Shown here: positions 1-42,278 of the stretch, piece by piece | How the letters are laid out: each line of letters begins with the position of its first letter | Position numbering within the stretch: the stretch's first letter is position 1 | Assembly: GCA_017471185.1 (NCBI GenBank) | Contig: JAFUVZ010000062.1 | Span: 1 to 42,278, forward strand | Source: Bacteroidaceae bacterium | Lineage (GTDB): Bacteria > Bacteroidota > Bacteroidia > Bacteroidales > Bacteroidaceae | Length of the DNA stretch: 42,278 nucleotides | Direction of reading: 5' to 3' | Translations under genes and position numbers: made by a program | The notes under the pieces: model-generated | What the model was told of the DNA's origin: nothing | The model's input: only the letters and a program-made list of their open reading frames with translations | Databases searched by the model: none

Positions 1-456
1 AAAGATGGAGTACGACAAGGGATAGCCGTCAGCACTGACCAGCAGTCCCAGGATAATCTGAGACTCAGAGGTCTTCCCGTCCTTTGAGAATCCGTTAGTG
101 CGCAGCTCGTCCTGTATGCCTGTCTCAAAATACAGCGATGTCACATCGTAAAACATCAGCCCTGTGCTACCGCCAAGAATCTGCTGCGGCCCGATAAGCA
201 CAACCGCAGAGATGTTGTTCAGTACGCGTTCTGACTCCGAAAACTCCTGCTGTACAATGCTGCTTTGGACAAAGTCTATTTCCTGCTGTCCGCCATATCT
301 GCGTACCCACTCTGCTGCCTTGGCATACAGACGGGTGGCTTCCTCCTCGGTCTTTGCGACACCGAAGCTCTTGACCTCCTTGAAACCTCCACGGCTCTTG
401 TCAACAACCACAACGCTGATGGTGCCAGTCCTGTTTCTCTTCTTACGTGGGAACAT
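1..456 (-). CDS. IS1634-family transposase, N-terminal part (runs off window)
   Basis: The minus strand reads open from ATG at 456 to the window edge (152 codons). The start MFPRKKRNRTGT followed by ISVVVVDKSRGGFKEVKSFG, and the later DVTSLYFET, DELRTNGFSKDGK and ILGLLVSADGYPLSYSIF blocks, are characteristic of IS1634 (IS4-superfamily, DDE) transposases of Bacteroidales. The first catalytic Asp would be in FYDVTSL. The rest of the gene lies outside the window, so intactness cannot be judged. This copy retains the segment that is deleted in the second copy at 848-1113. Confidence 0.85.
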   Translation of the reverse strand, partial: MFPRKKRNRTGTISVVVVDKSRGGFKEVKSFGVAKTEEEATRLYAKAAEWVRRYGGQQEIDFVQSSIVQQEFSESERVLNNISAVVLIGPQQILGGSTGLMFYDVTSLYFETGIQDELRTNGFSKDGKTSESQIILGLLVSADGYPLSYSIF

Positions 457-572
457 GAGGAAAGGTACACAATCTCCCTGAGTCACCCAAGTCACCAAGA
501 AGAATTCCCTGTTTATCGGGATTTCAGGCAGGATACACCCTCGGAAATGTTAAAACCGCCGAAGTCAGGAAA
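1..572 (-). mobile_element. IS1634-family insertion sequence, 5' end copy 1
   Basis: This holds the transposase start plus about 116 bp of leader up to about 572. The outer boundary is placed where identity with the second copy (848-1113) ends, after the shared GCCGAAGTCAGGAAA. The leader contains an internal tandem AGTCACCnAAGTCACC. Terminal inverted repeats cannot be confirmed because the other end is outside the window. Confidence 0.7.
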
Positions 573-847
573 AACTATTTTTAGTAGCCTCAGGTTTTCC
601 GTATCTCTCCAATTACCCTTTTTTTCGTCCCCCACGAGAGATTTTTTTGTCCCTCGTGAGGGACGAATTTTTTTCTCGTGAGGCATATTTTCAGACCATA
701 TCAGGCGATATGGCTTTTAGTAACATATATATATATTAATTTATGATTAAAAAGAAATTTGGGAGCGAGGTGGGTATAGACAAACTGATTGCTGTTGCTT
801 TCAAGTACCCGCGTTCAGAAAGAATCGCGATTAAGTGCTTCCTTTGC
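573..847. other. Gene-free spacer between IS copies, with a terminator-like hairpin
   Basis: I see no credible gene here. GTCCCT (649-654), loop CGTG, AGGGAC (659-664) forms a compact hairpin followed by a T-run at 668-674, so it could stop plus-strand transcription. Related CTCGTGAGG / CCACGAGAG words flank it on both sides (about 631-640 and 675-682), giving a small cluster of inverted repeats. From about 740 to 847 the sequence matches neither IS copy. Confidence 0.4.
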
Positions 848-1113
848 AGCCCGTTAAGCACAACCGCAGAAATGTTGTTCGGTAAGCGTTCTGACTCCGA
901 CACCGAAGTTCTAGACCTCCTTGAAAACTCCACGACTCTTGTCAACCACCACAACGCTGATGGTGCCAGTCCTGTTTCTCTTCTTACGTGGGAACATGAC
1001 GCAAAGTTACAGAATTTTCCTGAGTCACCCAAGTCACCAAGAGGAATACCCTGTTTATCGGTGTTTCAGACAGGATACACCCTCGGAAAAGTTAAAACCG
1101 CCGAAGTCAGGAA
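848..1113 (-). mobile_element. IS1634-family remnant, copy 2, with 119-bp internal deletion
   Basis: It repeats copy 1 in the same orientation (for example ACCGCAGA, the CTGACTCCGA block, GGTGCCAGTCCTGTTTCTCT, and the leader to 1113). The segment equivalent to 241-359 of copy 1 is missing: position 900 joins directly to the equivalent of 360. 119 bp is not a multiple of three, so the transposase frame is broken. Homology also stops at about 848, before the DVTSLYFET block. It is a dead fragment. Confidence 0.75.
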
Positions 1114-1299
1114 ATGATAGAAGCAGCTTTGGCGCATTCAGAGCATAAGTTAAAAACTAGAGGTCTGTTGGCAATGTTGACTGAGGGTAGGCAATTTACT
1201 AAAGAAAGAGGATTTGAAGAGCTTCAGCCTGTATATAATGTAACGCCAAGGGATATTCAGGAGTTTATCAAATCGAAATTATTGGAAGCAAAAATCTAA
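1114..1299 (+). pseudogene. Truncated 3' end of an unidentified gene
   Basis: The reading frame is open from the IS boundary to TAA at 1297-1299 and encodes a 61-residue hydrophilic tail with motifs RGLLAMLTEGRQFTKERGFE and VTPRDIQEFIKSKLL. It begins exactly where the IS copy 2 homology ends, which suggests that the insertion removed the 5' part of the gene. The ATG at 1114 is probably fortuitous. I do not recognise the family. Composition is ordinary coding, unlike the flanking gene-free DNA. Confidence 0.45.
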
Positions 1300-1344
1300 C
1301 TTGCTGTATTTATGTTTCTCCAAACGATGAATTTTCAACTTTTT

Positions 1345-1408
1345 TAATTCCGCTATTCCGCTAAATTGAAATAGTGTATATGTTTTAATTGTTTTCGTAG
1401 CGGAATTA
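1345..1408. repeat. Inverted repeat with tandem ATTCCGCT units
   Basis: TAATTCCGCTA (1345-1355) is exactly inverted at 1398-1408 (TAGCGGAATTA). The left arm continues with a second, directly repeated ATTCCGCT unit. The interior is AT-rich. No gene overlaps it. Confidence 0.5.
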
Positions 1409-1504
1409 TTGGTGGAGTTAGGGAATTTCTATTTTTACAGTCGTTTGGTATGCATTGAAACACACTTCGTTCGCTCTTCTCATACTGTTCGCACGCTATT
1501 CGTT

Positions 1505-1581
1505 CGGTGCTGGTTCGCTTAAGCAAGCTGTTTGAGCGAACCAGAAGCGTGCTTAAGCGAGGCTACACCGAACCAACACCG
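1505..1581. repeat. Complex palindrome with two mutually exclusive folds
   Basis: Fold A is a local hairpin: CTGGTTCGCTTAAG (1510-1523), 7-nt loop, TTTGAGCGAACCAG (1531-1544), 14 pairs including two wobbles. Fold B pairs 1505-1517 with 1569-1581 (12 of 13) and 1515-1529 with 1546-1560 (14 of 15). The element sits about 80 bp upstream of the L1 promoter. Whether it acts as DNA or RNA is not visible. Confidence 0.5.
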
Positions 1582-1661
1582 TGCCAGATGCCTGCCAATT
1601 ACGTTCTACGACTCCCTAAATTGGCGGATTATTAATGCACAAAACATTTTTTTTAGAAATC

Positions 1662-1696
1662 TTTGCACAGTTTTCAAACTTTTGCTTTATATTTGC
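1662..1696 (+). promoter_or_regulatory. Bacteroidetes-type promoter for leader L1 and the operon
   Basis: TTTG at 1662-1665, a 22-nt spacer, then TATATTTGC at 1688-1696 match the -33/-7 pattern TTTG...TAnnTTTG of Bacteroidetes primary sigma promoters. A start near 1702 would give a transcript carrying the L1 RNA and then the seven-gene operon. Confidence 0.6.
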
Positions 1697-1758
1697 AATG
1701 CAGTTGCCCGATTACCTATTTGTTTTTTAAGGTGAAGGGTGGGTGCAGACATAAATGG

Positions 1759-2015
1759 AAAAGCGTTTACTATGCGCTTTGTCTTTAGCTACTTCGAATC
1801 TCGCAAGTTTGAATCACAGTTAAAGAGCAAAGCAACAGTAGATGCCTATTGGGTATGTTTTATGATTTTTTGAATTCGGCAGTCAGTTATGGCTGACGGA
1901 ATTGTCATATACATATCGGCGTGGGCTTCTGCGTTGCTCGTTCAACTGTGATGGGCAATGCGAGAGCCTCGAAGTAGCGGGACGAGTAACAGGTACAGAC
2001 TCCCGCGCTTTTTTT
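1759..2015 (+). ncRNA. Structured 5' leader RNA, copy L1 (six nested helices, terminator-like 3' end)
   Basis: Helices seen directly: P0 1759-1765 / 2006-2012 (AAAAGCG/CGCTTTT); P1 1788-1797 plus 1799-1804 with 1960-1965 plus 1969-1978; P2 1813-1821 / 1944-1952 (ATCACAGTT/AACTGTGAT); P2a 1825-1830 / 1934-1939; P3 hairpin 1872-1903; P4 1978-1982 / 2001-2005. CGTGGGCT lies at 1920-1927, before the P2a 3' strand. P4 is followed by seven T (2009-2015), so P4 plus tail can act as an intrinsic terminator. P0 would sequester that tail, while AAAGCG (1760-1765) can alternatively pair with CGCTTT (1775-1780). The fold is repeated with different sequence at 13152-13325. A 22-codon ORF (1755-1823) overlaps it. 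Confidence 0.7.
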
Positions 2016-2084
2016 GTTATTTATTATTGCCGAATCAGGGGTGTCTATAGGCAGTATGTTAGTATGTTAATAGACTACCCTAAA

Positions 2085-3983
2085 ATGAGAATATTTGCCA
2101 AGTCGTTACTTCTTAGTTCGTTATTTGCTGTGGCATGTCTTTCTGTTAGTGCCCAGCAAATAACGAGAGAACAGTTGCTAAAACTCTTTTATCAAGCTAA
2201 TTCTGCCCAAAAGAAAGGGGAAACAGAAAAAGCTATTGAAATCTATAAAGAAATACTAATTAAAGCTCCAGGTCTTCCAGATCCTTACTTGCAATTGGGA
2301 GATATCTTTTATGGGATAAAAGATAATGCTCGGTCTCAGAGGAAGGCACTGATTAGCTATAGTCAATATCTGAAGTTGAGACCTGATGCAGATAATTCTA
2401 TTGCAGTTCAACAAAGGATAGATGAGATTGAAGAAGGATTCAAAACGAAAGAGGTGCTGTTGGTAAAAGATACTACAAACGTGAAACAGGACGGCTTGAT
2501 TGCAGAAAACCAAGATGAGACTCCTGAGATTGTGGTTAAGCCAGTTGTACCAAAGATCGTTGTCCCTGCACCAAATATAGATGAATCGGAGATTACTCCT
2601 GTGCAAGTAAATAATCTCTCATCTGATTCGCTTCGGAATATGTCTAATGAAACGGCAGTAAAGGCTGAGAAGAAATTGTTAGGAAGATGGGCCTCGAGAA
2701 GATTGGATGTGAATGGAAAAGAACAATGGATTTTAGACCTCTATTCTCGGGACGGTGATTTGTGGATGCGTCTTAATGATAATTCGTCTGTTTTGAGTGA
2801 TGTTGAAGATATCAACGCAAATTCACTTGAAGTAAAAGCCTTGAAGTTAGGTGATGAAATGTCATTTAGTTTTGATTTCGCTCAATCGTCTTCATCCATG
2901 CAGACGGGTAAAAAGACAGGAATGAACGGTGTTGTGGCAGAATTGTTTGATGTTGATTTTGATGAATTCGCGTCCTCTTTCTTCACCTCCTCAACTGATG
3001 GCAAAGATATTAATGCAGCTCAAGTAACTGAGCGGTATGATTTCTTATTGCATATGATGGGAGAAAGGTTATATGGAAAGGTTATTAAGAAAACTCTTTT
3101 AAATGGTAAGGATAGTGGGGCAAGTGTTGAAGACGGTGTGATGCTTTTTAAAGTTCCTGAGGATTATAACGGATTTGTTTTCAGAACTATTTCTGACGAA
3201 AGCAAATCTTCTAATCTTGAATTGCGGAGGTTATTTAATAAGAAAAACACCGAAGCGTCATCGAGTCCATCAGCGTTGAATGATTTAGCTTGCATGCTTG
3301 CTTCTGGAATAGGTACGAAAAAGAATATGCGGATGGCTGTAGCACATTATATGGAGGCTGTAGCCAAAAACAATATATTTGCCATGTTGAATTTGGCAAA
3401 GCTTTATCAAGAGGGTAATGGCGTTGAAAAAGATATTATCAAGGCTAGAGATTTGTACCAAAGGGCATTTGACGCTGGCTATACTGATGCTATGGTTTTA
3501 TGTGGTGATGCTATCCTTGAAATAGTTGATGGAAGTATTGACCCAAAGGAGGCAGTAAAATGTTATGAGAAGGCTGTACTCAAGAGAAGTCCGTACGCAT
3601 ACTTTCGTTTGGGATGGGCTTATATGGAAGGCATTGGAGTAGATGTAGATGAAAAACGCGCCTGGTCTTATTACCAACGGGCTGTTGATATGCAATATCC
3701 TGATGCTATGGCAGAAGTTGGTGTGATGTACAGGGAAGGACTGTTGGTAAAGGAAGATGTGAAAAAGGCGATGGATTTATTGCAAAAAGCTGCAGCTAAA
3801 GACAGTGCGAGGGCTATGAAAGAATTATCTGACATGTATTTGGATGGTAATACGGTAACGCTAGATTTTCAGAAGTCTAAAGATTGGCTGCAAAAATATA
3901 TGCTTACGGCGGAAAAGCTTATAGATGGTTTCTGCTTGGTTAAGAGTGATGTGACAAAGATTTTAAGAGCTTCTGGAAAATGA
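2085..3983 (+). CDS. Secreted TPR / Sel1-repeat protein
   Basis: The protein has 632 aa. The reading frame is open further upstream, but ATG 2085 is chosen because it gives a clean Sec signal peptide (residues 1-23, cut after VSA) and leaves the L1 RNA untranslated. Residues about 26-105 form TPR helices (QANSAQKKGETEKAIEIYKE). About 190-380 is a beta-rich central part without recognised family. About 395-600 is a run of Sel1-like repeats (GWAYMEGIGVDVDEKRAWSY and similar). Such solenoids mediate protein-protein contacts, here in the periplasm. It is the first gene of the operon; its stop overlaps the next start by 4 nt. Function beyond scaffolding is unknown. Confidence 0.85.
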   Translation: MRIFAKSLLLSSLFAVACLSVSAQQITREQLLKLFYQANSAQKKGETEKAIEIYKEILIKAPGLPDPYLQLGDIFYGIKDNARSQRKALISYSQYLKLRPDADNSIAVQQRIDEIEEGFKTKEVLLVKDTTNVKQDGLIAENQDETPEIVVKPVVPKIVVPAPNIDESEITPVQVNNLSSDSLRNMSNETAVKAEKKLLGRWASRRLDVNGKEQWILDLYSRDGDLWMRLNDNSSVLSDVEDINANSLEVKALKLGDEMSFSFDFAQSSSSMQTGKKTGMNGVVAELFDVDFDEFASSFFTSSTDGKDINAAQVTERYDFLLHMMGERLYGKVIKKTLLNGKDSGASVEDGVMLFKVPEDYNGFVFRTISDESKSSNLELRRLFNKKNTEASSSPSALNDLACMLASGIGTKKNMRMAVAHYMEAVAKNNIFAMLNLAKLYQEGNGVEKDIIKARDLYQRAFDAGYTDAMVLCGDAILEIVDGSIDPKEAVKCYEKAVLKRSPYAYFRLGWAYMEGIGVDVDEKRAWSYYQRAVDMQYPDAMAEVGVMYREGLLVKEDVKKAMDLLQKAAAKDSARAMKELSDMYLDGNTVTLDFQKSKDWLQKYMLTAEKLIDGFCLVKSDVTKILRASGK

Positions 3984-5107
3984 CGATTAAAAGATTCTTT
4001 ATATTATTATGCACGTCATGTATTAGTTTCATGTATATAATGGGTATGCCGCATGATGATGTACAGTATTCAAGCCGCAAAATTAAACAGCTGGTGGAGA
4101 ACCTTCCTGACATGAATTTACCTAGGAAGGATTCTCTAATTATTATTCCTCAATTATTGAAGGAGAAAGCTATCACTTTCAAATTTGACGGAACAGGCAA
4201 AATTGTCCATGTTGGCGTTTCTTTATTTAGCCAAGAAACAAAACATATTGTAGGGAGCCTGTTCTGTGACTTTATAGAACGTTTCTTTCTTGAACTTTGT
4301 GAACAACCGGATGCTGCAAGCATTAAATCGAAGTTAACCGAGTTTGACGTAAAGTTACGATTTAATAATTCTGAATTTGGCTCGGGCTCCTTTCAATCTG
4401 TTAGGATAGTTCTTGGCGATATGGATATGCCAGCTGGGTTTGTCTTGAATCTGCAAGATAAATATGGACAGGGAATCTGGAGTTACCGTGGTAATACTTT
4501 AGAATTATTCTTCCCTTTGTACAGAGAATTAATAGAAGGAACAGACAAAAAAGAATCTGATGAACAGCTTTATATTCAGATGTCAGATATAAAACATTTT
4601 CAAGACTGTGATGAAGAGACTATCACCCAAGGTGGATTAAAGCCTTATCAGAATAATATTTTTGTCAAGAAAGGTGAACGCTTTCAAGTGCAAGCAATGT
4701 CATCCGATATCTATTATCAGAAGATTGGGAATGAATTTACACCGTTGTTTGAGGAGAATCATCCAGCTTTTAGTTTGAATAATCTTTTTCTGACGTGTAG
4801 TAATGGTGGGTATGTAAAATTGAAGATAACCCATCGGCAGTATGGTCATTTTACACCAGAAGTAACGGTTCCCTTGCTTAGTTTCTTGGAGATTTTTCAT
4901 GATGACTTTATTACCTTTGCCCACACTGCAGTTTTAAATGATGGCTCTTTAGAGACTTTTGTCGTGTTCAATCATAAGATATTAAACTATATGCATATGA
5001 TGCGTGTAAAGACTTCTCGTGAGGAGCTATTCTCTTCGGAACCTGTTCTGAAAGTTGATTTTTATTCAAATATACCGCAACATTATCTAAAAACATTATT
5101 GCAATGA
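3980..5107 (+). CDS. Exported protein of unknown function
   Basis: The protein has 375 aa. The ATGA overlap with the upstream gene argues for translational coupling. A hydrophobic N-terminus (FFILLCTSCISFMYIMGMPH) looks like a signal peptide; the Cys residues inside it do not form a convincing lipobox. The remainder alternates charged and beta-forming segments (for example VSLFSQETKHIVGSLFCDFI, and GGYVKLKITHRQYGHFTPEV). I recognise no catalytic motif or domain. Its place inside an operon of exported proteins suggests a periplasmic or membrane-associated partner. The ORF is certain; the role is not. Confidence 0.8.
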   Translation: MTIKRFFILLCTSCISFMYIMGMPHDDVQYSSRKIKQLVENLPDMNLPRKDSLIIIPQLLKEKAITFKFDGTGKIVHVGVSLFSQETKHIVGSLFCDFIERFFLELCEQPDAASIKSKLTEFDVKLRFNNSEFGSGSFQSVRIVLGDMDMPAGFVLNLQDKYGQGIWSYRGNTLELFFPLYRELIEGTDKKESDEQLYIQMSDIKHFQDCDEETITQGGLKPYQNNIFVKKGERFQVQAMSSDIYYQKIGNEFTPLFEENHPAFSLNNLFLTCSNGGYVKLKITHRQYGHFTPEVTVPLLSFLEIFHDDFITFAHTAVLNDGSLETFVVFNHKILNYMHMMRVKTSREELFSSEPVLKVDFYSNIPQHYLKTLLQ

Positions 5108-6099
5108 AAAAACTATTTTTAGTAATCATCTCATGGGTTATTTCTACCGGATGCCTTTATGCTCAGCTTGAAACTACTGGGGTTGAGATTACGGATGGCT
5201 TGGAAGGAAATGCACAGTTGAAAGCTTCGATTGAGCAGAACCTTTCTAATTTTCTCGTCGCTTGTAACAGTGCAGTCATGAATGGTAGTAAACCGAATGT
5301 AAAGAAAGTATTGACTTCTGACGCTCAAAAGCTTTTAAATGAGATGTGGAAAACCAGTCCCATGTCATGCCCAGTATCTAAGATTGAGGAAATATGCCTT
5401 CAGACTTCTACTGGTTATCAAGTTAGAAATGTGCCTGTTGTCATGTTAGAAGCAGATGAAGAAGAACAAGATCAGGAATTGGTTTTTACATTCACCCCTA
5501 CTGGATTGATAGATGGAATATCTATTTCTATAGATGAGAATAAATATAAAGAGATTATGGATGAGCATGAGTCAGTGGAAGATCTCTATCGCAGGCAGGT
5601 GATAGTTGATTTTGTTGAAAACTACAGGACATCTTATAATCGCAAGGACTTGAAATACATTGAATCTGTGTTCTCGGACAACGCATTGATTATTACAGGT
5701 AAGGTTATACGGGAGAAACCTAAAAGCGATTATGCGCTTCAGTCATTGAGTCGTGAGCGTATCGTTTACCAGAAGCGAACAAAGAAGGAGTATGTTGAAA
5801 ATTTAAAAAGAGTATTTGCTGGCAACAAATATATCAACGTACAGTTTGATGATGTTGAAGTTATTCAACATCCTAAACTTACAGATATATATGGGGTTAC
5901 TTTGAAACAGGAATGGAATAGCGACCGTTATAGGGATGTTGGTTTTGTCTTTCTAATGATAGATTTTCAGGACGAACTGAACCCACTCATACAGGTTCGA
6001 ACTTGGCAACCCGAAAAACTGGAGGGCAGAGTGTTGACTCGTGATGAAGTATTCAGCCTAGGTGACTTTGACATCGTGAGATCTTTGGTGAATGACTAA
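5104..6099 (+). CDS. Exported NTF2-like (SnoaL-type) domain protein
   Basis: The protein has 331 aa, and its start overlaps the previous stop (ATGA). The signal peptide is about residues 1-20 (cut after YA in CLYAQ). Residues about 160-320 contain RRQVIVDFVENYRTSYNRKD, then a nested insertion and repeated beta strands ending in LIQVRTWQPE. This is the usual layout of a nuclear transport factor 2-like alpha+beta cone with a secondary-structure-rich insert. NTF2-like domains bind small hydrophobic ligands or serve as assembly modules; no catalytic residues can be assigned. The N-terminal 150 residues are a separate domain without a known family. Confidence 0.75.
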   Translation: MKKLFLVIISWVISTGCLYAQLETTGVEITDGLEGNAQLKASIEQNLSNFLVACNSAVMNGSKPNVKKVLTSDAQKLLNEMWKTSPMSCPVSKIEEICLQTSTGYQVRNVPVVMLEADEEEQDQELVFTFTPTGLIDGISISIDENKYKEIMDEHESVEDLYRRQVIVDFVENYRTSYNRKDLKYIESVFSDNALIITGKVIREKPKSDYALQSLSRERIVYQKRTKKEYVENLKRVFAGNKYINVQFDDVEVIQHPKLTDIYGVTLKQEWNSDRYRDVGFVFLMIDFQDELNPLIQVRTWQPEKLEGRVLTRDEVFSLGDFDIVRSLVND

Positions 6100-6118
6100 T
6101 AAATAAAAATCTAATGAT

Positions 6119-7483
6119 ATGAAAAACCGTATTTTGATTCTGCTGGTTATGATAATAGGATTAACTGGCAACGCATTAGCTCAACGTAGGTTGGAAGTAA
6201 ATGATGTGACAACCTCAATGAATGTTTTCTCTGGTAAAGACACAGAAGCTGGTGTTGTTATCTCATGCCCTTCCAATATGCAGCTGTCTTTTGAATCAAG
6301 TCATGATAAAAAGGTAGATGTATATAATACAGAAGTTAAAGGCGAAGAAACTTTTTATTATATTCGCTTTAACACAGGAAGGAGATATCGAGGAAGAAAA
6401 CTTACTATCCGTACTAATGACTTTGCTCCCATCATACTTGATGTGGATTTAAGCCCTAAAGAATTGAAACAATTTCAGTTGTTAGATCCAGATGCGGATT
6501 TTATTTATGGAACTTATTATGAATTCAGAAAGCGTGGCATGGAATTCTTTCAGAATGCGATGTACACAGAGGCACGTGAGCAATTTAATATAGCTAAGGA
6601 AAGTTCTGATGCTCCTGATAATAATAATATTGGAAAGTTGATTGCTAATATAGATAGTATTGAAGTTTGGCAACAACAGGCTACGCAAGCATACGATATG
6701 CTTGATTATCAAAAAGCAGATGAATTATATGGTAAGATTTTATCTCTTAACCCTCAAGATACAAATGCCTCAAGTAAGCGTTATGATAGCAGAAGACTTT
6801 ATGATAATGACTGTAAGCGTTATTATGATAATGCAGAAGTCTATAAAGAAGATGGTGAGTATGACAAAGCACTGGAGTTGTATCAAAGGGTTATAGATCT
6901 GAATTGTAGCAGTTCTCTCTTGGCAAGTGAGCAGGTGAAACAGATCAAGTTGCTCATGCAGAACCGCAACCAAAAAGCACATGTAATAGCTTATGAATAT
7001 AGCAAAACCACTCCTATTGGTATTACTACTGGTACATATAAGACTCGAAAGACTGGTGGATACTTTAGTTTGAGTCTGCACAAAGATGTTTTTGAGGTGA
7101 TGAGAAATAATTACGACAAGGCAACTGATGCAGAACTGAATATTTCCGCTGGGTTCACTCTCTGTCCTGTTAAACAGGCTCCAGTGTGGATTTTCTTTGG
7201 ACCAGGCTATACTGGTGTCGGCATTTATGAGAATGAAGATGGTACAATTTATGTACCTGGCACTTATGTGGAAGATGCAAGTGGAGAAAAAGTGGAAGGG
7301 AGAGTTTATGAAAAACCAACCCTTAAGGTTCATAGTGCAATCTCTCCAGAAATAGGATTACTTGGCAAAATCGGTCCTGTCGTATTAAGATATACTTTCC
7401 AATATCGTTTTGCTGTAGCTAAGGATGACTCTGATTTAATAAAGAAAACTCGTCATGTTTTTGGCGTTGGTCTTTGTTTTTGA
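6119..7483 (+). CDS. Exported TPR protein with C-terminal beta (barrel-like) domain
   Basis: The protein has 454 aa. The signal peptide ends near residue 21 (GNALAQ). Residues 25-120 are a beta domain resembling a PEGA-like module (RGRKLTIRTNDFAPIILDVD). About 125-285 carry TPR helices (FFQNAMYTEAREQFNIAKES, YKEDGEYDKALELYQRVIDL). About 300-454 contain amphipathic strands typical of outer-membrane or surface-attached beta structure (YFSLSLHKDVFEV, ISAGFTLCPV, WIFFGPGYTGVGIYE), ending in an aromatic residue (GLCF). It lies 19 nt after the NTF2-like gene. A link between the periplasm and the outer membrane is plausible, but this is inference. Confidence 0.75.
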   Translation: MKNRILILLVMIIGLTGNALAQRRLEVNDVTTSMNVFSGKDTEAGVVISCPSNMQLSFESSHDKKVDVYNTEVKGEETFYYIRFNTGRRYRGRKLTIRTNDFAPIILDVDLSPKELKQFQLLDPDADFIYGTYYEFRKRGMEFFQNAMYTEAREQFNIAKESSDAPDNNNIGKLIANIDSIEVWQQQATQAYDMLDYQKADELYGKILSLNPQDTNASSKRYDSRRLYDNDCKRYYDNAEVYKEDGEYDKALELYQRVIDLNCSSSLLASEQVKQIKLLMQNRNQKAHVIAYEYSKTTPIGITTGTYKTRKTGGYFSLSLHKDVFEVMRNNYDKATDAELNISAGFTLCPVKQAPVWIFFGPGYTGVGIYENEDGTIYVPGTYVEDASGEKVEGRVYEKPTLKVHSAISPEIGLLGKIGPVVLRYTFQYRFAVAKDDSDLIKKTRHVFGVGLCF

Positions 7484-7504
7484 TTGATAATGTTGCATAT
7501 ATAA

Positions 7505-10500
7505 ATGATGAAGATAGTCAAGCCTATCTTAGTGTTTTTGGTTGTGTTGTCGGCAGCTGTCATATTGCTGCCGACACTTTCCTTTTTGGTGTTGCGATTT
7601 TATTTGTTGACACCTGATATGTTGAAGGATATTGTAAACAGTGAGTTAAAAAAACAAACAAATATTAAGTTCGACTGTGAGGAAATAAGCTTGGACTATT
7701 GGACGGAATGGCCATCCGTGAGTGTAATTATCAGACAGGGTAAAGCTTCCTTGCCAGTAGATATTACTGATGAAGAGAATTGTTCTGATGGAATTAAACT
7801 TGGCTTTCAACGTTTTGGAGGTAAGGTTGACTTGATGAGATTGATAACAGACAGAGAATTATTAGTAGAGAATCTTTTTCTTGATAATGCAGAGGCTCAA
7901 ATAGATATTAGAAGTAATTTAGTGCCAATAGTTAAGACTTCAAAAAGAAGCAAGAAACAACTTCAATTCAATGTCAACGAGATACGATTGACAAATGTTG
8001 ACATTGCTGTAAATGACAGTCTTAAATCTCTATGTTGGCGGCTTAATGACACAAACTTATATTTGGAAGGGAATCTTAACAAGCTAAAGCCTGATTTTAG
8101 AATTGCTGACTTCAATACAATGCTTTCTGTAGTTGGCGACACCCCTTTGGCAGAACGCATGTGGACTCTTTCGTTAAAAGGTTGGTGCGATGCTTCTGAA
8201 TATTTTCATGATATTTCAGCTAAAGATGTAACATTTTATATAGGTCAGTTTCCTTTTCAACTGGAAGGGACTATTAACAATATTGGTCAAAATGAAACAC
8301 CTTACATAGATTTTAATGCAAGTTTGTTATCTTCTGAATTGAGTGACCTCTTTGAATACTTGCCAGAAACTGTGGCTAAAGAGAAAAAGAATTACAACAT
8401 AGAAGGTATTGCATCTTGTAATTTGGAACTGAAGGGAAATGTTGGAAAAGATGAATTTCCTCATGCCCAAATAAAAGGATCAGTGGATAATGGCAGGTTA
8501 TTCCGAAAAGATATCATGCAGGGTTTTGATTCAATAAATATGTCATTCAAAATGAATTACGAGCATTCTAAACCTGATTCCTGTTATGTAGAGATTAAGA
8601 ATCTATCTGTATCAGGATTGGATAGTAAAATATATATGAATGTTCATGTTTCTAATTACGTAAACAATCCTTTTGTATATGGAGATCTGAAAGGGAATGT
8701 TGATTTCAAACGTGTCAGTACTGAATTCTTGAATTCGGTACATGTGCATATGAATGGAAAAGTGAACACAGACCTGTCTTTTGCTTTCAACCTAAAAGAA
8801 TTGAAGCAGATGAATTATCATCGGCTATGGGCTGAAGGTATTTTTAATACAGAAAGGTTTGAAACTCAAATTGACACTCTTGGACTGAATATCTTTGCTA
8901 AGAATGTAGATATGACAATTGGCTATAAGAATAACAGAAGTAATTTCATAAATACAGCAGAGGTACTTTCATGTGATGCAGAGGTTGATACATTGGACTT
9001 TGTTTTCGGTGATAGCATTTCATTTGTTGTTTCTAAGATGCTTCTACGAGCAAACACAACTCTCGATAAGGACTCTGATGCTGTAACTCCTGTTACGGCT
9101 CACATGAAATGGAATAGACTTAAAGGGCAAATTAGCCAAAGTGTAGCTTTGTCGCTTCAAGAAGGTGAACTGCATACAGGATTTAAACCTTCAGTGATAA
9201 ATAAACGGAATGTAGATGGGGCATTAGTATTGAAGTCTGATAATTTCAGGCTTATGGATGCAAATAATAAGTTGGCCTCTCAATTTTCTGACATGAATCT
9301 AATTTCGGAGTTTCAACCGTCATCTCCTGTTTCAGGAAAAGAACTATCACTGAAAAACTGGAACGTGAAAAGCCAACTTGAATTTTCAAATGCATCATTG
9401 GTGTCCTCTTTCTTCCCACAACGGTTGGATTTTAATAATTCACGTGTCGGAATAAGAAATAATCAATTACTCCTTAATAGATTGCAAATTAGTTCTGGTG
9501 ATACAAAACTATTGCTTTCAGGTATTTTGTCAACTATGGGAGATAGTTTGCTAAAGAGACCAGAGATAGAAGGTGATCTACTTTTGTTAGCAGATAATAT
9601 TGACTTTGATGAGTTTTCGTCTTTGTTCCTTTCGGGGGAAGCTATGAAATATGAACTTCCTGATTCTATTTCCGTTCCTGTTACAGTAAGAGATTTGGAA
9701 CAATCACTGTCTGCAACACCATTAGCAGTCTCAAAGAATAAATATCCGCTTTATATACCAGGTAACTTGCGGTTGAGGTTACAACTGGATGTGGATAAAA
9801 TGGTCTATGAAAATGCTGAACTCCATCAGGTAAGTGGTGATGTTGAGGTGAAAGATAAAATGGCTTATGCAGAATTGAATATGAGAACCAATATGGGAAA
9901 AGCTGCATTCAATGCCGTTTATGACAGCAGAAATCACGAAAATTTATATACGGTTTTTGATTTTGACTTGCATGATGTCCTACTTGCTCAATTACAAAGG
10001 GTTGTTCCCTCTGTAGGAACAATGTTTCCATTAACAAAATCTTTAGACGGCATAGCAGACATCCGCTTGACAGGGCAGACTCAACTTGATTCAAAAATGG
10101 AATCTGTACTCTCTTCTGCAAAAGTAGCTGGAACTCTGAAGGGACAGAACCTGACTCTGGTTGATAACTCTACGTTTGATGAAATTGCCAGAAAACTCAG
10201 GTTTAAAAATAAACATCGTAATCTGATAGATAGTATAGAGGTAAACTTTATTTTGAACGAAAGTGTGATTGAAGTCATCCCATTTATAATAAAATGGGAT
10301 AGATATAAAGCGATGGCTGGAGGAACTAATAATCTTGACATGATGTATGACTATCATATAGATATGATTGATACCCCAGTTCCTATAAACTTTGGTCTTG
10401 ATTTTACAGGAAAACCAAATGATTTCCATTATAAAATTGTATTTAAAAGGAAATATAAAGAACTGTTTAAAGATGATGGGGTAGAACTAGCTCGCAATAC

Positions 10501-10573
10501 TGCAATAAGAATGGAAGAAGTACGTGATGCTGTATTATTGAGAATGAAACAAATAATAAATCAATATTATTAA
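7505..10573 (+). CDS. AsmA-family (TamB-like) inner-membrane protein
   Basis: The protein has 1022 aa. A single N-terminal transmembrane segment (VKPILVFLVVLSAAVILLPT) is followed by about 950 residues of repeating beta structure. The C-terminal region (SLDGIADIRLTGQTQLDS, KVAGTLKGQNLTLVDNSTFD, MIDTPVPINFGLDFTGKPND) matches the AsmA-like C-terminal domain found in Bacteroidetes. AsmA/TamB relatives span the periplasm and are tied to lipid movement and outer-membrane protein or lipid homeostasis. Two in-frame ATGs (7505, 7508) are equivalent. It is the largest gene of the operon, between the TPR/beta protein and an OMP barrel, which supports an envelope-spanning assembly. Confidence 0.8.
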   Translation: MMKIVKPILVFLVVLSAAVILLPTLSFLVLRFYLLTPDMLKDIVNSELKKQTNIKFDCEEISLDYWTEWPSVSVIIRQGKASLPVDITDEENCSDGIKLGFQRFGGKVDLMRLITDRELLVENLFLDNAEAQIDIRSNLVPIVKTSKRSKKQLQFNVNEIRLTNVDIAVNDSLKSLCWRLNDTNLYLEGNLNKLKPDFRIADFNTMLSVVGDTPLAERMWTLSLKGWCDASEYFHDISAKDVTFYIGQFPFQLEGTINNIGQNETPYIDFNASLLSSELSDLFEYLPETVAKEKKNYNIEGIASCNLELKGNVGKDEFPHAQIKGSVDNGRLFRKDIMQGFDSINMSFKMNYEHSKPDSCYVEIKNLSVSGLDSKIYMNVHVSNYVNNPFVYGDLKGNVDFKRVSTEFLNSVHVHMNGKVNTDLSFAFNLKELKQMNYHRLWAEGIFNTERFETQIDTLGLNIFAKNVDMTIGYKNNRSNFINTAEVLSCDAEVDTLDFVFGDSISFVVSKMLLRANTTLDKDSDAVTPVTAHMKWNRLKGQISQSVALSLQEGELHTGFKPSVINKRNVDGALVLKSDNFRLMDANNKLASQFSDMNLISEFQPSSPVSGKELSLKNWNVKSQLEFSNASLVSSFFPQRLDFNNSRVGIRNNQLLLNRLQISSGDTKLLLSGILSTMGDSLLKRPEIEGDLLLLADNIDFDEFSSLFLSGEAMKYELPDSISVPVTVRDLEQSLSATPLAVSKNKYPLYIPGNLRLRLQLDVDKMVYENAELHQVSGDVEVKDKMAYAELNMRTNMGKAAFNAVYDSRNHENLYTVFDFDLHDVLLAQLQRVVPSVGTMFPLTKSLDGIADIRLTGQTQLDSKMESVLSSAKVAGTLKGQNLTLVDNSTFDEIARKLRFKNKHRNLIDSIEVNFILNESVIEVIPFIIKWDRYKAMAGGTNNLDMMYDYHIDMIDTPVPINFGLDFTGKPNDFHYKIVFKRKYKELFKDDGVELARNTAIRMEEVRDAVLLRMKQIINQYY

Positions 10574-10585
10574 AAATATTTGATT

Positions 10586-11221
10586 ATGAGAAAGTTTGTG
10601 TATTTATTAATGGTCATTACATTCATCTTGCTTTTTGTTGTACCAACCCAAGCACAGATTCTAAAATTAGGTGTTAAGGGTGGATTGAACCTTTCTAAAC
10701 TTGACACAGAAATTAGTGAGAGTAATCTTAAAGAGACCTCAAAGGGCTTCTTTATAGGTCCTATGTTAGAGGCTACAGTTCCTGTTATTGGTATTGGGGT
10801 AGATGTTGCTATAATGTATTCTCAAAGAGGTACAGATAAAGCGAAGCAACAAGGAATTGAAGTTCCTTTAAATCTAAAATATACAATAGGTGCAGGTAGC
10901 ACTTTGGGCGTTTATTTTGCCGCAGGTCCGGATTTCTTCTTTAATTTGAAGGATGTGGAATGGGGTATAGGTGATGTTGTTGTTGACAGGAAAAAAACAG
11001 AATTCGGAATCAATCTTGGCGCAGGCTTGAAATTATTGAGGCATCTGCAACTTGGTGTTAATTATCAGATAGGATTGACTAAGAAAAACGTCATTACACC
11101 TGGGCATCTTATAGAATTGGAAGATGTAGATACAGGAAAGACAATTATGGAACAGGTTAATGGCAAAATGGAAAAAGCAAGATTCAACACTTGGCAAATG
11201 TCACTTGCATATACATTTTGA
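10586..11221 (+). CDS. Outer-membrane beta-barrel (porin-family) protein
   Basis: The protein has 211 aa from ATG 10586; the upstream TTG at 10580 is unlikely. The signal peptide ends at about 25 (PTQAQ). GVKGGLNLSKL, IGPMLEATVPVIGIGVDVAI, GAGSTLGVYFAAGPDFFFN and INLGAGLKLLRHLQLGVNYQ are the alternating strands of the small OMP_b-brl_2 barrel family common in Bacteroidetes, and it ends in the classical C-terminal aromatic residue (MSLAYTF). It lies 12 nt after the AsmA gene, and would be the outer-membrane component of the operon product. Confidence 0.85.
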   Translation: MRKFVYLLMVITFILLFVVPTQAQILKLGVKGGLNLSKLDTEISESNLKETSKGFFIGPMLEATVPVIGIGVDVAIMYSQRGTDKAKQQGIEVPLNLKYTIGAGSTLGVYFAAGPDFFFNLKDVEWGIGDVVVDRKKTEFGINLGAGLKLLRHLQLGVNYQIGLTKKNVITPGHLIELEDVDTGKTIMEQVNGKMEKARFNTWQMSLAYTF

Positions 11222-11271
11222 TATTCGCTGTTAAGATGGGGAAACCCACATTAACTTATGATATTACATTG

Positions 11272-12453
11272 ATGAGACGTTTGGCAATCTTTATTTTACT
11301 GATTTGGCTGTATCTGCCTTCTTTCACACAGAATCTAAGCGTGTTTTTCTATGGAACATCCGTGGAAGTGCCGATAGCTAAGTCGCTTAGGTTTAGTTTG
11401 AAAGGTGTCAATGCACAGGAGTTTGACAGGGCTTGGAGACATTTGTCGAAGTCTAATGTGAAACCAATCGTTCTCACTTGCCAGAAATTGAAGGCTGATA
11501 TGAACTTGAATGGATGGGCTGTCTATATGCTTGTGTCTAAGATAGGAGAGCAGTTGCAGATACAAGGCCGGTTAGGTAAGAATGAAGCTGCTATCTTTGA
11601 AACGTTTCTGCTTACAAGGCTTGGCTATGACGCAAGAGTGGCTTGCTTGGGTAACCAATATCTCTTTGTCACCTGTCCTGTAGAGGAAAGATTCGCTTCT
11701 GTCAAATATATGGCATATAGAGGTAAACGCTATTATTTGTTAGGAATGGAAACGCCAATGGATATAGGGGGCTATATATTCTCTATTCCAGAAAAAGATA
11801 CTATAGGATTGGCAGCAATTGACCTTCATGGCTCATCTTTAATTAATTTTGAAGGTGAGTCTATTCCTTCTCGATTATTCAAGTCATCTGTTGATTCTTC
11901 TATGAAAGTTTCTGTTGCAGTGAACAAAGGAATGATGGAATTCTATGCTGAAATGCCACAGGTGATTGACCCTTCTTTTTATGCCAGACAGCCTCTTTCA
12001 GAACAAGTGGAGAAACAGATTCTGCCTGATATGAAGAAAGCACTACAGAATAAAAGTGAAGAGGAAGCTGTGAACATGATACTTCACTTTATGCATACGG
12101 CTTTTGAGTATAAGACTGACATAGAGAATTATGGTTATGAAAGGACGTATTTTAAGGAAGAAATGTTTTTTCATCCCTACAATGACTGTGAGGATAGGTC
12201 AATCCTCTTTACCTATCTGGTTGAAAAACTATTGGGCTTAGACACTATCATGCTTGAATATCCAGGGCATGTCAGTGCAGGCGTGAGATTCAATGAGGAT
12301 GTAAAAGGCGACTATATCATACTGGACGGCATCGAGTATATGCTTTGTGATCCAAGCTTTGTGAAATCATGTGTAGGCAATGCTAATCCGAAGTATAAGA
12401 ATATGACGGCCAATATATATAGAAGTCAGAGCAAAGTTAATCATTTGCACTGA
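11272..12453 (+). CDS. Exported transglutaminase-like cysteine hydrolase
   Basis: The protein has 393 aa. The reading frame extends upstream to 11191, but ATG 11272 starts a proper signal peptide (RRLAIFILLIWLYLPSFTQN). The C-terminal third carries the transglutaminase/papain-like triad in order: Cys306 in NDCEDRS, His333 in PGHVSAGV and Asp360 in CDPSF. The family hydrolyses or transfers on peptide or isopeptide bonds; substrates here are unknown. It is the last gene of the operon and is followed directly by a terminator hairpin. It could process another operon product or peptidoglycan, by inference only. Confidence 0.75.
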   Translation: MRRLAIFILLIWLYLPSFTQNLSVFFYGTSVEVPIAKSLRFSLKGVNAQEFDRAWRHLSKSNVKPIVLTCQKLKADMNLNGWAVYMLVSKIGEQLQIQGRLGKNEAAIFETFLLTRLGYDARVACLGNQYLFVTCPVEERFASVKYMAYRGKRYYLLGMETPMDIGGYIFSIPEKDTIGLAAIDLHGSSLINFEGESIPSRLFKSSVDSSMKVSVAVNKGMMEFYAEMPQVIDPSFYARQPLSEQVEKQILPDMKKALQNKSEEEAVNMILHFMHTAFEYKTDIENYGYERTYFKEEMFFHPYNDCEDRSILFTYLVEKLLGLDTIMLEYPGHVSAGVRFNEDVKGDYIILDGIEYMLCDPSFVKSCVGNANPKYKNMTANIYRSQSKVNHLH

Positions 12454-12454
12454 C

Positions 12455-12487
12455 AAAAGTGCAAAAATTGTACTTTTTTGCACTTTT
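12455..12487 (+). terminator. Hairpin terminator of the seven-gene operon
   Basis: AAAAGTGCAAAAA (12455-12467) and TTTTTGCACTTTT (12475-12487) are a perfect 13-bp inverted repeat with a 7-nt loop, starting one base after the TGA stop. A second small hairpin, TGTTTCTTT (12501-12509) / AAAGAAACA (12516-12524), follows. Confidence 0.7.
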
Positions 12488-12699
12488 GAGAGTGCAAAAA
12501 TGTTTCTTTCAGTAAAAAGAAACAAAAATGGGGGGAAACACTCAAAAACTCTGTAATGCCAAGTTTACTATTTGTGTAGGAGAGTTATGCCCGTACGAGA
12601 AGATGTTTCACCTTGCGGCAGTTCACATTGCTGTTCGAGTATCTTGGTGAGCCTTGATACCGCAGTAGCCCGTAACCCATAGCTAATAAGTGGGGTGGG

Positions 12700-12761
12700 C
12701 TATTAGGTAATAAGTCATGGTAGCTATTATATAATAGGTGGCATGACTTATTAGTAATAGG
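12700..12761. repeat. 62-bp imperfect palindrome (cruciform-prone)
   Basis: Nested arms: TAATAAGTCATG (12708-12719) with CATGACTTATTA (12742-12753), both perfect, around CTATTATATAATAG (12724-12737), itself a perfect palindrome, and flanked by CTATTA/TAATAG. Only short mismatched patches interrupt the pairing. No ORF and no flanking transposase gene. Confidence 0.65.
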
Positions 12762-12776
12762 TTAATATACCCTATA

Positions 12777-12926
12777 CTGACAACACTGACAATAAAAACG
12801 CGTTTTTGACAATATATAGAAATTACAAAATAAAATTTTCTGCTTAGCATGATGTTAAGCAGAAAAAATAAATAGCGTGTTTATATAAAGTTCAAAATAT
12901 AAGACTTTTGTTGTCAGTGTTGTCAG
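12777..12926. repeat. Concentric inverted-repeat element with tandem CTGACAA arms
   Basis: The left arm 12777-12797 carries two CTGACAA words at 9-bp spacing. Its inverted counterpart at 12906-12926 matches in 20 of 21 positions. The centre of the arms (12851.5) coincides with that of an inner hairpin TTTTCTGCTTA (12836-12846) / TAAGCAGAAAA (12856-12866; centre 12851). AAAAACGCGTTTTT just inside the left arm is a perfect palindrome. The remainder of 12490-13080 has no gene that I can support. Confidence 0.65.
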
Positions 12927-13079
12927 AATGCTGCACTTGGCTTATCAAATTATAGCGTGTAAGCAGACTCAGAATATGTTCCAATTCACTTTTTCCGAAT
13001 GATACCATAGTTTCCTGTAGGTAGTTATAAAAACAGTTGAAAATTGCAGCAATAGAAACAAAAATTCGACCAATTCTTC

Positions 13080-13109
13080 TTGTCTTTTCAAATTATTCAC
13101 TACATTTGC
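13080..13109 (+). promoter_or_regulatory. Bacteroidetes-type promoter for leader L2
   Basis: TACATTTGC at 13101-13109 is a full -7 box. TTG at 13080-13082, 18 nt upstream, is a partial -33. TGAAGGA...TCCTTCA (13113-13132 region) forms a hairpin at the expected transcript start. Confidence 0.5.
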
Positions 13110-13151
13110 ATTTGAAGGATACGATTCCTTCATGACATCGTGGATTTTTAT

Positions 13152-13325
13152 AAGAAGCGTTATGCTTATCTTGTAACTTGGGAACGTAGGAAACTTTCAA
13201 GTAGGATACAAAGAAGGCATGATGGTTCTCACGCTATAGCGTGGGCTGCTATCACTACATCTGTATCCAAGGTTATTCCTACGACCTCCAAGTTTAGAAG
13301 TGGCATAGTCAGTGCCACGCTTCTT
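13152..13325 (+). ncRNA. Structured 5' leader RNA, copy L2 (same fold as L1)
   Basis: Helices: P0 13152-13159 / 13318-13325 (AAGAAGCG/CGCTTCTT); P1 13175-13181 plus 13185-13192 with 13276-13283 plus 13288-13294; P2 13204-13210 / 13262-13268 (GGATACA/TGTATCC); P2a 13220-13225 / 13249-13254 (one wobble); P3 13230-13243 (CACGCTATAGCGTG); P4 13300-13305 / 13313-13318 (GTGGCA/TGCCAC). CGTGGGCT is at 13240-13247. Order and nesting equal those of L1, while nearly every paired base differs. No T-run follows P4 here, but a further hairpin with a pyrimidine tail lies at about 13343-13370, just before the coding start at 13378. Confidence 0.7.
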
Positions 13326-13377
13326 CATTAAGATTAGTTGTTGTCTTTCGGCATTGAAGACTAACCTTTTATTATTT

Positions 13378-15060
13378 ATGAAAGCACTGAAAAGAATTGC
13401 TTATGCTGCCTGTCTGTCTATCGCTTTCGTCTTATCCGGCTGCTCTGACAATGAACTACAGAATGATGAAAGTGTTATCAGTCATGAAGATGTCAAAACA
13501 TTTAGCAGCTTTAATGTGTCCGTTGAGGATTCTCCCGTCACTCGTGCCCATTTGGAGAATGGAACGCAAATGGTGTGGGATGAGGAAGATGTGATTGGGG
13601 TGTATAGTGATAAGGAAGGTGTGGTTCCCTTTACTTACGCTGGTAATAACACTTTCACTTCTAAAAAACCAGTTAGCGGAACGAAGTTCTATGCTTATTA
13701 TCCGTATAATGAAAACAATGTTGCAGATGCAAACAATAAAGGAACTGTCTTCTTTACGCTTCCCGAACTTTTTACTGACGACAGAATTGCTAACGCCATG
13801 CCAATGGTTGCTGTAAGTAATGACAATAACTTGCATTTTAAGCAAACTGTTGGCCTTATGCACTTCACATTGGGAGGAGAGCAGCATATCCTGGGGGTGA
13901 AATATGAAAGTAAAGGGCATGAATCTGTAGCAGGATCTATGATTGTAAAGATGCTGGATGACGAACCGATTATGAGTCCTACTGAAGGGAATGTTACAAC
14001 TTTAGTTAAGATTGAATGTGACATTACTTTAGGAGCAGACGAAACAAAAGATTTCTATTTTCCCGTTCCTGCCGGCTCCTATACAGAAGGTTTTGTGCTC
14101 TCTATAGAAACACCTGAAGGCACGTTCTTCAAGTCAAAGAATGCCCCCATGGATATAACAAGAGCGAAAATACATAGCTTCCCTGCGTTTAAGACTGACC
14201 GATATTCCATCGAGCGTGAGTCGCTTGTGGCACTCTATAATTCAACCAATGGAGAGAGCTGGACTAATAAAGAAGGATGGCTTACTGACAAGCCGCTGGG
14301 TGAGTGGTATGGAGTTAAAACGGATGGAGATGGGTTTGTGTCAGAGATAAACCTAAATTTAAATAATCTATCAGGCGTGCTTCCTGTAGAAATCGGTAAT
14401 TTCAATAGATTGGAGTATTTATACATTCAAGGAAATCCTGAACTTACAGGAAATATACCTTCGTCTATTGGGAATCTGTATAATGTTAAGCGGTTAGAAT
14501 TTGCTTCTAATGATTTGACTGGGAATATACCTTCTTCTATTTGTAATTTAAGTAAACTTTTGATTCTCAATCTATCTGGCAACAAACAGCTGACAGGTCC
14601 TATCCCAGACAATCTTGCAGGCTTAAGAATGATAAATAGGTTTTATATTGAAGGATGTAATTTGACAGGTTCAATACCTGAAAGTATTGGCGACATTGGT
14701 AGTGGTTACGATCCTTCAAACCATTGGATAATGATAGGTTTATCACGTAATTCACTTACTGGACCTATACCTGCCAGTCTTGCAAAACTGAAGAATTTTG
14801 ACTCTTTAAATTTAAGCTACAATCAGTTGACGGGTTCTATTCCCGATGAATTCTTGTCAATCAGTAGTTTGGCTGATTTTTGGATTAACAATAATAATAT
14901 GGATGGCGTTATTTCTAAAGAATTGCAGGCTTGTTCTTGGTGGAATGGTAGTATTGACATCACTCAAAATGAAGGGCACAAGCTTACATTAGAAGAAAAA
15001 GAGGATGTTAATATTGGAAACATTGAAGATTTAGGAAATGGTGGGACGCAAGACTGGTAA
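13378..15060 (+). CDS. Surface lipoprotein: fimbrillin-like domain plus leucine-rich repeats
   Basis: The protein has 560 aa. ATG 13378 gives signal peptide II with lipobox VLSG-C22 followed by the acidic SDNELQNDE, compatible with the Bacteroidetes surface-export signal; the longer ORF start would place the signal internally and is rejected. Residues 25-280 resemble fimbrillin-like N-domains (TRAHLENGTQMVWDEEDVIG, FYAYYPYNENN, DFYFPVPAGSY). Residues about 285-530 hold plant-type LRRs (LTGNIPSSIGNL, LTGPIPASLAKL, LTGSIPDEF). The LRR part probably binds a ligand outside the cell. It pairs with the next lipoprotein, 18 nt downstream, and is headed by leader L2. Confidence 0.85.
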   Translation: MKALKRIAYAACLSIAFVLSGCSDNELQNDESVISHEDVKTFSSFNVSVEDSPVTRAHLENGTQMVWDEEDVIGVYSDKEGVVPFTYAGNNTFTSKKPVSGTKFYAYYPYNENNVADANNKGTVFFTLPELFTDDRIANAMPMVAVSNDNNLHFKQTVGLMHFTLGGEQHILGVKYESKGHESVAGSMIVKMLDDEPIMSPTEGNVTTLVKIECDITLGADETKDFYFPVPAGSYTEGFVLSIETPEGTFFKSKNAPMDITRAKIHSFPAFKTDRYSIERESLVALYNSTNGESWTNKEGWLTDKPLGEWYGVKTDGDGFVSEINLNLNNLSGVLPVEIGNFNRLEYLYIQGNPELTGNIPSSIGNLYNVKRLEFASNDLTGNIPSSICNLSKLLILNLSGNKQLTGPIPDNLAGLRMINRFYIEGCNLTGSIPESIGDIGSGYDPSNHWIMIGLSRNSLTGPIPASLAKLKNFDSLNLSYNQLTGSIPDEFLSISSLADFWINNNNMDGVISKELQACSWWNGSIDITQNEGHKLTLEEKEDVNIGNIEDLGNGGTQDW

Positions 15061-15078
15061 TAAATAGGAGGAACAAGT

Positions 15079-17583
15079 ATGAAGAATTTAAAATATATAA
15101 TAGTAACAGCTGCCATCTTTGTGGGTTGTACTGATGATTATGAACGACTCACTCAGGATAACGGTAAACAGACATCGTTTACTGAAATAAGGGCTACTTT
15201 TTCAGAAGAAGCCAACACAAGATTGCTTTTGTCTAATGACAATCAATTAAGTTGGTATCAGTCAGATGTCATAGGTGTTTATAGTGACCAGCAGGGAATT
15301 GAGAAATATGCTAATCCAAGTATTAGTCAGGAGGGCACTATTTTCAGAGGTGAGAAAGTGGAAGGAAATCGGTTCTACGCTTTCTATCCTTATTCAGAGA
15401 ATGCGGTGATTGATACTGATGACAGAAATATTTTACACCTGTCATTGGAGCCTTCCAGTGCTAATTATCAGTCTGATTATGGTAGCGGCTATAGTGGGTC
15501 GTCAAGGTTTGTTGCTCCCATAGTTGCCAAAAGCAGTGGTAATGATTTCCAATTCAAGCATATATGCGGATATCTTTGTCTGGAAGTCAGCAGTGCCACT
15601 GAAGTGGTAAGGGATGAGAATGGCAATGCCATATCAGGATATACATACAGGAGTCTGACGCTGGCAGGTAATAATGGTGAAAAACTGGCTGGTGCCGGCA
15701 CGGTTGATATGTCAGCAGATACTCCTCTTTTTGTTGTTGACCCTGTAGCTGGCGAAACTTCTATAACAACTACCGAATTCACGTATGGCTTTTGGGGAAA
15801 TGGTATCAAGCTTTACATTCCTTTGCCAGAGATGACTTTTGAGAAAGGTATAACGGCAAGGATTGAATTTAATGATATGTCTTCATCGTATAACTATAAT
15901 ACTGGTGGGTACGACAAACAAGTCATAGAGGTATCTACAGATAAGCCTGTTGTAATTGAGCGTGGCAAAGTTAAGAGTATGACTTCTCTTGACGGCAAAG
16001 AGCTGTTCGAGAATTCAGAATCAGAAATAGTTGAAAGTAGTATTGTTCTTTCCGAAGAAAGTGAAGGGCTTTTGAGGAATGGAGTAGAACTGCCTGCCCT
16101 GAAAACTGAACAGATTATCAAGTTTTCATCTTCAAGACCTTGGACAATAGCTCTAAAAAATACGACGGAGAAAAGTGCTGACGATTTCTATGAAATAAAC
16201 CCTTCTTTCGGCGAAGCAGGAGATGCAGAAGTGACCATTACATTGTATGCTAATATCAATGTTGACAAGCGGAAAACTTGTTTTGAAATAAATGATGGCA
16301 AGAAAACTCTTGATTTTGAATTTGAACAGAGGGGTTTGACAATGAATGATATTCCTGATTATTTTACAATTGAGGATGATGTCCCTGGGGGTATGGATTA
16401 TGGAATTGTTTATAATGATGGATTGATTTATCTTTTAGATTTTTATGAAATGGATGAGTTTCAACCATATATCCCTCGGAGAATTGTGGCATATAATAGC
16501 GAAATAGAAGAATCAAGTGTTGTTGTTAACTACAATTATTCAGGACTGCCTTCTGAAATTGTTGCCAATGATTTTTCAATAATATTGGATAATTACAACT
16601 TATCTGAGAATACATTTGATGCTACAATTGTCTATACAGACGGGAACTTTGAGGTCCTTAAAAAACTAAAGCCTGATAATTGTTTAGGAGATATATTGGC
16701 AGATTATTTCAACGAAGCGCAAACTCGTTCTGAATTTGGCCTTTCTGCAGAATATCTTAAAAAGTTTACAATTAAGTTTGCAAGTGCTACATTGAGTACC
16801 GTTGCTTGTGCTGCCGGTTTCTCTAATTTTATTACAGCTGCTTTAGCTTTAGTTTCTTGTGGCAGCGCACTCGCTGGGTGGTATGACCTCGCTCATTTTG
16901 ACATAGAGTCATTTAGGAAGTCGAAATTTACGCAACAAGCTGGTAATCCATTATCTTCTAACATGCAGACGGCAGGAGTAATTAGCGGTTTAATGAAATG
17001 TGGTTTAACTAAAAATGTGGGAGAATGCGTTTCTGCTGTGGCAAGTCTTAGCTTATGGATTGCTGATGATGGATTGAATAAAATGCTTGCCAAAAATAAT
17101 ACGAATGTTATACAAGTTCAGTCATTAAAACAAAAAAGTACTATGAGCAACAATAGTGCTTCACAAGCTTTTGTTTTAAATTGGGATAAAAAAAAGATGA
17201 ATCTTGCATTAGGTGTTGGTAATCCTACTTTTGGTTATTGGGGGTATGCTCATTATTGGGGTAATTTTTCAAATTATTATGGATATGGTTCTTGGCAGAG
17301 GTGGAATATAAATGTGGAGGCTTTGGAAAGTTTTTCTGATGTTAGAGGTCGAACCACAACAGAATCTATTATTAATTATGGTTATATACCACGGGGCGAA
17401 TATACAGTGTGCGTTAGATACGAAGGTTTATATCCTAATATATATGAAGATAGAGAAGATGTTAAATACAGTCTTGGAGTTTATGTTTATGGGAAAGGAA
17501 AGATTGTGTATGGTGAAATATCAGGTAATTATAAGCAATATAATGTGACCATTAATGATGATTTGTCTTTCAGTATTGAATAG
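15079..17583 (+). CDS. Surface lipoprotein: fimbrillin-like, BACON-like, hydrophobic segment, aromatic C-terminus
   Basis: The protein has 834 aa. A strong AGGAGG (about 15067) lies upstream of ATG. Lipobox FVG-C17 with acidic TDDYE next to it. Residues 30-310 resemble the fimbrillin-like domain of the neighbour (SWYQSDVIGVYSDQQG, FYAFYPYSENAV). About 315-430 resembles a BACON domain (SSSRPWTIALKN, INPSFGEAGDAEVTITLYAN). About 567-605 is unusually hydrophobic for a lipoprotein (STVACAAGFSNFITAALALV). About 710-745 is rich in Tyr/Trp/Gly. The C-terminal 400 residues match nothing I know. Possible roles are glycan or membrane binding; a pore-forming or toxin-like role is only speculation. Confidence 0.75.
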   Translation: MKNLKYIIVTAAIFVGCTDDYERLTQDNGKQTSFTEIRATFSEEANTRLLLSNDNQLSWYQSDVIGVYSDQQGIEKYANPSISQEGTIFRGEKVEGNRFYAFYPYSENAVIDTDDRNILHLSLEPSSANYQSDYGSGYSGSSRFVAPIVAKSSGNDFQFKHICGYLCLEVSSATEVVRDENGNAISGYTYRSLTLAGNNGEKLAGAGTVDMSADTPLFVVDPVAGETSITTTEFTYGFWGNGIKLYIPLPEMTFEKGITARIEFNDMSSSYNYNTGGYDKQVIEVSTDKPVVIERGKVKSMTSLDGKELFENSESEIVESSIVLSEESEGLLRNGVELPALKTEQIIKFSSSRPWTIALKNTTEKSADDFYEINPSFGEAGDAEVTITLYANINVDKRKTCFEINDGKKTLDFEFEQRGLTMNDIPDYFTIEDDVPGGMDYGIVYNDGLIYLLDFYEMDEFQPYIPRRIVAYNSEIEESSVVVNYNYSGLPSEIVANDFSIILDNYNLSENTFDATIVYTDGNFEVLKKLKPDNCLGDILADYFNEAQTRSEFGLSAEYLKKFTIKFASATLSTVACAAGFSNFITAALALVSCGSALAGWYDLAHFDIESFRKSKFTQQAGNPLSSNMQTAGVISGLMKCGLTKNVGECVSAVASLSLWIADDGLNKMLAKNNTNVIQVQSLKQKSTMSNNSASQAFVLNWDKKKMNLALGVGNPTFGYWGYAHYWGNFSNYYGYGSWQRWNINVEALESFSDVRGRTTTESIINYGYIPRGEYTVCVRYEGLYPNIYEDREDVKYSLGVYVYGKGKIVYGEISGNYKQYNVTINDDLSFSIE

Positions 17584-17728
17584 TTATTTCAATTGAGCCT
17601 TCCATGTTCAATAAGATATGTTTGATTTAAGTAGAGAAAGGCATCCTGTGTGAATGCAAGTAAAGTTTGCTTAAGCCGTGCATAAAAGAGAAAAATGAAG
17701 GATGAAATGCAAAAAAGACGAGTAGATA

Positions 17729-17760
17729 TTTGGAAATATGAAATCTTGTGTTACATTTGC
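17729..17760 (+). promoter_or_regulatory. Orphan Bacteroidetes-type promoter
   Basis: TTTG (17729-17732), exactly 19 nt, then TACATTTGC (17752-17760). This is one of the best matches to the consensus in the window, yet no plus-strand gene follows. Confidence 0.55.
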
Positions 17761-17765
17761 ACCGC

Positions 17766-17890
17766 TTTTGAATGGATTGTATTCTTTGCACAAGCATATT
17801 TCATAACAATGTTACTGTCTATATAGCGGTGCTCACTTTGAATTTTGGAGATGGGTGTGCTGGTGATGGCACACCCATTCGGTTTTCTAT
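17766..17890 (+). ncRNA. Candidate small RNA ending in an intrinsic terminator
   Basis: From the predicted start near 17766 no coding frame with support follows. At 17851-17876 the sequence forms ATGGGTGTGC, 8-nt loop, GCACACCCAT, and then runs into a T-rich tail (TTTT at 17883-17886). Promoter plus terminator delimit about 120 nt. AGCGGTGC (17825-17832) is complementary to GCACCGCT at 17759-17766, mostly upstream of the start, so that pairing may be irrelevant. The hairpin could instead serve a neighbouring transcript. Nothing else in 17584-17916 is recognisable. Confidence 0.4.
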
Positions 17891-17916
17891 ACAGCTTGAG
17901 CCTATTTACGCAGACG

Positions 17917-18342
17917 CTAATAGCCGGTGTCTCTGGCATACTCCCGCTCACTTCTCAGCTTGTTTTCATAGTCCCACATCCGTTTCAAAGAGCGGTAGTA
18001 GGCTACCTGCTCATCCTCGCTCATGTTCTGGTAGGTGGCGAGGTCTATCAAATCCACAAAAGCGGGATTCTTGTCCGTAAACGGCATCTTGTCAAGTGTC
18101 TCCATGTTGTTCAGTATAAAAATCCAGTAATCAAGTTCATTGTCACATTCCTCCTCAGTCTTCTTCATCAGCGGAAGCTGCACGTAGATCATTCGCATCT
18201 CGTTCATAAACGTCCGCGTGGCCTTCACATCTATCAGCCTCATCTCAATCCTGATGTCATCAGAAATGTTCCTGTCAGTGAAGTTCAGCAGTGAGACCAG
18301 ATAAACTGCATCGTACTCATAAGTCTCCTCAAGGTTAAACAT
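17917..18342 (-). pseudogene. Rpn / PD-(D/E)XK-family transposase, C-terminal remnant
   Basis: The remnant has 141 aa. YDAVYLVSLLNFTD, ATRTFMNEMRMIYVQLPLMK, KTEEECDNELDYWIFILNNM and ETLDKMPFTDKNPAF match the second half of PDDEXK_2 (Rpn, recombination-promoting nuclease) proteins common in Bacteroidales. The N-terminal nuclease half (about 110-130 residues with the catalytic D/E-x-K) is absent upstream, where stops occur in frame, and the C-terminal basic tail is cut short (SEREYARDTGY). It is therefore a fragment, convergent with the lipoprotein operon. Confidence 0.7.
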
Positions 18343-18497
18343 TACGAAGCTGTGTGATGCTGAATGTTCATCATCGTTTACCGTGTACTTCTATCTTCTC
18401 TTTGCCATATCGATTATATGCTCTGTTTTTTTTCTTTGTGAATTCTTTCATTATCTCATTGTTCGTGAAAACATCCACCGTGTCCCTATGTGGAGAT

Positions 18498-19085
18498 TTA
18501 TTTCACCGGCTTGATGTTCAGGTTCACACCCAGCACATTCTCAGAGTCAACAATGGTCCAGCTGCTTCCGGTATAAGCGCCAAAGGTTCGGTTGGTGTCA
18601 AAGCCCATGCCTGCCAGTTCCTGGATAACCTCATCGCGCAGGTCACCTACCTCGAAGCCGAGGTGATGTACACCGTTGCCATGCTTGTCGTAGAACTCAC
18701 GGAAGGAACTTGCCTTCTCGTCTGCTTGATGAAGCTCCAATACCCAACTGCCCATGTCGATGTCGCACACCAACAGGTCGCAGGTGCTTGGCTCACCACG
18801 ATAGGTATAAGGAAACTCTTCAGAGTATTCCAGATGGTTTACTCTGACCTCTGGCACAGGAATATCCAGCAAAGCTGCCCATGCTTTGGCTGCTTTATAA
18901 ATGTCACCCACCACGATGTTGATCTGGATAAACTTGTCTTTCTTTAAAGGATTGGCCATTGGCTTGAAATCCTCAGGCTCACTTACTTGAACGGGTTGCT
19001 GTTTGCTTTCAACTGCTTTTTCCTTCGATGAGGAGCAGGAGGCTAATGCCAACACGAAAGCGAAAATCAGGTAATAAGGTTTCAT
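18498..19085 (-). CDS. VOC-superfamily (glyoxalase-like) lipoprotein
   Basis: The protein has 195 aa. Signal peptide II with LASC lipobox at about residue 17, then a Lys/Glu-rich linker. The rest is one vicinal-oxygen-chelate fold: INIVVGDIYKAAKAWAALLD, WVLELHQAD, GVHHLGFEVGDLRDEVIQEL, WTIVDSENVLGVNLNI. VOC proteins coordinate a metal in paired beta-alpha-beta-beta-beta modules and include isomerases, dioxygenases and binding proteins; lipid-anchored forms are unusual. It is the last gene of the minus-strand operon, 27 nt after the FMN protein. The exact substrate is unknown. Confidence 0.75.
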   Translation of the reverse strand: MKPYYLIFAFVLALASCSSSKEKAVESKQQPVQVSEPEDFKPMANPLKKDKFIQINIVVGDIYKAAKAWAALLDIPVPEVRVNHLEYSEEFPYTYRGEPSTCDLLVCDIDMGSWVLELHQADEKASSFREFYDKHGNGVHHLGFEVGDLRDEVIQELAGMGFDTNRTFGAYTGSSWTIVDSENVLGVNLNIKPVK

Positions 19086-19112
19086 GATGGTAATTATTAA
19101 TGAGTAATTAAA

Positions 19113-19616
19113 TCATTTTGATTGGGCCCTGGCCTTCATCAGCTCTTTAGCCTCCTTACCAGTGAGATGCTCAATGTCCATGCGTAGGATGAGTACATGA
19201 GAGAAGTCTTTGTCTATCTCACGTTGCAAGCCTTGTGTGTTTCCTGGAGAGAAACGTTCGCCCAACAGACGGAGTGCCTGAAGCTTGTCTTCATCACGCT
19301 CCAGAATCTGTATTTTTCCGAACGCAATGACACTGCGATAATAGGTAGTGAACTCATCGCTGTGTATCTCATCCTGCGCCACCACGCAGAAGGAACATTT
19401 CGGCTCACGATGGATGGCATCCACCTTGTGCCCGGTGAGGGCAGAATGGAAATACAGTCTTCCATCGGCATACACATGACTGATGGGTACGGCATATGGA
19501 TAGCCATCGTCGCCAGCTAAAGCCAGTACACCTGATGTTGCCTGCTTGAGTATCTGTATGCACTCCTCGCTAGGGAGCTGCTGCTTGAAACGGCGCATAG
19601 GTCTGAATGCTGTCAT
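19113..19616 (-). CDS. Pyridoxamine 5'-phosphate oxidase-like FMN-binding protein
   Basis: The protein has 167 aa. MRRFKQQLPSEECIQILKQA, GVLALAGDDGYPYAVPISHV, LYFHSALTGHKVDAI and CSFCVVAQDEI are the conserved blocks of the FMN split-barrel family that includes Nim nitroimidazole reductases. Members use FMN or heme to reduce or bind small molecules in the cytosol. It overlaps the GH95 stop by ATGA (19613-19616). Assignment to Nim itself would need more than the sequence shown. A second Met (RRF start) is an equally plausible beginning. Confidence 0.8.
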   Translation of the reverse strand: MTAFRPMRRFKQQLPSEECIQILKQATSGVLALAGDDGYPYAVPISHVYADGRLYFHSALTGHKVDAIHREPKCSFCVVAQDEIHSDEFTTYYRSVIAFGKIQILERDEDKLQALRLLGERFSPGNTQGLQREIDKDFSHVLILRMDIEHLTGKEAKELMKARAQSK

Positions 19617-22021
19617 AATGTTATGTTTTTAGTCTCACCTTTCTTCAGTTTCAAAGTCATGCTGATGCCGCTGAGATGGATGGTAGTCTTTCCTCCCTGT
19701 CGGGCATGAATGTTGAGGCTTTTCACCTTTCCGTCTTTCCATTGCATATCGATGACGAATCCGCCTCTGGCACAGATGCCTTTCACCTCACCGTCAGCCC
19801 ATTGGGCAGGCAAGGCTGGTAACAGCCAGATGTCTGTCATGCTTGATTGCACCAGCATCTCAGCCATACCGGCACAACCACCGAAATTGCCGTCAATCTG
19901 GAAAGGAGAGTGTGCGTCCAGCAGGTTAGGATAGGTGCCACCTCCACGATGGGCATCTTTGCCAGTATAATTGTCTGGACTCACATAATGTAGCAGCTTC
20001 TGGAATATCTTATAGGCGTTATCGCTGTCATGCAAACGGGCATAGAGGTTCACGCGCCATCCTGCACTCCAACCCGTAGTGTTGAAACCTCTGATCTCGA
20101 GTGTCTTGGCAGCTGCCTTGGCTAAATCAGGGGTTTCTTTCAAAGTGATGTGATGCCCAGGATACAGTCCGAACAAATGGGATTGATGACGATGGGTAGG
20201 TTCTGCGTCTTTCCAGTCGTGATACCACTCCTGCAGTTTCCCGTCCTTGCCAATCTGATAAGGTTGCAGCCTGTTCAACGTGTTGGCAAAGGCTTTCTGT
20301 AAGTCTTTGTCTGTGTTCAGAGCTTTAGCTGCTTCTGAAGCGTCAATCAGACATTCGCGGATTATTGCTAAGTCGGAGGTTGATCCATAAAGGGTAGCGC
20401 CTGCAAAACCATCATCCGTGAGATAATGATTTTCCGGCGAGGTTCCCGGTGAGGTCATCAGGTATCCGTTCTTCTCAATCAGCCATCCTTGACAGAACAG
20501 GGCTGCATCTCTAAGCAACGGATAATATGTTTGCAGGAAGTCCAAATCTTTAGTAAACTGATAATGTTCCCAAATGTGGGTGGCTACCCATGCCCCACCC
20601 ATATTCCAGTCTGCCCAGTTGGGGTCTCCCTTACGCAAACCGACGGGATTGGTAATAGCCCAGATATCGGAATTGTGTGCCAGGCACCAGCCCTGGTCAA
20701 CGCCATAATAGTTCTGCGCGGTAACCCTTCCAGTCTGGCTCAGGTTGCTGATAAAGTCCATCAGTGGCTGATGCATCTCAGGCAGGTTGGTCACCTCAGC
20801 TGCCCAATAATTCTCCTCCAGATTAATGTTGGTGGTATAATTGCTGCTCCATGGTGGCAACAGATATTCATTCCAGAGACCTTGCAGATTGGCAGGCACG
20901 CCTGGCGTTCGTGAGCATGAGATGAGCAGGTATCGGGCGAACTGAAAATAGAGTGCCTCCAGTTCGGGATTGGGTACGCCCTTGTCGGTATAGAGTAAAA
21001 GTTGCTCGTCTGTCGGTAAAGCCGAAATGGCAGGATCTGTTTTACCTAAAGACAGTGATGCTCGGTTGAAGAACCGTTGGTAATCTTCTATGTGTCTTTG
21101 TTTCAGTTGTTCAAATGAAAGGAGAGATGCCTTGTCAATTCGTTGGCGGGCCAGTCGTTGATAAGGCTTTCCCTCAAGTACTGGGTCTTTGTCGAAGCCG
21201 TTGAAACTGGTTACGCTGGTAACGAATACCAAAGCCTCGTGGCAATTCTCCAGCTTGATGTCTCCTGACGGAAAACCGGTTGCCGTTCCGTCTTGAGCGA
21301 TCACTTTGATGAGGGTACGGAAATGGATGCCTCTTTCCGGGTCGTAGAAATGCTTGTGGTCATTGGGTAATTCCCCATAGTAATTGGGGTAGGAGTTATA
21401 GGCAGCATATCCCTCCGCTGATATCTCGTTGCCCTGTGCCGTAATGCTGACAGGCAACTGTGAGGAGAAAGAAATCCTTGCGTTGATGCCTTGGCTTGAA
21501 GCAATCCTGATCAAGATGACGGAATCGGGTGCCGAGGCAAAATATTCGGTTGTCATGTGGTTGCCATCTTTCTGATAACGGGTTGATGCGATGGCCTGGC
21601 TGATGTCGAGGGTACGTTTGTATCCGCTGATGTCTTTACCCTCTGCGCCGTAATCAACGGTAAGTTGGCCTAATGGCTGGTAGTTCTCGCTGTAGTGTCC
21701 TTGTATCTGCTTGAAAGCTTCCTCTGCTCCACGATAGTCTTCCTGGTCGAGCAACCTGCGTATTTCCGGCAATGCTTTGTATGCGTCCGGGGTGGTCACC
21801 TCTTTCTCAGGCTCTCCACTCCATAAGGTGATGTCATTCAGGGAAATCTTATCCATGCGGGTTCCCCCATATACGATACCTCCTAAGTTACCGTTGCCAA
21901 TCACCAAGGCTTCTTCAAAATAGGTAGCGGGGCGATTGTAGTGCAGTGACAACGGAGCGTTCTGTGCGAACGCTCCCATTGCCACGATACACATCATTAT
22001 AATATGGTATATCCTTTTCAT
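19613..22021 (-). CDS. GH95 glycoside hydrolase (alpha-L-fucosidase / alpha-L-galactosidase)
   Basis: The protein has 802 aa. ATG at 22021 gives a signal peptide (ending AMGAFAQ) and overlaps the esterase stop by ATGA. The N-terminal domain carries ALVIGNGNLGGIVYGG and LNDITLWSGEP. The (alpha/alpha)6 barrel includes NLQGLWN (conserved Asn pair), SPGTSPENH (general acid Glu), HRHQSHLFGLYPG and QIDGNFGG (Asp), all diagnostic of GH95. The enzyme removes terminal alpha-1,2-L-fucose or L-galactose by inversion. Next to GH43 and two esterases, xylan or xyloglucan side chains are a likelier substrate than host glycans, but the sugar cannot be read from sequence. Confidence 0.9.
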   Translation of the reverse strand: MKRIYHIIMMCIVAMGAFAQNAPLSLHYNRPATYFEEALVIGNGNLGGIVYGGTRMDKISLNDITLWSGEPEKEVTTPDAYKALPEIRRLLDQEDYRGAEEAFKQIQGHYSENYQPLGQLTVDYGAEGKDISGYKRTLDISQAIASTRYQKDGNHMTTEYFASAPDSVILIRIASSQGINARISFSSQLPVSITAQGNEISAEGYAAYNSYPNYYGELPNDHKHFYDPERGIHFRTLIKVIAQDGTATGFPSGDIKLENCHEALVFVTSVTSFNGFDKDPVLEGKPYQRLARQRIDKASLLSFEQLKQRHIEDYQRFFNRASLSLGKTDPAISALPTDEQLLLYTDKGVPNPELEALYFQFARYLLISCSRTPGVPANLQGLWNEYLLPPWSSNYTTNINLEENYWAAEVTNLPEMHQPLMDFISNLSQTGRVTAQNYYGVDQGWCLAHNSDIWAITNPVGLRKGDPNWADWNMGGAWVATHIWEHYQFTKDLDFLQTYYPLLRDAALFCQGWLIEKNGYLMTSPGTSPENHYLTDDGFAGATLYGSTSDLAIIRECLIDASEAAKALNTDKDLQKAFANTLNRLQPYQIGKDGKLQEWYHDWKDAEPTHRHQSHLFGLYPGHHITLKETPDLAKAAAKTLEIRGFNTTGWSAGWRVNLYARLHDSDNAYKIFQKLLHYVSPDNYTGKDAHRGGGTYPNLLDAHSPFQIDGNFGGCAGMAEMLVQSSMTDIWLLPALPAQWADGEVKGICARGGFVIDMQWKDGKVKSLNIHARQGGKTTIHLSGISMTLKLKKGETKNITL

Positions 22022-23397
22022 TTTACATCTAAGTGCATAACGAATGGATTCTCCTTGGTATTTGGCTTCCATTCGCCATCTACATTGTTGCCGTTAGGAT
22101 TGCCATACTTGGCAAAGTTGGTCCAGTAGTCCATCATGCGGTCAGCAAGCTCGTAGTCGGCTGCCGTAAACGGACGGCGACTGTTCTTCAAGGTCTTGAA
22201 CATAAACCAGAGTTCTGAAGAATGGTAAGCCGTATTAGGTTCGCCTGGCAGACGACGGTCAAAGCGATAAGCATACACCGGATTCTTGCTCTGTGTCTCA
22301 CGCAGGGCACCGAAAGCGTTAATGCCTTCACCCATGGTAGGCATCATGTCGTCAAGGGTAGAACCCAGCATATAAGGCACATCGGCAATGGTATTGTCTG
22401 TAGCAGCCTCCGTGAAGCTCTTGCCCAACAAACGGCCATCGATATGAGGAACCAAAGGCAGCCCCTGTACTTTACCGGTAGCCATGAATGCGCCAAATGC
22501 AGCATCCAGTTGCTCAGGCTTTGCGGCACGCATAGCCTCTAAAGTAGTAAGGCCTGCTGCATCCATCATCTCCTTGCCTATATTCTCTGCCACATCTTGT
22601 GCAGGTGCAGGAATTACCTCACCCAATCCACCGATACTTTGTATAATAGCTCTGCTCACCAGCTTCTTAGACTCGTTTGATGTCACCAGGTTCTTGATGC
22701 TGGCAGCTCCGGCACTCTGTCCGAAGATGGTGATGTTGTCTGGGTCACCGCCAAACTGTGCGATGTTATTGTGTATCCACTTCAATGCAGCTACTTGATC
22801 CCAAGTACCGTAGTTGCCTGAAACGCCATCAGGATCTTCCTTTGACAACAGAGGATGAGAAAGGAATCCCATCATGCCTAAACGGTAGTTGATAGTCACG
22901 AGAATGACACCACGTGTTGCCCAAGCGTCACCATCCATCGTTATCTCATGACCACTTCCCCCCATGTATGCACCACCATGCACCCACATAGCCACAGGCA
23001 GTTTGGCATCGGTCTTGCCTAAGGTCTCTGCCGGAGCCCAAACATTCAGGTAAAGGCAGTCCTCGCTACGTTCCCAATCACCATTGAAATAGAACTCCTC
23101 AGTATAAAACTCACCCGGAGTATGGTCTCTTTGCAGAGAAGCATATCCCCATTTGTCACACTGCTTCACACCTTCCCAAGCCACTACTGGCTGAGGACGT
23201 TTCCAACGCAGGTCGCCCACTGGTGGAGCTGCATAAGGGATGCCTTTGTAAACCATCACATGGGTAGAGTCTGTCAACACACCTTGAATCTGACCACCTT
23301 CAATGGTCAAAACAGGATTCTCATTTGCCGGCTTCTCTGTCGTACAAGCCACCATCATGGCTGCGACGGCTACGCCTAATAAACACTTCATTTTCAT
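22018..23397 (-). CDS. Type-B carboxylesterase family lipoprotein
   Basis: The protein has 459 aa. Lipobox MVAC near residue 18, either ATG (23397 or 23391) working. Typical blocks: GIPYAAPPVGDLRWKRPQP, EDCLYLNVWAP, WVHGGAYMGG (oxyanion hole), GDPDNITIFGQSAGA (nucleophile Ser) and the late AYHSSELWFMF (His). It is shorter than the usual 500-540 aa because the helical region between GSTLDDMM and NPVYAYRF is very short. It probably removes acyl groups from plant glycans in the envelope. 4-nt gap from the upstream HAD gene, ATGA overlap with GH95. Confidence 0.85.
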   Translation of the reverse strand: MKMKCLLGVAVAAMMVACTTEKPANENPVLTIEGGQIQGVLTDSTHVMVYKGIPYAAPPVGDLRWKRPQPVVAWEGVKQCDKWGYASLQRDHTPGEFYTEEFYFNGDWERSEDCLYLNVWAPAETLGKTDAKLPVAMWVHGGAYMGGSGHEITMDGDAWATRGVILVTINYRLGMMGFLSHPLLSKEDPDGVSGNYGTWDQVAALKWIHNNIAQFGGDPDNITIFGQSAGAASIKNLVTSNESKKLVSRAIIQSIGGLGEVIPAPAQDVAENIGKEMMDAAGLTTLEAMRAAKPEQLDAAFGAFMATGKVQGLPLVPHIDGRLLGKSFTEAATDNTIADVPYMLGSTLDDMMPTMGEGINAFGALRETQSKNPVYAYRFDRRLPGEPNTAYHSSELWFMFKTLKNSRRPFTAADYELADRMMDYWTNFAKYGNPNGNNVDGEWKPNTKENPFVMHLDVK

Positions 23398-23401
23398 TAT
23401 G

Positions 23402-23920
23402 CTAATTATTTAAAATGTTAATAATACTCATCGCTTTGTCCTTTGTCAGGCCTGTCTGCCATGATGTTACCACCACGTAAGGCCTTTGCTCGTCTAACCA
23501 GTTCTCATTGTCATCGATGATGACATAGCGTGTGTCGAGGTCGGCGTTCTTGGCGAGCCATACCTTCACTTCCATAGCCTTGTTGTTCATGTTTGCTTCA
23601 TTCTGGTCTTCAAAACCGCAATAATCGAAGAAATCGGGATCGGTGACGAAAGGTGTGCCACCTATCACTTCTCCAGGAAGCCGGCGTTTCTTCCAGAGTC
23701 TGGAGAAATAGTTGCCATCTCTGTTCCTGTAGGATGATGAGATGACTATCTTCGCTCCAGTTTGGTCGATAACTTCCTTCAGAGTTTCCACCGCTTCCTC
23801 ATCGTATAGAGGCCCGAATTCGTCTTCAGTCGGTTTTTTGCTGAAGCTGAACCAGCTTCGTTTCACCGGTCTGTGTGATTCCATTACTCCGTCAATGTCC
23901 AGAAAAATAATCTTCTTCAT
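23402..23920 (-). CDS. HAD-fold protein of the Swiss-Army-Knife RNA repair type
   Basis: The protein has 172 aa. It begins KKIIFLDIDGVME, the DxDG nucleophile motif of HAD phosphatases; IVISSSYR supplies motif II (Ser/Thr) and YVIIDDNENW motif IV (Asp-Asp). Spacing and lack of a cap resemble the HAD domain found in bacterial Swiss-Army-Knife RNA repair proteins. Cytosolic phosphatase or phosphotransferase activity is likely; the substrate is unknown. The start overlaps the upstream stop by ATGA, so it is translationally coupled to the membrane-protein gene. Confidence 0.75.
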   Translation of the reverse strand: MKKIIFLDIDGVMESHRPVKRSWFSFSKKPTEDEFGPLYDEEAVETLKEVIDQTGAKIVISSSYRNRDGNYFSRLWKKRRLPGEVIGGTPFVTDPDFFDYCGFEDQNEANMNNKAMEVKVWLAKNADLDTRYVIIDDNENWLDEQRPYVVVTSWQTGLTKDKAMSIINILNN

Positions 23921-24864
23921 AGTGTTTTTTCTCTTTTTTTTCTAATGTTGGCTATTGCTTTCACCACCCCACAGAATGAAATCAGCAGACCTGCCGTAAG
24001 ACTTCCCCACAAAGTAGGCTGCCATCTTTCCGGATGTTTGGCGAATAGCTTGTATCTAATGTTGTTGAATGCATGATGTCTCAGATATTCCCATCGGTCG
24101 GCTATGTTATGGATCGCGTAATTGCCCGTGCGCGGATTTGTGTAGTAGGCCATTCCTTTGGCAATAGTTTTCCATACGGGCAAGGTAAGATTATTCTGAA
24201 AATCCATATAATAGTCATCATATTGTTTCAATAGCTCCGTGCATACCGAATCTGTATGGCAATAGGCCTTGAAGGCACCGTCCACCTGTTCCTTAGAGAG
24301 GTAGAATGGTTTCACGTATGGTGTTGAGGCATCTATGTATATCGGCTCGTCATGTCCTTTCAGGCTGATGATGTAGATAGGAATGGTGTCAAAACTGTTC
24401 CACTCGATGCGGCTCACCTGTCTGTCATAGCGAGCGATGATGCGACGGTAGTCCAGTTGGTATTTGTCTAAAGCCATCACTCCGTAATGCAAGGAATCCT
24501 TCCATTCCGTCACATCAGCAGGGAGCGGATGAAACTCGGGTGCTACGGTATCAGTGATATGGGCAGGGATAGTGATGCTGTCTTTGCCTCTCACAAGGTC
24601 ATATAGTGTGTGTCCTTGATAATTGTAAACCACCAGTCGCGTTGTCGCCGCACTGTCTGCCTGCAGACGGTCTTTCAACAGCTTGCCTATCGAGCCTAAT
24701 CCGCGGGGCAGGGCATCCAGGTCGGCATAGCGGACGGTCTGCTCTACAGGTGCCATTGACAGATAACTGGCATACAGACCGTAGGCGAAGCACACGGAAA
24801 GGACGATGCTGAGTATCAGACCCAGTATATTCCATACCCTGATATGTGCAAAAACCACTGCCAT
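23917..24864 (-). CDS. Two-TM membrane protein of unknown function, head of operon
   Basis: The protein has 315 aa. An N-terminal hydrophobic helix (NILGLILSIVLSVCFAYGLY) and a C-terminal one (LWGSLTAGLLISFCGVVKAI) bracket a large extracytoplasmic domain, with a basic tail (RKKREK). No family recognised. ATG 24864 is chosen because the longer start at 24888 lies upstream of the -7 box at 24868-24876. With that box the transcript would begin almost at the ATG, implying a leaderless mRNA. It is the first of six minus-strand genes with gaps of -4, 4, -4, -4 and 27 nt. Confidence 0.65.
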   Translation of the reverse strand: MAVVFAHIRVWNILGLILSIVLSVCFAYGLYASYLSMAPVEQTVRYADLDALPRGLGSIGKLLKDRLQADSAATTRLVVYNYQGHTLYDLVRGKDSITIPAHITDTVAPEFHPLPADVTEWKDSLHYGVMALDKYQLDYRRIIARYDRQVSRIEWNSFDTIPIYIISLKGHDEPIYIDASTPYVKPFYLSKEQVDGAFKAYCHTDSVCTELLKQYDDYYMDFQNNLTLPVWKTIAKGMAYYTNPRTGNYAIHNIADRWEYLRHHAFNNIRYKLFAKHPERWQPTLWGSLTAGLLISFCGVVKAIANIRKKREKTL

Positions 24865-24867
24865 GTT

Positions 24868-24900
24868 GCAAAAATAGCAAAAAAACAATTCTGTATCAAA
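24868..24900 (-). promoter_or_regulatory. Promoter of the six-gene minus-strand operon
   Basis: Reading leftward: TTTG (complement of 24897-24900), 20 nt, TATTTTTGC (complement of 24868-24876). This is a full -33/-7 match. The ATG at 24864 begins only 3 nt downstream of the box. Confidence 0.6.
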
Positions 24901-24909
24901 ATAAAGTGC

Positions 24910-24918
24910 TACATTTGT
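24910..24918 (+). promoter_or_regulatory. -7 box for the GH43 operon
   Basis: TACATTTGT fits the TAnnTTTG box, 31 nt ahead of the GH43 ATG at 24949. No clear TTTG lies at the -33 distance, so it may need an activator. It is back to back with the minus-strand promoter. Confidence 0.5.
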
Positions 24919-24948
24919 GGCAAATATGAAATATTAAATACTGAAATC

Positions 24949-27263
<2,315 letters not shown>

Positions 27264-27270
27264 TAAATAA

Positions 27271-27312
27271 AACAAAGAGGAGGCGCTTGTTTCAAGTCAC
27301 CTCCTCTTTGTT
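27271..27312. terminator. Bidirectional terminator between convergent operons
   Basis: AACAAAGAGGAGG (27271-27283) and its exact complement (27300-27312) enclose a 16-nt loop. A T-rich tract follows on the plus strand and an A-rich tract precedes it, so it serves both the esterase and the facing cupin gene that ends at 27318. Confidence 0.85.
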
Positions 27313-27317
27313 TCTTT

Positions 27318-28409
27318 TTATTTTTCCAAACCGTTATAATGATCTTCGCTCACAGGCTCTAACCATTCGTTAGAGGCGCCTGGCTGCACATTAGTCTCAT
27401 AGCCTATGTGCTGGAACCATGAGTCCTTAGCGGCTCCATGCCAATGTTTAGCCCCCTCTGGAATAGCGATGATGGTGCCCGGGGTCATAGGTACGGGATC
27501 CTTGCCCCATTCCTGATACCATCCACGGCCAGAAACACATATCAGAACCTGCATCGCTCCATGATGGATGTGCCAGTTGTTACGGCATCCTGGTTCGAAG
27601 GTCACATTGTAAGCGCCACTTTCTCCCATCATGGTGAGGTAGCTCTGGCCCGTAAAGTATTGTCCGTAAGGATTTGGCTCACCCTTTGGCCATACGTTGA
27701 AATCTACCGTCTGAACGGTCTGTGCGTTCTCGCCGTAAAGCTGAGCAACTGCCTTCATGGCTCTGTTTGCCGTAGCTTCATCACCTGTTTCAGCCAAAGT
27801 CAATACGTATGAATGCATCTCCTCCTGGGTCATGCCTTTCTTCTGGGCTCCCACAAGGTGGGCGTTTAGCTGAGCCTCCAGTCCTTCGATGCTTGCCAAC
27901 GCACTGATGGTTACCAGTTCACGCTCTTTATGCGTCAACAGGTCATTGGCGAAGATGTCACCAAAGAGGTGTGCCTTCAGGTAATAGTCGATGGTAGGAG
28001 AGAACGTGTTGGTATAAGGACCGAACAATGAAGCCTGTACCTCAGTGCCTTCTTTCAATGCGTCATAATCTTTTGGCAGTTCAGAAGGCATACGCCCTTC
28101 CTCACAAGCCAGGCCCTTAGCCTGTCTGTCGGCAATAACTCTCTGCAGGGCACCCAGTCCGTTCAGCGATTTTGGGAAACCCGTATAGGCATACAGATGA
28201 CAGCAGATTTCCTTCAGTTCGTTTTGGGTGAATCCCTCGTTGAAGGCCTTGTCGAAAGAAACTTCCAGGTTCTTGATATCACCTTTAGCCACTTGTGATG
28301 ATATGGTTGTGATACTTTGCTGGCGTGGTGTCAGCGCGTTCTGAGCGTTTGCCCCCAGCGTCAGGGCGAGGGCAGCAGAAATAGCGGTTGTTTTCATTAA
28401 TCTGATCAT
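27318..28409 (-). CDS. Exported carboxymuconolactone-decarboxylase-like / cupin fusion
   Basis: The protein has 363 aa. ATG 28409 (or 28397) gives a signal peptide (LALTLGANAQ); the frame extends further but crosses the promoter box. Residues about 25-130 and 150-235 are two CMD repeats (ELKEICCHLYAYTGFPKSLN; KERELVTISALASIEGLEAQ). Residues about 255-345 are a cupin with metal-ligand His (NNWHIHHG, GAKHWHGA). CMD proteins are AhpD-like thiol or decarboxylase folds. A periplasmic CMD-cupin fusion may handle reactive aldehydes or quinones. It closely resembles the upstream gene minus the cupin. Confidence 0.85.
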   Translation of the reverse strand: MIRLMKTTAISAALALTLGANAQNALTPRQQSITTISSQVAKGDIKNLEVSFDKAFNEGFTQNELKEICCHLYAYTGFPKSLNGLGALQRVIADRQAKGLACEEGRMPSELPKDYDALKEGTEVQASLFGPYTNTFSPTIDYYLKAHLFGDIFANDLLTHKERELVTISALASIEGLEAQLNAHLVGAQKKGMTQEEMHSYVLTLAETGDEATANRAMKAVAQLYGENAQTVQTVDFNVWPKGEPNPYGQYFTGQSYLTMMGESGAYNVTFEPGCRNNWHIHHGAMQVLICVSGRGWYQEWGKDPVPMTPGTIIAIPEGAKHWHGAAKDSWFQHIGYETNVQPGASNEWLEPVSEDHYNGLEK

Positions 28410-28434
28410 TTTAACATTCTGATTGAATTCGATT

Positions 28435-28443
28435 GCAAAGGTA
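28435..28443 (-). promoter_or_regulatory. -7 box for the CMD/cupin gene
   Basis: The complement reads TACCTTTGC, a TAnnTTTG match 26 nt upstream of the ATG, inside the 123-nt gap between the two CMD genes, so the cupin fusion can be transcribed on its own. Confidence 0.5.
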
Positions 28444-28532
28444 AAGTAAAAAATCATTGCATAGGCTATCCGAATTGTGGATAAATCTACCCAAATTACT
28501 TGTTTTGCAAGAAATGTCTTTTTCAAGGGATG

Positions 28533-29198
28533 TCATTTGTCGTTGGGTCCGTTGAAATGTTCTGCCACAGCCTTTCGGGCTCTTTGTGCCGTCTCCTCAT
28601 CTCCCAGGTCGGTTAATGTCTGTACATAAGAATACATCTCCTCCTTGGTCATCCCTTTGTTCTGTGCGCCTTCAAGATGGCCGGTCAACTGAATTTCCAG
28701 CCCGTTGATACTTGCCAAGGCACTGATGGTCAATAGCTCACGCTCCTTATGCTCAAGTAAGTCATTGGCGAATACATCCCCGAAGAGATGAGCCTTGAGA
28801 TAATAATCCATGGCCGGCACAAAAGGATAGTCGTCATTACCGAACAAAGAAGTCTGTACCTTGGTCCCTTCTTTCAGTGCGTCAAAATCATAGGGCAGGG
28901 GAGAGGCCATGCGTCCTTCCTCGCAAGTTAGTCCTTTTGCCAGTCTGTCTGCAAGTACCCTTTGCAGGGCACTCAGCCCGTTCAGTGCCCTTGGGAATCC
29001 GGTATAGGAATACAGGTGGCAAAAGATTTCTTTCAGTTCATTAAGCGTGAATCCCTTATCAAAAGCCTTGTTGAGAGCGGTTTCCAGGTTCCTGATGTCA
29101 CCTTTCGCTTCAAATGAAGCTATAGCTACGAGGCTTTGCTGACGTGGTGTAAGCACATTCTTTGTGTTTTCTTTTCTCATAAGCTCAATTGTTTTCAT
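28533..29198 (-). CDS. Cytosolic carboxymuconolactone decarboxylase family protein
   Basis: The protein has 221 aa with two CMD repeats. Long stretches equal the neighbour (LTPRQQSL, NELKEIFCHLYSYTGFP, YYLKAHLFGDVFANDLL, HKERELLTISALASINGLE), so the two genes are a tandem duplication that diverged by gain or loss of a signal peptide and a cupin. No signal peptide here; it starts MKTIELMRKENTK. It probably performs the same chemistry in the cytosol. Confidence 0.85.
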   Translation of the reverse strand: MKTIELMRKENTKNVLTPRQQSLVAIASFEAKGDIRNLETALNKAFDKGFTLNELKEIFCHLYSYTGFPRALNGLSALQRVLADRLAKGLTCEEGRMASPLPYDFDALKEGTKVQTSLFGNDDYPFVPAMDYYLKAHLFGDVFANDLLEHKERELLTISALASINGLEIQLTGHLEGAQNKGMTKEEMYSYVQTLTDLGDEETAQRARKAVAEHFNGPNDK

Positions 29199-29217
29199 AT
29201 CTTACCGTTTCTTTGCT

Positions 29218-29253
29218 GCAAAAATAATGATTTTATCCTTAATTGATGACAAA
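29218..29253 (-). promoter_or_regulatory. Promoter of the CMD gene pair
   Basis: The complement has TATTTTTGC (29218-29226) with TTTG (29250-29253) 23 nt away, and the ATG follows 19 nt after the box. Confidence 0.55.
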
Positions 29254-29428
29254 AATGATTACATTTGTAAAAAACAAACGTTCCAACCGGCAAGTCGTCA
29301 GACCAGTGGGTGGAAGAGATGATAGTTGTATATGCTCGTTGACAACTGACAAATAACGATTAATGAGAATATGGTAACATTTTTTATTGTAATATTTGCG
29401 GTTATAAGTTGCTTCTTTGAACACAATA

Positions 29429-29720
29429 CTATAAAGACATCGTCAAATCTCTTCCCTTATTCGTCATGTAGTACGACCGCATAGGATGATTCGGCGTTTC
29501 CGGATATAGCATAGCTATATAGCCAGACTTTATATCAGGAGTAATATATTTGGCAACGAACCCCTTCTTGTCCTTACGCTGCATCGCTTCCATAAGAACT
29601 TTCAGACTAGCACCATTTTTCTCCAATTGCAGATAATAATGCCCTCGACCGTTTCAACTTAGCGTCCTCTTGTTTGATTTGATCAGTATCGCCCTTTATG
29701 ATATCTTGATTTTGTGATTT
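29429..29720 (-). pseudogene. C-terminal winged-helix remnant of an AlbA_2/RecG-like ATP-binding or Fic-type protein
   Basis: The last 65 codons encode SLKVLMEAMQRKDKKGFVAK, YITPDIKSGYIAMLYPETPN and HPMRSYYMTNKGRDL, the wHTH tail seen in Bacteroidetes AlbA_2/RecG-like regulators and Fic proteins. Upstream, the reading frame shifts at about 29630: IKQEDAKLKRSRALLSAIG is readable in another frame up to about 29720, where the repeat element starts. No N-terminal part remains. It appears to have been truncated at the repeat. Between 29199 and 29428 there is only the CMD promoter. Confidence 0.5.
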
Positions 29721-30163
29721 AGCCTACATGCCTACATAATTTCGACATAATTAGCAGAATTATAGTGAAATAAGTGCTAATATAGCCTACATAAAGCCTA
29801 CATAAAGCCTACATAAAGCCTACATGGTTTCGCTATGCTTACAGGTATCTGGCAGGGGGAATATTGCTTATCCGCAAGAAACTCGTAGTAAGATGACAGC
29901 AAAATTCTCGAGAGAATTTGTTGGTTTGCTTACTACTAACCATTCGTTTACTTGGCTCTAACGAGGAAATTCTCGAGAGAATTTTCTCGTTGTCTATTAT
30001 GACGTGAGATACATCCTTGTTACTTTGTCCTCATCAGGCCGTATGTGAATGGCTTTTATGTAGGCTTCATGTAGGCTTTATGTAGGCTTTATGTAGGTAT
30101 GAAAGCTATCAAAACTATTGATAATTAGATATGTTATATGCAAATCATGTAGGTATGTAGGCT
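29721..30163. repeat. 443-bp concentric inverted-repeat element with 11-bp iterons and two hairpins
   Basis: Left outer pair of CCTACAT words 29721-29740; left inner array of four 11-bp AGCCTACATAA units 29784-29827 (three perfect). Inverted right inner array of four TTATGTAGGCT units 30056-30099; right outer pair 30147-30163. Arms share one centre (29941.5 and 29942). Inside sit two hairpins with the same AAATTCTC-GA-GAGAATTT core: 29885-29936 (outer GTAGTAAG/CTTACTAC) and 29961-29990, centred together at about 29943. No ORF inside. Confidence 0.85.
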
Positions 30164-30200
30164 ATTTGATGATTTTCAGATTGGAATCATAAGAGAATGG

Positions 30201-30235
30201 AAAAACGACAGGCAGGACACAAATGCTCTGCCTGT
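30201..30235 (-). terminator. Intrinsic terminator of uvrA
   Basis: On the minus strand ACAGGCAG, 12-nt loop, CTGCCTGT (30208-30235), then CG and five T (complement of 30201-30205), 22 nt past the uvrA stop. Confidence 0.8.
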
Positions 30236-30256
30236 TATAATATGAAAAGCTGCTTA

Positions 30257-33034
30257 TCAGTTTGCTAACTTCTCTCTAAGGAACTGGCCGGTATAGCTTT
30301 CTGGATGTCTGGCTATCTCTTCGGGAGTACCAACCGCTATGATGTTACCACCTTTGTCGCCACTCTCAGGACCAAGGTCAATCACGTAGTCGGCACACTT
30401 GATGACCTCCAGATTGTGTTCGATGATGAGGATGGTGTGACCTCTACGGATTAAAGCCTCGAATGACTCGAGCAGCTTCTTGATGTCGTGGAAATGAAGG
30501 CCTGTAGTGGGCTCATCGAAGATGAAGAGGGTAGGGTCGGCACTCTCCTGACTGAGGTAGTAGGCTAACTTCACCCGCTGGTTCTCTCCACCTGAAAGCG
30601 TGCTGCTCGACTGGCCGAGCTTGATATAGCCCAGACCTACGTCTTGCAGAGGCTTGAGACGCTTCACAATCTTTGTCTGCTTATGCTTGGTGAAGAACTC
30701 AACGGCTTGATTGACGGTCATCTCCAGTACATCATAGATGTTCACGCCTTGATACTGAACGGCCAGGGTGTCGCTCTTGAACCGCTTCCCATGACAGGAC
30801 TCGCACTCGAAAGTAAGGTCAGCCATGAATTGCATCTCTACCGTAACGGTGCCCTCGCCCTTACACTCCTCGCAACGGCCTCCTTCACTATTGAAGCTGA
30901 AGTAGCTGGGACCATAGCCCATCTGCTTGCTGAGCGCCTGGTCAGCCCAAAGCTTACGTATCTCATCGTAAGCCTTCAGATAGGTGACAGGATTGCTTCG
31001 TGTACTCTTTCCGATGGGATTCTGGTCAATGAACTCCACGTTGCGGAGGTCACGGAGGTCACCTCCGATGGTGGCAAATTCACCCGGACGGTCGGCACAC
31101 TCATCCAGTTCGCGTTTCAAGGCACGGTAGAACACATCCCTCACGAGTGTACTCTTGCCTGAACCGCTGACACCGGTAACTACCGTCATGATGTTGAGCG
31201 GAAACTTTACATCCACACCCTTCAGGTTGTTCTCCCTGGCTCCTGTAATCTCAATAAATGTGTTCCAAGGACGGCGAGAGGAAGGAACGGGTATCTGCTC
31301 ATTGCCCAACAGATAGTTCACCGTATAGCTCTTAGTACCAGCATGCAGGTCTTTCAAATCACCTTGATAGACAATCTCACCTCCCAGTCGTCCTGCATCA
31401 GGACCAATGTCAATGATGTAGTCGGCAGAACGGATAATCTCTTCATCATGCTCCACGACCACCACTGTATTCCCAAGGTCACGAAGCTGTTTCAACACTC
31501 GGATCAGACGGTCGGTATCACGGCTATGAAGCCCGATACTTGGCTCGTCGAGGATATACAGGCTACCCACCAGGCTGCTTCCTAACGAGGTGGCAAGGTT
31601 GATGCGTTGGCTCTCGCCACCAGAGAGTGTGTTGCTCTGACGGTTGAGTGTCAAGTAACCTAAACCTACATCCAAGAGGAAGTTCAGACGGTTGCTGATT
31701 TCAGTAAGTATTCGTTTAGCAACTTGTTGCTCGTGAGGCTCCAACTTCAGACTGTCAAAGAAAGGTTTCAATTCCTCAATCGGCATGCTTACCAGTTCAC
31801 TGATGCTCTTGCCACCCACCTTTACGTAGTTAGCTTCAGGCTTCAGTCGGGAGCCGTGACACTTGGGACAAACGGTCTTACCACGATAGCGTGACATCAT
31901 TACTCTGTACTGAATCTTATACTGGTTCTCCTTCACCATCTCGAAGAATGCATTGATGCCCTCGAAGTAGGGAGTGCCTTCCCAAAGCATGCGTTTCTGC
32001 TCATCGGTCAGCTGGTAATAAGGCGTGAAAATGGGGAAGCCGGCTTTTTCTGCTCCACGAATCACCATATCGCGCCACATACCCATTTTCTCGCCACGCC
32101 AACAGACTACCGCACCGTCATAGACAGACAGAGAACGGTTGGGTACCACCAGATGTTCGTCGATGCCGATCACATTGCCGAAGCCCTCGCACTCTGGGCA
32201 TGCACCCAATGGAGAATTGAAAGAAAACATCTGGTCGTTAGGCTCCTCGAAGGTGATTCCATCAGCTTCAAACTTAGTGCTGAAACGATAGAGCTGAGTG
32301 GATCCGTCAGCGTTGAAGAACCGCAACAGGCAGGCACCGTCACCTTCATACATGGCTGTCTCTGCCGAGTCGTTCAGACGACTGACGGCATCAGACTCAT
32401 GAGACACCACAAACCTATCTACCAGCAAGAATACCACATCCTCTTTTTTCGGGATGTAGTCTTCCAGTTTCACTACTTTGCCGTTCACCTCCAAGCGGTT
32501 AAACCCTTCTTTCCGCAAGATGTCAAGCTGGCGAGTCGTGGAGCGACCTTCAGGCACAATGACGGGAGCCAACAGTAACATACGGGTGCCGTCATCAAAT
32601 TGCTGCATACAACGGACGATGTCTTCTGTAGAATGTTTCCTTACCTCCAGACCACTGACTGGGCTGAATGTCCTACCCACACGGGCGAAGAGCATGCGAA
32701 GGTAATCGTATATCTCCGTTGAAGTGCCCACGGTAGAGCGGGGATTGCGGCTTGTCACCTTCTGCTCGATGGCGATGGCAGGAGGGATGCCTTGGATGAA
32801 ATCGCATTCAGGCTTGCTCATTCGCCCTAAGAACTGACGGGCGTAGCTGCTGAGGCTCTCTACATACCTGCGTTGGCCTTCGGCATAAAGCGTGTCAAAC
32901 GCCAGCGAAGACTTGCCTGAACCTGAAAGGCCGGTGATTACCACCAGCTTGTTACGTGGTATATCTACGCTCACATTCTTCAGGTTGTTCACTCTGGCTC
33001 CCTTAATGCGGATATATTTGTTCTCTTCCATCAT
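30257..33034 (-). CDS. uvrA: UvrA, nucleotide excision repair damage-recognition ATPase
   Basis: The protein has 925 aa, full length for UvrA. Two ABC modules: Walker A GLSGSGKS (about residue 35) and GVSGSGKS (about 625); signatures LSGGESQR and LSGGENQR; Walker [12 protein letters not shown] and [11 protein letters not shown]. The UvrB-interaction region (about 125-250, [24 protein letters not shown]) and zinc modules ([33 protein letters not shown]) are present. It works in the cytosol with UvrB/UvrC. ATG 33034 or 33031. Monocistronic, with its own terminator and a divergent promoter region shared with the glycosidase gene. Confidence 0.98.
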
Positions 33035-33055
33035 CGTTATTATTTGGATTGAATT

Positions 33056-33086
33056 GCAAATGTACGAAAATTTTTTTTATCTTTGC
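33056..33086. promoter_or_regulatory. Overlapping divergent promoters, uvrA and GHL10 gene
   Basis: The minus-strand -7 box TACATTTGC is the complement of 33056-33064 and the plus-strand box TATCTTTGC is 33078-33086. Each box falls in the -33 region of the other promoter, so polymerase binding should be mutually exclusive. Confidence 0.55.
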
Positions 33087-33118
33087 ACCATATTTCATCA
33101 ACTGATTCAGTAACGAAA

Positions 33119-34621
33119 ATGAAAATTAGACATCTCGCTATAATACTCATGGCACTCATATCGTTGAATGTGAGTGTGATGTCGCAAAATGCTAATCCAA
33201 AACGTGAATTCAGGGGAGCCTGGATACAGGCCATCAACGGACAGTTTAAAGGTAAGCCTACCGGGGAGGTGCAACGGATGCTTACCCAGCAGCTGAACGC
33301 CTTGCAGGAAGCTGGTATCAACGCCATCATCTTTCAGGTACGCCCTGAAGCCGATGCGCTCTACGCCTCAACCCTGGAACCCTGGAGCCGGTATCTGACG
33401 GGTATTCAGGGGCAGGCACCCAGTCCTTACTGGGATCCGATGGCATGGATGATAGAGGAATGCCACAAGAGGAATATGGAGTTTCACGCATGGATCAATC
33501 CCTACCGTGCCAAAACCTCGGCTTCGGCACAGACGGATGCCAGACATATCACCAACCAGCATCCCGAATGGTTTATCCCATACAATAACCAGTTGTTTTT
33601 CAACCCTGCGTTGCCTGAGTGCCGTGAGTACATCCTGCAAATACTGACTGATATCATCACACGCTATGACGTGGATGCCTTGCACATGGATGACTATTTC
33701 TATCCTTATCCGGCCAATGGTCTGGATTTCCCTGATGAGGCCGACTATCAGCGTCTGGGGGGTGGCTTTGCTTCAAAGGGCGACTGGCGAAGGAACAATG
33801 TGAACCTGTTGATTCAAGATATACATAACCTGGTGCGCCGGCTACGTCCTTGGGTGAAGTTCGGCGTTTCGCCTTTCGGAATCTACCGGAATCAGAAGAG
33901 TGATCCATTGGGTAGCGATACCAACGGATTGCAGAATTATGATGACTTGTATGCGGATATCCTGCTATGGGCGCGTAACGGGTGGATAGACTACAATATT
34001 CCACAGATTTACTGGCATGTAGGTCATCCGGCGGCTGACTACGGAAAGCTGGTGGACTGGTGGGCGAAGAACGCGGAGAACCGTCCGCTGTTTATAGGCC
34101 AGAGCATCCTGAACACGGTGCAGAACCCAGATCCAAGTAATCCGGGACAGCATCAGATGCCGCTGAAGATGAGATTGCAGCGAAGCTATCAGACTATTCT
34201 GGGAAGTTGTCAGTGGTACACACAGAACATTGTGGACAATGTGGGTAACTATGCCGAACTGCTTAAGCAGGTATATCATAAGTATCCGGCAATACCACCA
34301 GCGTTTGACTTCATGGACAAGAAGGCTCCTAAGAAGGTGAGGAAGGTGGCAGTGGTGAATACTTTTGACGGGCCTGTATTGATGTGGACGGCACCGAAAG
34401 CTAAGACGGAGATGGACAAGGCGGTACAATACGTGGTGTATCGCTTTATGAATGGCGAGCCTTTGGACTTGGAGGATCCGTCGCATATCGTGGCGATTAC
34501 CCGTGACGCTTTTTATAACCTGCCTGCTCACGGGGAAAGTGGTAACTTCATTTACGTGGTGACCGCCCTGGACCGATTGCACAATGAGTCAAAACCAGTT
34601 AAGAAGAAAATAAAGTTATAA
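33119..34621 (+). CDS. GHL10 (DUF187) family glycosyl hydrolase-like protein
   Basis: The protein has 500 aa. ATG 33119 gives a signal peptide (ending VSVMSQ). REFRGAWIQAINGQF, ALQEAGINAIIFQVRPEADA, WINPYRAK, DVDALHMDDYFYPYP and VKFGVSPFGIYRN are hallmark blocks of the GHL10/YngK family TIM barrel, and acidic candidates lie in MDDYFYP. The last about 90 residues look like a fibronectin III-type module (VLMWTAPKA, VVYRFMNGE). Family members act on envelope or exogenous glycans; the substrate here is unknown. 30 nt precede purL, which may be cotranscribed. Confidence 0.85.
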   Translation: MKIRHLAIILMALISLNVSVMSQNANPKREFRGAWIQAINGQFKGKPTGEVQRMLTQQLNALQEAGINAIIFQVRPEADALYASTLEPWSRYLTGIQGQAPSPYWDPMAWMIEECHKRNMEFHAWINPYRAKTSASAQTDARHITNQHPEWFIPYNNQLFFNPALPECREYILQILTDIITRYDVDALHMDDYFYPYPANGLDFPDEADYQRLGGGFASKGDWRRNNVNLLIQDIHNLVRRLRPWVKFGVSPFGIYRNQKSDPLGSDTNGLQNYDDLYADILLWARNGWIDYNIPQIYWHVGHPAADYGKLVDWWAKNAENRPLFIGQSILNTVQNPDPSNPGQHQMPLKMRLQRSYQTILGSCQWYTQNIVDNVGNYAELLKQVYHKYPAIPPAFDFMDKKAPKKVRKVAVVNTFDGPVLMWTAPKAKTEMDKAVQYVVYRFMNGEPLDLEDPSHIVAITRDAFYNLPAHGESGNFIYVVTALDRLHNESKPVKKKIKL

Positions 34622-34651
34622 TTTATCCATCATATATTATCAGTTATTGAT

Positions 34652-37600
34652 ATGATTCTATTTTTCAGAACCCCGCAACAGAGCGTGATTGCAGTCGAGA
34701 CCGACCACACGCCTGACCAGAGAGAAGCCGAAGAGCTGTGCTGGCTTTTTGGCGACGCGAAACCAGAAAGTGAGGAAAACCTGAAGGGACACTTTGTGGG
34801 CCCGAGGCGTGAGATGATCACTCCGTGGAGTACCAACGCTGTGGAGATTACCCAGAACATGGGACTCAAGGGCATTGCCCGCATTGAGGAGTATTTCCCT
34901 GTGGCAGACGAGAATGCTGACCATGACCCGATGTTGCAACGTATGTACAAGGGATTGGACCAACAGGTGTTCACTACCAACAGAAAGCCTGAACCTATCG
35001 TACACATTGATGACCTGGAGGCTTATAACGAACGTGAGGGCCTCGCACTGTCGAAAGATGAGATGGACTATCTGAAACAGGTGGAGAAGGACTGCGGGCG
35101 TCCGTTGACCGACTCTGAGGTGTTCGGCTTCGCACAGATTAACTCTGAGCATTGCCGTCACAAGATTTTCGGTGGCACATTTGTGATAGATGGCAAGGAG
35201 ATGGAGTCAAGTCTGTTCCAGCTTATCAAGGACACCACCAAGGCACATCGAGGCAAGATTATTTCCGCTTATAAGGACAATGTGGCGTTTGCCTCAGGTC
35301 CGGTTATCGAGCAGTTCGCTCCTGCCGATCATTCTAAACCTGACTATTTCCAGATTAAAGATATCAAGAGCGTGATTTCTCTCAAGGCTGAGACACATAA
35401 TTTCCCAACTACAGTAGAACCGTTCAACGGCGCTTCAACGGGTACTGGTGGCGAAATTCGTGACCGTATGGGTGGTGGTAAGGGCTCTTGGCCAATAGCT
35501 GGTACTGCCGTCTATATTACTTCCTATCCACGTACTGAAGAAGACCGTGCCTGGGAACAGGTGTTGCCTGTTCGCAAATGGCTCTATCAGACGCCTGAAC
35601 AGATTCTGATCAAGGCTTCCAACGGGGCGAGCGACTTCGGAAATAAGTTCGGTCAACCGTTGATCTGTGGCTCTCTGCTGACATTCGAGCATAAGGAGGG
35701 CAACGAGGTGTATGGCTACGACAAGGTAATCATGTTGGCAGGTGGTGTGGGTTACGGAACGGAGCGTGATTGCTTAAAGGGTAAGCCAGAGCCTGGTAAC
35801 AAGATTGTGTTGCTGGGTGGCGATAACTACCGCATCGGTCTGGGTGGCGGTTCTGTTTCTTCTGTAGATACGGGCCGATACAGCAATGGTGTGGAGCTGA
35901 ACGCTGTACAACGTGCTAATGCCGAGATGCAGAAGCGCACATATAATGTGGTACGTGCCCTTTGCGAGGAAGACAATAATCCCGTAGTGTCTATCCACGA
36001 CCATGGTGCAGCTGGTCATGTGAATTGTCTCAGTGAGCTGGTGGAGGATTGTGGTGGTCTGATTGACATGAGCCAGCTGCCTATCGGTGACAAGACTTTG
36101 TCTTCTAAAGAAATCATCGCTAACGAGAGTCAGGAGCGCATGGGCCTGTTGATTCAGGAGGATGCACTGGAGCATGTACGTAAGATTGCAGAACGTGAGC
36201 GTGCGCCGATGTATGTAGTGGGAGAGACCACTGGTGACCATCGCTTCGCTTTCCAACAAGCTGACGGTGTCCGTCCGTTCGACTTGGCTGTAAGTCAGAT
36301 GTTCGGCTCTTCTCCAAAGACTTATATGGTGGATGAGACGGTGGAGCGTCATTATGAGGATCCTCAGTATGACGTGGCGAAACTCGATGAATATATAGAT
36401 AATGTGTTGCAGTTGGAAGCTGTGGCATGTAAGGACTGGCTGACCAACAAGGTGGACCGTTCTGTGACTGGACGTATTGCACGTCAGCAATGCCAGGGTG
36501 AAATACAGTTGCCGTTGAGCGACTGTGGCGTAGTGGCTCTCGACTATCGTGGCAAGAAGGGTATAGCTACCGCTATCGGTCATGCGCCTCAGGTGGCGTT
36601 GGCTGATCCTGCCAAGGGTTCCATCATGGCTGTAAGTGAGGCGTTGACCAATGTGGTTTGGGCACCGTTAGCGGGAGGCATCGATGGCGTGAGCCTGAGT
36701 GCCAACTGGATGTGGCCTTGCCGTTCTCAGAAAGGTGAGGATGCCCGTCTCTATACTGCTGTTAAGGCATTGAGCGACTATTGCCAGCGTCTTGGCATCA
36801 ATGTGCCTACGGGGAAGGATTCTCTGAGCATGACACAACAGTATCCTGACGGTACGAAGGTCATCGCTCCTGGAACTGTAATCGTCAGTGCCGGTGCCGA
36901 GGTGGATGATGTGCGTCAGGTTGTTTCTCCTGTATTAGTAAACGACAAGAGCACAGCCATCTATCATGTTGACTTCAGTTTTGACCAGCTCCGCTTGGGT
37001 GGCTCAGCTTTCGCCCAATCGTTGAACAAGGTGGGTGACGACGTGCCAACCGTAGTTGATCCCGACTATTTCCGTGATGCTTTTGATGTCATCCAGCATC
37101 TGATTCGCAAGGGTGTCATCATGGCTGGTCATGATATCTCTGCCGGTGGCTTGATTACCACTCTGTTGGAAATGTGCTTCGCCAATACTGACGGAGGCAT
37201 GGAAATCAAGCTTGATAATATAAAGGAAGAAGACCTTGTGAAGATTCTATTCGCTGAGAATCCGGGTGTGGTGATTCAGGTAAGCAATGAGGATATAGCT
37301 CGTTTTAAGGCAATCATGGAGGATGCTGGCGTGGGTTACACTAAACTTGGTCATCCATGCAACGAGCGTCATATCCTGGTTACTAAGGATGGCGCTACCT
37401 ATCAGTTCGGCATCGACTATCTGCGTGATGTATGGTATTCTTCTTCTTATCTGCTTGACCGCAAGCAGGTGGCAAACGGACTGGCCAAGGACCGTTTCAA
37501 CAATTATAAGCAACAGCCTCTGGAATATGACTTCGGCAAGGACTTCACTGGTAAGTTCAAACAGTATGGAATTAGCCCGGACCGTCGTAAGCCTTCAGGC

Positions 37601-38359
37601 TTGCATGCAGCTGTGATTCGTGAGAAGGGTACTAATAGCGAGCGAGAGATGGCATACGCACTCTATCTGGCAGGCTTTGATGTAAAGGATGTTACAATGA
37701 CCGATCTTGAAAGCGGTCGTGAGACATTGGATGATATCAATATGATTGTGTTCTGTGGAGGCTTCTCTAATAGCGACGTGCTCGGTTCTGCCAAGGGGTG
37801 GGCTGGTGCTTTCCGCTATAGTGAGAAGGCGAAGGAGACACTGAACCGCTTCTATGCTCGTCATGACACATTGTCGCTGGGCGTTTGTAACGGGTGCCAG
37901 CTGATGATGGAATTGAACCTGCTCTCTCCTGACCGTCAGGATATCGGCAAGATGGTTCATAATGACAGTCATAAGTTTGAGTCTTGCTATGTAGGCCTGA
38001 CCATTCCAAAGAACGAAAGTGTGATGTTCGGTTCCTTGAGTGGACGGAAGGTCGGCATCTGGGTGGCTCATGCAGAGGGCAAGTTCAGCCTGAAGGGTAA
38101 GGAAGAGGATTACAATATCATCGCTAAGTATAGCTATGACCAGTATCCTGGCAATCCTAATGGCAGTGACTTCAGTGTAGCTGGTCTGGCAAGTGCCGAC
38201 GGACGCCATGTGGCTATCATGCCTCACCTGGAGCGTGCTTTCTTCCCATGGCAGTGTGCTGACTATCCTGCTGACCGATGGAATGATGAGGTGACTCCTT
38301 GGATTGAAGCGTTTGTAAATGCCCGTAAATGGGTGCAGAAGCAAGGGAAGATATCCTGA
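34652..38359 (+). CDS. purL: Phosphoribosylformylglycinamidine synthase, single-chain
   Basis: The protein has 1235 aa, the large one-chain form. It converts FGAR to FGAM with glutamine and ATP in purine synthesis. N-terminal PurS-like part, linker, two AIRS-type synthase domains (AETHNFPTTVEPFNGASTGT, GLGGGSVSSVD; later PTGKDSLSMTQQ, MAGHDISAGGL), then the class I glutaminase: FCGGFSNSDVLGSAKGWAG, nucleophile Cys1079 in GVCNGCQ and the final His/Glu in MPHLERAFFPWQ. All catalytic landmarks intact. The gene begins at ATG 34652. Confidence 0.98.
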   Translation: MILFFRTPQQSVIAVETDHTPDQREAEELCWLFGDAKPESEENLKGHFVGPRREMITPWSTNAVEITQNMGLKGIARIEEYFPVADENADHDPMLQRMYKGLDQQVFTTNRKPEPIVHIDDLEAYNEREGLALSKDEMDYLKQVEKDCGRPLTDSEVFGFAQINSEHCRHKIFGGTFVIDGKEMESSLFQLIKDTTKAHRGKIISAYKDNVAFASGPVIEQFAPADHSKPDYFQIKDIKSVISLKAETHNFPTTVEPFNGASTGTGGEIRDRMGGGKGSWPIAGTAVYITSYPRTEEDRAWEQVLPVRKWLYQTPEQILIKASNGASDFGNKFGQPLICGSLLTFEHKEGNEVYGYDKVIMLAGGVGYGTERDCLKGKPEPGNKIVLLGGDNYRIGLGGGSVSSVDTGRYSNGVELNAVQRANAEMQKRTYNVVRALCEEDNNPVVSIHDHGAAGHVNCLSELVEDCGGLIDMSQLPIGDKTLSSKEIIANESQERMGLLIQEDALEHVRKIAERERAPMYVVGETTGDHRFAFQQADGVRPFDLAVSQMFGSSPKTYMVDETVERHYEDPQYDVAKLDEYIDNVLQLEAVACKDWLTNKVDRSVTGRIARQQCQGEIQLPLSDCGVVALDYRGKKGIATAIGHAPQVALADPAKGSIMAVSEALTNVVWAPLAGGIDGVSLSANWMWPCRSQKGEDARLYTAVKALSDYCQRLGINVPTGKDSLSMTQQYPDGTKVIAPGTVIVSAGAEVDDVRQVVSPVLVNDKSTAIYHVDFSFDQLRLGGSAFAQSLNKVGDDVPTVVDPDYFRDAFDVIQHLIRKGVIMAGHDISAGGLITTLLEMCFANTDGGMEIKLDNIKEEDLVKILFAENPGVVIQVSNEDIARFKAIMEDAGVGYTKLGHPCNERHILVTKDGATYQFGIDYLRDVWYSSSYLLDRKQVANGLAKDRFNNYKQQPLEYDFGKDFTGKFKQYGISPDRRKPSGLHAAVIREKGTNSEREMAYALYLAGFDVKDVTMTDLESGRETLDDINMIVFCGGFSNSDVLGSAKGWAGAFRYSEKAKETLNRFYARHDTLSLGVCNGCQLMMELNLLSPDRQDIGKMVHNDSHKFESCYVGLTIPKNESVMFGSLSGRKVGIWVAHAEGKFSLKGKEEDYNIIAKYSYDQYPGNPNGSDFSVAGLASADGRHVAIMPHLERAFFPWQCADYPADRWNDEVTPWIEAFVNARKWVQKQGKIS

Positions 38360-38380
38360 TAAGGGCGGAGGAGTGTATTT

Positions 38381-38923
38381 ATGAACTTCTACTTAGAAGC
38401 CTTTAAGATATTCTTTAAGATAGGAGCGTTCACCATTGGCGGAGGTTACGCTATGGTTCCGCTCATTGAAGACGAGATAGTTACCAAGCGCAAATGGATT
38501 GAGCAGGACGATTTTCTCGACCTGCTCGCTATTGCGCAATCAGCTCCAGGAATTCTCGCCGTCAATATCGCTATCTTTGTGGGATATAGGCTTCGGGGAG
38601 TTAAAGGCAGTCTGGTTACAAGCCTGGGTAGTATCTTGCCCTCGTTTCTGATGATACTAATCATCGCTATGTTCTTTGCCACTTATAAGGATAATCCTTA
38701 TGTTGAGAAAGTGTTTAAGGGCATCCGCCCAGCTGTGGTGGCTCTGATTGCCGCTCCTGTGTTCCGTATGGGCAAGAAAGCCAAACTCACCTGGAAGACC
38801 ATCTGGATTCCCGTAGTGAGTGCCTTGCTCATCTGGCTTCTGGGCTTCTCACCCATCTGGATTATCATTGCCGCTGGTGTGGGAGGATTTGTTTATGGAA
38901 GACTGATTAACATTGAACATTGA
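38381..38923 (+). CDS. Chromate transporter, short-chain CHR subunit 1
   Basis: The protein has 180 aa. GAFTIGGGYAMVPLIEDEIV, AIAQSAPGILAVNIAIFVGY and LPSFLMILIIAMFFATYKDN are the CHR-family signature repeats, with about six membrane helices. In the short-chain type two half-size proteins together form the transporter. GGAGG lies about 12 nt before ATG. The final codons (NIEH-stop) are already within a heptamer repeat array, so the C-terminus is encoded by repeats. Physiological substrate in anaerobes is uncertain; the name rests on family membership. Confidence 0.88.
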   Translation: MNFYLEAFKIFFKIGAFTIGGGYAMVPLIEDEIVTKRKWIEQDDFLDLLAIAQSAPGILAVNIAIFVGYRLRGVKGSLVTSLGSILPSFLMILIIAMFFATYKDNPYVEKVFKGIRPAVVALIAAPVFRMGKKAKLTWKTIWIPVVSALLIWLLGFSPIWIIIAAGVGGFVYGRLINIEH

Positions 38924-38992
38924 GCATTGAGCATTGAGCATTGAACGTTATTATTCATTATTCATTATCCATTATCCATTATCCATTATCCA
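38911..38992. repeat. Two heptanucleotide tandem arrays between the chromate transporter genes
   Basis: Five units of CATTGA(A/G) at 38911-38945 (the first gene's stop lies in unit 2), then six units TTATTCA x2 and TTATCCA x4 at 38951-38992, which end 5 nt before the next ATG. The array occupies the ribosome-binding region of the second gene. Confidence 0.85.
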
Positions 38993-38997
38993 TTAAA

Positions 38998-39546
38998 ATG
39001 TTGTACTTACAGTTATTCTGGACATTCTTTAAGATAGGCCTGTTCGGCTTTGGTGGAGGTTACGCCATGCTCTCGTTGATACAGGGTGAGGTGGTGACAC
39101 GTTATGGCTGGCTTACGTCACAACAATTCACGGATATTGTAGCCGTGAGCCAGATGACTCCGGGACCGATTGGCATCAACAGTGCTACGTATGTGGGTTA
39201 TTCTACCACAGGAAGTGTTTGGGGTAGTGTAGTGGCTACATTTGCAGTGGTTTTGCCTTCATTCATCCTGATGCTTACCATCAGTAAATTTTTCCTTAAG
39301 TATCAGCATCATCCGTTGGTGGAGTCGGTGTTCAAAGGTTTGCGACCAGCAGTTATCGGTTTGCTTGCGGCAGCTGCTTTGTTGTTGATGAATGAAGAAA
39401 ATTTCGGCAGCTTCAGTATAAACCGTTGCCAGTTCATCATCAGCTGCCTTCTTTTCTTGGTTACCTTCATCGCCACTTCCCGTTTTAAGGCCAACCCCAT
39501 CCTCATGATTGTCATCTGTGGAGTAATAGGACTGGTGGTCTATTAG
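38998..39546 (+). CDS. Chromate transporter, short-chain CHR subunit 2
   Basis: The protein has 182 aa. GLFGFGGGYAMLSLIQGEVV, AVSQMTPGPIGINSATYVGY and GLRPAVIGLLAAAALLLMNE match the CHR fold; the PGPIGINSATYVG form is typical of the partner half. ATG 38998 is chosen; the reading frame continues upstream through the heptamer repeats from a TTG, which would add a repeat-encoded tail without sense. Together with the previous gene it forms a two-part transporter. It is convergent with recA. Confidence 0.88.
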   Translation: MLYLQLFWTFFKIGLFGFGGGYAMLSLIQGEVVTRYGWLTSQQFTDIVAVSQMTPGPIGINSATYVGYSTTGSVWGSVVATFAVVLPSFILMLTISKFFLKYQHHPLVESVFKGLRPAVIGLLAAAALLLMNEENFGSFSINRCQFIISCLLFLVTFIATSRFKANPILMIVICGVIGLVVY

Positions 39547-39576
39547 CGGTACATTGCGAATTGAGTGGTTTTCATT

Positions 39577-40629
39577 CTATTCAGCGTCTATTGGTGCATT
39601 TCCCTGCATCGCAGATGCTATCTTAGCCTCCAGTTCATCAGCCAGTTCTGGGTTGTCGGCAATCATCTGCTTGGTAGCGTCACGGCCTTGGGCCAGTCGT
39701 GTTTCATTATAGCTGAACCAGCTTCCGCTCTTCTTGATAATGCCATATTCAACGCCCAGGTCCACAATCTCACCAGTCTTGCTGATGCCTTCGCCAAACA
39801 TGATGTCAAACTCACATTTACGGAATGGAGGAGCCACTTTGTTCTTAACTATTTTAATTCGGGTACTACGGCCAATTATATCTTCACCATTCTTGATAGG
39901 AGATGAACTACGGATATCGATGCGGACACTTGAGTAGAACTTCAGTGCATTACCACCGGTAGTGGTCTCAGGATTGCCAAACATCACACCAATCTTCTCG
40001 CGAAGCTGGTTGATGAAGATACAGGTGGTGCGAGTCTTGCTGATGGTAGCGGTGAGTTTACGCAAAGCCTGGCTCATCAGTCGGGCTTGCAAACCAACCA
40101 CTGAGTCGCCCATCTCACCCTCAATCTCCTTCTTGGGAGTCAGAGCTGCAACAGAGTCAATCACAATAATATCGATAGCTGATGAACGAATCAGTTGTTC
40201 TGCGATATCCAGGGCCTGTTCACCATTATCTGGTTGGGAAATCAACAGGTTATCTACGTCAACCCCCAGCTTAGCAGCATAGAAACGGTCGAATGCATGT
40301 TCTGCATCGATGAAAGCGGCAATGCCACCCTGTTTCTGGGCTTCTGCTATAGCATGGATAGCCAATGTTGTCTTACCAGATGATTCAGGACCATAAATCT
40401 CAATGATTCTGCCACGAGGATATCCCCCTACACCCAAAGCGGCATTCAATCCTATTGAGCCAGTTGGGATTACTTCAACCTGTTCGATGTGGTCATCACC
40501 TAATTTCATAATTGAGCCTTTGCCAAAGTCTTTTTCAATCTTTGACATGGCTGCCTGCAATGCCTTCAGTTTCTCTGCTGATGGCACAGGCTTGTCAAAA
40601 TCCAGTTCTTCGTTGTTTGTCTTTGCCAT
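39577..40629 (-). CDS. recA: Recombinase A
   Basis: The protein has 350 aa, complete. Walker A GPESSGKT (residues 80-87), Walker [11 protein letters not shown], loop L1 near GEMGDS, loop L2 [19 protein letters not shown] and [15 protein letters not shown] are all canonical. It forms ATP-dependent filaments on ssDNA for recombination and repair. 54 nt after the dehydrogenase gene with no obvious promoter between, so cotranscription is possible. I see no LexA-type box upstream. Confidence 0.98.
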
Positions 40630-40683
40630 ATATAAAAACTTTTGTTAATGAATGTGCCTGAATAAACGGTTAATGTTCTAAGG

Positions 40684-41907
40684 TCAAAGTTCCAAGTCAC
40701 CGTCAAATATCTCATGCCAAGGCAACCCCTGCTTGTTGAGCTGTTCCATGAATGGATCTGGATCAAATTCTTCAACATTCCATACCCCTGGACGTTTCCA
40801 GATACCCTTGAGGAACATCATGGCACCAATCATGGCAGGTACACCAGTGGTGTAGCTTACGCCCTGCATACCCGTTTCCTTGTATGCTTCCTGGTGCTTG
40901 CAGTTGTTATATACATAATAGGTGCGTTCCTTGCCGTCCTTGATGCCACGGATGCGGCAACCAATAGAAGTCTCGCCCTCATAGTTCTCACCCAGGTCCT
41001 GGGGATTAGGTAACACAGCCTTGAGGAACTGCAAAGGCACAATCTTAACCTTTGCGTTGCCCGTACCGTCAGCCAAAGGAGCCTCATATTCAATCTCATC
41101 GATACGGCTCATGCCAATGCCCTGGATCACATCCAGATATTTAAGGTATTGCTCTCCGAAGGTCATCCAGAAACGAGCCAGCTTAATAGTAGGATAGTTC
41201 TTCACCAATGACTCCAGTTCCTCATGGTGCATCAGGTATGACTCACGTGGACCGATGTTAGGGTAGGTGAGTGCCTTGTGGATTTCCAATGGTTCAGTTT
41301 CAATCCATTCGCCATCCTTATAATAAAGCCCTTTCTGGGTAATCTCGCGGATATTGATTTCAGGGTTGAAGTTTGTAGCGAAAGCCTTGTGGTGGTTGCC
41401 TGCGTTACAATCAACGATGTCCAACGTGTGAATCTCATCGAAATGATGCTTGGCAGCGTATGCAGTATAAACACCACTCACACCCGGATCAAATCCACAA
41501 CCCAGGATTGCTGTCAGACCTGCATCCTCGAAACGCTGCTTGTAAGCCCACTGCCAACTGTACTCGAAGTGAGCTTCGTCACGTGGCTCGTAGTTGGCGG
41601 TGTCCAGATAGTTCACACCCGTCTTAAGGCAAGCCTCCATAATCGTGAGGTCTTGGTATGGCAGTGCCAGGTTCATCACGATGTCTGGTTTCACTTCATT
41701 GAACAGTTTCACCAGTTCGTCAACACTGTCAGCATCTACCTGTGCCGTCTTGATGTTCGGATTGCCGATGGCTTTCGCCAATCTGTCACACTTAGCCTTC
41801 GTGCGGCTGGCAATGGTAATGTCAGTGAACACGTCAGGATTCTGAGCAACCTTGAAGGCTGCTACGGTAGCCACGCCACCTGCACCAATGATAAGAACTT
41901 TTCCCAT
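40684..41907 (-). CDS. Carboxynorspermidine dehydrogenase / saccharopine dehydrogenase family
   Basis: The protein has 407 aa. N-terminal Rossmann motif GAGGVA (residues 8-13), TIASRTKAKCDRLA, then NLALPYQDLTIMEACLKTGV, NYLDTANYEPRDE and ILGCGFDPGVSGVYTAYAAK. Length and motifs fit the carboxynorspermidine dehydrogenase branch, which makes carboxy(nor)spermidine from a diamine and aspartate semialdehyde with NADPH, an alternative spermidine route usual in Bacteroidetes. Cytosolic. Placed before recA on the same strand. Confidence 0.88.
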   Translation of the reverse strand: MGKVLIIGAGGVATVAAFKVAQNPDVFTDITIASRTKAKCDRLAKAIGNPNIKTAQVDADSVDELVKLFNEVKPDIVMNLALPYQDLTIMEACLKTGVNYLDTANYEPRDEAHFEYSWQWAYKQRFEDAGLTAILGCGFDPGVSGVYTAYAAKHHFDEIHTLDIVDCNAGNHHKAFATNFNPEINIREITQKGLYYKDGEWIETEPLEIHKALTYPNIGPRESYLMHHEELESLVKNYPTIKLARFWMTFGEQYLKYLDVIQGIGMSRIDEIEYEAPLADGTGNAKVKIVPLQFLKAVLPNPQDLGENYEGETSIGCRIRGIKDGKERTYYVYNNCKHQEAYKETGMQGVSYTTGVPAMIGAMMFLKGIWKRPGVWNVEEFDPDPFMEQLNKQGLPWHEIFDGDLEL

Positions 41908-41951
41908 TTTTTTTGTCTATATATTAATTAAGGTGTTTATTTCTTTTCCAT

Positions 41952-41960
41952 GCAAAGATA
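41952..41960 (-). promoter_or_regulatory. -7 box upstream of the dehydrogenase-recA unit
   Basis: The complement reads TATCTTTGC, 44 nt upstream of the ATG at 41907; no clear -33 TTTG at the standard spacing. Confidence 0.45.
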
Positions 41961-42054
41961 AGATAATAATCTTAATTTGCCATTCTAAATCGCAAACTAT
42001 TTTCATTTGTCGCATAATCTGCCAAACTGACACACACTGTTGTAGGCTCATTGT

Positions 42055-42070
42055 TGGCACAAGCTTTGCA
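42055..42070 (+). promoter_or_regulatory. Sigma54-type promoter of dnaK
   Basis: TGGCAC (42055-42060), 5 nt AAGCT, TTGCA (42066-42070) fits the RpoN -24/-12 consensus TGGCACRNNNNTTGCW at every defined base. A start near 42081 gives a 70-nt leader. No TAnnTTTG box with a -33 partner is evident in the same interval. Confidence 0.65.
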
Positions 42071-42132
42071 TATACATCAGTGTCTGTGTTTCTCCTCAAG
42101 AGAGCAGGCGGATAGGTAACTTTGAATAATAA

Positions 42133-42278
<146 letters not shown>

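Follow-up and report, generated by a model that had tools for sequence, protein, structure and literature searches.

The window analyzed here, a stretch of 42,278 nt from contig JAFUVZ010000062.1 of a Bacteroidaceae bacterium, contains two leaders, L1 and L2, which the first-pass annotation had described as copies of one covarying structured RNA class with the same set of helices. This raises the question of whether the two are indeed related RNAs, how widespread such a class would be, and what a leader of this kind might do for the gene that it precedes.

Structure of the two leaders

We verified the coordinates and letters of both leaders, including the helices as earlier described, on the sequence. 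The parts of L1 are as follows, with H0 and S1 denoting helices that compete with the P helices and K the pairing between P4 and the loop of P5.

1688-1695, +: promoter -7 element TATATTTG, of the type TAnnTTTG
1700-1748, +: region of the 5' hairpin, ahead of GACATA, seen in the class alignment
1759-2015, +: L1 leader
1759-1765, +: 5' strand of P0, AAAAGCG, which doubles as 5' strand of H0
1775-1780, +: 3' strand of H0, CGCTTT, the local competitor of P0
1776-1781 with 1828-1833, +: alternative helix S1, GCTTTG with CAAAGC
1788-1805, +: 5' strand of P1, with the conserved internal loop
1813-1821, +: 5' strand of P2, ATCACAGTT
1826-1845, +: 5' strand of P2a, near-invariant across the class
1846-1918, +: variable hairpin P3
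1920-1927, +: unpaired conserved word CGTGGGCT
1944-1952, +: 3' strand of P2, AACTGTGAT
1959-1978, +: 3' strand of P1
1978-2005, +: hairpin P4, CGGGA (1978-1982) with TCCCG (2001-2005)
1996-2004, +: 3' strand of P4, CAGACTCCC, the K site for the P5 loop
2006-2012, +: 3' strand of P0, CGCTTTT, within the T-rich tail
2009-2015, +: T-run, a terminator-like tail
2028-2053, +: hairpin P5, with the loop GGGGTGTCT (2038-2046) facing the 3' strand of P4
2064-3983, +: first gene of the L1-led operon, a Sel1/TPR protein (start 2064 or 2085, same frame)

L2 shows a matching set of helices, with an inner hairpin in addition.

13101-13108, +: promoter -7 element TACATTTG
13114-13131, +: 5' hairpin GAAGGA/TCCTTC, aligned across the class
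13152-13325, +: L2 leader
13152-13160, +: 5' strand of P0 and of H0, conserved
13161-13174 with 13205-13220, +: alternative helix S1
13175-13186 with 13192-13206, +: inner hairpin
13175-13194 with 13272-13294, +: P1
13204-13210 with 13262-13268, +: P2
13221-13254, +: apical hairpin with CGTGGGCT (13240-13247)
13300-13318, +: hairpin P4, with the K site CAGTGCC (13310-13316)
13317-13325, +: 3' strand of P0
13343-13361, +: hairpin P5, GTCTT/AAGAC, with the loop GGCATTG (13350-13356)
13378-15060, +: L2-led gene; start from the sequence, leucine-rich repeats from a domain scan

Taken alone, the L1 region folds to -116.6 kcal/mol (z -7.9) and the L2 region to -77.4 kcal/mol (z -4.6), energies that were equaled by 0/100 and 0/200 dinucleotide shuffles, respectively. 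The overlap of the P0 3' strand (2006-2012) with the tail of L1 (2009-2015), noticed earlier, is confirmed by these coordinates, while the promoter, the 5' hairpin, P5 with its pairing to P4, the alternatives S1 and inner hairpin and the size of the family go beyond what the first-pass annotation had described. Upstream of L1, at 1500-1580 of the window, the intergenic region carries a palindrome with arms resembling ggttcgctt..agcgaacc, as judged by eye.

Homologues of L1 and L2

Because two copies alone cannot give statistical covariation, we used homologues of both leaders (the genome that holds the window is counted throughout). With L2 as query, BLAST yielded matches, some of them short, in 21 of 61 genomes, with at least 12 in one of them, and most of the copies found carry the apical hairpin; with L1 as query it yielded matches, many partial, in 58 of the 99 genomes searched within the genus. 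The covariance model search that had been proposed in the first-pass annotation found further copies across the order and the class. Of the 198 genomes searched in the window's order, 58, belonging to 46 of 150 genera, contained copies recognized by model R1, which was built from L2; one genome had at least 14, as many as the candidates scored in it. Across the phylum R1 found copies in 17 of 296 genomes, 16 of which belong to the same class outside the order (38-74 bits). Model R2, built from the 3' half of L1, detected the leader in 17 of the 150 genera of the order, with 20 of the 198 genomes searched being positive. E-values from both models are rough, and the copy numbers are lower bounds because at most 7 to 19 candidates were scored per genome.

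A pattern scan of named genomes gave at least 119 L2-type stretches, with contigs of Bacteroides, Phocaeicola, Prevotella, Alistipes, Parabacteroides and Muribaculaceae among the matches and one contig labeled Clostridia (L042); the isolates B. faecis MAJ27 and B. gallinarum DSM 18171 are among the carriers. The taxon name Bacteroidota used below is taken from the named contigs, and on the same ground we take the order to be Bacteroidales. The leader was also found on ten virus-labeled contigs, seven plasmid records and one phage record. Since the L2 loci of the named-genome and virus scans were picked by the apical pattern, its invariance among them is no evidence for conservation. The word CGTGGGCT is likewise present in most of the distant copies that we read, which had themselves been located through it or a close variant.

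The 130 pattern matches included 122 with sufficient flank, which together with the window made 123 L2 sequences. Both ends were recognizable in 109 of these, and 46 remained at 85% non-redundancy, 45 after dropping L139 for its length and 44 in the alignment (A2) after dropping the mis-bounded L126; both dropped sequences were kept in the 46-sequence K, permutation and P5 tests. For L1 we obtained 30 loci and used 25, as L181, L184, L187, L188 and L191 were without an exact anchor; alignment A3 holds 20 of the 25.

Covariation

The covariation nulls were computed with custom scripts, not with R-scape. For L2 we applied an APC-corrected G-test to all column pairs of 88 sequences at 95% non-redundancy, with a Fitch/tree null of 20 simulations. 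Twelve column pairs reached E≤0.05, ten of them in P1 and P2 and the other two off-by-one neighbors in P1; four more pairs at E 0.15 were cross-combinations within P1. In a strand-swap test, each sequence's own strands were compared with strands exchanged between sequences, and the result was set against simulations under a tree null. Among the 44 aligned L2 sequences P1, P2, S1 and the inner hairpin each gave 0/100, compared to 58/100 and 44/100 for unrelated control segments. No support was obtained in this test for H0 (107/200), P0 (31/200), P4 (95/200) or the apical stem (37/200) of L2. A permutation version with 46 sequences gave 0/2000 for S1, P1 and the inner hairpin and 1315 and 1203 of 2000 for the controls; P2 with other strand limits gave only 33/2000.

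The same swap test on the 25 L1 sequences, to which no redundancy filter was applied, yielded 0/200 for H0, P1, P2 and P3, 1/200 for P0, 2/200 for K and 6/200 for S1, the last being weaker than the other helices, with 114, 96 and 24 of 200 for three unrelated control segments. The L1 5' hairpin gave 14/200 on the difference, with an unstable null. P4 (45/200) and P2a (174/200), both near-invariant, found no support. Thus the claim of a covarying structured leader class holds, with P1 and P2 covarying in both subtypes under tree-aware nulls. Among the six helices assigned earlier to L1, P0, P1, P2 and P3 covary, and it is only P2a and P4 that lack such support.

Among the pairs predicted by RNAalifold for L2 we counted 245 G-U cells vs 6 A-C cells; three invariant columns account for 132 of the 245, which leaves 113 vs 6. 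Such an excess of G-U over A-C would be expected of an element that functions as RNA of the leader strand.

A separate observation concerns columns 37-41 of alignment A2, within the P1 stem, where the 44 aligned copies read either TAGG (23) or TGAG (21). Both forms contain a stop codon; we do not read them as such, since the codon is broken in several distant copies.

L1 and L2 as subtypes of one superfamily

The relation between L1 and L2 was shown with model R2, which was built from L1 only and matches L2-type elements. On 58 L2-type loci (361 kb) it gave 23 hits at E≤10, of which 22 fell on the element. These on-element hits cover 21 of the 58 loci (best E 1.8e-5), leaving 37 loci without such a hit; 18 of the hits lie on the same strand over the 3' half of the element and 4 on the opposite strand. 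The reverse test fails, as R1, built from L2, does not recognize L1 as a whole. Both alignments have in common the GCGTT past the P0 strand, the word CGTGGGCT, the 3' strand of P4 and a P1 internal loop of AA(A) against RCCT, in line with the internal loop that had been noticed at the same place in the two window copies. Because the L1-built model matches L2-type elements, L1 and L2 are homologous and represent two subtypes within a single superfamily of structured leader RNAs; the first-pass annotation had put them together as well.

We also found that 5 of 29 L1-led genes have homologues among 119 L2-led genes, and the subtypes therefore lead overlapping gene families. The led proteins of L180 and L075 are 45% identical over 181 aa and those of L189 and L109 53% over 66 aa, while for the protein led by L175 the homology to an L2-led protein is confined to 85 aa within a longer sequence.

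Competing helices and the order of folding

Several of the helices exclude each other. H0 competes with P0, S1 competes with H0 as well as with P1/P2, and the inner hairpin takes up the 5' strand of P1. The competing helices also covary: H0 does so in L1, S1 in both subtypes (in L1 at the 6/200 given above) and the inner hairpin in L2. The local competitor of P0 postulated earlier is hence borne out for L1 (H0, 0/200), but its counterpart in L2 is not (107/200). Equilibrium folds of truncated RNAs, which stand for the growing transcript and do not represent kinetics, passed through the same order in both window copies, that is H0, then S1, then P2/P1 with H0 again, and P0 last, and in L2 the inner hairpin accompanies the S1 step. 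S1 is predicted in L1 transcripts of about 138-222 nt, and the S1/inner-hairpin fold of L2 is predicted to dominate in transcripts of about 120-150 nt. The final step of L1 is weak in these folds, with fewer than 4 expected pairs for P0 and near 0 for P4. K amounts to about 0 in L2 and to a transient 3 pairs in L1, in folds in which pseudoknots cannot be drawn. A conserved structured leader with alternative folds is what one would look for in a riboswitch, and the covariation of the competing helices points to such folds in this class; the leader may well work like a riboswitch or an attenuator.

The output end of the leader

The 3' strand of P4, which reads CAGTTCC in many L2 copies and CAGATTCCC in most aligned L1 copies, is complementary to the loop of P5. 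In L2 this K pairing is stronger between a sequence's own strands than between swapped ones (-10.1 vs -8.3 kcal/mol; 0/2000 permutations, without a tree null), the own pairing being better in 33 of 46 copies and no better than the swapped mean in 13. The partners change together, as in CAGTTCC/GGAACTG, GGCTC/GAGCC and CAGTACC/GGTACTG, and the P5 stem itself prefers its own partner over swapped ones (0/2000 in L2, 1/2000 in L1). With a cut of -7 kcal/mol and enough flank we scored 39 of 46 L2 and 23 of 24 L1 copies as K-positive, so that K is frequent, though not universal. In the L1 copy of the window, the pairing between P4 and the P5 loop contains one mismatch, as judged by eye.

The P5 loop ends 12-29 nt ahead of the ATG in 31 of 37 L2 copies, and for L1 the corresponding distance is 17-29 nt in 16 of 22; the outlying values are mostly negative, the simple rule having taken an ATG upstream of the loop. 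Start 2064 of the L1-led gene agrees with this spacing. That this spacing varies so little ahead of genes which are for the most part unrelated suggests that the initiation of translation is affected.

Regarding the tail after P4, 6-9 T of 10 were counted in 25 L1 copies. In contrast, the count in L2 was 3-5 T of 8 for 33 of 45 copies and 6-7 for only 11. From the strong T-tails of L1 and the mostly weak ones of L2, termination is plausible chiefly in L1. A simple terminator scan called one site, at P4 of L2, and none in L1, where the 18-nt loop of P4 exceeds the 3-8 limit of the scan. The transcription-attenuating layout proposed earlier would thus fit the L1 tail and finds little backing in the L2 tails, and given the spacing of P5 to the start codon, a translational output is at least as well supported as termination. 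A terminator as common output of the class was considered and dropped, as the weak T-tails do not support it for most L2 copies.

Ahead of the leader, TAnnTTTG occurs 57-86 nt upstream of P0 in 21 of 25 L1 copies (control stretch 4/25) and 25-100 nt upstream in 41 of 45 non-redundant L2 copies (control stretch 2/45). We take this pattern to be the Bacteroides -7 box. Promoters of the -7/-33 type are mentioned in the literature. Upstream of the promoter the sequence is unconserved in the L2 class.

Led genes and mobile contexts

The next ORF (≥100 aa) lies on the same strand in 79 of the 87 L2 copies with enough flank. The genes led by the class are very diverse: 119 L2-led genes fall into 68 families, and 107 led proteins match 51 Pfam families, the commonest of which, Zn_ribbon_2, occurs in 9. 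In a PADLOC scan of the 107 led genes, 24 models were matched, each by one member. No pathway common to the led genes that would name a ligand was found among the 119 L2-led genes or the 107 proteins by Pfam. Such diversity is not what one would expect of an ordinary metabolite riboswitch and would favor a general signal or a protein partner. Export-like N-termini, judged by a crude pattern proxy, are enriched among the led proteins (62/97) relative to other ORFs of the same loci (218/727; odds ratio 4.1, p 1.9e-10).

In the window, the domain scan identified a Sel1/TPR protein and an outer-membrane barrel, which fits the envelope operon of the first-pass annotation as far as this locus is concerned, although across the class the led genes are highly diverse. 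For nine window proteins NCBIfam gave matches only far below the curated cut-offs. The L2-led protein (13378-15060) we take, from its N-terminus, to be lipoprotein-like with a fimbrillin-like start, and other L1 copies that we read precede genes that, from their translations, presumably encode a DUF805-like protein, a Big_2-like lipoprotein and a nucleotidyltransferase-like protein; two partial L1 copies are without a called ORF. R1 found four L2 copies in the genome of the window itself, and the proteins encoded behind them resemble each other in their N-terminal parts (by eye). One contig of this genome (C24, L205) carries a pair of L1-type leaders separated by about 0.7 kb, one of which matches over only about 41 bases, lies ahead of a nucleotidyltransferase-like gene and looks truncated.

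Some copies lie directly behind mobilization genes. The six upstream proteins scanned comprise Mob_Pre at L045 and L153, a Relaxase at L062, one acetyltransferase and two without a family. On plasmid pBUN1 (L163, 4001-4174 and 4219-5127) an L2-type leader follows a MobV relaxase gene and is itself followed by blaMUN-1, a beta-lactamase gene, and from this position it is therefore probably part of the blaMUN-1 transcript. In a second plasmid the leader follows toprim and a hypothetical gene and precedes DUF4433; the other plasmid regions (six were opened in all) comprise two with hypothetical or DUF6088/AbiEii genes and two that are unannotated. A family of proteins of about 467 aa ends about 50-70 nt upstream of four leaders (L073, L074, L149 and L154); the single member scanned has no Pfam match, and the family perhaps represents an undescribed mobilization protein.

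A possible mode of action

The reading that we favor, at about even odds, is that the class is a cis-acting structured 5' leader switch of Bacteroidota in which a relay of refolding steps gates translation. According to such a model, the transcript would begin just upstream of the small 5' hairpin, as the promoter pattern implies, and the emerging RNA would exchange H0, S1 (with the inner hairpin in L2), P2/P1 and P0, as predicted by the folds. The end state would decide whether the 3' strand of P4 stays within P4 or pairs with the P5 loop, and the state of K and P5 would in turn gate the start of translation of the led gene; in L1-type copies, the T-rich tail would provide transcription termination as a putative second output. 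A signal acting at the conserved internal loops might bias the exchange; it could be a small molecule, but a protein or a general cellular state would be the likelier one because the led genes are diverse. A broader proposal, which we put forward only tentatively, is that of a plug-in leader, one switch with two or more subtypes that dozens of unrelated genes for accessory or exported proteins have captured and that is partly mobile, placing acquired genes under a common cellular signal via a co-transcriptional strand-exchange relay ending at the start codon.

Two of the alternatives likewise assign the function to the RNA. If P4, together with P0, were an intrinsic terminator, the leader would set the read-through, and an RNA of about 260 nt might be released as an sRNA. 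L1 copies do end in GCGGGA..TCCCGC followed by the strong T-tail, the P0 3' strand is the T-run itself with H0 as its competitor, and P4 of L2 carries the terminator-like site; the mostly weak L2 tails and the absence of a called terminator in L1 (though its P4 is excluded by the loop limit) speak against this, and the spacing of P5 to the ATG would be left unexplained, so that we regard transcription attenuation as rather unlikely to be the explanation. A platform binding a conserved trans-acting factor, either a protein or RNA polymerase, through which the expression of accessory genes is promoted or silenced, would account for the diversity of the led genes and their export-like N-termini, for copies on plasmids, on virus-labeled contigs and behind mobilization genes, and for the conserved nucleotides of the internal loops. 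Refolding would then be incidental and covarying alternative helices would not be needed, yet such helices are present, and we treat the platform as a possibility short of an even chance.

The mobile contexts and dispersed copies also bring to mind a DNA-level mobile or recombination element, such as an attC-like hairpin or a MITE carrying gene cassettes, the more so as L2 is quasi-palindromic (the reverse complement of 13152-13325 scores 32 bits with its own model). A promoter pattern and a start codon at nearly fixed spacing, the gene on the same strand in most copies, the G-U excess over A-C and the unconserved sequence upstream of the promoter all speak against this, and we consider it very unlikely. 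We would give hardly any credence to a leader-peptide attenuator, in which the conserved NTG of L2 (GTT-ATG/TTG/GTG) opens an ORF of 4-9 codons: such an ORF is found in 45 of 46 non-redundant L2 copies, but the start codon is absent from the L1-class alignment and from several distant copies, changes of its N accompany the S1 pairing (by eye), and the stop is lost in several distant P1 stems.

Comparison with known systems

The first-pass annotation could not match the leader to a known riboswitch, and likewise no Rfam 15 family matched the elements of the window or of the sampled loci. At gathering score there were 0 matches in the whole window, and at E≤10 only a chance snoR60 hit at L1 and L2 (14 bits, 40 needed). 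For 20 L1/L2 loci at gathering score the only two hits, RNase P and DUF805b, fall off the element, and 14 divergent loci at E≤1 gave seven sub-threshold hits, none on the element core. The DUF805b cis-regulatory RNA (RF02914) is located at L194:208-242 on the minus strand, with an L1-type copy about 1.3 kb away. A second match to DUF805b, below threshold, lies at L219:1919-1954, also on the minus strand, just 3' of the leader core at about the position of P5.

Searches of the open-licence PMC literature returned no title on this leader class among the matches listed, and matches to strings of the leader sequence were unrelated by title. Among structured RNAs of Bacteroidetes, Table 1 of PMC2864571 gives Rfam numbers for Bacteroidales-1, Bacteroides-1, Bacteroid-trp, 6S-flavo and Flavo-1; the library searched presumably includes these RNAs, yet the leader matched none of them, whereas Bacteroides-2 and GUCCY-hairpin have no Rfam number in that table and hence stand outside the comparison. 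The FopS sRNAs of Bacteroides (PMC11697453) are likewise a multicopy family, reported from a phage as well. Going by their description, however, they are trans-acting RNAs of about 65-70 nt, and the leader comprises about 170-260 nt and is located ahead of genes. Fremin and Bhatt (2021, PMC8040213) listed 3161 candidates; those described are palindromic intergenic RNAs of Bacteroidetes of 106-132 bp with predicted terminators, including HMP2_4205 near TPR genes and HMP2_1032 near TonB, and, comparing by description only, pieces of the leader class may already be contained in this list. A flavobacterial transcriptome paper reports 64 structured 5' regions. With regard to an output at the start codon, Bacteroidia ribosomes are described as not recognizing Shine-Dalgarno sequences (PMC9976891).

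Neither the Rfam searches nor the PMC matches listed contained a structured leader class common to so many unrelated genes. One leader ahead of lipoproteins, regulators, conflict-system genes and a plasmid beta-lactamase would amount to a common control layer for acquired functions. Like riboswitches and attenuators, it combines mutually exclusive covarying helices with conserved loop nucleotides and a possible output near a terminator or start codon; unlike them, it belongs to no Rfam family, its led genes share no pathway, and it has a long-range pairing between P4 and the P5 loop at nearly fixed spacing to the AUG.
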